DNA of 64,000 bases from Mycobacterium basiliense (GTDB lineage Bacteria; Actinomycetota; Actinomycetes; Mycobacteriales; Mycobacteriaceae), in NCBI RefSeq assembly GCF_900292015.1, contig NZ_LR130759.1, forward strand, positions 434,001 to 498,000, written 5' to 3'. Within the stretch, counting starts at the first letter, position 1. Each line of letters begins with the position of its first letter. Positions 1 to 64,000 of the stretch are shown here, piece by piece. The translations under genes and the position numbers were made by a program. Under the pieces are notes generated by a model. It was given only the letters and a program-made list of their open reading frames with translations. It did not search any database and was not told where the DNA came from.

Positions 1-348
1 GTTCCGGGGCTCACCGGCGACGAACCGGCGAGCCTGAGCAGGGCCGCGGTGGACCTGCTGCGCGGAGGCGCGGGATATGGTGGTCCGCCCTTTGACGGCC
101 CGGTGTTCAGCGACGACCTATCCAGCATGGCCGCCATCTCCGACCGGTACGGCGTCACCGAGGCGGTGCTGCGCAGCCTGCAGGCCGGCACCGACATTGC
201 GCTGTGGGTAACCACCAAAGAGGTGCCCGCCGTGCTGGATCGGTTGGAACAGGCTTTGGCCGCTGGGGAACTGCAAATGCCGGTGATCGACCAATCGGTG
301 GTGCGGGTGGCACGGATGAAGAACGTCACCCCGGACTGCGGCCATTAG
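1..348 (+). CDS. lpqI: LpqI, family 3 beta-N-acetylglucosaminidase lipoprotein, C-terminal part
   Basis: The frame is open from base 1 to the TAG ending at 348, so only the last 115 codons of a longer gene are inside the window. The residues match the C-terminal end of mycobacterial LpqI (Rv0237), a glycoside hydrolase family 3 lipoprotein. LpqI acts in peptidoglycan recycling by releasing N-acetylglucosamine from cell-wall fragments outside the membrane. Visible family features are the stretch DDLSSMAAISDRYGV and the ending LQAGTDIALW followed by an amphipathic helix and VARMK. The signal peptide, lipobox and catalytic residues lie upstream of the window and cannot be checked. The next gene, a TetR regulator, begins 84 bases downstream in the same direction, as in M. 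tuberculosis. Confidence 0.93.
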   Translation, partial: VPGLTGDEPASLSRAAVDLLRGGAGYGGPPFDGPVFSDDLSSMAAISDRYGVTEAVLRSLQAGTDIALWVTTKEVPAVLDRLEQALAAGELQMPVIDQSVVRVARMKNVTPDCGH

Positions 349-372
349 CGGGTGTGCGCGTCGGTGGCATTG

Positions 373-388
373 CTTACTCTAGGGTCAG
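373..388. promoter_or_regulatory. Degenerate inverted repeat before the TetR gene
   Basis: CTTACT-CTAG-GGTCAG lies about 45 bases before the TetR start. It is an imperfect palindrome with the same 6-4-6 layout as the perfect palindrome before fabG4 (4831-4846) and the one before fadE5 (8444-8459). Autoregulation by the downstream TetR protein is an inference. Confidence 0.4.
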
Positions 389-432
389 ATAGACAAGCTA
401 GAGAGGCCTGACTTAGGCCAAAAGGGGATGCA

Positions 433-1059
433 ATGGCAGGTGGTACCAAGCGGCTACCGCGTGCCGTTCGCGAGCAGCAGATGCTCGACGCCGCTGTGCA
501 GATGTTCTCCCTCAACGGCTATCACGAGACCTCGATGGACACCATCGCCGCGGCCGCGGAAATCTCCAAGCCGATGTTGTACCTGTACTACGGGTCGAAA
601 GAGGATCTCTTCGGCGCCTGCCTGAACCGTGAGATGAGCCGGTTTATCGATGCGGTGCGCGAGGACATCGACCTGAAACAGAGCCCGAAGGACTTGCTGC
701 GTAACACGATTGTGTCCTTCCTGCGCTACATCGACACCAACCGCGCGTCGTGGATCGTGATGTACACCCAGGCCACCAGCTCGCAAGCGTTCGCTCAGAC
801 GGTGCGCGAGGGGCGCGAACAGATCGTCGAACTCGTGGCCGGCATGCTGCGCGCGGGTAGCCGCAGCCCTCGGTCAGACGCCGAAATCGACATGATGGCG
901 GCCGCGTTGGTCGGCGCGGGCGAGGCGGTGGCCACCCGGCTCAGCACCGGCGACACCAATGTCGACGAGGCGGCCGAGATGATGATCGATCTGTTCTGGC
1001 GCGGTCTCAAGGGCGCGCCGGTGAATCGAGAAATCGGTTCGAAGTCCGCCACAGGATAA
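433..1059 (+). CDS. TetR/AcrR-family transcriptional regulator (Rv0238-like)
   Basis: The 208-residue protein has a typical TetR layout. An N-terminal helix-turn-helix spans about residues 10-55 (IAAAAEISKPMLYLYYGSKE), followed by an all-helical ligand and dimerisation domain. ATG at 433 is preceded by AAAAGGGG, an acceptable ribosome binding site. Length and sequence fit M. tuberculosis Rv0238. The ligand is unknown. It lies beside a fatty-acid block (htdX, fabG4, fadA2, fadE5), and similar inverted repeats precede this gene, fabG4/fadA2 and fadE5. It is therefore a reasonable candidate for their regulator, but this is inferred from position and motif only. The ClC gene follows 9 bases after its stop, so the two may be co-transcribed. 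Confidence 0.9.
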   Translation: MAGGTKRLPRAVREQQMLDAAVQMFSLNGYHETSMDTIAAAAEISKPMLYLYYGSKEDLFGACLNREMSRFIDAVREDIDLKQSPKDLLRNTIVSFLRYIDTNRASWIVMYTQATSSQAFAQTVREGREQIVELVAGMLRAGSRSPRSDAEIDMMAAALVGAGEAVATRLSTGDTNVDEAAEMMIDLFWRGLKGAPVNREIGSKSATG

Positions 1060-1068
1060 ATTCGTGCG

Positions 1069-2334
1069 GTGCCCCGAAGGCTCGCAATCAACCGCAAGCT
1101 GGACTTCTTCTGCGCGGTGATCATCGTCGGCCTGCTGTCCGGGGTCGCCGGGTTGTCGACCACGCTGGTGTTGCGCTTCGTCGAACATCTCACGTACCAC
1201 TACACTTTCGGCTCCCTGCTGGAGGGGATTACCGGCAGCAGTCCGGTTCGCCGCGCGCTGGGTCCGATGCTCGGTGCCGCGTTGGCGGGATTGGGCTGGT
1301 GGATGCTGCGGCGCAAAACGCAGGTGCCGCCGTTGGCCGGAACCATCGCCGGTCATGAACGGGTACCGCACCTGTCATGGAGCATCGACGCGGTGCTTCA
1401 AGTGGTGCTGGTGGGCTCCGGCGCGTCGCTGGGCCGCGAGGGCGCCCCCCGTCAATTCGCCGCCGTCTTAAGTGATGCCGCTAGCGGATGGCTGCGGCGG
1501 CTATCGCCCCGCGATCGGGAAATCCTGTTGTCGTGTGCGGCCGGGGCGGGGTTGGGCGCCGTGTACGCCGTGCCGTTGGCCGGTGCGCTCTTTGCGCTGC
1601 GGATCATGCTGAACACGTGGCATCCGCGGGCGGTCGGTGCCGCGTTGGTCACGTCCAGTCTGGCCGTCGCGGTCGGGTCGGCGATCACCCACGACCATCC
1701 CGAGCTGGACTGGCCCAGCGCCGAGTCGACGTATCTGTTGAGCGCGCACGCGTTGGCGCTGGCGCCGGTGGCCTTCGTGGTCGGGGTGGCGTTCAACCGG
1801 ATCATGGCGGCGGCTCGTCCCGCCAGCCTGATACGGACCCCACTGCTGATCCCCGCTCTGGCTGCCGCCGGCCTGCTGATTGGGATCTCCTCGCATTGGT
1901 GGCCCGAACTGCCGGGCAATGGCAAGAGCATTCTGACGGTCAGCCTGGCCAGTGGTATGACGCTGTGGTCGGCGGCCGTGATTTTGGTGTTGAAGCCCTT
2001 GCTCACCGCGTTGTTCCTACGTGCCGGGGGTGCGGGCGGCATGTTGACTCCGTCGTTGGCCACCGGGGCGGCGGCTGGTTCGTTGCTGGCGTTGGCGATC
2101 GATGCGGTGGCGGGGACGCACCTACAGGTACCGGTGATTTCGCTGACCGCCGCGGCCGGTGTGCTCGCGGTCACCCAGGGCTCGCCCATCTGGGCGGCGG
2201 TGTTCGTTTGGGAGCTCGCCCGGCCACCGATTTGGCTGCTGATCGTTTTCGTGGTCACCGCGGTCGGCGCACATGGACTCAAGACGCTCGCCATGGGGCG
2301 GCGCCCGCCGTTGCTGGACCATCGCGCCGGCTAG
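1069..2334 (+). CDS. ClC-family chloride channel or H+/Cl- antiporter
   Basis: This 421-residue membrane protein has about ten hydrophobic helices. Three ClC signatures appear in order. GSGASLGREGAP (about residue 120) contains the gating glutamate. AGAGLGAVYAVPLAGALFA follows at about residue 160. GGAGGMLTPSLATGAAAG (about residue 325) corresponds to the usual GxFxPSL chloride-binding loop, with Met-Leu-Thr in place of the usual residues. The start is GTG at 1069, 9 bases after the TetR stop. Length fits short bacterial ClC proteins without CBS domains. In H37Rv I recall the vapBC24 toxin-antitoxin pair here, so the position is unusual. Substrate and direction (channel or exchanger) cannot be told from sequence; the retained glutamate favours exchange or proton-gated transport. 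Confidence 0.88.
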   Translation: MPRRLAINRKLDFFCAVIIVGLLSGVAGLSTTLVLRFVEHLTYHYTFGSLLEGITGSSPVRRALGPMLGAALAGLGWWMLRRKTQVPPLAGTIAGHERVPHLSWSIDAVLQVVLVGSGASLGREGAPRQFAAVLSDAASGWLRRLSPRDREILLSCAAGAGLGAVYAVPLAGALFALRIMLNTWHPRAVGAALVTSSLAVAVGSAITHDHPELDWPSAESTYLLSAHALALAPVAFVVGVAFNRIMAAARPASLIRTPLLIPALAAAGLLIGISSHWWPELPGNGKSILTVSLASGMTLWSAAVILVLKPLLTALFLRAGGAGGMLTPSLATGAAAGSLLALAIDAVAGTHLQVPVISLTAAAGVLAVTQGSPIWAAVFVWELARPPIWLLIVFVVTAVGAHGLKTLAMGRRPPLLDHRAG

Positions 2335-2449
2335 CCCGAACCCGCAGCCCAAGCTAGCAGGCTCCTGGATCGTCCAGGGTTCTTTGCCACTACGGCCGGT
2401 GACGGCGGTGACGGCGGTGCGGGCAGTGACCGGGGGTGGTGGCGGCGCC

Positions 2450-2540
2450 CTACCGTTCGCTGCGGCGATCGACCCCAGCACCGCCGCCGTTTATGTCACC
2501 AAACTTTGGCGGTAACACGGTGTCGCTGACCAGCGGTGAG
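2450..2540 (+). pseudogene. Remnant of a YVTN beta-propeller repeat
   Basis: Frame 2450 reads LPFAAAIDPSTAAVYVT and then goes out of frame. Dropping one A near 2501 continues it as NFGGNTVSLTSGERSVPELE. Together this is the hallmark of a YVTN repeat (AIDPxTxxVYVTNxxxNTVS). No full gene surrounds it, so it looks like a frameshifted leftover. Gly-rich codons at about 2397-2445 in another frame could come from a PGRS region, which is speculative. Confidence 0.5.
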
Positions 2541-2555
2541 CGCAGCGTGCCCGAG

Positions 2556-3398
2556 CTAGAGCGGTCGTATGGTGGCGGTCAGGTGCGGGTAGCCCTTCGA
2601 TAGATTGCGCATCGATAGGTCCCACCCGCCCTCGGCCTCGTCGACGTAGAGTCCCGCGGTGGCCGGTAGCAGCACCGGCTTGGCGAAGCGCACAGAATAC
2701 CGTACCGCGTCGGGAATTCTGGCCTCGATATTCGCCAAAATCGCTGCAGCGCTGAACATTCCGTGCGCAATCACGGTGGGGAAGCCGAACAGCTTCGCCG
2801 CGACCGGGTTGGTGTGGATGGGGTTGTGATCGCCGCCGACGGCCGCGTACCGGCGGATTTGGGCGGGCGTGACCCGTAGGACGGTCGGTGGCGGGGGTAG
2901 CTTGGCTTGCTTCTGCGGCGGGGGCTTGGGTTCACCGGACAAACTGGTGCGTTGCTGATGCAGGAAGGTCGTCACCTGGTGCCACGCCAGCTCGTTACCG
3001 ACGCTGATGTCGGTCACCAGGTCGACCAGCAGCCCCTTGCGGTGCTCTCGCAGGTTCTCGGCGTGCACCCGCACACCCACCGTGTCGGTTACCGCGATCG
3101 GCCGGTATTGCGTGATGTGGTTTTCGGTGTGCACCGCGCCCATCGCCGAGAACGGAAAGTCGAAACCCGTCACCAACGACATCACCGACGGAAACGTCAG
3201 CGCGAACGGGTAGGTCAACGGCACGTTGGTGCCGTAACGCAGGCCGGTGACCGCCGCGTAGCCGGCCACGTTGGTGTGGTCGATGGGAAGCTCCTCGACA
3301 CTCACCGTGCGGTTGGGTAGCCGGTCCGAGCGCGGCACCATAGGCAATGCCCCGGCCGCCGCGCGCAGCATGTTTCGCAGGCCGCTTGGTTGATTCAT
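2556..3398 (-). CDS. htdX: 3-hydroxyacyl-thioester dehydratase HtdX
   Basis: The 280-residue protein contains two hot-dog halves, as in MaoC-type (R)-specific enoyl hydratases. The hydratase-2 motif is in the second half: YAAVGGDHNPIHTNPVAAK, where Asp and His are the predicted catalytic pair, followed by FPTVIAHGM (about residues 185-220). The family dehydrates 3-hydroxyacyl-CoA or -ACP esters in fatty-acid metabolism. Length equals M. tuberculosis Rv0241c. It starts 12 bases after fabG4 ends, in the same direction, so a ketoreductase and a dehydratase that would act successively are co-transcribed. Start ATG at 3398 is preceded by a plausible AGGTAGGAG site. Confidence 0.93.
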   Translation of the reverse strand: MNQPSGLRNMLRAAAGALPMVPRSDRLPNRTVSVEELPIDHTNVAGYAAVTGLRYGTNVPLTYPFALTFPSVMSLVTGFDFPFSAMGAVHTENHITQYRPIAVTDTVGVRVHAENLREHRKGLLVDLVTDISVGNELAWHQVTTFLHQQRTSLSGEPKPPPQKQAKLPPPPTVLRVTPAQIRRYAAVGGDHNPIHTNPVAAKLFGFPTVIAHGMFSAAAILANIEARIPDAVRYSVRFAKPVLLPATAGLYVDEAEGGWDLSMRNLSKGYPHLTATIRPL

Positions 3399-3410
3399 TG
3401 GTACTCCTAC

Positions 3411-4775
3411 CTAAGCGCCGATCATCGCTTGGCCGCAGACACGAACGACGTTGCCGGTCACGGCATTCGAAGCGGGACTGGCAAAGTAGGCGATGGTCTC
3501 GGCGACGTCGACGGGCTGGCCGCCCTGTAACAACGAGTTCAGTCGGCGGCCTACCTCGCGGGTCGCCAGCGGGATGGCGGCGGTCATCTTGGTCTCGATG
3601 AAGCCCGGCGCGACGGCGTTGATCGTGATGTCTTTTTCGGCCAGTCTCGGCGCCAGCGCCTGGGTTATGCCGATCATGCCGGCCTTGGTGGTGCCGTAGT
3701 TGGTTTGGCCGCGGTTGCCCGCGATGCCGGCGATCGACGACAGCCCGATCACCCTGCCACCCGGACCGATGCTGCCGTTGCCGACCAGCCCTTCGGTAAG
3801 CCGCAGGGGCGCCAGCAGGTTGACAGCGATAACCGCATCCCACCGGGCGTCATCCATATTGGCCAGCAACTTGTCACGGGTGATACCGGCGTTGTTGACC
3901 AGGATGTCGGCCTTCCCACCGTGGTGGTCGCGCAGGTGCTCGGTGATCTTGTCAATGGCATCGTCGGCGGTCACGTCGAGCCACAGGGGGGTGCCACCCA
4001 CACTGCTGGCGGTTTCGGCCAGGGCGTCTGCGGCGGACTCCACATCGATCGCGACCACCCGGGCGCCGTCGCGTGCGAACACCTCGGCGATTGTTTTACC
4101 GATGCCGCGCGCGGCGCCGGTCACGATGGCAACCTTTCCGTCCAGCGGCAGGTCCCAATTGGCTGGCGGCTTGGCGTCGGCCGCGCCGACGTAGAACACC
4201 TGCCCGTCGACGTACGCGGATTTGGCCGACAGGATGAACCGCATGGTTGATTCCAGACCGGTGGCAGCCGGTTTGGCATCCGGCGACAGGTAGACCAGCG
4301 CCGCGGTGCCGCCGCGGCGCAGCTCCTTGGCCAGCGACCGGGTAAAGCCCTCCAAAGCGCGCTGCGCGATCCGTTCGTGGGTGTTGGCGATCGCTTCGGG
4401 GGTGGTGCCGACCACGGCCACCCGTGCGCTGGCGCCGAGATTGCGCAGCACGGGCGTGAAGAATTCGTGTAGTGCCTTGAGCCCGGCCGGCTCGGTTATG
4501 TCGGTGGCGTCGAAGACCAGCCCGCCGAACGAATCGGCCCAGCGGCCGCCCAGGTTGTTGCTCACCAGGTCGTAATCGGCGTCCAGTGCTGCGCGTAGTG
4601 GCTCGGCCACCCGGCCCGCGCCGCCGATTAGCAGCGATCCGGCCAGCGGCGGGTCGCCCGCTCGATACCGGCGCAGCGTCTCGGGCTGCGGAACGCCAAG
4701 TTGCTTGGCCACAAAAGATCCGGGGCCGGAGTTGACAACCTGCGAGAACAGATCGGGCGAGAGCTTGGGGGCCAC
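3411..4775 (-). CDS. fabG4: 3-oxoacyl-thioester reductase FabG4 (high-molecular-weight FabG)
   Basis: The 454-residue protein belongs to the short-chain dehydrogenase family in its long form. An N-terminal flavodoxin-like domain (about 1-200) precedes a catalytic ketoreductase domain (about 210-454). The second domain carries the nucleotide motif [15 protein letters not shown], and the catalytic Ser and Tyr-x-x-x-Lys in NYGTTKAG. FabG4 reduces 3-ketoacyl-CoA using NADH. I chose GTG at 4775 because GGAAGG sits 7 bases upstream and because 454 residues is the length of M. tuberculosis Rv0242c. Longer in-frame extensions to 5006 have no support. It is transcribed with htdX and diverges from fadA2 across a 163-base gap that contains a perfect inverted repeat. 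Confidence 0.95.
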
Positions 4776-4830
4776 TGAGTTGCCTTCCGTGTGGGGTATG
4801 CGCTGCATAAGCAACCGTATCGAGGTCGAA

Positions 4831-4846
4831 CTTACTTCAGAGTAAG
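4831..4846. promoter_or_regulatory. Perfect inverted repeat between fabG4 and fadA2
   Basis: CTTACT-TCAG-AGTAAG is a perfect 6-4-6 palindrome in the 163-base divergent region. It is placed to control both fabG4 (start 4775) and fadA2 (start 4939). A TetR-type operator is likely. The binding protein is not known from sequence; the TetR gene at 433 is the nearest candidate. Confidence 0.6.
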
Positions 4847-4938
4847 AACAGTGGGTAGTATGGCCCCCGACCGCTGATCCCCTCAAATCCCCGCAAGCAT
4901 TCCAGTAGATGAACCCGCAGACACACACGGAGAGAAAA

Positions 4939-6258
4939 GTGGCCCCTGCTGCCGAGAACAATTCCCAGGCCGGTCGACGAGTCGCCGTTCTGGGTGGCAA
5001 TCGCATCCCGTTCGCGAGGTCCGACGGAGCTTACGCCGAGGCGTCCAACCAGGACATGTTCACTGCGGCGCTGGCCGGGTTGGTCGACCGTTTCAGCCTG
5101 CGTGGTGAACGTCTGGGCATGGTTGCCGGCGGTGCCGTGCTCAAGCACAGCCGCGACTTCAACCTGATGCGCGAGTGTGTGCTCGGGTCCGAGCTGTCGC
5201 CCGATACGCCGGCGGTCGACCTGCAGCAGGCATGCGGCACCGGTCTGCAGGCGGCGATCGCAGCCGCCGACGGGATCGCGGCGGGTCGCTACGACGTCGC
5301 GGCCGCCGGTGGCGTAGACACCACATCTGACCCGCCGATCGGCCTGGGAGACGATCTACGCCGCACCCTGCTCAAGCTGCGCCGGTCGCGGTCGAATGTG
5401 CAGAGACTGAAGTTGGTGGGCACGTTGCCGGCCCACCTGGGCGTGGAGATTCCGGCAAACAGTGAGCCGCGGACCGGGCTGTCGATGGGAGAGCACGCCG
5501 CTATTACCGCCAAGCAGATGGGCATCAAGCGCGTCGACCAGGACGAACTGGCCGCCGCCAGCCATCGCAACATGGCGGACGCCTATGATCGCGGGTTCTT
5601 CGACGACTTGGTCACTCCGTTTTTGGGTCTGTATCGCGACGACAATCTGCGGCCCGACTCCAGCGTGGAGAAGCTGGCCAAGCTGCGCCCGGTTTTCGGG
5701 GTGAAGGCCGGTGACGCGACCATGACTGCGGGGAATTCGACTCCGCTGACAGATGGCGCCTCGGTGGTGTTGCTGTCCAGTGAGCAGTGGGCCGCCGACC
5801 ATTCGTTGTCGCCGCTGGCGTACCTGGTCGACGCGGAAACCGCCGCGGTCGACTATGTCAGCGGAAACGATGGCTTGCTGATGGCGCCCACCTACGCCGT
5901 GCCCCGTCTGTTGGCGCGAAATGGGCTGAGCCTGCAGGATTTCGACTTTTACGAGATTCACGAAGCCTTCGCCTCGGTAGTGCTAGCCCACTTGCGGGCG
6001 TGGGAGTCTGCGGAGTACTGCAAGCAGCGGTTGGGCCTTGACGCCGCGCTCGGCTCGATCGACCGGTCCAAACTCAACGTCAACGGTTCCTCGCTGGCCG
6101 CCGGGCACCCGTTCGCGGCCACTGGTGGGCGGATTCTGGCCCAGACCGCCAAGCAACTGGCAGCCAAACCCAAAGGTGGCAAGGGTAAACCCGTTCGCGC
6201 GCTGATCTCGATCTGCGCCGCGGGCGGCCAGGGTGTGGCCGCGATTTTGGAAGCCTGA
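4939..6258 (+). CDS. fadA2: Acetyl-CoA acyltransferase (thiolase) FadA2
   Basis: The 439-residue thiolase has all three catalytic landmarks. The nucleophilic Cys is in [11 protein letters not shown] (about residue 97), the His in EIHEAFASV, and the second Cys in [11 protein letters not shown] near the C-terminus. Thiolases cleave 3-ketoacyl-CoA to acetyl-CoA and a shortened acyl-CoA, the last step of beta-oxidation, or run the condensation in reverse. The start is GTG at 4939, behind GGAGAG; a longer ATG frame from 4909 has no ribosome binding site. Size and sequence match Rv0243. It diverges from fabG4, and fadE5 lies downstream in the opposite direction, so ketoreductase, hydratase, thiolase and dehydrogenase activities are all encoded within 6 kb. 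Confidence 0.95.
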
Positions 6259-6446
6259 GGCCACCACCAAGCGATCAACGTCGAATGAAGAAAACCTTGT
6301 TGCACGGCGGTTTTATCTGCGGACGGGGTGGGTAATTACTGGGCGGATAGCCCCGCGTTGCGGTCTGATTCCCGACCCCGACGGTAACGCGGGGCGATCC
6401 CCGAAACACCCGCCGGTCGAGGCTTATGACGGGCGTGCGAAAAGGG

Positions 6447-6485
6447 CCGCCGCTGGGACGAGGGGAACCAGCGGCGGTCTTTTTG
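6447..6485 (+). terminator. Hairpin with T-run after fadA2
   Basis: CCGCCGCTGG (6447-6456) pairs perfectly with CCAGCGGCGG (6468-6477), with an 11-base loop, and is followed by TCTTTTT. This is a classic intrinsic terminator for rightward transcription from fadA2, about 190 bases after its stop. Bases 6259-6446 show no gene. Confidence 0.8.
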
Positions 6486-6497
6486 GTCCAGATGCGG

Positions 6498-6536
6498 CTA
6501 GATCCCCCGTTCCAAACCGGAGAACGGGGGATCTAG
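6498..6536. terminator. Second hairpin between fadA2 and fadE5
   Basis: A 15-bp perfect stem (6498-6512 with 6522-6536, core GATCCCCCGTTC) encloses a 9-base loop, 20 bases from the end of the oppositely transcribed fadE5. It has no T-run, but its position suggests termination for fadE5. Confidence 0.6.
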
Positions 6537-6555
6537 CGGTAGTAAGCCGATGGTT

Positions 6556-8391
6556 CTAGAAGGCGGCTTCGTCGAGCTCCATGATGTCGTTGTCCAGCGT
6601 CTCGATCACCTCGCGGGTGCTGGTCAACAGGGGCAGGAAGTTCTTCGCAAAGAACGATGCCACTGCGACCTTGCCCTCGTAGAAGGACCGCTCGTCGCCG
6701 GTGGCACCGGCATCGAGCGCCGCCACCGCTACCGCGGCCTGACGCTGCAGCAACCAGCCGATGATCAGGTCGCCGACGCTCATCAGGAAGCGCACGGAGC
6801 CCAGACCAACCTTGTAGAGGCTGGTGACGTCCTGCTGCGCGGCCATCAGGTAGCCGGTCAGGGTCGCGGCCATCGCCTGCACATCGGTGAGCGCCTTGGC
6901 CAGCAGCGCGCGTTCGGTCTTCAACCTGCCGTTGCCGGACTCGCTGTCGACGAACTCCTGAATCTGGCTCGAGACGTGGGCCAGCGCCACACCCTTGTCG
7001 CGGACAATCTTGCGGAAGAAGAAGTCCTGCGCCTGGATGGCGGTGGTGCCTTCGTACAGCGAGTCGATCTTGGCGTCGCGGATGTACTGCTCGATCGGGT
7101 AGTCCTGCAGGAACCCGGACCCGCCGAGGGTCTGCAGGCTCTCGGTGAGCTTCGCGTATGCCTGCTCGGAACCCACTCCCTTGACCACCGGCAGTAACAG
7201 GTCGTTGACCTTGACCGCCAGCTTGGCGTCCACCCCGTGTACCGCTTCGGCGACTGCCGAGTCCTGGAACGTGGCGGTGTAGAGGTACAGGGCACGCAGG
7301 CCCTCGGCGTAGGCCTTCTGGGTCATCAGCGACCGGCGCACGTCGGGGTGGTGTGTGATGGTCACCCGGGGTGCCGTCTTGTCGGTCATCTGGGTCAGGT
7401 CGGCACCCTGAACGCGCGACTTGGCGTACTCGAGGGCGTTCAGGTAACCGGTCGACAGGGTGGCGATCGCCTTGGTGCCAACCATCATGCGGGCCTGCTC
7501 GATGACCTCGAACATCTGCGCGATGCCGTCGTGCACCTCGCCGACCAGCCAACCCTTGGCGGGCACGCCGTGCTGGCCCAGGGACAGCTCGCAGGTCGCG
7601 GAGACCTTCAGACCCATCTTGTGCTCGACATTGGTGACGAACACGCCATTACGCTCGCCCAGCTCGCCGGTTTCGAAGTCGAACAGGAACTTAGGGACAA
7701 AGAACAACGACAGACCCTTGGTGCCGGGTCCGGCGCCCTCGGGGCGCGCCAGCACCAGGTGGAAGATGTTCTCGAACAGGTCGCCGGAGTCGCCAGAGGT
7801 GATGAACCTCTTGACACCGTCGATGTGCCAGGACCCATCCTCTTGCTGAATGGCCTTGGTCCGGCCGGCGCCGACGTCCGAACCCGCGTCCGGTTCGGTC
7901 AGCACCATGGTCGAACCCCAGTTGCGCTCGGCGGCCAGCACGGCCCACTTCTTCTGCTCCTCGGTGCCGAGGTGGTAGAAGATGTTGGCGAAACCGGCGC
8001 CGCCTGCGTACATCCACACCGCCGGGTTGGCGCCGAGGATGTGCTCGTGCAGGGCCCACACCAATGACTTGGGCATCGGCATGCCGCCGAGAGCCTCATC
8101 GATGCCCGCCTTGTCCCAGCCGGCCTCGCCGACCGCTCGCACGGAATCCTTGAACGACTCCGGTAGCGTCACCGAAAACGTCTTCGGGTCGAACACCGGC
8201 GGGTTGCGGTCGCCCTCGATAAACGATGCGGCGACCGGGCCCTCGGCCAGTCGGCTGACCTCGGTCAGCATTTCGCGGGCGGTATCGGCGTCCAGATCGC
8301 TGAACTCGCCTTCGCCCAGAGCCTTGTCAACGCCCAACACTTCGAACAAGTTGAATACCTGGTCGCGGACGTTGCTCTTGTAGTGGCTCAC
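6556..8391 (-). CDS. fadE5: Acyl-CoA dehydrogenase FadE5
   Basis: The 611-residue protein is the long acyl-CoA dehydrogenase type. It has an extra N-terminal region (about 1-80), the standard N-terminal, middle and C-terminal ACAD domains, and an additional helical tail (about 480-611). The FAD and substrate stretch reads [19 protein letters not shown], and [18 protein letters not shown] holds the helical C-terminal core. FadE enzymes oxidise acyl-CoA to trans-2-enoyl-CoA and pass electrons to ETF. The start is GTG at 8391, preceded by AGGAGGA at 5-base spacing, giving exactly the length of Rv0244c; the 9-residue ATG extension is less likely. A hairpin lies just past its stop, and an inverted repeat lies 53 bases before its start. 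Confidence 0.95.
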
Positions 8392-8443
8392 TACAGTCCT
8401 CCTCGTTGAGAATGCCACCTGATGGTTGGGTACTAAGGTCTAA

Positions 8444-8459
8444 GTTACCCACCAGTAAC
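8444..8459. promoter_or_regulatory. Inverted repeat upstream of fadE5
   Basis: GTTAC-CCACCA-GTAAC lies 53 bases before the fadE5 start. Read as 6-4-6 it gives TTACC-N4-AGTAA at its core, very close to TTACT-N4-AGTAA before fabG4/fadA2. Probable operator of a shared regulator. Confidence 0.5.
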
Positions 8460-8528
8460 ACCGATAAACTATCTCGGCTTGACGGTTGTATGCAAGTCAG
8501 TGTGAGCTACATTGCACGTGCTAACCAA

Positions 8529-8540
8529 CCAACCGGTTGG
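8529..8540. promoter_or_regulatory. 12-bp perfect palindrome, TetR-operator-like
   Basis: CCAACCGGTTGG is perfectly self-complementary and is preceded by a further AACCAA. It sits 138 bases before fadE5 and about 375 bases before the flavin reductase gene. Its form resembles operators of TetR-family repressors. The target gene is unclear. Confidence 0.35.
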
Positions 8541-8867
8541 GATCGTGCTTCCCGGCTGGTTCGCGGCCGTCCTAGCTGCGGTGATGGTGACACATCGTGG
8601 GGATCGGCACCATGCCACCGCGGGTGGGTCCGGTGGTCGGCCCCGACCCGCGGCATCCCGTGACGGCCATGAAGAGGCCGGCTTGCTCTGTGATCGGCCT
8701 GATCGACGGCGGTTGATCGGGAGGATCGGTGGCGGCAGATCTGGCGTCGGATTGGCATTGGCGCGTGGCCAGGATTCGCCTACTCGGTGCAGGCCTCAGT
8801 GCGCCCGGAGACGGATTGCCCGGTTTCGTGCCGGTGTGACCGCTGCCCGCGGATATCCGCCGAGTAG

Positions 8868-9404
<537 letters not shown>

Positions 9405-9639
9405 ACAGTCGGACTCAAGTTTGATCTTCCGTGTTCGCCTTGCGGCGTGCGGATCAGCGATTGGGTGACATTACGGCACGTTTCGGAGCACCGATCTTGA
9501 GCTCATCCTGCCGATCCCGAAAGGGGCTACTTTCGGCCAACGCGGACCGGAGTCGGCCGGGAAATGACAAGTTATCGAGACCAATCACGCCTGCGCGCAT
9601 TACTATCCTACTTTGCGTCGTGCCATGTGGGAGGTGCCG

Positions 9640-10950
9640 ATGGGATTCGATCGGGGCGACACCGACCCGACTCCCCGCGGCACCGACGATGTCAGACCTT
9701 GGCGCTCGAATAGGTCGTCGGGAGGGGAAAATTCGTCCAGATTGCTGCTGCGGCCAGTGGATTGGCTTAGGCCCGCCATGGATAGCGAAAACCGTTTTGA
9801 GCGACGACTTCTGTTCGAAAATTTCACGATCGCCGGTTTCAAGGAATTGCGGGCCGATCTGGAAGATGAGCTTCGACGTTCGCCGACGGACACCGCCCGG
9901 TATCAGCTCGCGACCGTCTTAGCGCAATGCATGCCCGACCAGCATTCCTTGGCGCGTGCGGAGGAGCTGCTCGCTGGTGCGACGGGTCGGGGCAACGATC
10001 TTCCGCCGAGTCTGCGAGCGGCGGCCCGAGACGTCCAGCGCAGCGTTCGGTCAATGCTTCTCGAATCGGAATCGCCAAGTAGTGGCCGGCTAGCTCAGGT
10101 CAATTGGGGGATCTATAACCGCTGCCCTTTGGTGTGCGTGGGCTGCTACAACATCTTCAATTCCGACCAACTTTCGCTGCGGGAGGCCAAGGCGTCGGTA
10201 GAGAAGCTGGCCCGCGCCGGTGTGGAGGAATTGGTGATATCCGGTGGCGATCCGCTCGAATGGGAAGGAATTCTCCCCTTTGTCGATCATGCGTATGACT
10301 GCGGACTCGACGTCGCTCTCGACACGGTCGGCTATAGCTTCACCGCAGCCACGGCCGCTGCCCTCAGCGGCAAGGTCTCCTATCTGGGCCTGCCGGTCGA
10401 TGGATCGGGCCAGGACATGATTGCGGACTTCCGCAAGGGCAAGAACGATCTGCTGGTGCGTGTTCGGGGTGCTCTTGAACTCTGCGGTGAATTTGGGATC
10501 CCCGTAAAAGTGAACACGACGGTGACCAAGGGCAACATTGATGACTTGGAAGATGTGGCGCAGCTGCTTTGTCAATATGAGGCGGTCGTGAGCTGGTCGC
10601 TGTTTCAGTGGTGGGATCTGCGGAGAACTCCGGCGTTGCGAGAGCGAATGCATGTAGAGCGAGACCGTTTTCGTGAACGAACCTTGCGGCTGAGCCTGGC
10701 CTACCCGAGCCTGGGAATCTGGAGTCAGGACGTTAGCCGACGGGCGCGGACGCATTTCTTTATCTCGGCTAACGGTGAAGTCTACACATTCGATTCGGGC
10801 AGTCTTTCGACCATTATTCTCGGAGATATACGCGCTCAGAGTATGAGCGAATTGATCGGATCGCCAGCATTGCGGAAGAACTCTCCAAAGTTCTCCCGCT
10901 CCTTTCCGATCCCGCCCGTTGTGAAGGCAACCCTATTGGCCAACAGGTAG
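9640..10950 (+). CDS. Radical SAM enzyme without SPASM domain, viperin-like core
   Basis: The 436-residue protein has a helical N-terminal region (about 45-150) that looks TPR-like, then a radical SAM core beginning VNWGIYNRCPLVCVGCYN (about 157-175). The CxxxCxxC motif ligates the [4Fe-4S] cluster; ELVISGGDP follows as the SAM-binding GGE-type strand. No cysteine cluster follows, so there is no SPASM or twitch auxiliary cluster. VPVKVNTT-like and SWSLFQWWDL stretches plus HFFISANGEVYTFD near the end resemble the layout of viperin nucleotide dehydratases, by eye only. ATG at 9640 follows GGGAGG at 6 bases; TTG at 9613 is possible. It lies 6 bases before an MFS gene and appears less GC-rich than its neighbours. 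Substrate unknown. Confidence 0.85.
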   Translation: MGFDRGDTDPTPRGTDDVRPWRSNRSSGGENSSRLLLRPVDWLRPAMDSENRFERRLLFENFTIAGFKELRADLEDELRRSPTDTARYQLATVLAQCMPDQHSLARAEELLAGATGRGNDLPPSLRAAARDVQRSVRSMLLESESPSSGRLAQVNWGIYNRCPLVCVGCYNIFNSDQLSLREAKASVEKLARAGVEELVISGGDPLEWEGILPFVDHAYDCGLDVALDTVGYSFTAATAAALSGKVSYLGLPVDGSGQDMIADFRKGKNDLLVRVRGALELCGEFGIPVKVNTTVTKGNIDDLEDVAQLLCQYEAVVSWSLFQWWDLRRTPALRERMHVERDRFRERTLRLSLAYPSLGIWSQDVSRRARTHFFISANGEVYTFDSGSLSTIILGDIRAQSMSELIGSPALRKNSPKFSRSFPIPPVVKATLLANR

Positions 10951-10956
10951 CCGGGG

Positions 10957-12207
10957 GTGGTCGAAGCGGCGAGTTCGGCGGGCCACGTCGATGGCACGAG
11001 CAAGCGCGTTTTATGGTTGATAATCACGCAGAGTGGCTTCTACCGCACCGCACTTCAGCTCGGAAATATCCCGATCGTTTTGCCGTTTGTGGTGGCCGAG
11101 CTCCATGCCGAGTTGTGGATGGCCGCCCTAATTTTTCCGTCATTCACAGCCGGTACGGCAATTGGGAATATGATCGCACCGGCCGTGCTTGCTGCCGTCC
11201 CACGACGTGGTCGACTGGTAATTATCGTGCTCGGTTTGGCCGTCCTCGCTGGCGTCAATGCATTGTGCGCCACCATCGGCGACGGAAACGAAGCCGGAAT
11301 CGTCTTTCTAGTAAATGTGGTTCTGATCGGGGCGGTGTCGGCTTTTTCTTTCGTTGCGTTCGCAGATTTGGTGGCAGCGATGCCGTCAGGAACCGATAGA
11401 GCCCAGGTTCTGCTTACCGAGGCAGGAGTGGGCGCAGGCCTGACGGCGGTGGTAACGGTGGCATTGTCATTCGTGCCGCACGACGACGCATTGACGAACA
11501 ACACTCGTCTGTTGTGGACGGCAACCGCTGCGATGGCCATTTCAGGGCTGATGTGCCTGGGTGTGCCGCACCGGATCGTGCCCCACATCCACGCGGCGCC
11601 CGGCCTGCACAAAGTCGTGCACGTTGGTTGGGCGACTGTGCGAAGTGATGGCTGGTATCGCCGTTACCTGGCCGTCCAGCTGCTGTTCGGATCGGTGGTA
11701 ATTGGGTCCTCGTTTTACAGCATCCGTGTTGCCGCGGCACCGGGGGACGAGCATGACCACGTTGTCGTGGTTGTGCTGTTCGTCTGCGTGGGACTTCTGG
11801 GTGGGATTCGGTTGTGGAATCGGACCCGCCAGAGGTTCGGCCTGGTTGGTTTGTTTGTGGGTAGCGCGATTGTCAGCATCGTCGCCGCAGCGGTGGCGAT
11901 CGGATTCCAGTTGGCCGGATCCTGGCCCAACATCGTGGCCATCAGCCTGGTGATCGCCCTGGCATCGATCGCCAATCAAAGCGTGTTCACGGCGGGTCAA
12001 CTCTGGATTGCCCACGATGCCGACCCGGCGCTGCGCGTTTCCCTTATCGCCTTCGGGCAACTCGTGATCAGTATTGGCTTGGTGGGTCTGAGTTCGTTGC
12101 TGGGCATGTTCGCCCAGTTTCACGATGTGGTGTGGCCCGTGGTGATCGTGCTGCTGCTCAATGTGGTGGCGGCGCACTCGGCGAGACGACTGGCTCCCGC
12201 CAACTGA
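10957..12207 (+). CDS. MFS-type integral membrane transporter (Rv0246-like)
   Basis: The 416-residue protein has about twelve hydrophobic helices in two halves separated by a hydrophilic loop (around residue 205-225). This is the major facilitator layout. It starts with GTG at 10957, only 6 bases after the radical SAM stop, so the two genes are almost certainly one transcript. From memory, H37Rv keeps a homologue (Rv0246) next to Rv0245 but without the radical SAM gene. Classical MFS motif A is not obvious, so it may belong to a divergent branch. A natural inference is that it exports the radical SAM product or imports its substrate; nothing in the sequence names the compound. Confidence 0.82.
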   Translation: MVEAASSAGHVDGTSKRVLWLIITQSGFYRTALQLGNIPIVLPFVVAELHAELWMAALIFPSFTAGTAIGNMIAPAVLAAVPRRGRLVIIVLGLAVLAGVNALCATIGDGNEAGIVFLVNVVLIGAVSAFSFVAFADLVAAMPSGTDRAQVLLTEAGVGAGLTAVVTVALSFVPHDDALTNNTRLLWTATAAMAISGLMCLGVPHRIVPHIHAAPGLHKVVHVGWATVRSDGWYRRYLAVQLLFGSVVIGSSFYSIRVAAAPGDEHDHVVVVVLFVCVGLLGGIRLWNRTRQRFGLVGLFVGSAIVSIVAAAVAIGFQLAGSWPNIVAISLVIALASIANQSVFTAGQLWIAHDADPALRVSLIAFGQLVISIGLVGLSSLLGMFAQFHDVVWPVVIVLLLNVVAAHSARRLAPAN

Positions 12208-12255
12208 CGACGCCGTGGCCGGCGCGCAACAGTGCGTCACCACCGCGATTTTCCC

Positions 12256-12411
12256 TTACGGACGGTCCCCGAGTTTGTTTCGGTAGCCCGCGATGCGCCG
12301 CTCGATCTCGGCGGCGTCATCGAGTCGGCCTTCCTTGCGCGCGAGTTCGGCGCGCACGGTCAGCTCGCGGATCGCGGTTCGGATGTCGCTGGTGCTCGTC
12401 GCTTTTCGCAT
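12256..12411 (-). CDS. Small 51-residue charged helical protein
   Basis: An ATG at 12411 opens a 51-codon frame ending in TAA at 12256. It starts MRKATSTSDIRTAIRE and is rich in Ala, Arg and Glu, with a strong helical pattern (ELARKEGRLDDAAEIERRI). No signal peptide or membrane segment is visible. The composition, third-position GC bias and clean boundaries look like a real gene, although it is below usual annotation size. An alternative GTG start lies two codons upstream; neither has a strong ribosome binding site. It sits between the convergent MFS gene (stop at 12207) and sdhB on its own strand, 57 bases beyond the sdhB stop. I do not recognise a function. Confidence 0.55.
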   Translation of the reverse strand: MRKATSTSDIRTAIRELTVRAELARKEGRLDDAAEIERRIAGYRNKLGDRP

Positions 12412-12468
12412 GACCACCGGGTACCCAGCGCAGATCCGGGTCTAACTAGCTAACGCAGGACGGCCGAT

Positions 12469-13215
12469 TCACCGCCGGAACAGCTTGTTGCCCAGCCACA
12501 CAATCGGGTCGTACTTGCGGTCGACGACCCGCTCTTTCATCGGGATCAGCGCGTTGTCGGTGATCTTGATGTTTTCGGGGCACACCTCGGTGCAGCACTT
12601 GGTGATGTTGCAGTAGCCCAGGCCGTGGGCTTCTTGTGCTTGGTTGCGTCGGTCCAGGGTGTCCAGCGGATGCATTTCGAGTTCGGCGATCCGCATCAGG
12701 AACCGCGGTCCGGCGAACGCTTTTTTGTTTTCTTCGTGATCACGGATGACGTGGCAGACGTTTTGGCACAGGAAGCACTCGATGCACTTACGGAACTCCT
12801 GCGAGCGCGCGACATCGACCTGCGCCATCCGGTACTCACCCGGTTGCAGCTCCTTGGGAGGCGTGAAAGATGGTATCTCGCGTGCCTTTTCGTAGTTGAA
12901 CGAGACGTCGGTGACCAGATCCCGAATGACCGGGAAGGTTCGCAGCGGAGTGACGGTAACGGTCTCGTTCTCGGCGAATGTCGACATCCGCGTCATGCAC
13001 ATCAGCCGCGGCTTACCGTTGATCTCCGCCGAGCAGGAACCGCATTTGCCCGCCTTGCAGTTCCAGCGCACCGCCAGGTCTGGCGTCTGGGTCTGCTGCA
13101 GACGATGAATGACGTCGAGCACGACCTCACCCTCGTTGACCTCGACAGTGAAATCGCGCAGTTCGCCGCTGCTCTCGTCGCCGCGCCAAACTCGCAGGCT
13201 AGCGTTGTAACCCAT
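12469..13215 (-). CDS. Succinate dehydrogenase iron-sulfur subunit (Sdh1)
   Basis: The 248-residue protein carries the iron-sulfur ligands of an SdhB/FrdB subunit. The N-terminal [2Fe-2S] ferredoxin domain has CKAGKCGSCSAEINGKPRLMC (about residues 52-72). The C-terminal part has CIECFLCQNVCHV and CNITKCCTEVCPE for the [4Fe-4S] and [3Fe-4S] clusters. It passes electrons from the flavoprotein to the membrane anchor and menaquinone. ATG at 13215 overlaps the sdhA stop (TAATG), showing translational coupling, and gives the length of Rv0247c. It is the last gene of the Rv0249c-Rv0248c-Rv0247c type operon, called Sdh1 in mycobacteria. Confidence 0.95.
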   Translation of the reverse strand: MGYNASLRVWRGDESSGELRDFTVEVNEGEVVLDVIHRLQQTQTPDLAVRWNCKAGKCGSCSAEINGKPRLMCMTRMSTFAENETVTVTPLRTFPVIRDLVTDVSFNYEKAREIPSFTPPKELQPGEYRMAQVDVARSQEFRKCIECFLCQNVCHVIRDHEENKKAFAGPRFLMRIAELEMHPLDTLDRRNQAQEAHGLGYCNITKCCTEVCPENIKITDNALIPMKERVVDRKYDPIVWLGNKLFRR

Positions 13216-15140
13216 TACGTTCTCCGTCCCGGATGGTCGGCCAACTCTTCGGCTGAGTAGTACTTCTCCAGCTCGGAAATATCGAAGAGCTCCAGCAGAT
13301 CCGGTCGCATTGGGACCTGCGGCTGCCGGGTGATAGTGATGTGCGGACCGTCGGCGGTATCTCCATTGGTTGCCGCGGCGCGACAGACCAGCAAAGTATT
13401 GCGCCAGCTGGGGTCCATGCCGGGGTGGTCGTCGCGCGTGTGGCCGCCCCGGCTCTCGGTACGTTCCAGCGCCGCGCGGGCGACGCATTCGCTGACCATC
13501 AACATGTTGTGCAGGTCGATGGCCAAGTTCCAACCCGGGTTGTACTGACGGTGGCCCTCCACTTGCACGTTCTGGTACCGCTTCCACAGCTCGTCCAGCA
13601 GGGTCAACGCCTTGGCGATCTCGTCGGCCTTGCGGATGATGCCGACCAGATCATTCATCAGGTACTGCAGGTCCATCTGCAGCGCGTACGGGTTTTCGGG
13701 TGCCGAGCCGTCGGTCGGGCCCTCAAAGGGCCTGACGGCCTGCTTGGCCGCGGTCTCGACGGCCTCGGCCGAGATGCTCGGACGGCTGGCCAACGCGCGA
13801 ACGTAGTCGGCGGCGCCAAGGCCCGCCCGCCGACCGAACACCAGCAGGTCTGACAGCGAGTTGCCTCCCAGTCGGTTGGAACCGTGCATGCCGCCGGAGC
13901 ATTCGCCGGCGGCGAACAGCCCGGGGACGGTGGCCGCGCCGGTATCGGCGTCGACTTCGATACCGCCCATCACGTAGTGGCACGTCGGACCGACTTCCAT
14001 TGGCTCTTTGGTGATGTCGACGCCGGCCAGCTCCATGAACTGGTGGTACATCGACGGCAGGCGCCGTTTGATGTCGTCGGCGGTTAGCCGGGACGCGATG
14101 TCGAGGTAGACCCCGCCATGCGGGGTGCCGCGGCCCGCTTTGACCTCCGAGTTGATCGCGCGCGCCACCTCGTCACGTGGCAGCAGGTCGGGAGTGCGAC
14201 GGGCCGAGTCGTTGTCCTTGAGCCACTGATCGGCTTCTTGTTCCGATTCGGCGTACTGACCTTTGAACACCGGCGGGATGTAGTCGAACATGAACCGAGT
14301 GTTGTCGGAATTCTTCAGCACGCCGCCATCGCCGCGCACGCCCTCGGTGACCAGGATCCCCTTAACGCTGGGCGGCCACACCATGCCGGTCGGGTGAAAC
14401 TGGACGAATTCCATGTTGATCAGCGTTGCGCCGGCCCGCAGCGCCAGGGCATGACCGTCTCCGGTGTATTCCCAGGAGTTGGACGTCACCTTGAACGACT
14501 TGCCGATTCCGCCGGTGGCCATGACCACCGCGGGGGCCTCGAACACCACGAACCGGCCACTTTCGCGCCAATAGCCGAAGGCGCCGGCAATTGAGCCACC
14601 GTCTTTGAGTAGTTCGGTGATTGTGCATTCGGCGAACACCTTGATCCGCGCCTCGTAGTCGCCGAGCTCGGCGTAGTCCTCCTGCTGCAGCGAGACGATT
14701 TTTTGCTGCATGGTGCGGATCAGTTCCAGGCCGGTGCGGTCGCCGACGTGTGCCAGCCGCGGATAGGTGTGCCCGCCAAAGTTGCGCTGGCTGATCTTGC
14801 CGTCATCGAGGCGATCGAATAGGGCTCCGTAGGTCTCCAGTTCCCAAACCCGGTCCGGTGCCTCCTTGGCGTGCAGCTCGGCCATCCGCCAGTTGTTCAG
14901 GAACTTCCCACCGCGCATCGTGTCGCCGAAGTGGGTTTCCCAGTTGTCTTTGGGGTTGGTGTTGCCCATCGCGGCGGCGCAGCCGCCCTCGGCCATCACC
15001 GTGTGAGCCTTGCCGAACAGGGATTTGCAGACCACGGCGACCTTCAGGCCGCGTTCACGCGCCTCGATCACCGCACGCAAACCCGCGCCGCCGGCACCGA
15101 TCACGACCACGTCGTAGGAGTGCCGTTCGACCTCAACCAT
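13215..15140 (-). CDS. sdhA: Succinate dehydrogenase flavoprotein subunit (Sdh1)
   Basis: The 641-residue protein is an SdhA/FrdA-type flavoprotein. The N-terminal dinucleotide fold reads VVVIGAGGAGLRAVIEA, and the flavin-linking His region is KAHTVMAEGGCAAAMG. The catalytic region includes VQFHPTGMVWPP, PTCHYVMGGIEVD and MHGSNRLGGNSL, containing the substrate-binding His and Arg residues of the family. It oxidises succinate to fumarate at the cytoplasmic face of the membrane. The gene begins 44 bases after the membrane-anchor gene and overlaps sdhB by one base. Size and sequence correspond to Rv0248c. This enzyme is the mycobacterial Sdh1, distinct from the classical sdhCDAB operon elsewhere in the genome. 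Confidence 0.95.
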   Translation of the reverse strand: MVEVERHSYDVVVIGAGGAGLRAVIEARERGLKVAVVCKSLFGKAHTVMAEGGCAAAMGNTNPKDNWETHFGDTMRGGKFLNNWRMAELHAKEAPDRVWELETYGALFDRLDDGKISQRNFGGHTYPRLAHVGDRTGLELIRTMQQKIVSLQQEDYAELGDYEARIKVFAECTITELLKDGGSIAGAFGYWRESGRFVVFEAPAVVMATGGIGKSFKVTSNSWEYTGDGHALALRAGATLINMEFVQFHPTGMVWPPSVKGILVTEGVRGDGGVLKNSDNTRFMFDYIPPVFKGQYAESEQEADQWLKDNDSARRTPDLLPRDEVARAINSEVKAGRGTPHGGVYLDIASRLTADDIKRRLPSMYHQFMELAGVDITKEPMEVGPTCHYVMGGIEVDADTGAATVPGLFAAGECSGGMHGSNRLGGNSLSDLLVFGRRAGLGAADYVRALASRPSISAEAVETAAKQAVRPFEGPTDGSAPENPYALQMDLQYLMNDLVGIIRKADEIAKALTLLDELWKRYQNVQVEGHRQYNPGWNLAIDLHNMLMVSECVARAALERTESRGGHTRDDHPGMDPSWRNTLLVCRAAATNGDTADGPHITITRQPQVPMRPDLLELFDISELEKYYSAEELADHPGRRT

Positions 15141-15184
15141 TGAAAACCTCGCTCAGCTATTCCTAATAATCCTTAGATGGCTTG

Positions 15185-16006
15185 TCAGCCAATAAATCTG
15201 AAGTCAGCGATCGTGCCGCTGGACACCAGCATGATGTAGAAGTCGGTCAGCGATAGGGTGCCCAACGTGATCCAGGCGAACAGCATATGCCGGGTGTTCA
15301 GCTTGCTAACCTGCGTCCAGATCCAATATCTCACTGGATGTTTGGAAAAATGCTTGAGTCGACCACCGGTGGCGTGCCGACACGAATGGCACGAAATGGT
15401 GTACGCCCACAGCAAGAGCACATTGATCACCAAAATGACATTGCCCAAACCAAATCCAAAACCGGTTGGTGAGTGGAATGCCATTATCGCGTCATAGGTG
15501 TTGATCAGGGAAACCACCATAGCGACGTAGAAAAAGTATCGGTGACTGTTCTGAATGATCAGCGGAAGCCGAGTTTCGCCCGTGTAATGCGCCCGCGGCT
15601 CAGGTACAGCGCAGCCGGTCGGTGATTGCCAGACCGACCGATAGTAGGCCTTGCGGTAGTAATAGCAGGTGAGCCGGAACCCGAGCAGGAACGGTAATAC
15701 GAGACTTCCCAACGGAATCCACCAGGGAAAGTGTCCAAACCACACGCCGAGGTGACTAGCGCCAGGCGCGCAGGACGCGCTGACGCATGGCGAGTAGAAC
15801 GGTGTCAGGTAGTGGTATTTCTCCACCCAGTAAGCGCCGCCCCAGAACGCCCGGGTGGTGGCGTAGACGATGAACGCGAGAAACCCGACGTTGGTGACTA
15901 ACGGTGCCCACCACCACAGGTCGGTGCGAAGCGTCCGCTGTGGGATTTGTGCGCGAGTGGGTGAGAAAACACCGGTTTCGGTGCGGTTCGCCGTGGGTGC
16001 GCTCAT
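15185..16006 (-). CDS. Succinate dehydrogenase membrane anchor subunit (Sdh1)
   Basis: The 273-residue protein has five predicted membrane helices, matching the single large cytochrome b-type anchor of Sdh1 (Rv0249c). Conserved histidines occur in SHRYFFYVAMV and ISCHSCRHATGG, suitable as haem ligands or quinone-site residues. It is the first gene of the operon and is followed by sdhA and sdhB on the same strand. ATG at 16006 has GAGGATCAAGG just upstream, a good ribosome binding site. Its role is to hold the catalytic subunits on the membrane and deliver electrons to menaquinone. Confidence 0.9.
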   Translation of the reverse strand: MSAPTANRTETGVFSPTRAQIPQRTLRTDLWWWAPLVTNVGFLAFIVYATTRAFWGGAYWVEKYHYLTPFYSPCVSASCAPGASHLGVWFGHFPWWIPLGSLVLPFLLGFRLTCYYYRKAYYRSVWQSPTGCAVPEPRAHYTGETRLPLIIQNSHRYFFYVAMVVSLINTYDAIMAFHSPTGFGFGLGNVILVINVLLLWAYTISCHSCRHATGGRLKHFSKHPVRYWIWTQVSKLNTRHMLFAWITLGTLSLTDFYIMLVSSGTIADFRFIG

Positions 16007-16084
16007 CTACCTTGATCCTCTTCGACTGGTATCTGGTCGAAGGGTACACAGATAAAGGACCCTGTTTTCGGCGGGGCTTGGTTG

Positions 16085-16381
16085 TCAGTATCTGCTGTGA
16101 CCTCCGACACCTTCGTCATCGACATCGCGCCAGAAATCGCGGTCGTAATCGGTGTCGGGGATGGCAATCTTCTCGGCGGATTGCTGCACGGTGGCCCGAT
16201 CCAGGTCCAATTCGGATATATCGGTGTCGAGCAATTCGATGTCGGTCAGGATTCGATCGGCGTCGATGACGATGCGGCGCGTCGCCGGGTTGTCGCCGTA
16301 TCGCGACTTCAGCGAGGTCACACAGCGCCGCAGACCGCCGATGAGGTCGTGCAGTTCGGCGATTTCGGTAGAGGTGGACAA
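16085..16381 (-). CDS. Conserved hypothetical protein (Rv0250c-like)
   Basis: The 98-residue acidic protein has no signal peptide or membrane helix. It reads as an N-terminal helical part (AELHDLIGGLRRCVTSLKSR) and a Asp/Glu-rich tail ending DRDFWRDVDDEGVGG. The size and sequence fit Rv0250c. The function is unknown. The start appears to be TTG at 16381, with GGGAG about nine bases upstream; no ATG or GTG lies close by. It is 78 bases upstream of the sdh operon on the same strand and could be its first gene, so a role linked to Sdh1 is possible but unproven. Confidence 0.75.
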   Translation of the reverse strand: MSTSTEIAELHDLIGGLRRCVTSLKSRYGDNPATRRIVIDADRILTDIELLDTDISELDLDRATVQQSAEKIAIPDTDYDRDFWRDVDDEGVGGHSRY

Positions 16382-16508
16382 CGCGTGCTCCCTGGGGGCC
16401 GATGGTGTTAAGGATCACAGTACGTCAACCGATACTATCCAAGTTCGAGCCCGACGTCGGCCAAGACGTATCGCGCTTTCCAGGTAGCCCCGAGGAAGAG
16501 AGCTGCCC

Positions 16509-17279
16509 ATGCCGTCCCAGCCAGGTCAGAGCACCCCGGCCGAACGTGCCAGGGCGCTGCTGGATTTGCATCAACCCGGCAACCCCGTTGTCCTGCCGAC
16601 GGTGTGGGATGCGTGGTCGGCGCGGCTGGCCGCCGATGCCGGATTCGCCGCGCTTACGGTCGGCAGCCATCCCCTGGCCGATTCGATCGGCAAGGCCGAC
16701 AACGAAGGGATGTCGTTCGACGATGTGCTCACTCGGGTCGCCCAGATCACCGCGGCGGTCGAGATCCCGGTATCGGTTGACATCGAATCGGGCTATGGGC
16801 TGCCGGCGCCGCGCCTGATCGAGGGTTTGTTGGGGGTGGGAGCCGTCGGGCTGAATATCGAAGACACCGTGCACTCGCACGGCAGTCGGCTGCGGTCGGC
16901 CAGCGAACACGCCGAGTTCGTGCACGCGTTGCGGTCGGCCGCCGACGCCACTGGGGTCCACGTCGTGGTCAACGCCCGTACGGATCTTTTCCTACGCCGT
17001 GACGGTGCCGACTCCGATCGCGTCGAGCGAGCCATAGCGCGGTTGATCGAGGCCGCCGCCGCGGGTGCCGACGTTCTCTATCCAGTCGGACGACACGATC
17101 CGGATACCTTGCGGCGGTTAGCAGCCGAATTGCCGCTCCCGATCAATGCGATCGCCTTGCCGGACCACGACGACCTGGCCTCGTTCGGTTCGCTGGGCGT
17201 TGGCCGGATCAGCTTCGGTCCGTTTCTGCAGGCCGCGCTGTCCGGCCGGACCACCGAGTTGCTGGCCCGCTGGCGCTGA
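16509..17279 (+). CDS. Isocitrate lyase/PEP mutase superfamily protein
   Basis: The 256-residue protein is a compact TIM-barrel member of the isocitrate lyase/phosphoenolpyruvate mutase family. Signature stretches are VLPTVWDAWSARLAADAGF (residues about 30-48), VSVDIESGYG (metal-binding acidic strand), VGLNIEDTVHSHG and VVVNARTDLFLR. The KKCGH-type catalytic Cys motif of isocitrate lyase is absent. The protein is therefore more like PEP mutase-type or carboxyphosphonoenolpyruvate or oxaloacetate lyase-like proteins (for example mycobacterial Rv1998c). It probably makes or breaks a C-C or C-P bond on a small oxo acid using Mg2+, substrate unknown. I do not recall this gene between Rv0250c and hsp in M. 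tuberculosis. ATG at 16509 follows GGAAGAGAG. Confidence 0.85.
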   Translation: MPSQPGQSTPAERARALLDLHQPGNPVVLPTVWDAWSARLAADAGFAALTVGSHPLADSIGKADNEGMSFDDVLTRVAQITAAVEIPVSVDIESGYGLPAPRLIEGLLGVGAVGLNIEDTVHSHGSRLRSASEHAEFVHALRSAADATGVHVVVNARTDLFLRRDGADSDRVERAIARLIEAAAAGADVLYPVGRHDPDTLRRLAAELPLPINAIALPDHDDLASFGSLGVGRISFGPFLQAALSGRTTELLARWR

Positions 17280-17290
17280 TCGGTTGCGGC

Positions 17291-17323
17291 TGGCCCGGCG
17301 GCGCCATTGGCTCCGCCGGGCCA
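17291..17323. terminator. Hairpin between convergent PEP-mutase-like gene and hsp
   Basis: TGGCCCGGCGG (17291-17301) pairs perfectly with CCGCCGGGCCA (17313-17323) across an 11-base loop. It lies 12 bases past one stop codon and 12 before the other, so it can end transcription from both sides. No T-run. Confidence 0.65.
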
Positions 17324-17335
17324 CCCTTGAGCCCC

Positions 17336-17794
17336 TTACGTGGTGATCGCGATGCGTTGTGCCTGCTTTTCGGCCGGGTCTTGGTATGCACCGCGGACTC
17401 GGACGGTCAACACGCCGGCGTCATAGGAGGCGGTAATGGCCTCGCTTGTCACGTGTGCGGGCAGCTGGAACGACCGACGGAACGAACCGTAGCGGATCTC
17501 ACGTAGTGCGCGGCGGGCGTCGTCATTGGCCTCCTGCGTGTACTCGTCTCGGTGTTCGCCGTGGATTACCAGACGGTCGCGGTCGAGCTCGACGTTGACG
17601 TCCTTCTCGACATCAACCCCAGGTAGCTCCAGGCGGACTACTGCGTCCTCGCCATCCTTTACGATCTCGGCGGCTGGGCTAAAGTCGCTGTTTATTGGCC
17701 GAAACCAGTCGTGCGTGGCGGCGGGGCCGAAGAAGTCGCGCAGCCAGCGGTCGGTGTCCCAAGCCGGGCGGGACCACAGTGCCAGGTTGCTCAT
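17336..17794 (-). CDS. hsp: Hsp20 small heat-shock protein (Acr2/Hsp)
   Basis: The 152-residue protein has the alpha-crystallin domain (about 45-140) with the conserved GVLTVRVR near the end, matching the A-x-x-x-G-V-L signature. It starts MSNLALWSRPAWDTDRWLRDFFG, typical of mycobacterial Acr2 (Rv0251c). Small heat-shock proteins bind unfolding proteins in the cytosol, without ATP. A stress-type promoter (GGAACT-N17-TGTT) is visible 68-94 bases before the ATG, agreeing with the known SigE/SigH control of this gene in M. tuberculosis. GGAGA precedes the start. It stands alone, convergent with the PEP-mutase-like gene. Confidence 0.93.
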   Translation of the reverse strand: MSNLALWSRPAWDTDRWLRDFFGPAATHDWFRPINSDFSPAAEIVKDGEDAVVRLELPGVDVEKDVNVELDRDRLVIHGEHRDEYTQEANDDARRALREIRYGSFRRSFQLPAHVTSEAITASYDAGVLTVRVRGAYQDPAEKQAQRIAITT

Positions 17795-17861
17795 GAATGT
17801 CTCCTTACATTTACTTGTGAGTTTGCTGTGGCCGGCACGTCACCGGCCCGCTATCCTTACA

Positions 17862-17888
17862 AACATGAGTCGACCACGCTAAAGTTCC
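17862..17888 (-). promoter_or_regulatory. SigE/SigH-type promoter for hsp
   Basis: On the minus strand GGAACT (17888-17883) is followed after 17 bases by TGTT (17865-17862). This matches the GGAAYA-N16-17-cGTT form recognised by mycobacterial SigH and SigE. It predicts a 5' leader of about 60 bases. The remaining bases to nirB show no gene. Confidence 0.6.
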
Positions 17889-18010
17889 AGCTGGATGTTC
17901 GCCGGCGGCGAACGGGTGTCACACAGGCCTTTCTCAGGCGTGAGGACGTCGTCATAAGGGCTTCACATTCCGCGACATTTCGGCAATATCGCGTCCCTAA
18001 CCTCTAGTGC

Positions 18011-20578
18011 ATGGCTCCAGCCGAGAACCCGCGCGCGCCGGGCGCGGCCCGTCACGTCATCGTGGTTGGGCACGGCATGGTGGGGCACCGCCTGGTAGAG
18101 GCGCTGCGTGCGCGTGACACGAGCGGATGCTGGCGGATCACGGTCCTGGCCGAAGAGGCCGACGCCGCCTACGACCGCGTCGGCCTGACTTCCTATACCG
18201 AAAGCTGGGACCGCGATCTGCTGGCATTGCCGGGCAACGATTATGCGGGTGATGAGTGGGTTCGCTTACTGCTCAACACGCCGGTGACGGGCATCGACCG
18301 CGCGACAAAGACGGTGTTCACTGCCGACGGCGAAAGTTACAGCTACGACGCCCTGGTGCTGGCCACCGGGTCCTACGCCTTCGTGCCGCCGGTGCCGGGG
18401 CACGACCTGTCCGGATGCCACGTCTACCGCACCCTTGATGACCTCGACGCCATCCGCGCCTGCGCTCAGCGCGCGCTGGACGCTGGTCACACCAATGGCG
18501 GGGTGGTCATCGGCGGTGGCCTGCTGGGGCTCGAAGCCGCCAATGCGCTGCGGCAGTTCGGATTGCAGACGCATGTTGTTGAGATGATGCCGCGGTTGAT
18601 GGCCCAGCAGATCGACGAGGCCGGTGGCGCGTTGCTGGCGCGGATGGTCTCCGATCTCGGAATCTCCGTCCACGTCGGAACCGGTACCCAGTCGATCGAG
18701 TCCGTCGAGCATCCCGACGGCTCGACTTCGCTGCAGCTGCGGCTCGACGGCGGCGAGGTGTTGGACGCGGGCGTCGTGATATTCGCCGCTGGCGTCCGGC
18801 CGCGGGACGGGCTAGCCAGGGCGGCGGGACTAGCGATCGCCGAACGGGGTGGTGTATTGACCGACTTGGCTTGTCGGACAAGTGATCCCGATATCTATGC
18901 GGTCGGTGAGGTGGCGGCCATCGAGGGGCGGTGCTACGGCCTGGTCGGTCCCGGTTACACCAGCGCTGAGGTGGTTGCCGACCGACTGCTAGAGGGCGTC
19001 GCGGAGTTCCCCGAAGCTGACCTGTCGACAAAGCTCAAGTTGCTCGGTGTGGACGTGGCCAGCTTCGGTGATGCGATGGGTGCAACCGAGAATTGCCTCG
19101 AGGTCGCTATCAACGATGCGGTGAACCGTACCTACGCCAAACTGGTGCTCTCCGATGACGCCAAGACGCTGTTGGGTGGCGTGCTGGTGGGCGACGCCTC
19201 GTCTTACGGGGTCTTGCGGCCCATGGTCGGCAGCGAGTTGCCCGGGGATCCGCTGGCGTTGATCGCACCGGCCGGATCGGGAGATGGCGCAGGTGCGTTG
19301 GGGATTGGTGCACTGCCGGATTCGGCGCAGATCTGCTCCTGCAACAACGTCACCAAGGGCGATCTGAAATGCGCGATCGCCGACGGTTGCGGCGATGTTC
19401 CGGCGCTCAAGGCGTGCACCGCGGCTGGCACCTCATGCGGGTCGTGCGTGCCCTTGCTGAAGCAGCTGCTGGAAGCCGAAGGCGTGGAACAGTCGAAGGC
19501 GCTGTGCGAGCACTTCAGCCAATCGCGTGCGGAGCTGTTCCAAATCATTTCGGCCACCGAGATCCGGACCTTCTCCGGGCTGCTGGAGCGTTTCGGTCGC
19601 GGAAAGGGTTGCGACATCTGCAAGCCGGTGGTCGCCTCTATTTTGGCGTCTACCGGCTCGGACCACATTCTGGACGGCGAGCAGGCGTCGTTGCAGGATT
19701 CCAACGACCACTTTTTGGCCAACATTCAGAAGAACGGTAGCTACTCGGTGGTGCCGCGGGTGCCCGGCGGCGATATCAAGCCGGAACACCTAATTCTGAT
19801 CGGGCAGATCGCGCAAGAATTCGGGCTCTACACAAAGATCACCGGCGGCCAGCGGATCGACATGTTCGGCGCGCGCGTGGACCAGCTGCCACAGATCTGG
19901 AAGCGGTTGGTCGATGCCGGCATGGAATCGGGCCACGCCTACGGCAAGGCATTGCGCACGGTGAAAAGCTGTGTGGGTAGTGACTGGTGCCGCTACGGTC
20001 AACAGGATTCGGTGCAGCTGGCCATCGACTTGGAACTGCGCTACCGGGGCTTGCGGGCGCCACACAAAATCAAGCTAGGAGTGTCGGGGTGCGCCCGAGA
20101 GTGCGCCGAGGCGCGCAGCAAGGATGTCGGCGTCATCGCCACCGAAAAGGGCTGGAACCTCTATGTCGGTGGCAATGGCGGCATGTCTCCCAAGCACGCT
20201 CAGTTGGTGGCCAGCGACCTCGACACCGAAACGCTGACCCGCTATATCGACCGGTTCCTGATGTACTACATCCGCACGGCCGATCGGCTGCAACGTACTG
20301 CGCCGTGGGTGGAATCGCTTGAGGGCGGCCTTGATCACGTGCGCGAGGTCGTATGCGAAGACTCATTGGGTTTGGCCGACGAGTTCGAGGCCGCGATGGA
20401 GCGGCATGTGGCGACCTACCAGTGCGAATGGAAAGGGGTGCTGGAGGACCCGGACAAGCTGTCGCGGTTCGTTTCCTTCGTCAACGCCCCCGACGCGGCC
20501 GACCCGACCGTGACATTCACCGAGCGAGCTGGGCGCAAAGTGCCTGTGCCCATTGGTATTCCGCGGGTTCGATCATGA
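18011..20578 (+). CDS. nirB: Assimilatory nitrite reductase [NAD(P)H] large subunit NirB
   Basis: The 855-residue protein reduces nitrite to ammonium in the cytoplasm. Domains in order: FAD/NAD(P)H oxidoreductase (about 15-320, VVGHGMVGHRLVE and VVIGGGLLGLEAANAL); a BFD-type [2Fe-2S] domain (about 437-490, CSCNNVTKG and CGSCVPLLKQ); a second Cys pair (CDICKP); then the nitrite/sulfite reductase half. The latter contains SCVGSDWCRYG (about 652) and GVSGCARECAEA (about 690), the four Cys that bind the [4Fe-4S]-siroheme centre. Length matches Rv0252. nirD follows 28 bases later. Genes for siroheme precursors and nitrate/nitrite transport lie just downstream on the other strand. ATG at 18011 is the only sensible start. 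Confidence 0.96.
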   Translation: MAPAENPRAPGAARHVIVVGHGMVGHRLVEALRARDTSGCWRITVLAEEADAAYDRVGLTSYTESWDRDLLALPGNDYAGDEWVRLLLNTPVTGIDRATKTVFTADGESYSYDALVLATGSYAFVPPVPGHDLSGCHVYRTLDDLDAIRACAQRALDAGHTNGGVVIGGGLLGLEAANALRQFGLQTHVVEMMPRLMAQQIDEAGGALLARMVSDLGISVHVGTGTQSIESVEHPDGSTSLQLRLDGGEVLDAGVVIFAAGVRPRDGLARAAGLAIAERGGVLTDLACRTSDPDIYAVGEVAAIEGRCYGLVGPGYTSAEVVADRLLEGVAEFPEADLSTKLKLLGVDVASFGDAMGATENCLEVAINDAVNRTYAKLVLSDDAKTLLGGVLVGDASSYGVLRPMVGSELPGDPLALIAPAGSGDGAGALGIGALPDSAQICSCNNVTKGDLKCAIADGCGDVPALKACTAAGTSCGSCVPLLKQLLEAEGVEQSKALCEHFSQSRAELFQIISATEIRTFSGLLERFGRGKGCDICKPVVASILASTGSDHILDGEQASLQDSNDHFLANIQKNGSYSVVPRVPGGDIKPEHLILIGQIAQEFGLYTKITGGQRIDMFGARVDQLPQIWKRLVDAGMESGHAYGKALRTVKSCVGSDWCRYGQQDSVQLAIDLELRYRGLRAPHKIKLGVSGCARECAEARSKDVGVIATEKGWNLYVGGNGGMSPKHAQLVASDLDTETLTRYIDRFLMYYIRTADRLQRTAPWVESLEGGLDHVREVVCEDSLGLADEFEAAMERHVATYQCEWKGVLEDPDKLSRFVSFVNAPDAADPTVTFTERAGRKVPVPIGIPRVRS

Positions 20579-20606
20579 GCGGTTATGGCGATAGCAGGGA
20601 GGAACT

Positions 20607-20963
20607 GTGACACTTCTCAACGACATTCAGGTGTGGACGACCGCCTGTGCCTACGACCATCTCATCCCCGGTCGTGGGGTGGGTGTACTGCTCGACGATG
20701 GCACTCAGGCGGCGCTGTTCCGTCTGGACGACGGCTCAGTGCACGCCGTGGGAAACGTCGACCCGTTCTCGGGTGCGGCCGTGCTGTCCCGGGGGATCGT
20801 CGGCGATCGAGGCGGCCGGGCCGCTGTTCAATCGCCCATTCTCAAGCAGGCATTCGCCCTAGACGACGGTAGCTGCCTCGACGATCCGCGAGTGTCGGTA
20901 CCGGTGTACCCGGCACGGGTGACACCCGAGGGGCACATTCAGGTCGCGCGGGTGGCGGCCTGA
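20607..20963 (+). CDS. nirD: Nitrite reductase small subunit NirD
   Basis: The 118-residue protein is a Rieske-fold NirD subunit. It has the family pattern VWTTACAYDHLIPGRGVGVLL, ALFRLDDGSVHAVGNVDPFSGAAVLSRGIVG and VYPARVTPEGHIQV. As in other NirD proteins, the Rieske cluster Cys/His ligands are not present, so it is structural or regulatory rather than redox-active. The gene starts 28 bases after nirB with GTG at 20607 behind GGGAGGAA. The two are one operon (Rv0252-Rv0253). In H37Rv cobU and cobQ1 follow; here the next gene is the Rv0258c-like gene on the other strand. Confidence 0.94.
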   Translation: MTLLNDIQVWTTACAYDHLIPGRGVGVLLDDGTQAALFRLDDGSVHAVGNVDPFSGAAVLSRGIVGDRGGRAAVQSPILKQAFALDDGSCLDDPRVSVPVYPARVTPEGHIQVARVAA

Positions 20964-20982
20964 TCCGACGGACGCGCCGGGG

Positions 20983-21438
20983 CTAGCCCCGGTCGATGTC
21001 GCCGACCAGGTAACGCTGCATCGTCGGGCCGATGGCGTCCACCAACGCATCCACCGGCATTGAATGCAGGGGCTCGGATCGGACCCCATAGCGCATGATC
21101 CCCAAGCCGACCAGCTGAGAGGCGCATAACGACGCCCGGATGGCGATCTTGTCCGCGCCCAGCATCTTGAGCAGGGGGTTGAAGACCGGGCCGATGAACA
21201 TCGACTGCACGATCTCAGCCGTCTTCGCCAGCCCCGTCGATGCAATAGCGCTGGCCGCAAACGGGCCACCGCCGGCAGCATCCCAGGTGGTAATCAGCAT
21301 GTAGAGCGTCCGGCGGCCCACTTGGTTGACGCTTCCGGTGACGATTCGGTCGATGAACTCCGGTGTGGCGAATGGCAAACGCAGCATCTTGGCCACCGGG
21401 TCAAGGAGCCCGCGTGCGGGTTCTTCGTGCCGGGCCAT
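20983..21438 (-). CDS. TetR C-terminal-domain-like protein lacking a DNA-binding domain (Rv0258c-like)
   Basis: The 151-residue protein reads like the ligand-binding half of a TetR regulator. It has FIDRIVTGSVNQVGRRTLYMLI, an alpha-helical core and RASLCASQLVGLGIMRYGVRSEPLHSMPVDALVDAIGPTMQRYL, which is typical of the C-terminal part of many actinobacterial TetR proteins. The N-terminal helix-turn-helix is absent, and the frame does not continue upstream. The same short form occurs in M. tuberculosis (Rv0258c, 151 residues). It may be a stable remnant, or a protein that dimerises with intact regulators. The stop lies in a perfect GC palindrome (20977-20992) shared with the end of nirD, which may terminate both genes. 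Confidence 0.72.
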   Translation of the reverse strand: MARHEEPARGLLDPVAKMLRLPFATPEFIDRIVTGSVNQVGRRTLYMLITTWDAAGGGPFAASAIASTGLAKTAEIVQSMFIGPVFNPLLKMLGADKIAIRASLCASQLVGLGIMRYGVRSEPLHSMPVDALVDAIGPTMQRYLVGDIDRG

Positions 21439-21469
21439 GTTGCCAGGATCACCCGGATGTGATCAAAGA

Positions 21470-22240
21470 TCAAGAGTCGGCGCTGTCGGCGCGCCCCGCT
21501 GGCAATGCATTGTGTTCCATGTAATTCGGTACGTGCTGCATTCGATGGCTGGCGCATGAGCGCCGCATTGCGTTGCGGAAGCGGTCCGCAATTAGCTGGC
21601 CCAATCCGGGATGGTTGCCCAACGGCGGCGTGACCAGATCGGCGCCGCTGGCGCGCAGTCGCTCCTGAAAAAGACCTTCGGCCAGCAGATATGAGACCAC
21701 CACGACCCGGCGCGCCCCCCGCCGACGGGCGTTGGCGACCACAGTCTGCACGTCAGGAGCAAGGGTCGCGGCAAACCCGAGGTCTACCGGTGATCCGGTC
21801 AGTGTCGATAGGAATGTCCGCGCCTGGTGCAGATCGGCGAGGGCTCGCCGATCCGACGTGCCCGCTGCCGCCAGGATCACCGAATCGCCCGGACGCCAAC
21901 CGGATTCAACCAGTTGCTGGGCAAGGATGCGGGTGAGCTCCCGGCTTGGCCCCAAGGCAGGGGCGACGGTGACATTGGGATGGCCGCTGGCCGCGACGTG
22001 CGCCGGCAGGTCGGCACGGACGTGGTATCCACGAGACAGGAACGCCGGCACCACAATCGCCGGCCGGGGCGACGTCACGGACAGGCCGGAGAGCACTTCG
22101 CTGGGCGTGGGTCCCAGCACGTCGACAAAGGCAACGTGCACCGTGTGCCCGATGAGGACGCCCACCTGCGCGGCGAGGTCACCGATCATTGCGACACCAG
22201 TCGGTCGGCGGGTGCCGTGTGCCGTCAGGATCAGACTCAT
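21470..22240 (-). CDS. Sirohydrochlorin chelatase-like protein, CbiX/SirB family (Rv0259c-like)
   Basis: The 256-residue protein has two CbiX-type halves. The N-terminus LILTAHGTRRPTGVAMIGDLA contains the catalytic His of the family, and the second half begins DSVILAAAGTSDRRALADLHQA. VPAFLSRGYHVRADLPAHV carries the second His. CbiX/SirB enzymes insert Co2+ or Fe2+ into sirohydrochlorin. It overlaps the upstream Rv0260c-like gene by 4 bases (ATGA type), so the two are translationally coupled. With nirB nearby, an iron-inserting step for siroheme is the best guess, though cobalt for B12 remains possible. The C-terminal 30 residues look unlike the family and may be disordered. Confidence 0.8.
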   Translation of the reverse strand: MSLILTAHGTRRPTGVAMIGDLAAQVGVLIGHTVHVAFVDVLGPTPSEVLSGLSVTSPRPAIVVPAFLSRGYHVRADLPAHVAASGHPNVTVAPALGPSRELTRILAQQLVESGWRPGDSVILAAAGTSDRRALADLHQARTFLSTLTGSPVDLGFAATLAPDVQTVVANARRRGARRVVVVSYLLAEGLFQERLRASGADLVTPPLGNHPGLGQLIADRFRNAMRRSCASHRMQHVPNYMEHNALPAGRADSADS

Positions 22241-23439
22241 GGCGCCCCGTCCTGGGTATCGAGGGCGAGTCGATACCCACGCTTGACCACCGTCGCAATG
22301 ATGTTCTTGTCGCCCAGCGCCGTTCGTAGCCGCAGCACTGCGGTATCCACCGCGTGGGTGTCGTCGCCGTTGCCGGGCAGCACATTCAGCAGCTCAGCAC
22401 GGCTAACGACGTCACCGGGACGATGCGCCAACGCGCGCAATATGGCCATTCCCGAGCCCGACAGGGTCTTGATGGAACCATCGACCAGCACGCAGGTCCC
22501 GCGGATATCGACCACGTGGCCCGCCGCTTTCACGGTGCACGAACCTAGCAAGGGCAGTTCCTCGGCAATATGCCGGGCCAAGGCCCCCAACCGCATTCGT
22601 TCGGGGGACGAGGTGGGGATGCCTTTGCGGATCAATGGGCGGGAGGTGACCGGGCCGACGCACATGGCGTGCACGTCGGTGCGCAGCGCCTCCAATAGTT
22701 GGTCTTCGAGATCCAGCTCGCGACTACGCTCCAGCACTGCCGCCGCCGCGGGTGCAGACGTGAAACTAACCGCATCGAATTGCCGTCGCGCGATCCCGGT
22801 GACCAACTGGTCGAACTCACCGCCCAATGGCGTTGGCTTCCAGCGGTAAACGCGGATTGGCACCACCTCGGCGCCCTCCGAACGCAAGCCACCAAGAAAC
22901 TCGGGAAAGGGATCCCAGGCGTCAGCCGCACCGTGCAGCTGGACGGCGATCCGCTCACCGGACACCCCGCATTTGAGTAGGTATTCGAGAACCTCCTGCG
23001 AGGATTCCGACTCCGGAGACCACTCCTCGCGCAACCCGGCGGCGCGCAGCTCCCCGGTGGCCTTCGGCCCCCGGGAGATGACCCGAGATGACGACAACGC
23101 ATCAATGAGCTGGCTGGCCAGGCCCCACCCCTCGGCCGCCGCTACCCAACCCCGAAAGCCGATACCGGTATGTGCGACCAAAACGTCGGGCGGATTGGCG
23201 ATCAGCGCCTCGGTGTTGCTGTGTAGTTCGTCGTCCTCGGGGAGCGCGATCATATCGATCGCCGGAGCGCGACAAACCACTGCGCCTTGGCGGCGCAGGA
23301 GTGCGCACAGTTCCTCGGCACGGCGAGCCGAGGTCACCGCGATCCGATAGCCCCTAAGTGGCTCAGGATTTTGCTGGGCCATAAGAAGTGTGTATGCGTG
23401 TGAGGTTTCGGTTGCGTTACCAGGCAATTGCTGCCGCAT
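22237..23439 (-). CDS. Uroporphyrinogen-III synthase domain fused to winged-helix DNA-binding domain
   Basis: The 400-residue protein joins a HemD-like domain (about 30-285, starting GYRIAVTSARRAEELCALL) to an OmpR/PhoB-type winged helix (about 310-390, ending VDTAVLRLRTALGDKNIIATVVKRGYRL). Uroporphyrinogen-III synthase makes the common tetrapyrrole precursor. The added DNA-binding domain suggests a regulator or a bifunctional protein, as in M. tuberculosis Rv0260c. ATG at 23439 has AGGAGGG six bases upstream and follows the narK3 stop by 21 bases; the shorter start at 23382 (381 residues) lacks a clear ribosome binding site. It forms a unit narK3, this gene, then the CbiX-like gene, linking nitrite uptake or export with siroheme supply and perhaps control of nirBD. 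Confidence 0.85.
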   Translation of the reverse strand: MRQQLPGNATETSHAYTLLMAQQNPEPLRGYRIAVTSARRAEELCALLRRQGAVVCRAPAIDMIALPEDDELHSNTEALIANPPDVLVAHTGIGFRGWVAAAEGWGLASQLIDALSSSRVISRGPKATGELRAAGLREEWSPESESSQEVLEYLLKCGVSGERIAVQLHGAADAWDPFPEFLGGLRSEGAEVVPIRVYRWKPTPLGGEFDQLVTGIARRQFDAVSFTSAPAAAAVLERSRELDLEDQLLEALRTDVHAMCVGPVTSRPLIRKGIPTSSPERMRLGALARHIAEELPLLGSCTVKAAGHVVDIRGTCVLVDGSIKTLSGSGMAILRALAHRPGDVVSRAELLNVLPGNGDDTHAVDTAVLRLRTALGDKNIIATVVKRGYRLALDTQDGAP

Positions 23440-23460
23440 TGCCCCCTCCTGGGACACCAA

Positions 23461-24864
23461 TCACACTCGTGCGAGCTGGGATTCGGTCGTGGCACCTGGG
23501 GTTCGGTTAATCGAGGCCGGCCGGCGTGCGTATTTCATCCAGGTCAGGCTCGCAGCGGCGATATAAAACGCCAGGAAAACCCAGTACGCGGCCGTGTCCG
23601 TACCGGTGCTCAGGTAGGACTGTCGCAGCGCGAGGTTGATGCCCACGCCGCCGAGGGCGCCGAACGCGGCGACGAATCCGATCACCGCCCCCGAGGTGGC
23701 TTGCGACCAGCGGCGACGGTCAGTCTCGCTGACGTCCAGCCGGTGGCTGCGCGCCTCGAAGACGGAAGGGATCATCTTGTATACCGACCCGTTACCCAGG
23801 CCGGCCAGGACGAAGAGGGTCATGAAGCCGCTGATGTACCCGATCGTGGTGGCTACAGTCGTTGGGCCCGGTGTGTAGTCGTCGTGGGTGCTGATGGCTA
23901 CCAGAAACCCGGTGGCCAGCGCCATGGCTGCGAACACGGCCAGCGTGACCCGGCTGCCGCCGACGCGGTCGGCCAGCCTGCCGCCGTAGATTCGGGCCAG
24001 CGAGCCCAGCGCCGGCCCGACGAACGTGAACTCGGCGGCGTGTAGCGCCGCCTGGCCGTGGCTTTGCCCGCTATCGGCGAAATTGATCTGTAGAACCTGG
24101 CCGAAGGCGAACGAGAACCCGATCCACGACCCGAAGGTGCCCAGATAGAGCAATGCGAGGACCCAGGTATCACGTTCGAACAAGATCGAGCGCAAGTGGC
24201 CAACGTCGTAGGTGGCGTGATCGAGGTTGTCCAGATATCGCGCCGCGCCCAGGGCGACCCCCGTCAGCAGCACCAAATACAGTCCGCACACCCAGTACGG
24301 CTGCCGGTGGCCCGCGACCGCCAGCACCAACAACCCCACCAACTGGATCATCGGCACTCCAAGGTTGCCGGCGCCGGCGTTGAACCCGAGTGCAAAGCCT
24401 TTGCGTCGATGCGGGTAGAAGGCATTGGTGTTGGTCATCGACGCGGCATAGTTGGCGCCGCCGCACCCGGTCAGCGCCGCACAGGCGAGGTAGGGCCAGA
24501 GCGGCAGCCCGGGGTGAGCCAGCAGCCAGATGGTGCCAAGGGTGGGAACAAAGAGCACCACTGTGGAAAACACCGTCCAGTTGCGGCCCCCAAAGGTGGC
24601 AATGCCTAGCGAGTAGGGAATCCGCAGACACGCGGCGACGAAGGTGGCGGTCGCGCCGAGCAGGAATTTGTTGGCCGCCGAAAAGCCGTACACGTCTTCC
24701 GGCATGAACAACACCATCACCGGCCACAGGGTCCAAACGCCGAAGGCGATGTGGTCGCAGGCGACGATCCACAGCAGGTTGCGACGGGCCACCGCCTTGT
24801 TGCCGGCTTCCCAAGCCGTGTCGTCTTCGGGATCCCACTCCGTGATTCGCTGGTTACGGCCCAT
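23461..24864 (-). CDS. narK3: Nitrate/nitrite transporter NarK3
   Basis: The 467-residue major-facilitator protein has twelve membrane helices and NarK/NNP family signatures. These include the N-terminal WDPEDDTAWEAGNKAVARRNLLW before helix 1, GCGGANYAASMTNTNAFYP in helix 5 and GLGNGSVYKMIP in the second half, where the Gly-rich nitrate signatures sit. It moves nitrate or nitrite across the inner membrane. It heads a group on the minus strand with the HemD-wHTH and CbiX-like genes. Length matches Rv0261c (469). Together with narU at 28899 the window encodes two NarK-type carriers. Confidence 0.92.
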   Translation of the reverse strand: MGRNQRITEWDPEDDTAWEAGNKAVARRNLLWIVACDHIAFGVWTLWPVMVLFMPEDVYGFSAANKFLLGATATFVAACLRIPYSLGIATFGGRNWTVFSTVVLFVPTLGTIWLLAHPGLPLWPYLACAALTGCGGANYAASMTNTNAFYPHRRKGFALGFNAGAGNLGVPMIQLVGLLVLAVAGHRQPYWVCGLYLVLLTGVALGAARYLDNLDHATYDVGHLRSILFERDTWVLALLYLGTFGSWIGFSFAFGQVLQINFADSGQSHGQAALHAAEFTFVGPALGSLARIYGGRLADRVGGSRVTLAVFAAMALATGFLVAISTHDDYTPGPTTVATTIGYISGFMTLFVLAGLGNGSVYKMIPSVFEARSHRLDVSETDRRRWSQATSGAVIGFVAAFGALGGVGINLALRQSYLSTGTDTAAYWVFLAFYIAAASLTWMKYARRPASINRTPGATTESQLARV

Positions 24865-25343
24865 GCGGTCTTCACCTTTCGTGGACGGTGTTGCGTCCGA
24901 GCTCCGATCAGACTTGGCGGTGCGACGATGGCCACGCGGCTATGCGGATACCCATGTGCGGCGGCATTCCAAAAGGTCTGCGCCGAAACCCCTCTCGATC
25001 GAGCGTTCCCACCTTCGCTCATTCTGGCTGGCGTCAAGCCGCAGGCACCCCGTGGCACGAGGCTTGCGCCGCCGTCTCATTCGATGCTCACACTGAGTAT
25101 GTAAGCGAGTCAACTCGATTGGTTGGATATCGGCTGAAAGTTGAATCCCAGTTGTCTGGCAAATCACTGGCAGTGGAGTCAATTCGCGTTACACCGTGTT
25201 AACAGCTTGCGGGCCACGGGCGATGCGCTGCCGCAGCGTGTTTCGTTTGCCGCGTCGGCAATTCAAGGACGGCGTGATTAGGAAAAGCACCGCTGCCCAG
25301 CACTGTTCCCGGACGGCATGGCCGGCGGCGGGTAATGCCTCGA
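24865..25343. other. Intergenic region between narK3 and aac
   Basis: These 479 bases hold only short frames without recognisable similarity on either strand. The part nearest narK3 must hold its promoter. I see no RNA gene, terminator hairpin or strong palindrome. Confidence 0.6.
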
Positions 25344-25898
<555 letters not shown>

Positions 25899-25940
25899 TT
25901 ACCAGCCCTGCCCAGCGGGAGCTTCTCGCGGCATCAGATG

Positions 25941-26810
25941 TTACGAACGGGGCCGAGCCCAATGCAGGCGCAGGTGCTGGCCCGGTCGTGCCTGCGCGAG
26001 CTTGTCGATATCCGCGTCGATCACCACACCCACCACCGGGTAGCCGCCGGTGATCGGATGATCAGGACCCAAGATTACCGGTAAACCGTTGGGCGGCACC
26101 TGGATTGCGCCACGTGTGGTGCCTTCGCTGGGTAGCTGCCGCTCCGGGTTGCGGTATTGCAACGGGTGCCCGATCAAGCGCGTTCCCACTCGATCGCTGT
26201 GGTCGGAGACCACCCAGTCGGTGTGGACCAGGGCGTCCGGATCGACGAACCAGGTGTCGCGCGGCCCGGGTATCGCCCGCAGTTCGACCACGCTGTCCGT
26301 GATCGCCGCCACTGGGGCTTGGTCGAGTTCGGGGTAGTCGTCGGTGTGTTCGCCCACCGGCAACACGTCTCCGGCCTGCAAGGGTGCGGGACCGATTGCC
26401 GACATGACGTCGTAGCTGCGCGAGCCCAGTACCGGGGTGACGCCGATGCCGCCGCGCACCGCCAGATAGGTTCGTAATCCGGCGCGCGGCGTGCCCAGCG
26501 AGATCACCTCGCCATCGCGAACATGGTGAATGCTGTTGGTGCCGAACATCGTTCCGTTGACCGTCGGGTCGGTGTCGGCGCCGGTCACCGCGATGTCGAC
26601 GTCGCCGCCGCGAACCCGGGCTGCGAACCCGCCAAAGGTGACCTCGACGGTGGCCCAATCGTCGGGATTGGCTACCAGTCGGTTGGCTAGCGTATGTGAG
26701 CCGCGGTCGGCGGCCCCGGAGCGCCCGACACCGAGGTGGGCCAGCCCGGCCCGACCGAGATCCTCGACGATCGCCAGCGGTCCGCTACGCAGGACTTCCA
26801 AAGTCATCAC
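25941..26810 (-). CDS. pxpC: 5-oxoprolinase subunit C (KipA/PxpC family)
   Basis: The 289-residue protein has the biotin-dependent carboxyltransferase-like fold called CT_A_B. It begins [35 protein letters not shown], an unmistakable KipA/PxpC start. [24 protein letters not shown] near the end matches the family. PxpC works with PxpA and PxpB in ATP-dependent opening of 5-oxoproline to glutamate. It follows PxpB by 16 bases on the same strand. Length is close to Rv0263c (300). No PxpA (LamB/YcsF) gene lies adjacent, so the third subunit would have to be encoded elsewhere. Confidence 0.9.
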
Positions 26811-26826
26811 GATGCGTCCTCCTTAG

Positions 26827-27498
26827 CTACGCCGCCCGGAACTGGACCCACATGCCCTGCGTCAGCAGTGCGGGGTCGGGTCGGTCGAGATCCCACAGGA
26901 CCGCGTCGGTGTGGCCGATGATCTGCCACCCGCCGGGCGATTGCCGCGGATAGATTGCGCTGAATTCGCCGGCGAGGGCGACCGACCCGGCGGGTACCGA
27001 TGTCCGTGGTTCGGACTTGCGCGGCACCTGCAATCGGGGGTCGCCGCCGATGAGGTAAGCGAAGCCGGGGGCGAAGCCGCCAAATCCCACCCGCCACTGG
27101 GTCGCGGTGTGGGCGTTGATCACTTGCGCGGTGGTCAGGCCCGTGTGTCGGGCTACATCGGCAAGGTCCGGGCCGTCGTACACGACATCGATCACGTGGT
27201 CGGGCAGCGCTTCGCGCGAGCGATCCATGGGGAACGGGTCAGGGTTGACCACCAGCCGCCGCAATCGCTGACGGGTGACCCCCTGGAAACGGGGCTCGGA
27301 CAGCTTGACCAACACGGTGCGGGAAGCGGGAACAACGTCGATGACGCCGGGCAGGACGGCGGACCGCAGCGCCTGCGTCCACGCCAATACATCGGCGGTG
27401 CTGTCGCATTGCAGCATCAGCGCTTGATCGCCGTAATCGAAAACCGTGCGCACAACCACGCCCGGCGCGAGGTGGTCTGCGATGTCCGTCACACTCAT
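26827..27498 (-). CDS. pxpB: 5-oxoprolinase subunit B (KipI/PxpB family)
   Basis: The 223-residue protein has the CT_C_D fold of KipI/PxpB. Family landmarks include GDQALMLQC at the N-terminus, [22 protein letters not shown], and the highly conserved [40 protein letters not shown] with [12 protein letters not shown]. It pairs with PxpC, 16 bases downstream, to form the ATP-dependent 5-oxoprolinase or an allophanate-hydrolase-like enzyme. I chose ATG at 27498; an extension to 27549 adds only a low-complexity stretch. It corresponds to Rv0264c. The 113 bases upstream separate it from the iron-binding lipoprotein gene on the same strand. Confidence 0.9.
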
Positions 27499-27611
27499 TC
27501 TTTGACGGTAGTCCCGAGATCGGGGGTCCGGCGAGGAATTTTCGAGCACTGCCAGAGGGGCCTTAGCAAACGCTCATGCGGGCGGGGCGGGCGGTGCCGC
27601 GCGCCGCGGAT

Positions 27612-28610
27612 TCAGCCGAGAATCTTACTGATCAGCGGGGGCAGTTGGTCGGCCACCAAGGGATAACTCAGCGGCGACGCAAACGCGATCGCTCCGGCCT
27701 GTTCCTTGGTGGTGAAAAGGTGGCGCTTCTGCGCCGTCGCCTGGGAGGCCGCGATCTCCGGGTCGGCCAGCAACGCCTGTTCGTCCTCTGCGCTCTCGGT
27801 CAACCAGATCAACACGTCGGCGGAGTCGAGCACCGCTTTGATGTGATCGCGGGGGATGGCGCCGTGGCTGTCGGAATAGGGCTTGATGCTGTCGGAGACG
27901 ACCAGGCCCATGTCGTTGAGAAAGTCGGTCTGCCAGCCGGCCATGGTCGCGACGACCATGCCTTGCCAGAGCTTGCCGTGCAATAGCAGGGCCTTCTTGC
28001 CCACCCACTGCGGATACCGCTGCGCCACCGAGGCGAATTTGTGGTCGACGGCATCCACAAGCGACTTCATCTGGTCAGCTTGGAAGACGGCTTGGCCGAC
28101 CGTAAAGGCTTGAGTCTTCCATGGTTCGAAGAAGGCATCACCGTTTGCCTGGGCGATGGTGGGCGCGATTGCGGACAACTTCTTATAGGTGTCGATGTCG
28201 AGTCCAGCGTTGATGGCCACGATGAGATCCGGTTTGAGGTCCGCGATCCGGTCGACCTGAATGCCGTTGTCGAGGTTCAACACCACCGGCTGCGCTGAGC
28301 CCAATTGTGGCTGGGCCCACGGCCACACTGCGAATGGCTGGTCGCCGAACCAGTTCGTCACCGCTATCGGCACCACCCCGACGGCGAGCAAGTCATCCTG
28401 CTCGGTATAGCCGGCGCTCACCACACGCTTGGGCGGCGCCGGGATGACGGTCTCCCCGAACAGGTGGGTTATCGTCACGGCCCCGCCGCCGCGAGTGCCC
28501 GGCGCTGGCTTGGGTGACGAGCACCCGCCGGAAAATTCGGCAACCCCGGCGAGTAGCCCTGCGGCACCAGCGACCTGCAGGAATCCACGCCGACTCCATC
28601 CCTGTTGCAT
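27612..28610 (-). CDS. Iron-siderophore ABC transporter substrate-binding lipoprotein (Rv0265c-like)
   Basis: The 332-residue protein is an exported FecB/BtuF-like binding protein. The N-terminus has a twin-arginine signal (WSRRGFLQVAGAAGLL) and a lipobox-like FSGGC at about residue 30, so it is probably a Tat-exported lipoprotein. The two-lobe periplasmic-binding fold of the helical-backbone type is suggested by VSAGYTEQDDLLAVGVVPIAV and RIADLKPDLIVAINAGLD. Such proteins bind ferric siderophores or haem outside the membrane. No permease or ATPase gene is adjacent. Size matches Rv0265c (330), annotated as an iron-transport lipoprotein. I see no IdeR-type box upstream. Confidence 0.88.
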   Translation of the reverse strand: MQQGWSRRGFLQVAGAAGLLAGVAEFSGGCSSPKPAPGTRGGGAVTITHLFGETVIPAPPKRVVSAGYTEQDDLLAVGVVPIAVTNWFGDQPFAVWPWAQPQLGSAQPVVLNLDNGIQVDRIADLKPDLIVAINAGLDIDTYKKLSAIAPTIAQANGDAFFEPWKTQAFTVGQAVFQADQMKSLVDAVDHKFASVAQRYPQWVGKKALLLHGKLWQGMVVATMAGWQTDFLNDMGLVVSDSIKPYSDSHGAIPRDHIKAVLDSADVLIWLTESAEDEQALLADPEIAASQATAQKRHLFTTKEQAGAIAFASPLSYPLVADQLPPLISKILG

Positions 28611-28898
28611 CGCGTGAGACTATCGCGTGCCGGCTTGTCGCGCCGCCACGCCGTCGCCCCTCGACTGCGTCGCGGTGCGCGGCTCAGCTGCCGGGCCGTG
28701 GCGCGTGCGGGTCTTTGGGTGGCCGGCCGGTCTGCAATTTTTCTTACAGAGCGGTCAAGACCGATGTGATTATTGCGTTTCGACGGCGTAACTGCGGCCA
28801 CGTAGTTCGGTAACAGCGCGTCGTTAGCGTCGAGTCGTCCTTGCGCATCACGGGCCTGATCCGGCCGGGATTCGTCCGCTTGTTCACAGGAGACTCAG

Positions 28899-30284
28899 AT
28901 GACCACCACCCAGGTAATCCAGCACGCTCCGCCCCCCGAGCCCCATGTCGGAGGTCACTGGATCCATGACTGGCGCCCTGAGGACCCGGAGTTTTGGGAA
29001 ACGGTCGGCAGACCGATCGCCCGCCGCAACCTGATCTTCTCCATCTTCGCCGAGCACGTCGGGTTCAGCGTGTGGATGCTATGGAGCATCGTCGTCGTCC
29101 ATATGACGGCCGGCCCGCATGGGCAGCCCGGTCCCTCCGGTTGGGCCCTCTCCGCTAGCCAGGCTCTATGCCTGGTAGCCATTCCCAGCGGTGTCGGCGC
29201 GTTTCTGCGGTTGCCGTACACCTTCGCGATCCCGATCTTCGGTGGCCGCAACTGGACGACCATCTCGGCCAGCCTGTTGGTGATTCCCTGTCTGCTGCTG
29301 TCCTGGGCGGTGAGCCACCCCAACATCCCGTTCGCGCTCTTGACGTTGATCGCCGCGACCGCAGGTGTGGGTGGCGGCAACTTCGCATCATCGATGGCCA
29401 ACATCTCGTTCTTCTACCCGGAGAAGGACAAAGGGTGGGCGCTGGGTCTCAACGCCGCCGGCGGCAACATCGGTGTGGCGGTGGTGCAGAAGATCATTCC
29501 GGCGATCGTGGTCGCCGGGGGCGGGGTGGCGTTGGCGCGTGCGGGTCTGTTCTTCGTCCCGTTGGCCGTGGTCGCGGCGGTATGCGCGTTCCTGTTCATG
29601 AACAACCTCGCCGAGGCGAAGGCCGACGTGAAGCCGGTATGGCAGTCGTTGCGCCACGCCGACACCTGGATCCTGGCGCTGTTGTACATCGGTACGTTCG
29701 GATCCTTCATCGGATACTCCGCGGCGTTTCCGACGCTACTCAAGACCGTCTTTGGCCGCGGCGACATCGCGTTGGCTTGGGCCTTCCTGGGCGCCGGCAT
29801 CGGATCGGTCATCCGGCCGCTGGGTGGCAAGCTGGCCGACCGGATCGGGGGCGCCCGGGTCACCGCGTTCAGTTTCGTCATGCTGGCGGCCGGTGCGGCC
29901 GCGGCGTTGTGGTCTGTGCGGGCAGTCAACCTGACCCTGTTCTTTATTAGCTTCATGTTCTTGTTTGTTGCCACTGGTATCGGCAATGGCTCGACCTATC
30001 GGATGATCTCGAGGATTTTCAAGATCAAGGGCGAACTGGCGGGAGGCGACCCCGACACGATGGTCCACATGCGACGGCAGGCCGCCGGCGCATTGGGCGT
30101 CATCTCGGCGGTGGGCGCCTTCGGCGGATTTTTCGTACCGCTGGCCTACGCCTGGTCGAAGTCGCAGTTCGGCAACATCGAACCCGCGCTGCGCTTCTAC
30201 GTGTTCTTCTTTCTGGCCCTGCTCTTCGTCACGTGGTACTTCTACCTGCGCAGCAAGACCCGTATGGGGCAGCTGGGGGTGTGA
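28899..30284 (+). CDS. narU: Nitrate/nitrite transporter NarU
   Basis: The 461-residue major-facilitator protein is a second NarK-family carrier. It opens with WIHDWRPEDPEFWETVGRPIARRN, the same pre-helix-1 motif seen in NarK3, and contains GGGNFASSMANISFFYPEKDKG and GIGNGSTYRMISRIF, the two Gly-rich nitrate signatures. Twelve helices are evident. ATG at 28899 follows AGGAGA. Length fits Rv0267 (463). The upstream 288 bases contain no gene; a weak GTAAC-N8-GTTAG inverted repeat sits near 28810. It stands alone between the iron-binding lipoprotein gene and the LigD-like polymerase gene. In H37Rv I recall oplA (Rv0266c) immediately upstream; it is absent here. Confidence 0.93.
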   Translation: MTTTQVIQHAPPPEPHVGGHWIHDWRPEDPEFWETVGRPIARRNLIFSIFAEHVGFSVWMLWSIVVVHMTAGPHGQPGPSGWALSASQALCLVAIPSGVGAFLRLPYTFAIPIFGGRNWTTISASLLVIPCLLLSWAVSHPNIPFALLTLIAATAGVGGGNFASSMANISFFYPEKDKGWALGLNAAGGNIGVAVVQKIIPAIVVAGGGVALARAGLFFVPLAVVAAVCAFLFMNNLAEAKADVKPVWQSLRHADTWILALLYIGTFGSFIGYSAAFPTLLKTVFGRGDIALAWAFLGAGIGSVIRPLGGKLADRIGGARVTAFSFVMLAAGAAAALWSVRAVNLTLFFISFMFLFVATGIGNGSTYRMISRIFKIKGELAGGDPDTMVHMRRQAAGALGVISAVGAFGGFFVPLAYAWSKSQFGNIEPALRFYVFFFLALLFVTWYFYLRSKTRMGQLGV

Positions 30285-30292
30285 GTGGGCCG

Positions 30293-31558
30293 CTAGTCTG
30301 CGCGCTTTGGCGGGTTCTGCGGGGGCCGGTAGTGCGGCCAGGGGCTGTAGTCGGCGATCAGCTCATCTTGTAGTGGGCGCAGCTCGGGCGGCACATGCCG
30401 CAGATTGATTCGGATCCGATACCAGATCGAGCTCGGCCCGCGCATGCCGTCGACCAGCACGTCGGCGGGCTGCAGCAGCTCGGCCACCGCTGGGTAGCGG
30501 CTGCGCCAGGTGTCTAGCGCGGCCATGGCCTCGTCTTTGGTTTTGGTGCGGGCCACCTCGATCAGCGGCATCGTGGACTGGCGGCGGCCGTCGGCTCGTT
30601 TGCCCGCCCCTTTCGGCGCCTTCTCCGGCGGACCCAGTTCTTCGGCCAGCATCAGCAACCGGTCGAGCTGGCCGACGGCGTCGTCGATCCCCACCCATGG
30701 GTCTCCTATCTGTGCCAACCGATCGGGAACGGTTTGCAGGGTGAAGTCTTCCGGATTGCAGTCCGCCACTTCGTCCCAGTGCAACGGGGTGGACACCCGG
30801 GCATCGGGGGTGGCCCGAACCGAGTAGGCCGACGCGACCGTGCGGTCCTTGGCGTTCTGGTTGAAGTCGACGAACACGCCCTCGCGCTCTTCCTTCCACC
30901 AGCGGCTGGTTGCCGAGTCGGGCGCCCGCCGCTCGACCTCCCGCGCCACCGTCTGCGCGGCCAGCCGGACCTGCCGAAACGACCAGCGCGGCGCGATCCG
31001 GGCATAGACATGGAAGCCGCGAGAGCCCGACGTTTTGGGCCACGCGGTGAGCCCGAAGTCCTCGAGCACCTCGCGCGCCACCAGCGCAACCTCGACGATC
31101 CGCCGCCACTCGACCCCGGGCATGGGGTCCAGGTCGACGCGCAACTCGTCGGGATGATCGAGGTCGCCGGCCCGCACCGGGTGGGGATTGAGATCGATGC
31201 ACCCCAGGTTGATCACCCATGCCAGTCCAGCGGCGTCATGGATGACGGCTTCCTTGGCCGACGTGCCGGACGCATAGTGCAGCTCGGCAACGTCGACCCA
31301 ATCCGGTCGGTTTGCCGGTGCACGCTTCTGGAACACCGCTTCGGCGGAAATGCCTTTCACGAAGCGCTTTAGGATCATCGGCCGGCCGGACACCGCGCGC
31401 AGCGCACCATCGGCCACAGCCAGGTAGTAACGAACTAGGTCGAGCTTGGTGTGGGACTTCGAGCCGGGCTTGCCGTCCCGCCCGGGGAATACGACTTTGT
31501 CCGGATGGGTGATGGTGACGTGGTGTCCGGCCACATCCAGTGATGCGGGACCGGTCAT
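30293..31558 (-). CDS. LigD polymerase-domain-like primase-polymerase (Rv0269c-like)
   Basis: The 421-residue protein belongs to the archaeo-eukaryotic primase superfamily as a stand-alone LigD polymerase domain. The catalytic strand is ELRVDLDPMPG (metal-binding Asp pair), and KTSGSRGFHVYARI supplies the conserved nucleotide-binding segment. VFVDFNQNAKDRTVASAYSVR contains the third acidic residue. No ligase or 3'-phosphoesterase domain is present. Mycobacteria carry several such LigD-POL relatives, which add NTPs or dNTPs to DNA ends in repair. ATG at 31558 is taken. The H37Rv annotation of Rv0269c is shorter (397 residues), so an internal GTG start is possible. It diverges from fadD2 across 66 bases and converges on narU, 8 bases apart. 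Confidence 0.88.
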   Translation of the reverse strand: MTGPASLDVAGHHVTITHPDKVVFPGRDGKPGSKSHTKLDLVRYYLAVADGALRAVSGRPMILKRFVKGISAEAVFQKRAPANRPDWVDVAELHYASGTSAKEAVIHDAAGLAWVINLGCIDLNPHPVRAGDLDHPDELRVDLDPMPGVEWRRIVEVALVAREVLEDFGLTAWPKTSGSRGFHVYARIAPRWSFRQVRLAAQTVAREVERRAPDSATSRWWKEEREGVFVDFNQNAKDRTVASAYSVRATPDARVSTPLHWDEVADCNPEDFTLQTVPDRLAQIGDPWVGIDDAVGQLDRLLMLAEELGPPEKAPKGAGKRADGRRQSTMPLIEVARTKTKDEAMAALDTWRSRYPAVAELLQPADVLVDGMRGPSSIWYRIRINLRHVPPELRPLQDELIADYSPWPHYRPPQNPPKRAD

Positions 31559-31607
31559 GGGAGTTGATAGTAATTCCGGGATGCTTTTTGCCGCGGTGCG
31601 ACGGCCG

Positions 31608-31620
31608 TCACATATTGTGA
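31608..31620. promoter_or_regulatory. Perfect 13-bp palindrome at the fadD2 start
   Basis: TCACA-TAT-TGTGA ends 4 bases before the fadD2 ATG and lies in the 66-base divergent space with the LigD-like gene. It is a possible operator or overlaps a -10 element. The binding factor is unknown. Confidence 0.4.
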
Positions 31621-31624
31621 GGTT

Positions 31625-33301
31625 ATGGCTAACCTCAGTGACTTGCCCGGGGTCGCAAAAATCCAGCAATACGTCGATCGCGGCACCGCCGAACTGCACT
31701 ACGTGCGCAAGATCTTCGAATCCGGCGCGTTCCGGTTGGAGTCGCCGCTGAACTACGCCGCGATGGCCGCCGAGATCGCGAAATGGGGCGAGTTCGGCAT
31801 GCTGCCGTCGCTCAACGCTAGGCGTCATCCCGACCGCGCGGCGTGCATCGACGAAGAGGGTGAATTCAGCTACCGGCAGCTCGACGAGGCGGCGCACGCG
31901 GTGGCCAACGGTCTGCTCGCCAAGGGGGTGCGGGCTGGCGACGGCGTGGCCATCCTGGCGCGCAACCATCGCTGGTTCCTCATCGCCAACTACGGCGCCG
32001 CCCGTGCGGGCGCCCGCATCATCCTGCTCAACAGCGAGTTCTCCGGCCCGCAAATCAAAGAGGTGTCAGCCCGCGAAGGCGCCAGGCTGATCATCTACGA
32101 CGACGAGTACACCAAGGCCGTTAGCAAGGCCGAGCCGGAGTTGGGCAAGCTGCGGGCCCTCGGCGTCAACCCCGACGCGGACGGCCCGTCCGGCAGCACC
32201 GACGAGACGCTGGCCGATCTAATCGCCCGCAGCTCGACATCGCCGGCCCCCAAGGCCGGCAAGCACGCTTCGATCATCATCCTCACCAGCGGCACCACCG
32301 GCACCCCGAAGGGCGCTAACCGCAGTACCCCGCCGACGCTGGCACCGGTGGGCGGCATTTTGTCGCACGTCCCGTTCAAGGCCAACGAGGTGACATCGCT
32401 GCCGGCGCCGATGTTCCACGCGCTCGGCTACCTGCACGCCACCCTCGCGATGTTCCTGGGCTCGACGCTGGTGCTACGCCGCAAGTTCAAGCCGCCGCTG
32501 ATCCTGGAAGACATCGAAACGTACCGGGCGACATCGATGGTCGTGGTGCCGGTGATGCTGTCGCGGATCCTGGACACGGTCGAAAAGATGGACAAGAAAC
32601 CCAACTTGTCCAGCCTGAAAATCGTGTTCGTTTCGGGTTCACAGTTGGGCGCCGAGCTGGCCTCACGCGCGCTCAAAGACCTCGGTCCGGTGATCTACAA
32701 CATGTACGGATCCACCGAGATCGCGTTTGCCACCATCGCCGGGCCCCAGGATCTGGAACGCAACGCCGCGACGGTAGGACCGGTGGTCAAGGGCGTCAAG
32801 GTGAAAATCCTCGACGACAACGGTAACGAGTTGCCCCAGGGTGAGGTCGGGCGGATATTCGTCGGTAACGCGTTTCCGTTCGAGGGCTACACCGGCGGTG
32901 GTCACAAGCAGATCATCGACGGTCTGATGTCGTCGGGTGACGTCGGCTACTTCGACGAGCATGGTCTGCTCTACGTCAGCGGACGAGATGACGAGATGAT
33001 CGTTTCCGGTGGTGAAAACGTGTTCCCGGCCGAAGTCGAGGATCTGATCAGCGGGCATCCTGACGTTGTGGAGGCCACCGCGATCGGTGTGGACGATAAG
33101 GAATGGGGGGCTCGGCTGCGCGCCTTCGTGGTGAAGAAGCCCGACGCCGACCTCGACGAGGAGACCGTCAAGCACTATGTGCGTGACCACCTTGCTCGTT
33201 ACAAGGTGCCGCGGGAAGTGGTTTTCCTCGACGAGCTGCCGCGTAATCCGACCGGCAAGATCCTCAAACGCGAGCTGCGAGAGATAGAAGTCGACCAGTA
33301 G
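31625..33301 (+). CDS. fadD2: Fatty-acid-CoA ligase FadD2
   Basis: The 558-residue adenylate-forming enzyme activates fatty acids with ATP and CoA. The ATP motif is IIILTSGTTGTPKGANRS (about 220), the adenine-binding motif NMYGSTEIAF (about 360), the hinge SGDVGYFDEHGLLYVSGRDDEMIVSGG (about 440), and the catalytic Lys is in NPTGKILKREL (about 545). Length fits Rv0270 (560). ATG at 31625 has weak ribosome binding, GAGGTT. It converges on fadE6, with a long hairpin between them, so an acyl-CoA-forming and an acyl-CoA-oxidising gene are neighbours but separately transcribed. Confidence 0.95.
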   Translation: MANLSDLPGVAKIQQYVDRGTAELHYVRKIFESGAFRLESPLNYAAMAAEIAKWGEFGMLPSLNARRHPDRAACIDEEGEFSYRQLDEAAHAVANGLLAKGVRAGDGVAILARNHRWFLIANYGAARAGARIILLNSEFSGPQIKEVSAREGARLIIYDDEYTKAVSKAEPELGKLRALGVNPDADGPSGSTDETLADLIARSSTSPAPKAGKHASIIILTSGTTGTPKGANRSTPPTLAPVGGILSHVPFKANEVTSLPAPMFHALGYLHATLAMFLGSTLVLRRKFKPPLILEDIETYRATSMVVVPVMLSRILDTVEKMDKKPNLSSLKIVFVSGSQLGAELASRALKDLGPVIYNMYGSTEIAFATIAGPQDLERNAATVGPVVKGVKVKILDDNGNELPQGEVGRIFVGNAFPFEGYTGGGHKQIIDGLMSSGDVGYFDEHGLLYVSGRDDEMIVSGGENVFPAEVEDLISGHPDVVEATAIGVDDKEWGARLRAFVVKKPDADLDEETVKHYVRDHLARYKVPREVVFLDELPRNPTGKILKRELREIEVDQ

Positions 33302-33310
33302 TCGCTCCGC

Positions 33311-33368
33311 CGAGCAGACACAGAATCGCATGCGGGCACGGCCCGCCATGCGATTCTGTGTCTGCTCG
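33311..33368. terminator. Long stem-loop between convergent fadD2 and fadE6
   Basis: A perfect 22-bp stem (33311-33332 with 33347-33368, reading CGAGCAGACACAGAATCGCA on one arm) extends through CGGGC-ACG-GCCCG to about 27 bp with one bulged base. It lies 10 bases after fadD2 and 9 bases from the fadE6 end, so it can serve both. The CGAGCAGAC...GTCTGCTCG form recalls hairpins seen at several gene ends in M. tuberculosis. Confidence 0.75.
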
Positions 33369-33376
33369 CCAGCGGG

Positions 33377-35578
33377 TTACGGGTCGCGGGGCAGGCCCAA
33401 GAGCCGTTCGGCGATGATGTTGAGCTGAACTTCCGAGGTGCCGCCATAGATCGTGGTGGCCCGGCTGGCCAGCAGGTATTCTCCCCACTTGCCGGGCAAC
33501 TGGTCGGTGTCGCCGATAACGGCATCGGTGCCGAACGACGACACCGCGAACTCGGCATAGCCCTGACCGGTGCGCATCGACAACAGCTTGGATATCGCTG
33601 CCGACGGCATCGCGTCTTTGCCGGCCAGCGTCAACAGCGTGGACCGCAGGTTGAGCACCTTGGCGGCGTGCCCCTCGGCGATCAACTGGCCGGCGCGATG
33701 TCGAGCGACCTGGTCGAACTGGCCTTCTCGAACGAACTCGACAAACTGGGGCAGGGTGGCCAAGAAGTTCGCGTCGGTGCTCCCAAGCGACACCCGTTCG
33801 GCGGTCAGGGTGTTGCGGCTGACCTCCCAGCCTTCGTTCACCGCGCCCAGCACGCACTCGTCGGGCACAAAAACGTCGTCGATGTAGACGGTGTTGAACA
33901 GCTCGTGACCGGTGAGTTCACGCAGCGGCTTCACCTGCACGCCTTGGCTTTTCATGTCCAGCAAGAAGTAGGTGATGCCATTGTGTTTCGGCGCGGAGGG
34001 GTCTGTCCGCGCCAGCAGCGCACCCCAGTGTGAATATTGGGCTGCGGTGGTCCAGATCTTCTGACCCGTGATGCGCCAGCCGCCGTCAACGCGGGTGGCT
34101 TTGGTGGTGAGGCCTGCCAGATCCGAACCGGCGCCGGGCTCGGAAAACAGCTGACACCAGATCAGCTCGCCGCGGAAGGTCGGCGGCAGAAACTTTTGTT
34201 TTTGCTCCTCGGTGCCAAACGCGACGATCGACGGGATGATCCAAGCGGCAATACCCACCGTGGGCCGCTTGACCCGGCCCGCGCTGAACTCCTGGGCGAC
34301 GATGATCTGCTCAACCGGGCTGGCCGTTCGCCCCCACGGCTTGGGCAGATAGGGCAGCACCCAGCCAGCTTCGGCGATGGCAACCTTGCGCGCCTCGCGG
34401 TCCATGTCTTTCAGGGCGGCAACCTCGGCGCGGATCTCGGCTCGCAGCTGGTCGGTCTCGGGGTCTAAATCGATGTCCACCGGCCTCATGCCGGTGGTGG
34501 TTGCGGTGTCCACCACTCGCAGCGGATACTCCGAGCTGCGACCGAAGCAGGCGGCCAGCATCAGTGCCCGCCGGTAGTACACATTCGCGTCGTGCTCCCA
34601 GGTGAAGCCGATGCCGCCGTGTACCTGTATGCAATCCTGCGCGCAGCGTTGTGCCGCGGTTGGCGCCAGCGTGGCCGCAACGGCGGCGGCGAATTCGATC
34701 TCGGCGCCCGCAGTGCCCTTGTCGGCCTCATCGAGGGCGCGCGCGGCGTCCCATACCGCGGCCGTGGCGCGTTCGGTGTCGGCGATCATCTCGGCGCATT
34801 TGTGCTTGATCGCCTGGAACTGACCGATCGGCCTGCCGAACTGCTCCCGAATCTTGGCGTAATCCGACGCGGTGTCGGTGGCCCAGCGAGCGACCCCAAC
34901 GGCCTCGGCGGACAGCAGCGTGGACATCAGGGCGTGGGCAGTGGTCATGCTCAGGTCGCTCAGTACCGCGTCGTCGCCGACCTCGACGGCGTTGGCCCGT
35001 ACGTGTGCGATGGGCCGTAGCGGATCCAGGCTCTGCACCGGCTCGATTTCCAGCTGCTCGGCCCGCAGTACCACCCATTCGTCGCCGCTGTCGATGGCCA
35101 CCGGCAGCACCAGAATCGACGCCTGCGCCGCCGCGGGTACCGCGCGGACTTCCCCGCGGATCACCAGCACCCCACCGTCCGTCAGGCCGTGACGGGTAGC
35201 CGTCAGCCCGGAGTCCAGCGCGTAGGCTGCGATGGCCGCCCCGGCTGCCAGCTCGGCGAGCACCTTGGCCTCGGGGTCGTGCGCCGCGATCAGCGCGCTC
35301 GCGATCGCCGACGGCACAAACGGCCCGGGCACCGCCCCGTAGCCGAACTCGGCCAGCACCACCGCCAGCTCGAGGATGCCGTATCCCTGTCCCCCCACCG
35401 CTTCCGTGAGATGGACGCCCTGCAAGCCTTGCTCGGCCGCTGCCTGCCAGTAGGGCGGGGGGTTGTCGAGCGGGGTCTCCATCGCCGTGTGCAGCACCTC
35501 GGACGGCGCTACCCGGGCTACCAGGGACCGCACCGATTCGGCCAAGTCTTGATGCTCAGGATTGATCGCGATCGGCAT
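33377..35578 (-). CDS. fadE6: Double-domain acyl-CoA dehydrogenase FadE6
   Basis: The 733-residue protein contains two acyl-CoA dehydrogenase units in tandem. The first (about 1-365) includes GRPIGQFQAIKHKCAEM and VHGGIGFTWEHDANVYYRRA. The second (about 380-733) includes LFSEPGAGSDLAGLTTKA, WRITGQKIWTT and ATTIYGGTSEVQLNIIAERLLGLPR. The second unit looks complete for FAD and substrate binding; the first lacks a clear middle-domain motif. Fused ACADs of this type are known in mycobacteria and act on acyl-CoA or sterol-type CoA thioesters. ATG at 35578 gives a length near Rv0271c (731). The D-2-hydroxyacid dehydrogenase gene lies 55 bases upstream on the same strand. Confidence 0.93.
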   Translation of the reverse strand: MPIAINPEHQDLAESVRSLVARVAPSEVLHTAMETPLDNPPPYWQAAAEQGLQGVHLTEAVGGQGYGILELAVVLAEFGYGAVPGPFVPSAIASALIAAHDPEAKVLAELAAGAAIAAYALDSGLTATRHGLTDGGVLVIRGEVRAVPAAAQASILVLPVAIDSGDEWVVLRAEQLEIEPVQSLDPLRPIAHVRANAVEVGDDAVLSDLSMTTAHALMSTLLSAEAVGVARWATDTASDYAKIREQFGRPIGQFQAIKHKCAEMIADTERATAAVWDAARALDEADKGTAGAEIEFAAAVAATLAPTAAQRCAQDCIQVHGGIGFTWEHDANVYYRRALMLAACFGRSSEYPLRVVDTATTTGMRPVDIDLDPETDQLRAEIRAEVAALKDMDREARKVAIAEAGWVLPYLPKPWGRTASPVEQIIVAQEFSAGRVKRPTVGIAAWIIPSIVAFGTEEQKQKFLPPTFRGELIWCQLFSEPGAGSDLAGLTTKATRVDGGWRITGQKIWTTAAQYSHWGALLARTDPSAPKHNGITYFLLDMKSQGVQVKPLRELTGHELFNTVYIDDVFVPDECVLGAVNEGWEVSRNTLTAERVSLGSTDANFLATLPQFVEFVREGQFDQVARHRAGQLIAEGHAAKVLNLRSTLLTLAGKDAMPSAAISKLLSMRTGQGYAEFAVSSFGTDAVIGDTDQLPGKWGEYLLASRATTIYGGTSEVQLNIIAERLLGLPRDP

Positions 35579-35633
35579 TGGTCGCCTTCCATTGCTTTTC
35601 CAGGACAGCCAGTTCGGCCAAGCACCTACCAAG

Positions 35634-36596
35634 CTAACAACCGGTCAGTTGGTTGACCACATTGGCCAGCGGACGGCCCTGGCGCAAGCGCCGGCAATTG
35701 TCGACGGCTTCGGATAAATAGCGCCGCATGGTGTCGACGGTGTACCAGGTGACGTGCGGGCTGAGCACCACGTTATCCAGACCGATTAGCGGGTTGTCGG
35801 CGGTCACCGGCTCTACGGCGAACACATCCAGCCCGGCTGCGGCCAGCCGTCCGCTGCGCAGTGCATCCGCCAGGGCGTCTTCGTCGATGATGGCTCCGCG
35901 AGAGGTGTTGACTAGCAATGAATTAGGCCTCATTCGGGCCAGAGCATCGGCGGCGAGGAGATGATGGGTGTCCGTTGTCAACGGCAAGTGGAGCGAGACG
36001 ATGTCGCAGGCGGCAAGCAGTTCGGGGAGCGGCCGCCAGCCCGGTCGTCCATCGTCGCGGGTGCTGGTGTGCAGCACCGTGGCGCCCATCGCGCCGACAA
36101 TGGCGGCGACGCGCTTGGCGACGTTGCCGTAGCCGATGAGGCCAACGATGCAGCTGCCGATATCGCGTACCGTTTCGCCCAGTTGCGGGTCGGTCGGCCA
36201 GCCGTGTCCCTGTCGGACGGCGGCGTCCAGCGCCGGTAACCGCCGCAGTGCCGCCAGCATCAGCAGCACTGTGCCCTCGGCCACCGACGGTGCATTGGCG
36301 CCGGGCATGTTGGCCACCGCGATACCGCGTTGCGTCGCCGTCGCCACGTCGATCGTGTTCACTCCGGCGCCGAGTTTATGCACCAGCCGCAGCCGTGGGC
36401 CGCATTTCAAGTCGGCGCCTGATAGCGGACGAAGCACATGCCACAGCACCTCGGCCTCGGGTAGCTCCCGGTAGAAGCCCGCGTCGTCGTGCTCGGCGCA
36501 CCATCGGATGTCAAGCCACTCCGATTCACCGGCAAGGGAATCGAGCACCCGGTCGCCGGGCTCAAAATGTGCGAGAACCCTCAGTGGCTGCTTCAC
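35634..36596 (-). CDS. D-isomer-specific 2-hydroxyacid dehydrogenase
   Basis: The 320-residue protein has the two-domain D-2-hydroxyacid dehydrogenase fold. The NAD-binding strand is IVGLIGYGNVAKRVAAIVGAMG, and the catalytic residues appear in order: Arg in LVNTSRGAIIDEDAL, Glu in VFAVEPVTADNP and His in VLSPHVTWYTVDTM. Such enzymes interconvert 2-oxo acids and D-2-hydroxy acids with NAD(P)H. It overlaps the Rv0272c-like hydrolase gene by 4 bases and precedes fadE6 by 55 bases, so it is an internal member of a TetR-hydrolase-dehydrogenase-fadE6 group. I do not recall a dehydrogenase here in H37Rv, so it is either lost there or gained here. Substrate unknown. Confidence 0.88.
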   Translation of the reverse strand: MKQPLRVLAHFEPGDRVLDSLAGESEWLDIRWCAEHDDAGFYRELPEAEVLWHVLRPLSGADLKCGPRLRLVHKLGAGVNTIDVATATQRGIAVANMPGANAPSVAEGTVLLMLAALRRLPALDAAVRQGHGWPTDPQLGETVRDIGSCIVGLIGYGNVAKRVAAIVGAMGATVLHTSTRDDGRPGWRPLPELLAACDIVSLHLPLTTDTHHLLAADALARMRPNSLLVNTSRGAIIDEDALADALRSGRLAAAGLDVFAVEPVTADNPLIGLDNVVLSPHVTWYTVDTMRRYLSEAVDNCRRLRQGRPLANVVNQLTGC

Positions 36597-37708
36597 CGGA
36601 ACCGTTTTTCTATCCAGTTGGCGATGATGCCGGCCTGCTCGTCGCGGGCGCCGGGGGTGGTGAAGTAATGGTCGGTATCGACTGAGGCCTGTGCCTTGTC
36701 GGTGCTGGCGAGCGCGTCGTGGATGCGTTGCGCGTCAGAGGGGAAGACGCCGGTGTCGGCGTCGGCATTGATCACCAGCGCCGGGCAGGTGATACGGCCC
36801 AGATGCGGTTCGGCGCGGGTTTGCGCCACCCGCAGGCTCCACATGCCCAGCCAGCTGCGCAGCGTGCAGGCCGCGGCGATGCCGTATGCCGAGCGATTCG
36901 CTTTCACCGGTGTCCCCGCGTAGCACAGGTTGGGTTCGCGCTTGGTCGGTTCGATGCTGGCATCGACCATGCGGGGATCGGCCCAGGTTCTCATCACACT
37001 GAACGGTCGATCGGAAAATCCGGCTGCGCGAACACGTTTGAGCTCTTCCTCGGCCCAATCGGTGATGCTCTCATTGCGTGCTACCTGAGCCGCTCGGTAG
37101 CGGCCGAGGAACTCCGGGGAGTACGGCGGACCGTTGCCTTCGTTGAACAGGTCCAGACCGGGATCGGTTGCCACAGGATCATTTTCGTCGATAACGGCAG
37201 CATCCATCCAGGCGGTCAACACGTCGGGACGTCCGGGATGGGCTGCGGTGGCGATGTATGCGTCGGCCGTGGGCAACTCGGTGGCGCCGGCTGCTGGACG
37301 CATGCCCGCCAGTGGGGTGACGTTGGGGTCGACCGCCTGCGATTGATAGGCCGCCATCAATGATCCGCCTCCCGAATTGCCCAGCAACACCACCGTTTCC
37401 ACGCCTGCAATGTCACGCAGCCACCGTACCCCGACGCCGATGTCGACCAATGCGTGATCGAGGAGGAAGCTGCTTTCAAAACCCCGGAACCTGGTGTTCC
37501 AGCCCAGGAACCCAATGCCGCGGGCGGCCAGGTAGTCGGCGAGATAGTGCTCGGAGAAATCGATTTGGTAGTGCGTGGCGATCATCGCTATCTGCGGTTT
37601 GCTGTCCGCGGCGCGATGATAGAGGCCCTGGCATGGGTGTCCGCCGGCGCCGGCGCGACCGGCAGTCGGGGACGGTAGCCCGACGAACTCGCGGATGACA
37701 TTGGACAA
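36593..37708 (-). CDS. Alpha/beta hydrolase (Rv0272c-like)
   Basis: The 371-residue protein resembles alpha/beta hydrolases. The nucleophile elbow is VVLLGNSGGGSLMAAY (GxSxG, about 115), the acid is probably in VINADADTGVFPSDAQRI, and the His in SVDTDHYFTTPGAR. No signal peptide is evident, so it is cytoplasmic. Size and sequence match Rv0272c (377). The start is TTG at 37708, directly after the stop of the TetR gene and preceded by GAGGAGG at 8 bases. No ATG or GTG nearby fits better. It overlaps the dehydrogenase gene by 4 bases. It is probably an esterase or thioesterase-like enzyme for a small acyl substrate. Confidence 0.83.
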   Translation of the reverse strand: MSNVIREFVGLPSPTAGRAGAGGHPCQGLYHRAADSKPQIAMIATHYQIDFSEHYLADYLAARGIGFLGWNTRFRGFESSFLLDHALVDIGVGVRWLRDIAGVETVVLLGNSGGGSLMAAYQSQAVDPNVTPLAGMRPAAGATELPTADAYIATAAHPGRPDVLTAWMDAAVIDENDPVATDPGLDLFNEGNGPPYSPEFLGRYRAAQVARNESITDWAEEELKRVRAAGFSDRPFSVMRTWADPRMVDASIEPTKREPNLCYAGTPVKANRSAYGIAAACTLRSWLGMWSLRVAQTRAEPHLGRITCPALVINADADTGVFPSDAQRIHDALASTDKAQASVDTDHYFTTPGARDEQAGIIANWIEKRFR

Positions 37709-37709
37709 T

Positions 37710-38318
37710 TCAGCAAACCTCCTCGCCGTAGATGGCGCGATAGTAGATGTTGGCCAGGGTCTGGATGCAGGCCTGATCGTCGGGTTCCTTGGTCCGTGGT
37801 CCGCTGAGCTGGATATAGCAGAACTGGTTGAACATGGCCACGATTGCCTCGGCGATCAGCCGTGGGTCATCGCCCGGGCAGTATCCCTGCGATTGAGCAC
37901 GCTTGACCGTCTCGTTGATAAAAGATATTGGCAACTCGCACATTTCGGCCCAGTGCTGGGCAAAGTCGTCGTTGATCATCGCCAACTGCGACACGCCGAT
38001 CATTTCCGCCAGTCGGTGGCGGTAGGTGTACCAGTGAGCGGCCGCAGCTTCGTACGTCCGTTCGCGATTGGAGAGACCGTGCTGGGTCACCGTCAGTGCC
38101 CGCTCGTTTACTTCGTCACGGAACCGCAGCGCCCATTGACGGACCATCGCTTGCTTGGAGTCGTAGTAGTTGTAGAACGATGCCGCTGAACGGCCGGCTT
38201 CGGCGGCGATGTCGGCAATAGTTGTCGCAAGGATTCCTTTGCGGGCGATGACCCTTCGCGCGGCGGCGTCGATTGCGGCCTGCGTCTGTCGTCCGCGGTG
38301 CGTCGGGAACTCCGGCAC
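37710..38318 (-). CDS. TetR-family regulator (Rv0273c-like)
   Basis: The 202-residue protein begins with a TetR helix-turn-helix: TIADIAAEAGRSAASFYNYYDSKQAMVRQW (about 25-55). An all-helical ligand-binding domain follows. GTG at 38318 is chosen because AGGAGG lies 8 bases upstream and the length fits Rv0273c. It is the first gene of a minus-strand group with the hydrolase, dehydrogenase and perhaps fadE6, and it diverges from the Rv0274-like gene. A long perfect palindrome lies between the two start codons (38339-38370), most likely its operator, so it probably represses itself and both divergent units. Confidence 0.88.
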   Translation of the reverse strand: MPEFPTHRGRQTQAAIDAAARRVIARKGILATTIADIAAEAGRSAASFYNYYDSKQAMVRQWALRFRDEVNERALTVTQHGLSNRERTYEAAAAHWYTYRHRLAEMIGVSQLAMINDDFAQHWAEMCELPISFINETVKRAQSQGYCPGDDPRLIAEAIVAMFNQFCYIQLSGPRTKEPDDQACIQTLANIYYRAIYGEEVC

Positions 38319-38338
38319 CTGGTGCACCTCCTCTGGAG

Positions 38339-38370
38339 CGAATCTGAATCTGATGTTAGATTCAGATTCG
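38339..38370. promoter_or_regulatory. 32-bp palindromic operator between Rv0273c-like and Rv0274-like genes
   Basis: CGAATCTGAATCT (38339-38351) is repeated inverted as AGATTCAGATTCG (38358-38370) around a 6-base centre. A further GAATCT follows. Each arm contains a direct repeat of GAATCT, so two overlapping TetR dimer sites are possible. It lies 21 bases from the TetR start and 46 from the Rv0274-like ATG. Confidence 0.75.
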
Positions 38371-38415
38371 AATCTCGGCCAGAGTATGGACCCGAGGACC
38401 GATCGGAGTCGGAAG

Positions 38416-38997
38416 ATGATCAAGCCGCACAACATCAACGACGAGTTCGAACTCGGCGGCATCAACCACGTCGCGTTGGTCTGTTCGGATATGGCTCGCA
38501 CCGTGGACTTTTACAGCAACATCCTCGGTATGCCGCTGATCAAGTCGCTCGACCTACCCGGCGGGCAGGGGCAACACTTCTTCTTCGACGCCGGAAATGG
38601 CGACTGTGTCGCGTTCTTTTGGTTCGCCGACGCGCCAGATCGGGTTCCGGGCATCTCGTCGCCCGGTGCCATCCCGGGCATTGGCGACATCACCAGCGCG
38701 GTGAGCAGCATGAATCACTTGGCGTTTCATGTTCCCGCGGAAAAGTTCGACGCCTACCGGCAGCGGCTGAAGGACAAGGGAGTGCGGGTCGGCCCGGTGC
38801 TCAACCATGACGAAAGTGCACGGCAGGTGTCCGCGACGGTGCATCCGGGCGTGTACGTGCGCTCGTTCTACTTCCAGGATCCTGATGGCGTCACGCTGGA
38901 ATTCGCTTGCTGGGTAAAGGAATTCGATGACAGCGATACGCCTGCGGTGCCGAAGACCGCTGCGGACCGGCGGCCTCCGGTGACTGCGGGTCGCTAA
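38416..38997 (+). CDS. Glyoxalase/bleomycin-resistance/dioxygenase-fold protein (Rv0274-like)
   Basis: The 193-residue protein is a vicinal-oxygen-chelate fold member. It has two beta-alpha-beta-beta-beta modules: GGINHVALVCSDMARTVDFYSNILGMPL at about 14-42 and MNHLAFHVPAEKFDAYRQRLKDKGV at about 98-122, ending YFQDPDGVTLEFACW. Metal-ligand candidates are His in INHVALV, His in NHLAFHV and Glu in TLEFA. Members include glyoxalases, dioxygenases and fosfomycin-type resistance proteins; the substrate here is unknown. ATG at 38416 gives exactly the Rv0274 length. The gene diverges from its probable TetR regulator and is followed after 7 bases by a membrane protein gene, likely co-transcribed. Confidence 0.87.
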   Translation: MIKPHNINDEFELGGINHVALVCSDMARTVDFYSNILGMPLIKSLDLPGGQGQHFFFDAGNGDCVAFFWFADAPDRVPGISSPGAIPGIGDITSAVSSMNHLAFHVPAEKFDAYRQRLKDKGVRVGPVLNHDESARQVSATVHPGVYVRSFYFQDPDGVTLEFACWVKEFDDSDTPAVPKTAADRRPPVTAGR

Positions 38998-39004
38998 CAC
39001 GATC

Positions 39005-39583
39005 GTGACTGACGCCATTTTGACCGACGATCAGATCGCGGCGCTAAGTCCAGAGCAACGGCGTGATCTGATTGTTCGGCTGGAGCGGCCGCTGACCGAC
39101 CTGCTGGACCCGGCAACGTTCGCGCGCGCTCGGCGTCTTCGGCTGGCCTTGATAGTGGGCGGGGCAGTGGCGCTGATCCCATGGACGGTGTTCCTGGCCT
39201 GGACGCTGCCGGCGAACTATGTTGCCCACAATTGGCCGGCCACCTGGGTCGGCTTCGACATTCTGTTGGTCGGTTTCATGGCGGCCACCGCCGTGCTCGG
39301 CTACCTGCGTCGCCAACTGCTCCTCCTCACCGCGTTCACCACCGGGGTGCTGCTGATCTGTGATGCGTGGTTCGACCTGATGACCGCCGGGCCCGCCGAG
39401 CGTTGGTGGTCGGTGATATCCGCGCTGGTGTTCGAACTCCCGGTGGCGATCATCATGATCACCGGTGCCCAGCGGATCATGCGACTTACCTTGGCACGGC
39501 TCTGGCTGCTGGATTCCGGGACCCGCCTTTGGCAGCTGCCGCTGCTGCCGTTGTATGGGGACGGTACAAGGCTGGGTCGGTAA
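39005..39583 (+). CDS. Four-helix integral membrane protein of unknown function
   Basis: The 192-residue protein has a hydrophilic N-terminus of about 45 residues and four membrane helices (about 47-68, 81-100, 107-127 and 139-158). No family motif is recognised. GTG at 39005 begins 7 bases after the Rv0274-like stop, so the two are probably one transcript. The final 98 bases overlap the C-terminal codons of the TetR gene on the other strand, which is long for a convergent overlap. A gene here is not part of the H37Rv order I remember. The Ala/Leu/Trp-rich composition and good third-position GC content support coding. Confidence 0.7.
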   Translation: MTDAILTDDQIAALSPEQRRDLIVRLERPLTDLLDPATFARARRLRLALIVGGAVALIPWTVFLAWTLPANYVAHNWPATWVGFDILLVGFMAATAVLGYLRRQLLLLTAFTTGVLLICDAWFDLMTAGPAERWWSVISALVFELPVAIIMITGAQRIMRLTLARLWLLDSGTRLWQLPLLPLYGDGTRLGR

Positions 39584-40238
39584 GTTCGTCGAGCAGTGAA
39601 GCCAGCTGATCGACGAGCTCATCCGGTTCCAATCGCATATCGCCGGCCAGCCAGGCGCTGATGGTCTGTCCGACACCACCTACGGCGAAGTGTGCCGCGG
39701 CTTTGCCGCGCTCGTTTGCCGGCGTGCGCAGCATGTCAATGGCGTGCTGGCCGTACAACATGGCGAACAGCGCGCTGGATTCGGCGCGCTTGCGCACCAC
39801 AATCGGGTTCGCGAGTTGTGTGTTGAACAGCAGGCGTCCGATGCGGGCGTCACCGGCGATGGTGCGCACCACGTTGGCCATCCCGGCGCGGGTCTGCTCG
39901 TGCTGCGGTACCGCTGCCACCGCGGCCTGGGTGGTGGCGGCCAGCTCAGCTACCACCCAATCGAACACCCCACCAACGAATTCGTCTTTGTCGGTGAAGC
40001 TTTCGTAAAAGTAGCGGGCAGATAGGCCGGCCCGGCGGCAGACGCTGCGGACGGTCAGTTCGGCGATGTCGCGTTCGTCGGAGCCCAGCAGGTCCAGGCC
40101 GGCGTCCAGCAACTGCCGTCGGCGCGCGGCCAGCCGGGCGGCCGCCTCAACGCCACGGTAGGGACGCATGGTGGAGGCGTCGGTGGAGGCGTGGGTCGAC
40201 CCGGAAGTCGACCCGGAGTCACTAGTCATCGGCACCAT
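39486..40238 (-). CDS. TetR-family regulator (Rv0275c-like)
   Basis: The 250-residue protein has a TetR helix-turn-helix at about residues 45-85 (ELTVRSVCRRAGLSARYFYESFTDKDEFVGGV), with an ordinary helical C-terminal domain. The first 25 residues are a Ser/Thr/Gly-rich low-complexity tail (SGSTSGSTHAST), and starts at 40229 or at the Met near residue 22 are also possible. The C-terminal 30 residues (Ala-rich, after LTDPALYRPHT) run antisense through the end of the membrane protein gene. It corresponds to Rv0275c (241 residues). It diverges from the Rv0276-like gene across 75 bases and may regulate it. Confidence 0.87.
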   Translation of the reverse strand: MVPMTSDSGSTSGSTHASTDASTMRPYRGVEAAARLAARRRQLLDAGLDLLGSDERDIAELTVRSVCRRAGLSARYFYESFTDKDEFVGGVFDWVVAELAATTQAAVAAVPQHEQTRAGMANVVRTIAGDARIGRLLFNTQLANPIVVRKRAESSALFAMLYGQHAIDMLRTPANERGKAAAHFAVGGVGQTISAWLAGDMRLEPDELVDQLASLLDELTDPALYRPHTTAAAAAAKGGSRNPAARAVPR

Positions 40239-40313
40239 CTTGACACCCGGTCAGGAGCGCGACACTATCAGGAAACGCGTGTTACCACAATTAGCGGGCC
40301 AGGAGGAAATGCA

Positions 40314-41216
40314 GTGGCCGTTCACGAGGCGCTCGACCGACCCCTTCCCCATGTCGAGCGTCCGCTATCCGACCCCCCTCGGCCGGTCAAAGCGCGCCGG
40401 TCCGGCGGCTTTGTCGAGGGCCTGATGGGGGTGGCGCTGCTGGCCGGCCCGGCCAACGTGATCATGGAGCTGGCGCGACCCGGGGTCGGATACGGCGTTG
40501 CGGAAAGCCGGGTCGAAAGTGGGCGAATTGATCGCCACCCGATCAAGCGGGCGCGGACCACCTTCACCTACGTTGCGGTGGCGGCCGCGGGCAGCGATGA
40601 GCAGAAGGCGGCCTTCCGGCGGGCCGTCAACCGGGTCCACGCCCAGGTGTACTCGACACCGGAAAGCCCGGTGCAGTACAACGCTTTCGATGTCGACCTA
40701 CAGCTGTGGGTGGCGGCCTGCCTGTACAAGGGCGGCGTCGATGTCTACCGGACTTTTGTCGGTGAGATGGACGACGAGGAGGCCGATCGCCATTATCGCG
40801 AGGGAATGTCGATCGGCACCACATTGCAGGTGCCCCCGGAGTTGTGGCCGGCCGATCGGGCCGCCTTTGACCGGTATTGGCAGGAGTCACTTGCCAAGAT
40901 CCACATCGATGACACGGTCCGCGAATACCTCTATCCGATCGCGGTGTCCCGAGTGCGAGGGGTCAACCTGCCCGGACCGCTGCGGCGCCTCTCGGAGGGG
41001 ATCGCGCTGCTCATCACGACCGGCTTCTTGCCGCAACGGTTTCGCGACGAGATGCGGTTGCCTTGGGACGCTGACAAACAACGACGGTTCGATCGGTTGA
41101 TGGCCCTAGTGGGCGCGGTGAATCGGGTGATGCCGCGAGTCATTCGGCAGTTCCCGTTCAACCTGATGCTCTGGGATCTGGACCGGCGAATGAGAACCGG
41201 GCGTCCCTTGGTGTAG
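40314..41216 (+). CDS. DUF2236 protein, MpaB/latex-clearing-type oxygenase-like (Rv0276-like)
   Basis: The 300-residue protein is a DUF2236 (ER-bound oxygenase mpaB/latex clearing protein) family member. Family landmarks are ANVIMELARPGVGYGVAESRV near the N-terminus, FRRAVNRVHAQVYS with the conserved His, and YNAFDVDLQLWVAACLYKGGVDVYR. These supply the predicted haem b environment, after which the protein is helical. Some relatives cleave polyisoprenoids; mycobacterial members are mostly uncharacterised. GTG at 40314 has AGGAGGAAATGCA before it and is far better than upstream alternatives. Size matches Rv0276 (306). It diverges from the TetR gene, and the PE_PGRS gene converges 34 bases beyond its stop; vapC25, expected here in H37Rv, is absent. 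Confidence 0.86.
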   Translation: MAVHEALDRPLPHVERPLSDPPRPVKARRSGGFVEGLMGVALLAGPANVIMELARPGVGYGVAESRVESGRIDRHPIKRARTTFTYVAVAAAGSDEQKAAFRRAVNRVHAQVYSTPESPVQYNAFDVDLQLWVAACLYKGGVDVYRTFVGEMDDEEADRHYREGMSIGTTLQVPPELWPADRAAFDRYWQESLAKIHIDDTVREYLYPIAVSRVRGVNLPGPLRRLSEGIALLITTGFLPQRFRDEMRLPWDADKQRRFDRLMALVGAVNRVMPRVIRQFPFNLMLWDLDRRMRTGRPLV

Positions 41217-41250
41217 TCCTGGTGTGGCGCCGCTGCCACGGGCCCGCGGA

Positions 41251-44010
41251 CTAGATCACTCCATTCAGACCGTCCTCGCCGATGAGCAGCCCGCCGGTGC
41301 CGCCGGTGCCAGGCGTGCCATTGGCCGCGGCCTTGCCGCCGTTCCCGCCGTTACCGCCGTCGCCGATCAGAACGGCGTTGCCCCCGGTACCGCCGTTACC
41401 GCCGGTGGTGATCGCGTTTCCACCCGCGCCACCGTCACCGCCGTTACCGAACACCCCGGCCTTGCCGCCGATACCGCCGCTACCGCCGGTGCCCGCCACT
41501 CCTGCGTTGGCGCCGGTGCCGCCGGCCCCGCCGGCGCCGCCGGAGCCGATGAGCAAGCCGGCGGTGCCGCCGGCCCCGCCGGCGCCGCCTTGCTGGGTCG
41601 TACTCCCACCCGCGCCGCCGTGCCCGCCGGCGCCGCCCGCCCCGCCGGAGCCGAACAGCGCGCCGGCGCCACCGCCAGCCCCGCCGGCTCCACCGGTGAG
41701 GGTGCCCGCACCGCCGCTGCCGCCGGCACCACCGGAGCCGCCGAGGGATAGCAGGCCGGCGCTGCCGCCGGCCCCGCCGGCACCGCCAACATTGGCGCCA
41801 GAGCCCCCGGTGCCGCCGGTGCCGCCGGCGCCGAACAGGCCGCCGTTCCCGCCGGCTCCGCCGGCTCCGCCGGACACGCCGGCGCCTCCGGTACCGCCGG
41901 ACCCAAACAGGCCGCCATTCCCGCCGGCTCCGCCGCCGGCGCCGAAACCGCCCGCCCCGCCGACTCCGCCGTTGGAGAACAGCCCGCCGTTGCCGCCGGC
42001 GCCGCCGACGCCATTCGGGTTGCCGGGCGCGGCACCGTGGCCACCGGTCCCGGCGGCGCCGTAGAAGAGGCCGGCGTTGCCGCCATTGCCTCCGGCGCCT
42101 CCCTTTCCGCTGGTGATGGAGTTCCCGCCAGTGCCGCCGGTGCCGCCGGAGCCGATCAGCAAGGCGTTGCCGCCGGTGCCGCCAGCCCCGCCGACGCCGT
42201 TGGTGTTGGTGGCAATCCCTCCGGTTCCCCCGGTGCCGCCGCTGCCGAACAAGATCCCGCCGGCCCCACCGGCCCCACCGGCCCCACCGGTGCCGCCGAC
42301 GGCGGTGTTGGTCGCCCCGTGCCCGCCGTTGCCACCGTTACCGAACAGCCACCCACCGTCGCCGCCGGCGGTCCCGGTCCCGGGAGTCCCGTTGGCGCCG
42401 TTACCGATCAGCGGGCGCCCGGTGAGTGTCTGGAACGGTTCATTCACGATGGCGAGCACATCTTGCTGCAGCGTGTGCACCGGCGAAATGTTGGTTGGAG
42501 CGTTGAATCCGTCCGCACCTAACAGCAGCGCGCCGATGCCGCCGACACCGGCCTTGCCGGTGGTCACGCCGATTCCACCACTGCCGCCATTGCCGCCGTT
42601 GCCAATCAGCACGCCGTTGCCGCCAGCGCCGCCAGCGGCGCCGGCACCGGCGGAGCTGGCGCCGCCGTTACCGCCGTTACCGCCGTTGCCGACCAGGCCG
42701 GGAGTGCCGCCGACCCCCCCGCTGCCGCCCAGAGTCACACCGGCGCCGCCGTTGCCGCCAGCGCCGCCGGACCCGTTGAGCAGGCCGGCGTTGCCGCCGG
42801 CGCCGCCCGCGCCGCCCGCGGCGGTGCCAAAGCCGCCGGCCCCACCGGCCCCGCCGGTGCCGAAGAACATACCGGCGTTGCCGCCGGTGCCGCCGGCCCC
42901 ACCGGGGGCCGCCTTGCCGAGGCCTTCGCCGCCAGCACCGCCCGCGCCGCCGGCTTGGCCGAGTGACAGCAGACCGGCGTCCCCGCCGTCCCCGCCGTTC
43001 CCGGCGGCAAGGCCTATGGTCGAGCCGCCGCTGCCGCCGCTGCCGCCGGTGCCGCCAGCGCCCATCAGCCCACCGGATCCACCGGCGCCGCCGGCACCAC
43101 CAACCCCACCGGTGGAACCACCGGTGCCGCCGGCCCCACCCGTGCCGCCGGCGCCGAATAGCCCACCGGCCCCGCCAGCCCCGCCGGCAGCGCCGGTTCC
43201 GCCTTGTCCGCCGACGCCGCCGACGCCGCCGTCGGCGAAGAGCCCGCCGGCGCCGCCGGCCCCACCAACCCCGCCGGTGGCCGCGCTGGCGAATGAGTAC
43301 CCGCCGGCGCCGCCGGGCCCGGCAGCGCCGAAGAGCATGCCGGCGTTCCCGCCGGCTCCGCCGGCCCCGGCGTTCCCGCCGGTGAGTTCCGTTGATGCCC
43401 CGCCGGTGCCGCCCGCGCCGCCGGCGCCTATCAGCACGGCGTTGCCGCCGGCCCCGCCGGCGCCGCCGGTGCCGGCGGCGGCGGTGGCGACCCCGCCTGC
43501 GCCGCCAGCACCACCGCTGCCGATGAGCCCAGCGGCGCCGCCGTTCCCGCCGGCCCCGCCGCTGGCGCCGATTGCTCCGGATCCACCGGCGCCGCCGTTG
43601 CCGATCAACCAGCCGGCGTCGCCGCCATTGGCCCCGGTTCCCGGGGCGCCGTTTGCGCCGTTGCCGATCAATGGGCGCCCGGTAGCCGCCACAAACTGTG
43701 CGTTTATTGGATCAAGCAGCGCCGACAGGGCGGCGGCCTCGGCTGCCGCGTATGCTCCTCCGCCCGCGCTCAATGCCTGCACAAACTGGGCATGGAACGC
43801 AGCCGCCTGCGCACTCGCCGCCTGATAAGCCTGGCCGTAGGTGCCGAACATGCCGGCGATCGCCGCCGATACTTCGTCGGCGCCCGCGGCTAGTAGCTGC
43901 GTGGTATTGGCCGCTGCGGCGAAGTTAGCGGCGCCGAGATTCGATCCGAGACTGCCCAGATCCGCTACCGCCGCCACCAGCGCGTCCGGCGACACGATTA
44001 CATACGACAT
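41251..44010 (-). CDS. PE_PGRS protein with two linker regions
   Basis: The 919-residue protein starts with a PE domain (about 1-95, [22 protein letters not shown]) followed by the standard linker [16 protein letters not shown] and a Gly-Ala repeat region of GGAGG and GNGG triplets. A second linker ([24 protein letters not shown]) appears in the middle (about 42370-42530), followed by a second PGRS block, without a second PE domain. ATG at 44010 follows GGAGG at 6 bases; the longer frame to 44031 is less likely. PE_PGRS proteins are exported by ESX-5 and sit at the surface. This corresponds to the PE_PGRS3/PE_PGRS4 position in H37Rv, where two separate genes are annotated. Confidence 0.93.
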
Positions 44011-44231
44011 GAGAGACCTCCCAAACGACATGACTACGGTGTCAGGCCGACCTGGGGTCCCCAGTCACCAGGAAAAAATCGGCATGATACAGAATATATC
44101 CGCCGAGAGCAAGAAATCTGTGAAGTTTCCCAGAATGCTCCCAGGTATTTTCAAGCAGCCGCGTCGGCGGGAACCGGCGCTGCATTGGTTCTGCTTGCAA
44201 TGCGGCCATTGGTGGTGTCAAATGTCGATAA

Positions 44232-44246
44232 TGAAAATCATGTTCA
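44232..44246. promoter_or_regulatory. Zur box upstream of PPE3
   Basis: TGAAAATCATGTTCA, inside ATAATGAAAATCATGTTCAT, matches the mycobacterial Zur (FurB) consensus TGAAAATCATTTTCA with one changed base. It lies 20 bases before the PPE3 start. The same 15 bases precede eccA3. Confidence 0.85.
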
Positions 44247-44265
44247 TCTGGTGGCGGGGCTAGCC

Positions 44266-45849
44266 GTGGTCGCCCCGGTATGGATGGCGTCCCCGCCTGA
44301 GGTGCATTCCGCGCTGCTCAGTAGTGGCCCCGGGCCCGGGTCTTTGCTGTCGGCGGCCGCGGCATGGTCAGCGCTGGGCGCCGAATACACGGCGGTGGCA
44401 GACGAACTCATTTCCGTGCTGGGCGCGGTCCAGGGCGGGGCATGGCAGGGGCCAACCGCGGAGCGGTACGTGACTGCCCATGTGCCTTACCTGATGTGGT
44501 TGATGCGTGCCAGCGCCACCAGCGTGCAAGCGGCCGCCCAGCATGATGCCGCGGCCGCCGCCTACACCGCCGCGTTGGCGGCCATGCCGACGTTGCCCGA
44601 GTTGGCCGCCAACCACGCCATCCACGGAGTGCTGATAGCGACCAACTTCTTCGGGATCAACACCATCCCGATCGCGCTCAACGAGGCCGACTACGTGCGG
44701 ATGTGGATTCAAGCGGCAACGACAATGGCCACCTACGAAGCGGTGTCCGACGCGGCACTGGCATCGACGCCGCAAACCACCGTCGCACCGCAAATCCTGG
44801 CGGCCGAGGCCGTCGGCGATGACCACGATCATGACCACGGGGGAGACCCCAGCCCGATCGACTACATCGTGGCCGAGATCCTGCGCATCATCACCGGGGG
44901 CAGGGTGATCTGGGATCCGGCCGAAGGCACCGTCAACGGAATCCCGTACGACGACTACACGAATGCGGCCCAACCGATCTGGTGGCTAGTTCGCGCTCTC
45001 GAACTGAGTCAGGACTTTCAAACCTTCGTCAAGGATCTTTTTACCAATCCGGTCGAGGCGTTTCAGTTCCTTGTCGAGCTTGTCTTGTTCGACTGGCCGA
45101 CCCACATAGCGCAGATCGTGCAGGCGCTGGCTCAGTCGCCCCAGTTGCTGGCGGTCGCGCTCGGTGGTGTTATCTCCAACCTGGGGGCGGTGACCGGCTT
45201 TGCCGGGTTGTCGGGGCTGGCTGGGATTCATCCCGCCGTCATCCCCGCGGTCGGTCCACCGGTTGCGGCGGTGCCCATGTTGCCGGTCGCCGGGATGGCT
45301 CCGACCGTCGCCACGTCGGCCGCGGCGCCCGCGTCACCGTCTGCGCCCGTCTCCACCGCGAGCACCGTCGTTAGCAGCGCACCGGCGCCGCCACCGGCCC
45401 CGGCCGCCGGGGGCTTTGGCTACCCGTTCTTGGTCGGCGGCGGTCCCGGCATCGGATTTGGCGAGGGCATGAGCGCCAGCGCCGCCGCCAGCGCCAAGAG
45501 GAAGGTACCGGAGCCCGATTCCGCCGCCGCGGCGGCCGCCGCAGCCGCACGGGAGCAGGCGCGCCGCCGCCGACGCCGGCGCAAGACGCTACGCGGGTAC
45601 GGCGAGGAGTTCATGGATGTCGAGGTCGACCCCGACTGGGGCGCTCCACCCCCGGAGGATCCGGTCCAGCCGACGGTGGCCTCGGAGCACGGTGCGGCGC
45701 AGGTGGGATTTGCAGGCGCATTGCACAAGGAAACGGCTGGTGCGGCAACGGGTTTGACCACGCTGGCCGCGGATGAGTTCGGCGGCGGCGCGCAAATGCC
45801 GCTGCTTCCGGGCACCTGGGACTCGGACCCGGAAGCGGCATGCGACTAG
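44266..45849 (+). CDS. PPE3: PPE-family protein PPE3
   Basis: The 527-residue protein has the PPE domain (about 1-180) starting [24 protein letters not shown], with the WQGPTAERYV motif at about 55 and [21 protein letters not shown] at about 125-145. The C-terminal half is Ala/Pro-rich, ending ADEFGGGAQMPLLPGTWDSD, the PPE-SVP-like and PPW-like tail shared with PPE4. The start GTG at 44266 follows the Zur box by 20 bases, so it should be expressed under zinc limitation. It matches Rv0280 (536). It is highly similar to PPE4 at 55056, from which it probably arose. No PE partner is adjacent, although the PE_PGRS gene diverges from it. Confidence 0.93.
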   Translation: MVAPVWMASPPEVHSALLSSGPGPGSLLSAAAAWSALGAEYTAVADELISVLGAVQGGAWQGPTAERYVTAHVPYLMWLMRASATSVQAAAQHDAAAAAYTAALAAMPTLPELAANHAIHGVLIATNFFGINTIPIALNEADYVRMWIQAATTMATYEAVSDAALASTPQTTVAPQILAAEAVGDDHDHDHGGDPSPIDYIVAEILRIITGGRVIWDPAEGTVNGIPYDDYTNAAQPIWWLVRALELSQDFQTFVKDLFTNPVEAFQFLVELVLFDWPTHIAQIVQALAQSPQLLAVALGGVISNLGAVTGFAGLSGLAGIHPAVIPAVGPPVAAVPMLPVAGMAPTVATSAAAPASPSAPVSTASTVVSSAPAPPPAPAAGGFGYPFLVGGGPGIGFGEGMSASAAASAKRKVPEPDSAAAAAAAAAREQARRRRRRRKTLRGYGEEFMDVEVDPDWGAPPPEDPVQPTVASEHGAAQVGFAGALHKETAGAATGLTTLAADEFGGGAQMPLLPGTWDSDPEAACD

Positions 45850-45867
45850 CCGCGTAGTGTCGTTGGG

Positions 45868-46773
45868 GTGCGTAGCGATGGCGATACCTGGGACATCACC
45901 ACAAGTGTCGGATCGACGGCCCTGTTCGTCGCGACGGCACGCGCCTTGGAGGCGCAAAAACCCGACTCACTGGCCGTTGATCCGTACGCGGAGTTGTTCT
46001 GCCGCGCCGTCGGCGGTTCCTGGGCCGACGTGCTCGACGGCAATGCTCCCGACCACGACCTGACGAGCGAGGACTTCGGCCAGCATTTCGTCAACTTCCA
46101 GGGGGCCCGCACCAAGTATTTCGACGCCTATTTCGGACGCGCCGCCGACGTGGGTGTGCGACAGGTGGTGGTGCTGGCGGCCGGCCTGGACTCGCGTGCG
46201 TACCGGCTGCCCTGGCCGGACGGGACGACCGTCTTTGAGCTGGACCGTCCGCAGGTCCTCGATTTCAAGCGTGAGGTCCTTGCCGGGCACGGCGTCCAAC
46301 CCATCGCAAAGCGCCGCGAGATCGCCGTTGATCTGCGGGACGACTGGCCAGCGGCGCTGCAGGAAAGCGGTTTTGTTGCCGCCGAGCCGTCGGCATGGAT
46401 TGCCGAGGGACTGCTGATCTATCTGCCGGCCGACGCGCAGCAGAAGCTTTTCACGGGCATCAATGAGCTGGCCTGTCTTGGTAGTCACGTCGCCGTGGAG
46501 GACGGCGCGCCGCTGCCCGACGAAGAATTCGCGGCCAAAGTGGCCGAGGAACGCGCGGCCGTTGACGCCGGCGACGCCCTTCCGTTTTTTCAGCTGGTGT
46601 ACAACGAGCGGTGCGCGCCGGCCACAGACTGGTTCAGTGAGCGAGGCTGGACGGCCATCGGCACGCCGCTGACCGATTACCTACGCGAGGTCGGCCGGCC
46701 GGTGCCGGGCCCCGAATCCGAGGCCGCTCCGATGTTCGCCCGCAACACGCTGGTGAGTGCGACCAAACCCTGA
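45868..46773 (+). CDS. Putative SAM-dependent methyltransferase (Rv0281-like)
   Basis: The 301-residue protein is a member of the mycobacterial Rv0281/Rv0725c methyltransferase family (leucine carboxyl methyltransferase-like fold). SAM-binding signatures are [18 protein letters not shown] (motif I) and [19 protein letters not shown], and [16 protein letters not shown] follows. The start is GTG at 45868, 18 bases after PPE3, so it may share the Zur-controlled transcript. Substrate unknown; members are often linked to lipid or secondary-metabolite genes. Length matches Rv0281 (302). The 459 bases after it hold the ESX-3 control elements. Confidence 0.9.
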
Positions 46774-46987
46774 TCGATGCTCCCAGGTCACGACGATGGC
46801 CTGAGTTGCCCGGGCCGGAACTATCGCCCGCTTCCGCCCGACTACTAAGCGACCTGCTGTGTGTGCGGCCCGGTAGCCGACGACCGACCCGAGCCGGTGG
46901 CGCCTGCGGGAGCATCGGCCGAGGAACCATCGGCCCGACGGTGCGCGGCGCGGGCGAATCGAGTCCATGACACCCCCGGTTTGATAA

Positions 46988-47002
46988 TGAAAATCATGTT
47001 CA
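46988..47002. promoter_or_regulatory. Zur box upstream of eccA3
   Basis: TGAAAATCATGTTCA, preceded by TTGATAA, is identical over 15 bases to the box before PPE3. It is 231 bases before the eccA3 ATG. In M. tuberculosis a Zur box controls ESX-3 here. Confidence 0.88.
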
Positions 47003-47020
47003 CTAAGCTACATTGCTTAG
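47003..47020. promoter_or_regulatory. CTAAGC-N6-GCTTAG inverted repeat next to the Zur box
   Basis: CTAAGC-TACATT-GCTTAG is a perfect 6-6-6 inverted repeat that begins at the base after the Zur core. It may overlap the core promoter or bind another factor. It loosely resembles half of an iron box. Confidence 0.45.
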
Positions 47021-47127
47021 CGAGCTCCTCATGGAAGAGATGCCAGTGATGCGAATGCGAGTAGCGCCGACGATTTGGTCGGCGCACACAAATGCCTGGT
47101 CAGCGGGATCGGCAACGGAGTTCAGGG

Positions 47128-47229
47128 ATGAACCCAACCCTCGCGATCGCCTCGACAGTTAGCTTATGCAATGCTAACTTCAGGGCTGGTTTCAGAGCTA
47201 GCTTCGGGGCTACTTTCGGCCGGATTTAG
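47128..47229 (+). CDS. Candidate 33-residue leader peptide before eccA3
   Basis: ATG at 47128 opens 33 codons: MNPTLAIASTVSLC, then NANFRAGFRASFGATFGRI, ending at TAG 47229, four bases before the eccA3 ATG. AGGG lies 2 bases before the ATG and GGAG about 9 before. The C-terminal half is a tetrapeptide repeat (A-x-F-R/G). It contains the IdeR-type box and four 12-base repeats in its coding frame. It could be a translated leader peptide, or simply untranslated DNA with a repeat; the close stop favours coupling. No family is recognised. Confidence 0.4.
   Translation: MNPTLAIASTVSLCNANFRAGFRASFGATFGRI
47159..47177. promoter_or_regulatory. IdeR iron-box-like palindrome upstream of eccA3
   Basis: TTAGCTTATGCAATGCTAA matches 14 of 19 positions of the IdeR consensus TTAGGTTAGGCTAACCTAA and is palindromic in its arms (GTTAGC/GCTAAC). 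It is 55 bases before the eccA3 ATG. Iron repression of this locus by IdeR is known in M. tuberculosis. Confidence 0.75.
47173..47220 (+). repeat. Four 12-bp tandem repeats before eccA3
   Basis: GCTAACTTCAGG, GCTGGTTTCAGA, GCTAGCTTCGGG and GCTACTTTCGGC follow each other without gaps, sharing GCTNNYTTCRGG. They overlap the right arm of the IdeR-like box and end 12 bases before the eccA3 ATG. Confidence 0.8.
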
Positions 47230-47232
47230 CCA

Positions 47233-49128
47233 ATGGCAACGCGAGGTTCAGGAGACGGCGCGAGCGTGAAACGCAGTGACATCAGCATGCTTGCTACTCA
47301 GTCCGCCGCATCCCGGGTAAATGGCAGGGTGGACGCCGATGTTGTCAGCCGGTTCGCCACCTGTTGCCGGGCGCTCGGCATCGCGGTTTACGAGCGTCGA
47401 CGTCCGGCCGACCTGAGTGCCGCTCGGACCGGATTTGCCGCACTCGCCCGCGTCGCCGATGACCAATGCGACGCGTGGACTGGGTTGGCGGCCGCGGGTG
47501 ACCAGTCGATCGGGGTGCTGGAGGCCGTTTCGCGGACGGCGGGCACCGCCGGTGTGCTGCAGCGCCATGTGGAACTGACGCCCGGTGCGTTGGGTTTTCA
47601 CTATGACACTGGCCTTTACTTGCGTTTTCGCGCAACCGATCCCGACGATTTCCATCTCGCATACGCGGCGGCGCTGGTTTCAACGGGTGAGGTCAGAGCC
47701 GCCGCCGCGGCCCACGACTTGGTCGCGGGTATCACCGAGCGCCGGCCGAGCTGGCGCGAGGCGCGCTGGATCAACGTCGTCCTCAACTACCGCACCGAAC
47801 GCTGGTCGGATGTGGTCAAGTTGCTGACGCCGATTGTCAACGACCCCGATCTCGACGAGACCTACTCGCACGCCGCCAAGATTGCTCTGGGCACCGCGCT
47901 CGCGAGGTTGGGCATGTTCGCTCCGGCATTGTCCTACCTTGAGGAGCCCGAGGGGCCCGTCCCTGTCGCTGCGGTGGACGGTGCGCTGGCGAAGGCGCTG
48001 GTGCTGCGTGCCCACGTCGATGAAGAATCGGCGAACGAGGTGCTGCAGGATTTGTATGCGGCGCACCCCGAGAACGAAGAGATCGAGCACGCCCTGTCCG
48101 ACACCAGCTTCGGGATTGTCACCACCACAGCTGGTCGGATCGAGGCCCGAACCGATCCGTGGGATCCCGAAACCGAACCCAGCGCAGACGATTTCATCGA
48201 CCCCGCCGCTCACGAACGCAAGGCCGTGCTCCTTCATGAGGCCGAACGTCAGCTCGCCGAATTCATCGGACTCGATGAGGTTAAGAACCAGGTATCGCGG
48301 CTGAAAAGCTCGGTTGCCATGGAACTGGTGCGCAAGCAGCGTGGGCTGGCCGTAGCGCAGCGCACGCACCACCTCATCTTCGCCGGGCCACCCGGAACCG
48401 GTAAGACCACAATTGCTCGTGTAGTGGCCAAAATTTACTGTGGTCTAGGGCTTTTGAAGCGCGAGAACATAAAAGAGGTGCACCGCGCCGACCTCATCGG
48501 CCAACACATCGGCGAGACTGAGGCCAAGACCAACGCGATCATCGATAGCGCTCTGGACGGGGTGTTGTTCCTCGACGAGGCCTACGCCCTAGTGGCTACT
48601 GGCGCAAAGAATGACTTTGGGCTGGTGGCCATCGACACTCTGCTGGCCCGGATGGAAAACGATCGTGACCGGCTGGTCGTGATCATCGCCGGTTACCGAG
48701 CGGACCTGGACAAGTTTCTGGATACCAACGAGGGCCTGCGTTCCCGGTTCACCCGCAGCATCGACTTTCCGTCGTACACATCGCACGAGTTGGTGGAGAT
48801 CGCGCACAAGATGGCCGAACAGCGAGACAGCATCTTCGAAGGGTCTGCCCTTGAGGACATGGAGGCGTTGTTCGCCAAATTGGCGGCCGGATCGACGCCG
48901 GATGCCAACGGAATTTCGCGACGCAGTCTTGACATAGCGGGCAACGGCCGGTTCGTCCGGAACATCGTTGAACGTTCAGAAGAAGAACGTGAATTCCGGC
49001 TGGACCACTCCGAGCATGCCGGAAATGGCGAATTCAGTGATGAGGAGCTGATGACGATCACCGCTGGTGACGTGGGCAAATCGGTTGAGCCGCTGCTGCG
49101 TGGCTTGGGGCTCTCGGTGCCCGCATGA
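47233..49128 (+). CDS. eccA3: ESX-3 AAA+ ATPase EccA3
   Basis: The 631-residue cytosolic AAA+ (CbxX/CfqX-type) ATPase has an N-terminal TPR-like helical domain (about 1-280). The ATPase domain (about 330-600) contains Walker A FAGPPGTGKTTIARV, Walker B GVLFLDEAYAL and sensor/arginine-finger segments near LRSRFTRSI. EccA proteins help dissociate substrate-chaperone complexes (for example EspG with PE/PPE) before secretion. ATG at 47233 gives exactly the Rv0282 length. A GTG start at 47266 behind CAGGAGACGG is an alternative. It is the first gene of the eccA3-eccE3 operon, with a Zur box, an IdeR-like box and a leader frame upstream. It overlaps eccB3 by 4 bases. Confidence 0.95.
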   Translation: MATRGSGDGASVKRSDISMLATQSAASRVNGRVDADVVSRFATCCRALGIAVYERRRPADLSAARTGFAALARVADDQCDAWTGLAAAGDQSIGVLEAVSRTAGTAGVLQRHVELTPGALGFHYDTGLYLRFRATDPDDFHLAYAAALVSTGEVRAAAAAHDLVAGITERRPSWREARWINVVLNYRTERWSDVVKLLTPIVNDPDLDETYSHAAKIALGTALARLGMFAPALSYLEEPEGPVPVAAVDGALAKALVLRAHVDEESANEVLQDLYAAHPENEEIEHALSDTSFGIVTTTAGRIEARTDPWDPETEPSADDFIDPAAHERKAVLLHEAERQLAEFIGLDEVKNQVSRLKSSVAMELVRKQRGLAVAQRTHHLIFAGPPGTGKTTIARVVAKIYCGLGLLKRENIKEVHRADLIGQHIGETEAKTNAIIDSALDGVLFLDEAYALVATGAKNDFGLVAIDTLLARMENDRDRLVVIIAGYRADLDKFLDTNEGLRSRFTRSIDFPSYTSHELVEIAHKMAEQRDSIFEGSALEDMEALFAKLAAGSTPDANGISRRSLDIAGNGRFVRNIVERSEEEREFRLDHSEHAGNGEFSDEELMTITAGDVGKSVEPLLRGLGLSVPA

Positions 49129-50747
49129 CGACCAATGAGCCCGAGGGCGAATGGGCGGGGGCGCGGCGTTCGTTCACTTCGCGTACGCCGGTCAACGACA
49201 ATCCAGACAAGGTGGAATACCGCCGTGGCTTCGTCACGCGCCACCAGGTAAGTGGCTGGCGATTCGTGATGCGGCGGATCGCCTCCGGCATCGCGTTGCA
49301 CGACACTCGGATGTTGGTGGACCCGCTGCGCACGCAGTCGCGGGCGGTCCTGATGGGCGTGCTCATCCTGATCACCGGATTGGTCGGTTGCTTCGTGTTC
49401 TCGCTGATCCGGCCGAACGGACAGGCGGGCGATAACGCGGTGCTCGCCGATCGATCCACGGCCGCGCTGTACGTGCGCGTTGGTGACGCGCTGCACCCGG
49501 TGCTCAACTTGACGTCGGCCCGGCTGATCGTCGGCCGGCCAGTAAATCCGACGACGGTGAAAAGCGCTGAGCTAGACCGATTTCCGCGCGGGAACCTGAT
49601 CGGTATCCCAGGTGCGCCCGAGCGAATGGTGCAAAGCGCCGTGCCCGACTCGGACTGGATTGTGTGCGACACCGTCGGTGGCTTGTCCCAGGGCGGGCGC
49701 GCCAGCCACAGCATGGGAGTCACGGTGATCGGCGGTCCGCCCGACAATGGCGGTGCCCGGGCGGCGGCGCTCGGCCCTAGCCAGGCGGTTCTGGTCGATA
49801 ACGGCACCGGCGACTGGCTGCTTTGGCAGGGCAAACGTAGCCGGATCGACCTGGCAGATCACGCCATTACTAATGCGCTGGGCCTCGGCACCGAGGTGCC
49901 CGCGGCACGGCCCATCGCACCCGGGCTGTTCAATGCGATCCCAGAAGGGGCACCGTTGGCCGCCCCCGCGATCTCGGAGGCGGGTAGCCCGCCGGCCTAC
50001 CAGCTGTCCGCTCCGATCGGCGCGGTGGTCGAGTCGTATCCGCTGAGCGCCAATGCCGTTCAGTACTACGCGGTGTTGTCGGACGGTCTACAACCGATTT
50101 CGCCCGTGCTGGCGGCGATCCTGCGCAATTCCAACTCCTATGGGCTGCAGCAGCCGCCGCGCCTGGGCGCCGATGAGGTTGCCAGACTGCCCGTGTCTCG
50201 GCTGCTGGACACCGCGCGCTACCCGGCCCAACGGGTGACCCTGGTCGACGCTGAACCCAACCCCATCACCTGCGTGCATTGGAGCCGGCCGGCCGGCGCG
50301 GCTACCAGCTCACTGAGCCTGTTGTCAGGTGCGGCACTGCCGGTGCCCGAAGGGATGCGCACCGTCGCGCTGGTAGGCGGTGGCTCGCCGCCGGGAGGCG
50401 CCTCGGCGGCCCGGGTCGCACTGGCGCCGGGAACCGGCTACTTCACCCAGACCGCGAGCGGTGGCGCATCCGCGCCCGCGGATGGATCCCTGTTTTGGAT
50501 TTCCGACACCGGGGTGCGCTACGGCATCGACACCGAGTCCGACGGCAGATCGGACGCGGCCGGCCAGGGCAAAACGGTTGCGGCCCTGGGTCTGCAAGCA
50601 CCCCCGCTGCCTATCCCGTGGGCAATCCTGTCACTTTTTGCGGCCGGTCCGACGCTGTCGCGTGCGGATGCGCTGCTCGCGCACGATAGCCTGCCGCCCG
50701 ACCGTAGGCCCGGGCGTCCGGTGACGGCCGAAGGGGAGCCCCGATGA
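49125..50747 (+). CDS. eccB3: ESX-3 core component EccB3
   Basis: The 540-residue protein has a short cytosolic N-terminus, one membrane helix at about 79-99 ([22 protein letters not shown]) and a large periplasmic domain, the repeated R1-R4 structure of EccB proteins. Cysteine pairs in the periplasmic part (WIVCDTV and PITCVHWS) can form the conserved disulphide. It is part of the EccBCDE membrane complex of type VII secretion. ATG overlaps the eccA3 stop by 4 bases. Length fits Rv0283 (538). A second helix near the C-terminus ([27 protein letters not shown]) resembles the known tail. Confidence 0.95.
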
Positions 50748-53700
50748 GCAGACTGATATTCGAGGCACGTAGACGGCTTGCACCGCCGAACACGCGCAAG
50801 GGCACCATCACCATCGAGGCGCCACCCGAGCTGCCCCGGGTGATTCCGCCGTCGCTGTTGCGACGTGCGATGCCTTACCTGATCGTGATCCTCATTGTTG
50901 GCATGATCGTAGCGCTGGTCGCGACGGGGATGCGGCTGGTTTCCCCTCAGACGCTGTTTTTCCCGTTCGTGCTCCTGTTGGCAGCCACCGCGCTCTATCG
51001 CGGCAACGACAACAAGATGCGCACTGAGGAAGTCGACGCGGAACGCGCCGACTATCTGCGTTATCTGTCGGTGGTCCGGGACAACATCCGGGCCCAGGCC
51101 GCGCAGCAGCGCGCCGCCGCCGAGTGGTCTCATCCCGAACCACAAGCCCTGGCCGCCGTGCCCGGGTCGCGTCGCCAGTGGGAACGCGACCCACACGACC
51201 CCGACTTTCTAGTGCTGCGGGCCGGCCGGCATTCCGCGCCACTGGCAACCGCGCTGCGGGTTAGCGATACCGCTGCCGAAATCGACCTGGAACCTGTGTC
51301 GCACAGCGCATTACGTGGCGTGCTCGATACTCAACGTACGGTGCGAGATGTGCCGACCGGAATCGATTTGACCAAGGTCGCGCGGATCACCGTGCTCGGT
51401 GAACCCGATGAGGTCCGGGGCGCGTTGCGTGCCTGGATTGCTCAGGCGATCACCTGGCATGACCCGACGGTGCTCGGACTGGCGCTGGCGACCCGCAAGC
51501 TGGAGAATGACGACTGGTCCTGGCTGAAGTGGTTGCCGCACGTCGATATTCCCGGTCAGGTTGATGGGGTAGGCCCCGCGCGCTACCTGGCAACCGACGC
51601 CGACGCACTGGTCGAATCGCTGGGTCCGGTCCTCCTGGATCGTCCCGCGTTCACCGGCGTAGCGGCAGATGCGTTGCGGCACTTATTGATCATCATCGAT
51701 GATCCCGAATACGACATCGATTCCTCGGTGCTGGCGGCAGGCCGCGCTGGTGTCACAGTGGTCTATCTCTCGACCACGCCACCGCACCGCGAACAGTACT
51801 CGGACCCCGAACGACCCATCCTGCGGATCGTCGACGGTGCCATCCAACGCTGGCAGACCGGTGGGTGGCAGCCCTACATCGACCAAGCGGACGAATTTGG
51901 CACCGACGAGGCCGCGCATCTGGCCCGCCGGCTGGCGCGCTGGGATTCCAACCCGACGCATGCCGGTCTGCGATCCGCGGCCACCAGCGGTGCGAATTTC
52001 ACGACGCTGCTGGGCATTCCGGATGCATCGCGACTGGATGTACCCGCGGTTTGGGCTCGGCGCCGACGGGACGAAGAACTGCGCGTCCCGATCGGTGTTA
52101 CCGCCACCGGTGAGCCGCTGATGTTCGACCTCAAAGATGAGGCCGAAGGCGGTATGGGTCCGCACGGGCTGATGATCGGCATGACCGGTTCTGGGAAGTC
52201 GCAGACCCTGATGTCGATTCTGCTGTCCCTGTTGACAACCCACTCGGCGGACCGACTGATCGTCATCTATGCCGATTTCAAGGGTGAGGCCGGTGCCGAC
52301 AGCTTCCGGAACTTCCCGCAGGTTGTTGCCGTGATCTCGAACATGGCGGAGAAGAAGTCGCTGGCCGATCGGTTCGCTGACACGCTGCGTGGTGAGGTGG
52401 CCCGCCGCGAGATGTTGTTACGTGAAGCCGGCCGCACCATTCAGGGCAGCGCGTTCAATTCGGTGCTGGAATACGAGAACGCTCGCGAGTCGGGCGCGGC
52501 GGCTGCCCTTGATCTGCCGCCGATACCAACGCTTTTCGTAGTGGCAGACGAGTTCACGCTGATGCTGGCCGACCATCCGGAATATGCGGAGCTGTTCGAC
52601 TACGTGGCACGCAAGGGCCGCTCGTTCCGCATCCACATCCTGTTCGCATCCCAGACGCTGGATGTCGGCAAGATCAAAGACATCGACAAGAACACCTCCT
52701 ACCGGATTGGGCTGAAAGTGGCCAGCCCCAGCGTTTCCCGCCAGATCATCGGCGTAGAGGACGCCTATCACATCGAGTCGGGCAAAGAACACAAGGGCAT
52801 CGGCTTCTTGGTGCCGGCACCCGGTGCCACTCCGATCAAGTTCCGCAGCACCTACGTAGACGGAATATACGAGCCCCCGCACACGCCCAAAGCCGCTGTT
52901 TTGCACTCTATTCCGGAGCCGAAATTGTTCACTGCGGCAGCGGTAGAAGCCGACCCGAGCACGGTGATCTTCGACGCTGACGAGGAACCGCCGGCCGGTC
53001 CGCCGCGCAAGCTGATAGCGACCATCGGCGAACAGTTGGCTCGGTACGGACCGCAGGCGCCGCAGTTGTGGCTGCCGCCGCTGGACGAACCGATCCCGTT
53101 GTCCACCTTGCTGGCCCGTGCCGGGACGCCGCAGCGTCACTGGCGGTGGCCGCTTGGTGAGATCGATAAGCCGTTTGAGATGCGACGCGATCCGCTGGAG
53201 TTCGATGCCACCTCGGCGGCCGGGAACATGGTGATCCATGGCGGTCCCAAGTCCGGTAAATCGACTGCCTTGCAGACATTTATCCTTTCGGCCGCCAACC
53301 TGCACTCACCGCATGACGTCACCTTCTACTGCCTGGACTACGGGGGTGGACAACTGCGCGCGCTGGAGGGTCTGGCGCATGTCGGCAGCGTCGCGTCGGC
53401 GTTGGAGCCCGAGCGCATCCGGCGCACCTTTGGTGAGCTGGAGCAGCTACTGTTGTCCCGGCAGCAACGGGAAGTCTTCCGGGAACGGTCAGGAAATGGT
53501 CAGGGTAACGGTTCCGCTCCGGACGACGGCTTCGGCGAGGTGTTCCTCGTCATCGACAACCTCTACGCGTTTGGCCGCGACAACACCGACCAGTTCAACA
53601 CTCGCAACCCCTTGCTGGCAAAGGTTGCAGAACTCGTCAATGTGGGCTTGGCATACGGCATCCACGTGATCATCACCACCCCGAGCTGGCTGGAAGTGCC

Positions 53701-54730
53701 GCTGGCCATGCGAGACGGCCTCGGGTTACGTCTGGAGTTGCGACTGCACGACGCGCGGGATTCCAACGTGCGTGTGGTGGGGGCACTGCGCCGGCCGGCG
53801 GAGGCCGTCCCGTATGACCAGCCCGGGCGTGGATTGACCATGGCGGCCGAGCACTTCCTATTCGCGGCCCCAGAACTGGACCAGGTGCCCGCGATCAACG
53901 CCCGCTACCCCGGCTTGGCCGCGCCGCCGGTGCGGTTGTTGCCCACCAACCTCGCGCCCGAGACGGTTGGCGCAGCGTACCGGGGCCCGGATCAGGTGGT
54001 CATCGGTCAGCGCGAACAAGACCTGGCCTCAGTGGTATTGGACTTTGCCGAGAACCCGCTGCTGATGGTGTTCGGTGACAGCAAGTCAGGAAAGACCACG
54101 TTGCTGCGCCACATCATCCGCACTATCCGCGAGCACTCCACCGCCGATCAGGTGGCCTTCACCGTGTTGGATCGCCGGCTACATCTCGTCGACGAGCCGT
54201 TGTTCCCGGACAACGAATACACGGCCAACATCGATCGGATCATTCCGGCAATGCTCGGTCTGGCAAACCTCATCGAGGCGCGGCGGCCGCCGGCCGGCTT
54301 GTCTCCTGCCGAATTGGCCCGTTGGACATACCAGGGCCACACCCACTACCTGATCATCGATGACGTCGACCAGATACCGGATGCGGGGGCGATGAGCGGT
54401 CCCCACGTCGGGCAGCGACCATGGACCCCGCTTATCGGTCTGCTTGCTCAGGCGGGAGATTTGGGGCTGCGGGTGATCATCACCGCGCGCGCTTCCGGAT
54501 CGGCGCATGCACTGATGACCAGCCAGCTGCTCCGCCGCTTCAACGATCTGCAGGCGACCACCCTGATGCTGGCGGGTAATCCGCAAGACAGCGGCAAGAT
54601 TCGGGGTCAGCGCTTTGACCGGTTGCCCGCCGGACGAGCCATGTTGTTGGGCGACAGTGAATATCCGACCTATGTGCAGTTGGTCAACCCGCTCGTCGGT
54701 GAGACCGCGACATTTGGTGAAACACAGTAG
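50744..54730 (+). CDS. eccC3: ESX-3 FtsK/SpoIIIE ATPase EccC3
   Basis: The 1328-residue protein is the motor of the secretion system. Two membrane helices occur at about 44-65 and 70-88. Three P-loop ATPase domains follow: Walker A at [12 protein letters not shown] (about 480), [13 protein letters not shown] (about 833) and [13 protein letters not shown] (about 1110). Domain 1 is the catalytically important one; domains 2 and 3 lock on substrate signals such as EsxB/EsxH C-termini. The [19 protein letters not shown] stretch is the first Walker B. Length fits Rv0284 (1330). It starts in the ATGA overlap of the eccB3 stop, with PE5 14 bases after its stop. Confidence 0.96.
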
Positions 54731-54744
54731 AAGGGGAGTTGGTC

Positions 54745-55053
54745 ATGACCTTGCGAGTGGTTCCTGAAGGCCTGGCCGCGGCCAGCGCGGCGGTCGAGGC
54801 GCTAACGGCGCGGCTGGCGGCCGCACATGCGGCCGCGGCCCCGATGATCACCGCAGTGGTACCGCCCGCGGCGGATCCCGTGTCGCTGCAGACCGCGGCC
54901 GGGTTCAGCGCCCAAGGCCAAGAACACGCAGTCGTGGCGGCTCAAGGTGTTGAAGAGCTGGGGCGCGCGGGTGTTGGGGTGGGCGAATCCGGGGCAAGCT
55001 ACCTTGCCGGCGACTCGGCGGCCGCCGCTACCTACGGGATCGCAGGCGCCTGA
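54745..55053 (+). CDS. PE5: PE-family protein PE5
   Basis: The 102-residue protein is a plain PE domain without [28 protein letters not shown] to the end [19 protein letters not shown]. The YxxxD/E secretion signal in the PE helix-turn is present as SYLAGDS (Y-L-A-G-D). It partners with PPE4 as a heterodimer exported by ESX-3. The ATG at 54745 is behind GGGGAG and gives the Rv0285 length; a TTG six bases upstream is less likely. It begins 14 bases after eccC3. Confidence 0.95.
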
Positions 55054-55055
55054 CC

Positions 55056-56603
55056 ATGGTTGTTGGACCCATCTGGATTGCTTCGCCGCCGGAGGTGCAC
55101 TCGGCGTTGCTGAGCAGTGGGTCCGGACCGGCGTCACTTCTTGGAGCTGCGGGGGCGTGGAGCACGCTCAGCGCCGAATATGCGGCCACGGCAGCGGAAC
55201 TCACCGGGCTGGTGGGGTCGGTTCAGGAGGGGGCGTGGCAAGGGCCAAGTGCCGAGCGGTATGTGGTTGCGCACCTGCCGTATGTGGCGTGGCTGATGCA
55301 GGCTAGCGCGGACGCCGCAGCGATAGCGGCGCAGCATGAGGTTGCTGCGGCGGCGTATACGGCGGCAGTGGCGGCAATGCCAACGTTGGCCGAACTCGCC
55401 ACCAATCACGTCATACATGGCGTGTTGGTGGCGACAAACTTCTTCGGGATCAACACGATTCCGATCGCACTCAACGAAGCCGACTACGCACGGATGTGGA
55501 TACAGGCCGCTACCACGATGGGTCTTTACCAGGCGACAGCCGGTGCCGCGCTGGCGTCGACACCGCGCACGGCCCCGCCGCCGACAATTGTGATTCCGGG
55601 TGCCGGTGAGCCCGGCGGTATCGCCGCCGGCACAGTCCAAGCGCAAGCCGCCGCGGCGACGTTCGATCCGTGGCAATTCCTGTGGCAGTTGCTTCAGGAC
55701 CTGTGGAATGCCTATACCGGTTTTTACGGGTGGATGTTCAAAGAGATAGCGACGTTCCTGCAGGATCCCATCGGCATGTCAATAAAGATCATCATCGCCT
55801 TCCTTACCAACCCGGAGGCGGCGATCATCACGTACGGGCCACTGCTGTTTGCGCTCGGCTATCAGGTGTTCTTCAACCTGGTGGGTTGGCCCACCTGGGG
55901 CATGGTCTTGAGTTCGCCGTTCTTGTTCCCGGCCGCGCTCGGCCTGGGCTTGAGTGCCATAGCGTTCGCGCCCATCCAGGTCGCGGTTGCCGCCGTGCCG
56001 GCTGCGGGAGCGCCGGTGGCCGTGGCCGCCGTCGCCGCGCAATCCTCCTGGCCGGCCGCCAGCATTGCATCCACCGCGCCTGGCTCCGCAGCGACACCGG
56101 CATCGGCGGGTGCGGGTGCTCCGGCCGGCGGTGCGCCGGCATCGACCGCGCCCGTTACCGCAAACGTTGTTGCCTATGCCGTTGGTGGGGGCGGCGATTG
56201 GGGACCCAGCTTGGGCCCGACGGTGGGGGGGCGTACGGGAGTCAAGGCGCCGGCGGCAACAATTCCGGCCGCTGGCGCGGCGACGGCAAGCCGCGCCTCG
56301 GCGCGGGCGCGGCGGCGGCGACGTACCGAGATCCATGACTACGCCGACGAGTACCTGGATATGGACTTCGACAACGGCATCGGCCCAACGGCGACCGACG
56401 ACCGCGCGCAGGCTTCAGCGCACGGCGCCGGCCGGCTCGGTTTTGCCGGGACCGCACCCAGCGAAACCCTGTTGCAGGCGGCGGGTTTGACGGCAATGGC
56501 CGGTGACGAGTTCGGCGGCGGTCCACGGATGCCGATGGTGCCGGGTACCTGGGACGGCCTACAGGAGGGGGGCGACGACGGTTCAGACCATGCCAGTGAG
56601 TAG
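55056..56603 (+). CDS. PPE4: PPE-family protein PPE4
   Basis: The 515-residue PPE protein has the PPE domain (about 1-180) with [19 protein letters not shown] at the start, [10 protein letters not shown] and [21 protein letters not shown]. The central and C-terminal part is membrane-like and Ala/Pro-rich, ending [19 protein letters not shown], matching the C-terminus of PPE3. It is the partner of PE5 (gene 2 bases upstream, same transcript). EspG3 is the dedicated chaperone for this pair. Length fits Rv0286 (513). In M. tuberculosis PPE4 takes part in siderophore-mediated iron uptake. Confidence 0.95.
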
Positions 56604-56636
56604 CCGAAATTCGAATCAAAGGAGAAAGGGTTTGTT

Positions 56637-56930
56637 ATGAGCCTATTGGACGCGCACATTCCGCAATTGGTGGCCTCGCAGTCGGCGTTTGCCGCCAAAG
56701 CGGGGCTGATGCGGCACACGATCGGCCAGGCCGAGCAGGCGGCGATGTCGGCTCAGGCATTTCATCAGGGTGAATCGTCGGCGGCCTTTCAAGCCTCCCA
56801 CGCGCGTTTCGTGGAGGTAGCGGCCAGGGTCAACGCGTTGCTGGATATTGCACAGGCGAACTTGGGCGACGCTGCCGGCACCTACGTCGCCGCCGATTCC
56901 GCAGCCGCATCGACCTACACCGCGTTCTGA
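56637..56930 (+). CDS. esxG: ESX-3 secreted protein EsxG
   Basis: The 97-residue protein is the EsxG subunit of the EsxG-EsxH heterodimer, a helical hairpin. It begins [23 protein letters not shown] and has [11 protein letters not shown] at the turn (no WxG, as usual for EsxG). It ends [18 protein letters not shown] precedes the ATG at 8-base spacing. Secreted through EccC3 and needed for zinc and iron uptake and for blocking ESCRT-dependent phagosome maturation in M. tuberculosis (Rv0287). It lies 28 bases before esxH. Confidence 0.96.
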
Positions 56931-56958
56931 CCCGCACGGACAACCGAAAGGCTTTGTG

Positions 56959-57249
56959 ATGTCGCAGATTATGTACAACTACCCGGCGATGCTGGCGCAC
57001 GCCGGAGACATGGCGGGATACGCCGGCACCATGCAGGGGCTAGGCGCAGATATCTCCGCCGAGCAGGCCGCATTGTCGAGCGCCTGGCAGGGTGACACCG
57101 GAATGACATACCAAGCGTGGCAGGCGCAATGGAACCAGGCCATGGAAGACTTGGTGCGCGCCTATCAGTCGATGGCCACTACCCATGAAGCCAACACGGT
57201 GGCAATGATGGGACGTGACCAGGCCGAAGCCGCCAAATGGGGCGGCTAG
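56959..57249 (+). CDS. esxH: ESX-3 secreted protein EsxH (TB10.4)
   Basis: The 96-residue WXG100 protein has [18 protein letters not shown] at the start, [13 protein letters not shown] (WxG at 43-45) and the [11 protein letters not shown] segment near the end. It forms the complex with EsxG. The four zinc ligands described in M. tuberculosis EsxH are His14, His70, His76 and Glu77; here residue 70 is Gln (codon CAG, in RAYQSM), while His14, His76 and Glu77 are kept. ATG at 56959 gives the known 96-residue length, and the same-frame extension upstream (to 56848) is not real. A key antigen (TB10.4). Confidence 0.96.
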
Positions 57250-57257
57250 TCCGTTAA

Positions 57258-58145
57258 ATGCGTTCCGAGCCAAACGCTGTCGAACTGACGGTCGATAACG
57301 CCTGGTTTATCGCCGAAACCATTGGAGCGGGCAGTTTTCCGTGGGTGTTGGCGATCACCACACCCTATTCCGATGGTGCACAACGAGGTGCGTTCCTCGA
57401 CCGGCAGCGAGACGAGTTGATCCAGCTGGGTCTGTTGTCGCCAGATGGTGCCGTTAACGCGGCGGTCGCCGACTGGATCAAGGTGGTGTGCTTCCCCGAC
57501 CGATGGCTGGATCTGCGTTACGTGGGTCCTGGCTCGGCCGACGGGACGGACAATCTGCTGCGGGGCATCGTTGCGCAACGCGCCGGGACGGCTGGCAATG
57601 CTGGCCGGGCCTTCAATACCGTGGTTGCGCTGCGCAGCGCCCAGCTGATCACCTTTACGGCAATGGATATCGACGACCCAAGGGCGCTGGTTCCGGTTCT
57701 TGGCGTTGGGCTTTCGCATCGACCGCCGGCACAGTTCGAGGAGTTCAACATGCCGATGCGGGTCGGTGCGCGCGCCGATGATCGGTTGCGGGCCGGTACG
57801 CCGCTACCGGAGGTGCTGGACTACTTGGGGATCCCCGCCTCGGCCCGCCCGGTGGTGGAGGCGGTCTTCTCTGGGCCGCGCAGCTACGTCGAGATCGTCG
57901 CCGGCTGCAACCGCGACGGTCAGCACGCCACCACCGAGGTCGGTTTGAGCATTGTCGACAGCACAGCCGGTCGGGTGCTCGTCAGTCCGTCGCGGGCATT
58001 CGACGGCGAGTGGGTGTCCACGTTTAGCCCGGGGACAGCATTTGCGACGGCGGTCGCGATCGAGCAACTCACCGCCAACCTGCCGGATGGGCAATGGTTT
58101 CCCAACCAGCGGCTGTCCCGGGACTTCTCCGGACAATCCTTATAG
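57258..58145 (+). CDS. espG3: ESX-3 PE/PPE chaperone EspG3
   Basis: The 295-residue cytosolic protein is an EspG chaperone with the mixed alpha-beta fold, starting [23 protein letters not shown]. Conserved features are [12 protein letters not shown] and [13 protein letters not shown]. EspG3 binds the PPE4 hydrophobic tip of the PE5-PPE4 pair and keeps it soluble for ESX-3. It starts 8 bases after esxH. Length fits Rv0289 (295). Downstream, eccD3 begins 71 bases after its stop; the longer eccD3 frames overlapping this gene should not be used. Confidence 0.95.
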
Positions 58146-58216
58146 CGACCTCATTACAACCAGAAAGAGAACATGATGTCCCAGCAACGGCACCAGCGTG
58201 CTTGGAGGGTCCAGTG

Positions 58217-59635
58217 ATGTCGGGCACTGTGATGCCGATCGTCCGCGTCGCCATTCTCGCGGAGAGCCGGTTGACGGAAATGGCCTTACCCGCGGGGCTG
58301 CCGCTGCGTGAAATCCTGCCAGCGGTACAGCGTTTGGTGATTCCCGCGGCGGACGGCGGCGATATCGGAGAATCCGACTTCGGTGCGGCCGCGCACCTGA
58401 GCTTGGCGCCAATCGGTGGAGCGCCGTTCAGCCTGGATGCCAGCCTGGACACCGTCGGAGTCGTCGATGGTGATCTGCTGGCATTGCAGCCGGTGCCCGT
58501 GGGTCCGGCCGCGCCGGGAATCGTCGAGGACATCGCCGATGCCGCCATGATTTTCTCGAGCTCTAGGCTCAAGCCCTGGGACACACCCCATATCCAGCGC
58601 GGAGCGCTGGCTGCGGTGATCGGTGTGGCGCTCGTGGCGTCCGGCCTGGCGGTTACCTATCGAGCGGTCACCGGCGCGTTGGCGGGGGTGATTACCGTCG
58701 GCGCGATCGCGGCCGCGCTGGCGGTGGCCGGTCTGCTGGCCACCACCCGTTCGGCACGAACGGGCACCGCACTGTCGATTGCCGCACTGGCGCCCGTCGC
58801 CGCCGCGTTGGCGTTGGCGGTTCCCGGTACGTTCGGAGCTGCGCAGGTGATGCTTGCGGCCGCGGGGGTAACCGCCTGGTCGCTGATCTCGCTGATGGTG
58901 CCCAGCGCGGAACGAGAGCGCGTCGTCGCCTTCTTCACCGCGACCGCGGTGGTCGGGGCGGGGATTTTGCTGGCGGCCGGTGCCGAATTGCTTTGGCAAT
59001 TACCGATACTGAGTCTGGGCTGTGGGCTGATTGTGGCCGCCTTGCTGGTTACCATTCAGGCGGCTCAGTTGTCGGCGCTGTGGGCGCGGTTCCCGTTGCC
59101 GGTGATCCCGGCCCCGGGTGATCCCACTCCGTCGGCCCCGTCGCTGCGAGTGCTCGAAGACCTGCCGCGCCGGGTGCGGGTCAGCGACGCCCATCAAAGC
59201 GGCTTCGTTGCTGCCGCTGTGCTGCTTAGTGTCTTGGGATCAGTGGCCATCGCGTTGCGCCCCGAGACCTTGAGCGCTGCGGGCTGGTATGTGGTGGCGG
59301 CCACGGCGGCCACCGCCACGCTACGGGCCCGGATCTGGGATTCGGCCGCGTGTAAGGCATGGTTGCTTGCTCAGCCCTACCTGGTGACCGGTGTGCTGCT
59401 GGGGCTCTACACTGCCACCGGACGCTACGGTGCGGCATTCGGCGTGCTGGCGGTGCTCGTCGTGCTCATGCTGGCCTGGGTGGTGGTAGCGCTGAACCCG
59501 CAGATCGCCTCGCCGGACAGCTATTCGTTGCCGCTGCGCCGCCTGCTGGGGTTTGTCGCCGCCGGCCTGGACGCGTCGCTTATCCCCGTCATGGCCTATC
59601 TGGTCGGTCTGTTCAGCTGGGTGCTCAATCGATGA
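58217..59635 (+). CDS. eccD3: ESX-3 membrane channel component EccD3
   Basis: The 472-residue protein begins with a cytosolic ubiquitin-like domain (about 1-95, IVRVAILAESRLTEMALPAGLPLREILPAVQRL). Eleven membrane helices follow (about 115-470), forming the pore-like EccD dimer. ATG at 58217, behind GGAGGGTCCAGTG, gives exactly the length of Rv0290; an upstream frame to 58094 lies in espG3 and is unlikely. It overlaps mycP3 by 4 bases (ATGA). Very hydrophobic, with Ala/Val-rich helices such as AALAVAGLLATT and LIVAALLVTIQAA. Confidence 0.95.
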   Translation: MSGTVMPIVRVAILAESRLTEMALPAGLPLREILPAVQRLVIPAADGGDIGESDFGAAAHLSLAPIGGAPFSLDASLDTVGVVDGDLLALQPVPVGPAAPGIVEDIADAAMIFSSSRLKPWDTPHIQRGALAAVIGVALVASGLAVTYRAVTGALAGVITVGAIAAALAVAGLLATTRSARTGTALSIAALAPVAAALALAVPGTFGAAQVMLAAAGVTAWSLISLMVPSAERERVVAFFTATAVVGAGILLAAGAELLWQLPILSLGCGLIVAALLVTIQAAQLSALWARFPLPVIPAPGDPTPSAPSLRVLEDLPRRVRVSDAHQSGFVAAAVLLSVLGSVAIALRPETLSAAGWYVVAATAATATLRARIWDSAACKAWLLAQPYLVTGVLLGLYTATGRYGAAFGVLAVLVVLMLAWVVVALNPQIASPDSYSLPLRRLLGFVAAGLDASLIPVMAYLVGLFSWVLNR

Positions 59636-61038
59636 ACCGTGCCGTAGCGGCCTGCCTCACCGCAGCTCTGACTGCTTTCGGGACGGGCACCAGCTGGTCG
59701 GTTCCGTCGGCGCTGGCGATCACCCCACCGGTGGTAGACGATGCCGCAGAACCGCCGAGCGGAGCACCGGGTCCGGTGCAACCGATGGAGCAACGCGGTG
59801 CATGCAGCGTTTCCGGACTCATTGCGGGTACCGACACCAACGTGGCGTCGCCCAGCCAGGCGATGCTGAATTTGCCTGCAGCATGGCGCTTTTCCAGAGG
59901 CGAGGGCCAGCTGGTAGCAATCATCGACACCGGGGTGCAGCCGGGTCCGCGGTTGCCGAATGTCGATCCCGGCGGTGACTTCGTGGATTCGACGGACGGC
60001 CTGACCGATTGCGACGGACACGGCACGCTGGTCGCCGGGGTGGTCGCGGGGCAGCCCGGCGACGACGGCTTCTCCGGAGTTGCGCCCGCGGCGCGGTTGC
60101 TGTCCATCAGGGTGACCTCGGCAAAGTTCTCTGCGCGCACGCCGGGTGGTGATCCCATGCTGGCGCGGGCATCTGTGGACGTCGCCGCGCTGGGTCGCGC
60201 GGTCGTGCGTGCGGCCGACCTGGGTGCCCGGGTGATCAACATTTCCGCGATAACCTGTCTGCCCGCTGATCGGTCCATCGACCAGACCGCGCTCGGCGCG
60301 GCGATCCGGTATGCGGCCGTGCAGAAGGACGCGGTGATCGTGGCTGCGGCCGGGAACAGCGGGGCCACCGGCTCGGTCGCCGGTGGCTCGTGCGAGTCCA
60401 ATCCGCTAACCGATCTGAGCCACCCGGACGATCCACGAAACTGGGCGGGTGTTACGTCGGTTTCCATCCCGTCCTGGTGGCAGCCCTACGTGCTGTCGGT
60501 GGCCTCGCTGACACCCGACGGGCAGCCGTCGAAGTTCACCATGGCCGGGCCCTGGGTCGGCATCGCTGCACCCGGTGAAAACATTGTTTCGGTGAGCAAT
60601 GCGGACGGAGGCGGGCTGGCCAACGGCCTGCCCGACGATCACCAGCAGCTGGTTCCGCTCAGCGGCACCAGCTACGCCGCCGGCTATGTCTCCGGCGTCG
60701 CGGCGCTACTCCGCAGCAAATACCCCGAGCTGTCCGCGACCGAGGTGGTACACCGCATCGTCGCCACCGCCCACAATGGTGCCAGGGACCCGTCCAACGT
60801 GGTCGGTGCCGGCAACCTGGATCCGGTGGCCGCACTCACCTGGCAGTTGCCCGGTCCGAAGACAGGGGCCGATCCTGATGCGGCACAAGCGAAACCGGTT
60901 GCGGTTCCGCCGAAGCCGGCACCGCAGGACACCACCGGAAGAACTGTCGCATTCGCCGGAGCCGCCGCGCTGACGTTATTGGTCGTGATCACGGCAGCGA
61001 GTGTGGCGATAGTGCGCCGACGAAAGGAGCCGGTGTGA
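59632..61038 (+). CDS. mycP3: ESX-3 subtilisin-like protease mycosin-3
   Basis: The 468-residue serine protease has an N-terminal signal peptide (AACLTAALTAFGTGTSWSV). The catalytic triad is Asp in LVAIIDTGVQPG, His in DCDGHGTLVAGVV and Ser in PLSGTSYAAGYVSG. A C-terminal membrane anchor (AAALTLLVVITAASVAIV) precedes a basic tail RRRKEP. Mycosins are anchored outside the membrane and stabilise the ESX complex; MycP3 is essential in M. tuberculosis. ATG lies in the eccD3 stop. Longer upstream frames (from 59359) are within eccD3. Length compares with Rv0291 (461). A Pro-rich segment follows the signal peptide. Confidence 0.95.
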   Translation: MNRAVAACLTAALTAFGTGTSWSVPSALAITPPVVDDAAEPPSGAPGPVQPMEQRGACSVSGLIAGTDTNVASPSQAMLNLPAAWRFSRGEGQLVAIIDTGVQPGPRLPNVDPGGDFVDSTDGLTDCDGHGTLVAGVVAGQPGDDGFSGVAPAARLLSIRVTSAKFSARTPGGDPMLARASVDVAALGRAVVRAADLGARVINISAITCLPADRSIDQTALGAAIRYAAVQKDAVIVAAAGNSGATGSVAGGSCESNPLTDLSHPDDPRNWAGVTSVSIPSWWQPYVLSVASLTPDGQPSKFTMAGPWVGIAAPGENIVSVSNADGGGLANGLPDDHQQLVPLSGTSYAAGYVSGVAALLRSKYPELSATEVVHRIVATAHNGARDPSNVVGAGNLDPVAALTWQLPGPKTGADPDAAQAKPVAVPPKPAPQDTTGRTVAFAGAAALTLLVVITAASVAIVRRRKEPV

Positions 61039-62048
61039 GCTCAAATCGATCAATTCCCTGGCCAGGCACAGGAAGAATCACCCTGGCGTTGCTGGCGGTG
61101 GTACCGGCGGTGATGGCCTATCCGTGGCACTCCGCCCGCAGCTATTGGCTGATCGGCATCGCCGCCGCGGTGGCGATCCTGTTGTTCGGCTGGTGGCGCG
61201 GACTGTACTTCACCACGATCCTGCGGCGCCGCCTGGCGATGATGCGCCGAAAGCCGTCCACCCCCGGCTCGGCTACCGACGTGCGCACCGCGGTGGTACT
61301 CAGGGTCGAGCCGTTGGCCTCCGACCGTGACGTGCTTCCGCTGCCGTTGCTGGCCCGGTACCTGCATTGTTATGGCATCCGGGCCGACACGGTCCGAATC
61401 ACCAGCCGTACCAACGGATCAGGCGAACTTTCAACCTGGATCGGGTTGACCATGTCGGCGGCCGACAACCTGGCCGCGTTGCGGGCACGCTCAGCACGCA
61501 TCCCGTTGCACGACACCGCTCAGGTGACCGCCCGTCGGCTCGCTGATCACCTGCGCGAAATCGGCTGGGAGGTCACCACGGTCGCTGCCGATGACGTGCC
61601 ACAGGTGGTTGTCGCCGAATCCCGCGAAACGTGGCGCGCGGTCCGGCAAGGCGATTCGGATTTTGTTGCGGCATACCGCGTTAGCGTGGATGATGCGTTG
61701 GCTGAAAGGCTGGATGAGGTCCGGTCGAATCCGGCCCTCGAGACTTGGACGGCGCTGGAGATCGCTGATCCCAGCCGGTCGGGAACCCGCTACACGGTGG
61801 CGGCGGCGTGCGCATTTCGGACCGACACACCACCCGATGGGGCGGCACCGCTGAATGGCCTGACGCTGCAACGCGGAAGTCAGTTGCCGGCGCTCATGGC
61901 ATTGTGGCCATCATCGACGCAGCGACTTGACGGACACACCGATGCGCCGGCAGGTCTGCTCACGCGAGTGGTGTGGCCCAACCCGGCCGCTGGGGCACAC
62001 CGCGAGCAGCTCACTTCGGCGGCAACGCAGGCAGCTAGTCAAGCATGA
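61035..62048 (+). CDS. eccE3: ESX-3 core component EccE3
   Basis: The 337-residue protein has two close membrane helices near the N-terminus (about 11-31 and 37-54, TLALLAVVPAVMAYPW and YWLIGIAAAVAILLFGWW) and a cytosolic domain with the EccE fold. It is the last gene of the ESX-3 operon and completes the EccBCDE membrane complex. GTG at 61035 overlaps the mycP3 stop by 4 bases. Length fits Rv0292 (331). Its last 14 bases overlap the end of the oppositely transcribed Rv0293c-like gene. Confidence 0.93.
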   Translation: MSSNRSIPWPGTGRITLALLAVVPAVMAYPWHSARSYWLIGIAAAVAILLFGWWRGLYFTTILRRRLAMMRRKPSTPGSATDVRTAVVLRVEPLASDRDVLPLPLLARYLHCYGIRADTVRITSRTNGSGELSTWIGLTMSAADNLAALRARSARIPLHDTAQVTARRLADHLREIGWEVTTVAADDVPQVVVAESRETWRAVRQGDSDFVAAYRVSVDDALAERLDEVRSNPALETWTALEIADPSRSGTRYTVAAACAFRTDTPPDGAAPLNGLTLQRGSQLPALMALWPSSTQRLDGHTDAPAGLLTRVVWPNPAAGAHREQLTSAATQAASQA

Positions 62049-63255
62049 GGCCGTTGAGGAACGCGGTCATCCGGCGCAAATAGTCCAGCTGGCTCACGTG
62101 CACGACGTGGCTGCCGGGGAACCAGTGCAGAGCGCAACGGTCCCAATGCTCCCAGAGCGTAACGGCGTGATCCGGCGGTGCCATGCGATCACCGAGACCG
62201 GTGATGATCATCCGGCGTTGCACGGGCAGCAGCGGTCGGTAGTTCAGGGGGCCGTGGTAGGCCAGCCCGGCGTTCAATTCTTCGCGACTGATCTTCGAAA
62301 GCAGCAGGCCCAGCCTGACGAGTTTGCTGGCCGGGAACCACTGGTCGAACAGGTCCGCGGGGGTGACGACGGGACAGTTGGGGATGACGGCTTCGAGCCG
62401 GTTTTCGACAGACGCCACCAGCGCGGAGGTGTAGCCGCCCAGCGATATGCCGGTCAGCGCGATGCGTTGCACTCCGGTGTGCTGCAGGTAGTCCAGAATT
62501 GACCGAAAGTCGTGTACGGCCTGGGCCATCGACTCGGCGAACCCACTCAACCCGCTGGAGAAGTAGCCGTACCCGCTGAACGGGGAGAATTTCTCGGCTC
62601 GTTTGCCGTGAAACGGCAAGGTGTACAACAGGACGTCGTAGCCGGCTCGGTAATACCACGGCAGCGAAAAAAACAACCCGTTAAGCAGGTATGACGACCC
62701 CATGAAGCCGTGGATCACGCACAGCGTGGGGCGTGGCCCGTCATGGTGGCGCCAGTGCTGGGCGCGCACGATGTTGTTGGCCGTCAGTGTGCTCCAACGC
62801 TTGCGCATACCGGGGTTGATCGCACGGAAACTGCTGGCGAACGCGATGTTGTCGACGGTACCGTGGGCGATCCACTCGGCGAGCGGGCTGGCAGGGCGCG
62901 ACGAGACGTGCGGCAATTCGGTTGGCGCCGGAAACGACTTCGCCGGATCATGTTCGGCGCCGAGTTCGGCATAAAACATCAGATTGCTACGTTCGCTGCC
63001 GGAGTCGACCCGGCAGAGCGCGGTTGCGACGACGGCCGGTGCCACCGTCGTAGAGAGCGCCGATGACACCGCGGTGCGCAGTGCGATATCGCTGACTGCT
63101 GATGCGTCCACGACTATGCGTTGCCGCAACGATAGCGCAGAGCTTGGCGGTAGACCCTCGGTACCGGCGTCGCCGCCGGGCACATCGGGAATCGGGACTG
63201 GTGGATCGATTGGATCGGCTTTCGACGTCCCCGACACCCCCGAAATCTCAGACAT
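62035..63255 (-). CDS. Alpha/beta hydrolase, ABHD18-like (Rv0293c-like)
   Basis: The 406-residue protein is an alpha/beta hydrolase. The oxyanion segment is CVIHGFMGSSYLLNG, the nucleophile elbow IALTGISLGGYTSALVAS (GxSxG), the acid in GLGDRMAPPDHAV and the catalytic His in FPGSHVVHVSQ. No signal peptide or lipobox is evident at the start MSEISGVSG; the first 60 residues are disordered. Length fits Rv0293c (400). The stop overlaps the eccE3 end by 14 bases. A role in ESX-3 is not established; its position at the end of the locus is conserved in M. tuberculosis. Confidence 0.85.
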   Translation of the reverse strand: MSEISGVSGTSKADPIDPPVPIPDVPGGDAGTEGLPPSSALSLRQRIVVDASAVSDIALRTAVSSALSTTVAPAVVATALCRVDSGSERSNLMFYAELGAEHDPAKSFPAPTELPHVSSRPASPLAEWIAHGTVDNIAFASSFRAINPGMRKRWSTLTANNIVRAQHWRHHDGPRPTLCVIHGFMGSSYLLNGLFFSLPWYYRAGYDVLLYTLPFHGKRAEKFSPFSGYGYFSSGLSGFAESMAQAVHDFRSILDYLQHTGVQRIALTGISLGGYTSALVASVENRLEAVIPNCPVVTPADLFDQWFPASKLVRLGLLLSKISREELNAGLAYHGPLNYRPLLPVQRRMIITGLGDRMAPPDHAVTLWEHWDRCALHWFPGSHVVHVSQLDYLRRMTAFLNGLMLD

Positions 63256-63406
63256 CCCTTTGATGGTATCCCGGCGATATCACCGAGCGGTGAAGGTTTC
63301 GACAGTATCGTCAATTTTTCGCCCGTCGGGAAGGCGTTCGGAACGTCATGAGTAATAGGTTTGTCCTATGACACCCGACTTGCGCCGGTGTTGAGGGAGG
63401 ACCGAA

Positions 63407-64000
63407 ATGTGGGATCCGGACGTCTACCTGGCCTTTGCTGACGATCGGAGCCGTCCGTTCTACGACTTGATGTCGCGGGTGGGCGCCGATCGGCCGCGCC
63501 GGGTGGTTGATCTCGGTTGCGGACCGGGCAACCTGACCCGACACCTGTCGCGGCGCTGGCCGAGTGCCACCATCGAGGCATGGGACAGCTCACCCCAGAT
63601 GGTGGCCGCCGCCCGCGAACGTGGAATTGACGCCACCACCGGTGACTTGCGGAACTGGACTCCCCAGCCCGACACCGACGTTGTGATCAGCAACGCGGCG
63701 CTGCACTGGGTACCTGAGCACTCCGACCTGCTGGTCCGGTGGGTCGATGAGTTGCCCGCCGGCTCATGGCTCGCGATTCAGGTTCCGGGTAACTTCGAAA
63801 CACCCTCGCACGCCGTTGTACGCGCGCTGGCGCGGCGCGAACCGTACGCAAAGCTGATGCGCGATATACCGTTTCGGGTGGGTGCCGTGGTCCACTCACC
63901 GGCCCATTACGCCAATCTGTTGATGGATGCCGGATGTAAAGTCGATGCCTGGGAGACCACGTATCTGCACCAGCTCAGCGGAGAGCACCCGGTACTGGAA
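63407..64000 (+). CDS. tam: Trans-aconitate 2-methyltransferase Tam, N-terminal part
   Basis: The frame runs from ATG 63407 (behind GGGAGGACCGAA) to the window end, 198 codons of an expected 260 or so. The SAM-binding motif [15 protein letters not shown] (about 34-48) and the acidic loop [13 protein letters not shown] follow the class I methyltransferase fold. [11 protein letters not shown] and [15 protein letters not shown] are typical of trans-aconitate methyltransferases, which methylate trans-aconitate, an inhibitor of aconitase. The last codons and stop lie outside the window. It corresponds to Rv0294 and diverges from the hydrolase gene across about 150 bases. Confidence 0.93.

What the first reader, a model, noticed from the sequence alone, without database searches (positions are those of the whole stretch)
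9640..12207. Radical SAM-MFS gene pair of unknown product inserted in a conserved mycobacterial block
A SPASM-free radical SAM enzyme (CxxxCxxC at about residue 165, GGDP strand, helical N-terminal extension) sits 6 bases before an MFS transporter. The H37Rv order I remember has only the transporter homologue (Rv0246) next to Rv0245. The C-terminal layout (FQWWDL, HFFISANGEVYTFD) resembles viperin-type nucleotide dehydratases by eye. The pair reads as a make-and-export unit for a small molecule. No peptide precursor frame is convincing in 9405-9639. The enzyme gene also looks lower in GC than its neighbours. This is my best candidate for an undescribed system in the window.
Basis: partly seen in the sequence, partly recalled or inferred. 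Interest (0 to 1): 0.75.

Follow-up and report, generated by a model that had tools for sequence, protein, structure and literature searches.

The report
Rare radical-SAM enzyme beside a transporter
A few mycobacteria carry a two-gene unit that pairs a very rare, undescribed radical-SAM enzyme with a membrane transporter; it is real and under selection, but what it makes is unknown.

Summary
An intact radical SAM gene (9640-10950) lies 6 bp before an MFS-type gene (10957-12207), between Rv0245 and sdhB homologues that lie within about 400 bp of each other in 16 of 18 other Mycobacterium junctions. M. simulans, M. szulgai and M. angelicum carry the same pair in the same place. dN/dS is about 0.1-0.2 for both genes.

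The enzyme reaches no NCBIfam cut-off in the rows shown. Eighteen family members were recovered from a 5.8-billion-protein set; 7 of 297 Mycobacterium genomes have it (one broken), as does one Rickettsiaceae MAG. It has one cluster motif, a private helical N-terminal domain, and a cysteine-free SPASM-like C-terminus.

It is not a viperin: 50 bits against a cut-off of 180, and outside the viperin clade. Its C-terminal module matches a family with deoxynucleoside-kinase neighbours and an unnamed group, not NirJ, PqqE or TIGR04053; its core alone is nearer NirJ. A nucleotide-like substrate is a fair guess, no more.

"Make-and-export unit" is plausible but unproven. The enzyme occurs without this transporter in M. 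persicum, G221 and the MAG; genome G236 kept the transporter and lost most of the enzyme gene.

The parts
9640..10950 (+). radical SAM enzyme gene, 436 aa
   Evidence: Pfam Radical_SAM 7.9e-13; 18-member family; dN/dS 0.12-0.19 in 10 pairs of Mycobacterium copies
9748..10089 (+). N-terminal helical domain, about residues 37-150, particular to the family; helical and TPR-like only by eye
   Evidence: conserved in A2; no hhalign match to the five other radical SAM profiles tried; weak TPR hits, two models, 1 of 18 members each
10123..10146 (+). CxxxCxxC radical SAM cluster motif, residues 162-169
   Evidence: cysteines invariant in all 18 rows
10591..10947 (+). C-terminal module, residues 318-436, SPASM-like without cysteines
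   Evidence: hhalign probability: family with kinase neighbours 96.4%, relB 85.3%, viperin 12.6%, NirJ group 8.6%, TIGR04053 group 4.1%, PqqE 0.2%
10957..12207 (+). MFS-type transporter gene, 416 aa
   Evidence: PF07690 24.8 bits, below cut-off; 11 hydrophobic segments; match at E<=1e-70 in 5 of 396 Mycobacterium genomes
9600..9634 (+). conserved upstream block: TTACTA (9600-9605) and RBS-like GGGAGG (9629-9634); promoter role is inference
   Evidence: alignment of 5 loci
9405..12256 (.). approximate extent present here and absent from pair-less relatives
   Evidence: homology resumes at window 12254-12260 in 8 of 9 short pair-less gaps compared; the ninth (L064) shows none there, and the IS-bearing gap L063 matches from 12198

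Best explanation
The pair is an accessory two-gene operon. The enzyme is a single-cluster radical SAM enzyme of an undescribed family: it cleaves SAM to a 5'-deoxyadenosyl radical at the one cluster and acts on a small, probably anionic molecule held under the cysteine-free C-terminal module, with the helical N-terminal domain giving specificity. A nucleotide-like substrate is my first guess. The downstream MFS protein probably moves the product or a related molecule across the membrane. Shown: gene structure, family, conservation, purifying selection, and linkage. Inferred: operon transcription, radical chemistry (from the superfamily), substrate class, and any transport link.
For: Core cysteines invariant in 18 of 18 rows. 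Pair co-linear and closely spaced in 4 of 4 Mycobacterium loci found with both genes (6 bp here; about 29 bp in L010; 1-bp overlap in L011 and L012). Of the 5 MFS matches at E<=1e-70 among 396 genomes, 4 have the enzyme upstream and the 5th keeps both ends of the enzyme gene. dN/dS: enzyme 0.12-0.19, MFS 0.08-0.15, 10 pairs each. Three cysteines and the basic residues R56, R161, R265, R328, R368 and K417 are invariant in 17 of 17 rows. C-terminal module shared with a family that lies beside a deoxynucleoside kinase and NudI on E. coli plasmids.
Against: The genes are separable: enzyme without this MFS in M. persicum, G221 and a Rickettsiaceae MAG; MFS without an intact enzyme in G236. No nucleotide gene lies next to the pair. 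For the core domain alone, hhalign ranks relB (score 223.6) and the NirJ group (211.2) above viperin (168.1) and the family with kinase neighbours (140.8). The branch joining the latter family to this one is weak once viperins are included (65/28; 94/87 without them). That family's own C-terminus does not match viperin (0.8%). No structure was obtained.
Confidence: 0.45

Rival explanations
1. Two functionally separate genes that share a promoter: the transporter has its own role and the enzyme another.
For: Each occurs without an intact copy of the other. A paper passage says a M. marinum macrophage infection mutant, mimA, was complemented by Rv0246; Rv0246 would be this MFS if the recalled H37Rv gene order holds.
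Against: The 5 MFS matches at E<=1e-70 among 396 genomes all have the enzyme or its remnant beside them; the close spacing is kept in 4 of 4 loci with both.
Confidence: 0.3
2. A viperin-type nucleotide dehydratase that makes a chain-terminating nucleotide.
For: Best PDB profile matches are viperins; group relB's C-terminus links to viperins (94.6%) and this family's C-terminus links to relB (85.3%); the Rickettsiaceae member reaches 85.5 bits on a PADLOC viperin model.
Against: Below the NCBIfam viperin cut-off, 50 vs 180; outside a 100/100 viperin clade; no kinase neighbour; direct C-terminal match only 12.6%; a NirJ also reaches 74-83 bits on the PADLOC models. An MFS beside a nucleotide triphosphate maker would be unusual (inference).
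Confidence: 0.12
3. A peptide (RiPP) maturase whose precursor is encoded elsewhere.
For: Many SPASM-like radical SAM enzymes modify peptides (known biology); the C-terminus looks like a decayed SPASM fold.
Against: No small ORF shared by all 5 upstream gaps; no peptide-recognition (RRE/PqqD-like) Pfam hit among the 7 families listed for 18 members; no auxiliary-cluster cysteines conserved.
Confidence: 0.1

Closest known systems
Radical SAM family of WP_064562334.1, beside a deoxynucleoside kinase on E. coli plasmids (unnamed)
   Same: Shared C-terminal module (96.4%) and motifs such as TVG, G-P-DG and N/TTV..N
   Different: No helical N-terminal domain; encoded with a kinase and NudI instead of an MFS; separate 100/100 clade; its core is further from this enzyme than NirJ's
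Group relB (P0026-P0031, unnamed; one from an Oligoflexia MAG)
   Same: Nearest clade (80/89); core and C-terminal matches
   Different: About 300 aa, no N-terminal domain; context not seen
Viperin / SAND (radical SAM nucleotide dehydratase)
   Same: Radical SAM core; best PDB profile match
   Different: Below family cut-off; outside the viperin clade
NirJ, TIGR04053, PqqE (SPASM radical SAM proteins)
   Same: Core domain, strong hhalign, NirJ group second only to relB
   Different: C-terminal module unmatched by profile (0.2-8.6%); no cluster cysteines here
Rv0246 / mimA of M. tuberculosis and M. marinum
   Same: Presumed orthologue of the MFS, by recalled gene order
   Different: Recalled to lack the enzyme gene; sequences not compared here

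Membership tests
Radical SAM superfamily | CxxxCxxC motif and Radical_SAM domain above cut-off | tested here: met
   49.3 bits vs 29.5; cysteines invariant in 18 of 18
Viperin (SAND) | NCBIfam NF038283 score at least 180 | tested here: not met
   50.2 bits
Viperin (SAND) | falls inside the viperin clade | tested here: not met
   9 rows (8 annotated viperins and one 79%-identical relative) form a 100/100 clade without it
Viperin (SAND) | makes 3'-deoxy-3',4'-didehydro nucleotides | not testable with these tools
   needs an enzyme assay
SPASM radical SAM proteins | auxiliary-cluster cysteines in the C-terminus | tested here: not met
   only three conserved cysteines, all in the core
RiPP maturase | adjacent precursor peptide gene | tested here: not met
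   no small plus-strand ORF shared by 5 upstream gaps; distant precursors not tested
Major facilitator superfamily | Pfam MFS_1 above cut-off | tested here: inconclusive
   24.8 bits vs 33.4; 11 hydrophobic segments
NCBIfam radical SAM equivalogs | any curated cut-off reached | tested here: not met
   window: none of the 25 rows shown of 31, best 69.5 vs 395; the 18-member scan prints scores only for the first member

The most novel reading that the evidence does not exclude
A new radical SAM chemistry that makes a small nucleotide-like or anionic metabolite, secreted by a dedicated MFS transporter, used by some intracellular bacteria (certain mycobacteria and a Rickettsiaceae lineage) inside host cells, with the transporter being the one behind the mimA infection phenotype.
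Probability: 0.12. Interest if true: 0.8.

Novelty: new variant of a known kind. Interest (0 to 1): 0.45.

Why it matters
It marks a radical SAM family with few known members that reached no curated cut-off in the rows seen, and that shares a C-terminal module with a kinase-linked family and, at one remove, with viperins. If the MFS is the mimA/Rv0246 transporter, its enzyme neighbour would offer a chemical handle on a transporter already tied to macrophage infection; the passages I read state no cargo for it.

Tried and rejected
Viral, phage and plasmid origin: no relative in viral contigs or phages; the plasmid hits (75 records) are all under 60% identity and none covers 80% of the query. 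Relatives of the Rickettsiaceae MAG: 1 of 262 genomes of its order, itself. Group relB in viral contigs: none; in plasmids, 14 distant records, none covering 80%. True viperins in viral contigs: of 25 loci from a pattern scan, 4 hold the motif in a long frame and none looked like viperin by eye; a protein scan gave none. Viperin family in the phylum: 0 of 246, but the control also rang nowhere, so it says nothing. Neighbours of the MFS paralogues (31-36%; loci L055-L060) gave no radical SAM lead that I recognised; these neighbours were not scanned against family libraries. Paper searches gave nothing used. In the first tree I labelled the family with kinase neighbours 'viperin' by mistake; searches corrected this. 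In one search the full-length 'fam' rows (1-1 columns), and the 'l88C fam' and 'relBC fam' rows (stale output), were discarded. One search stopped with an error and was redone. Rows left out of tree 2: 7 of 18 family members (near-duplicates and the truncated P0018), 65 of the 75 proteins, 5 of 14 viperin records, and two references of tree 1 (one long-branched, one of two PqqE). P0018 was also dropped from the hhalign profile and the 17-row counts. The 'nir' profile of 7 rows and 't53' profile of 8 rows mix named and unnamed proteins.

Full report
What is there. The radical SAM gene (9640-10950, 436 aa) and the MFS-type gene (10957-12207, 416 aa) are both intact. The start at 9640 rather than the database's later start is supported by conservation: the start codon aligns in 4 other loci, 3 ATG and 1 GTG, and homologues share the LLRPVDW stretch that the 390-aa version lacks.

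How rare it is. A search of a 5.8-billion-protein set returned 24 proteins at E<=1e-3 (only the 8000 candidates sharing most words were scored), of which 18, the window's own included, match over at least 72% of the query at 35% identity or more. A search with the alignment of these, capped in the same way, gave 14 of the 18 again, one short close relative (P0025, 219 aa) and 8 distant ones. The G091 copy is matched in two adjoining pieces, residues 34-139 and 203-424, so the stretch with the cysteine motif is missing. A scan of one genome for each of 84,980 species found 6 loci: four named Mycobacterium, a Rickettsiaceae MAG (39%), and a weak Methylobacter hit (26%). That scan depends on short conserved patterns and did not list, for example, G221.

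Place in the genome. In M. simulans, M. szulgai and M. angelicum the pair sits where it does here, between the Rv0245 and sdhB homologues (Rv names are recalled). I fetched this junction from 20 further Mycobacterium genomes, picked by me mostly from the upper part of the list of Rv0245 matches. Eighteen reached sdhB: 16 have only a gap of about 8-400 bp between the two matches, one has a decayed MFS tail (L074, G105), and one has unrelated DNA of about 2.4 kb (L063, G074). Two more were fetched because they had an MFS hit at this junction: G064 keeps the last 100 residues of the MFS (L053), and G236 keeps the whole MFS while its enzyme gene retains only the two ends (matches to 9319-9686 and 10848-11120). 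A further MFS fragment, in G026, lies elsewhere in that genome. In 8 of 9 short pair-less gaps compared, homology to the window resumes at 12254-12260, just past the MFS; L064 shows none there. I cannot tell insertion followed by repeated loss from an older shared pair with loss; the relics show that loss has happened more than once.

The genes travel apart too. In M. persicum the enzyme lies elsewhere, beside a PE gene and a HerA-like gene, without this MFS; a different MFS-like protein (PF11700, PF07690) lies about 1.7 kb away on the other strand. G221 looks the same by the first residues of its neighbours, which I did not scan. In the Rickettsiaceae MAG the enzyme stands alone between gyrB- and topA-type genes. 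The MFS orthologue (79-83%, E<=1e-70) occurs in 5 of 396 Mycobacterium genomes, each with the enzyme or its remnant upstream; the enzyme itself was searched in 297 genomes.

What the enzyme is. In the single-sequence scan the best NCBIfam scores (TIGR04053 69.5, NirJ2 67.1, viperin 50.2 bits) are far below cut-offs of 395, 500 and 180, and none of the 25 rows shown of 31 reaches its cut-off. In a tree of 53 rows the family is one clade (100/99); viperins are another (100/100); the family's nearest group is six unnamed proteins, relB (80/89), and the tie of both to the family with kinase neighbours is weak (65/28). Without viperins that tie had 94/87. By profile comparison the C-terminal module matches the family with kinase neighbours (96.4%) and relB (85.3%), much less viperin (12.6%), the NirJ group (8.6%), the TIGR04053 group (4.1%) and PqqE (0.2%); relB's module in turn matches viperin's (94.6%), but that of the family with kinase neighbours does not (0.8%). 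The core alone ranks otherwise: relB 223.6, NirJ group 211.2, viperin 168.1, TIGR04053 group 163.8, family with kinase neighbours 140.8, PqqE 113.8 (all). These are one-against-one comparisons of small profiles and give a ranking, not calibrated tests. The radical SAM gene with kinase neighbours lies beside a deoxynucleoside kinase and nudI on E. coli plasmids (regions seen; a third by listing); I did not see the neighbours of the other members. A viperin of Nostoc also lies beside a deoxynucleoside kinase. This is why I lean to a nucleotide-like substrate; it is inference.

Selection. Pairwise dN/dS is 0.12-0.19 for the enzyme (10 pairs, 5 copies) and 0.08-0.15 for the MFS (10 pairs, 5 copies); many dS values exceed 1 and are rough.

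Literature. For Rv0246 with 'mycobacterium' the library holds 4 papers. [quoted passage not shown] marinum mutants, mimA among them, as defective for infection of macrophages, and say mimA was complemented by Rv0246, restoring killing of C. elegans. That mimA or Rv0246 is this MFS rests on recalled gene order. Searches for a description of the enzyme family gave none that I recognised in the listings; most subscription journals are not held. For viperin I saw passages of PMC9642334 and PMC11185175.

Verdict. A genuine, rare, selected two-gene unit whose enzyme family reached no curated cut-off in the rows seen. The viperin reading is right as distant kinship, by way of relB, and wrong as membership. 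The make-and-export reading is the best single guess but the separable distribution weakens it.

Noticed in passing
window 12259-12411, - strand: A 51-residue ORF (contains RTAIREL.VRAELA.KEGR) found by a motif search in 11 of 25 relatives' loci, also where the pair is absent, and not in L010-L012; it suggests a small conserved mycobacterial protein.
   Followed up: partly
L088:5968-7965: A three-gene cassette, radical SAM + deoxynucleoside kinase + NudI, on E. coli plasmids; at least 80% of it in 2 of 5426 E. coli genomes at near identity. It is below the viperin cut-off (85 vs 180 bits) yet has a viperin-like gene partner.
   Followed up: partly
L063:2581-5007: About 2.4 kb of unrelated DNA at the same junction in G074; by eye it encodes a serine-recombinase-like and a TnpB-like protein, as in IS607-type elements.
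   Followed up: no
G300:C173:73186-73926 (M. szulgai): A second, distant match to the family profile (positions 135-360, E 9.4e-31) in M. szulgai.
   Followed up: no
P0026-P0031: An unnamed group of about 290-330-aa radical SAM proteins (one from an Oligoflexia MAG) that links this family and viperins by the C-terminal module.
   Followed up: partly
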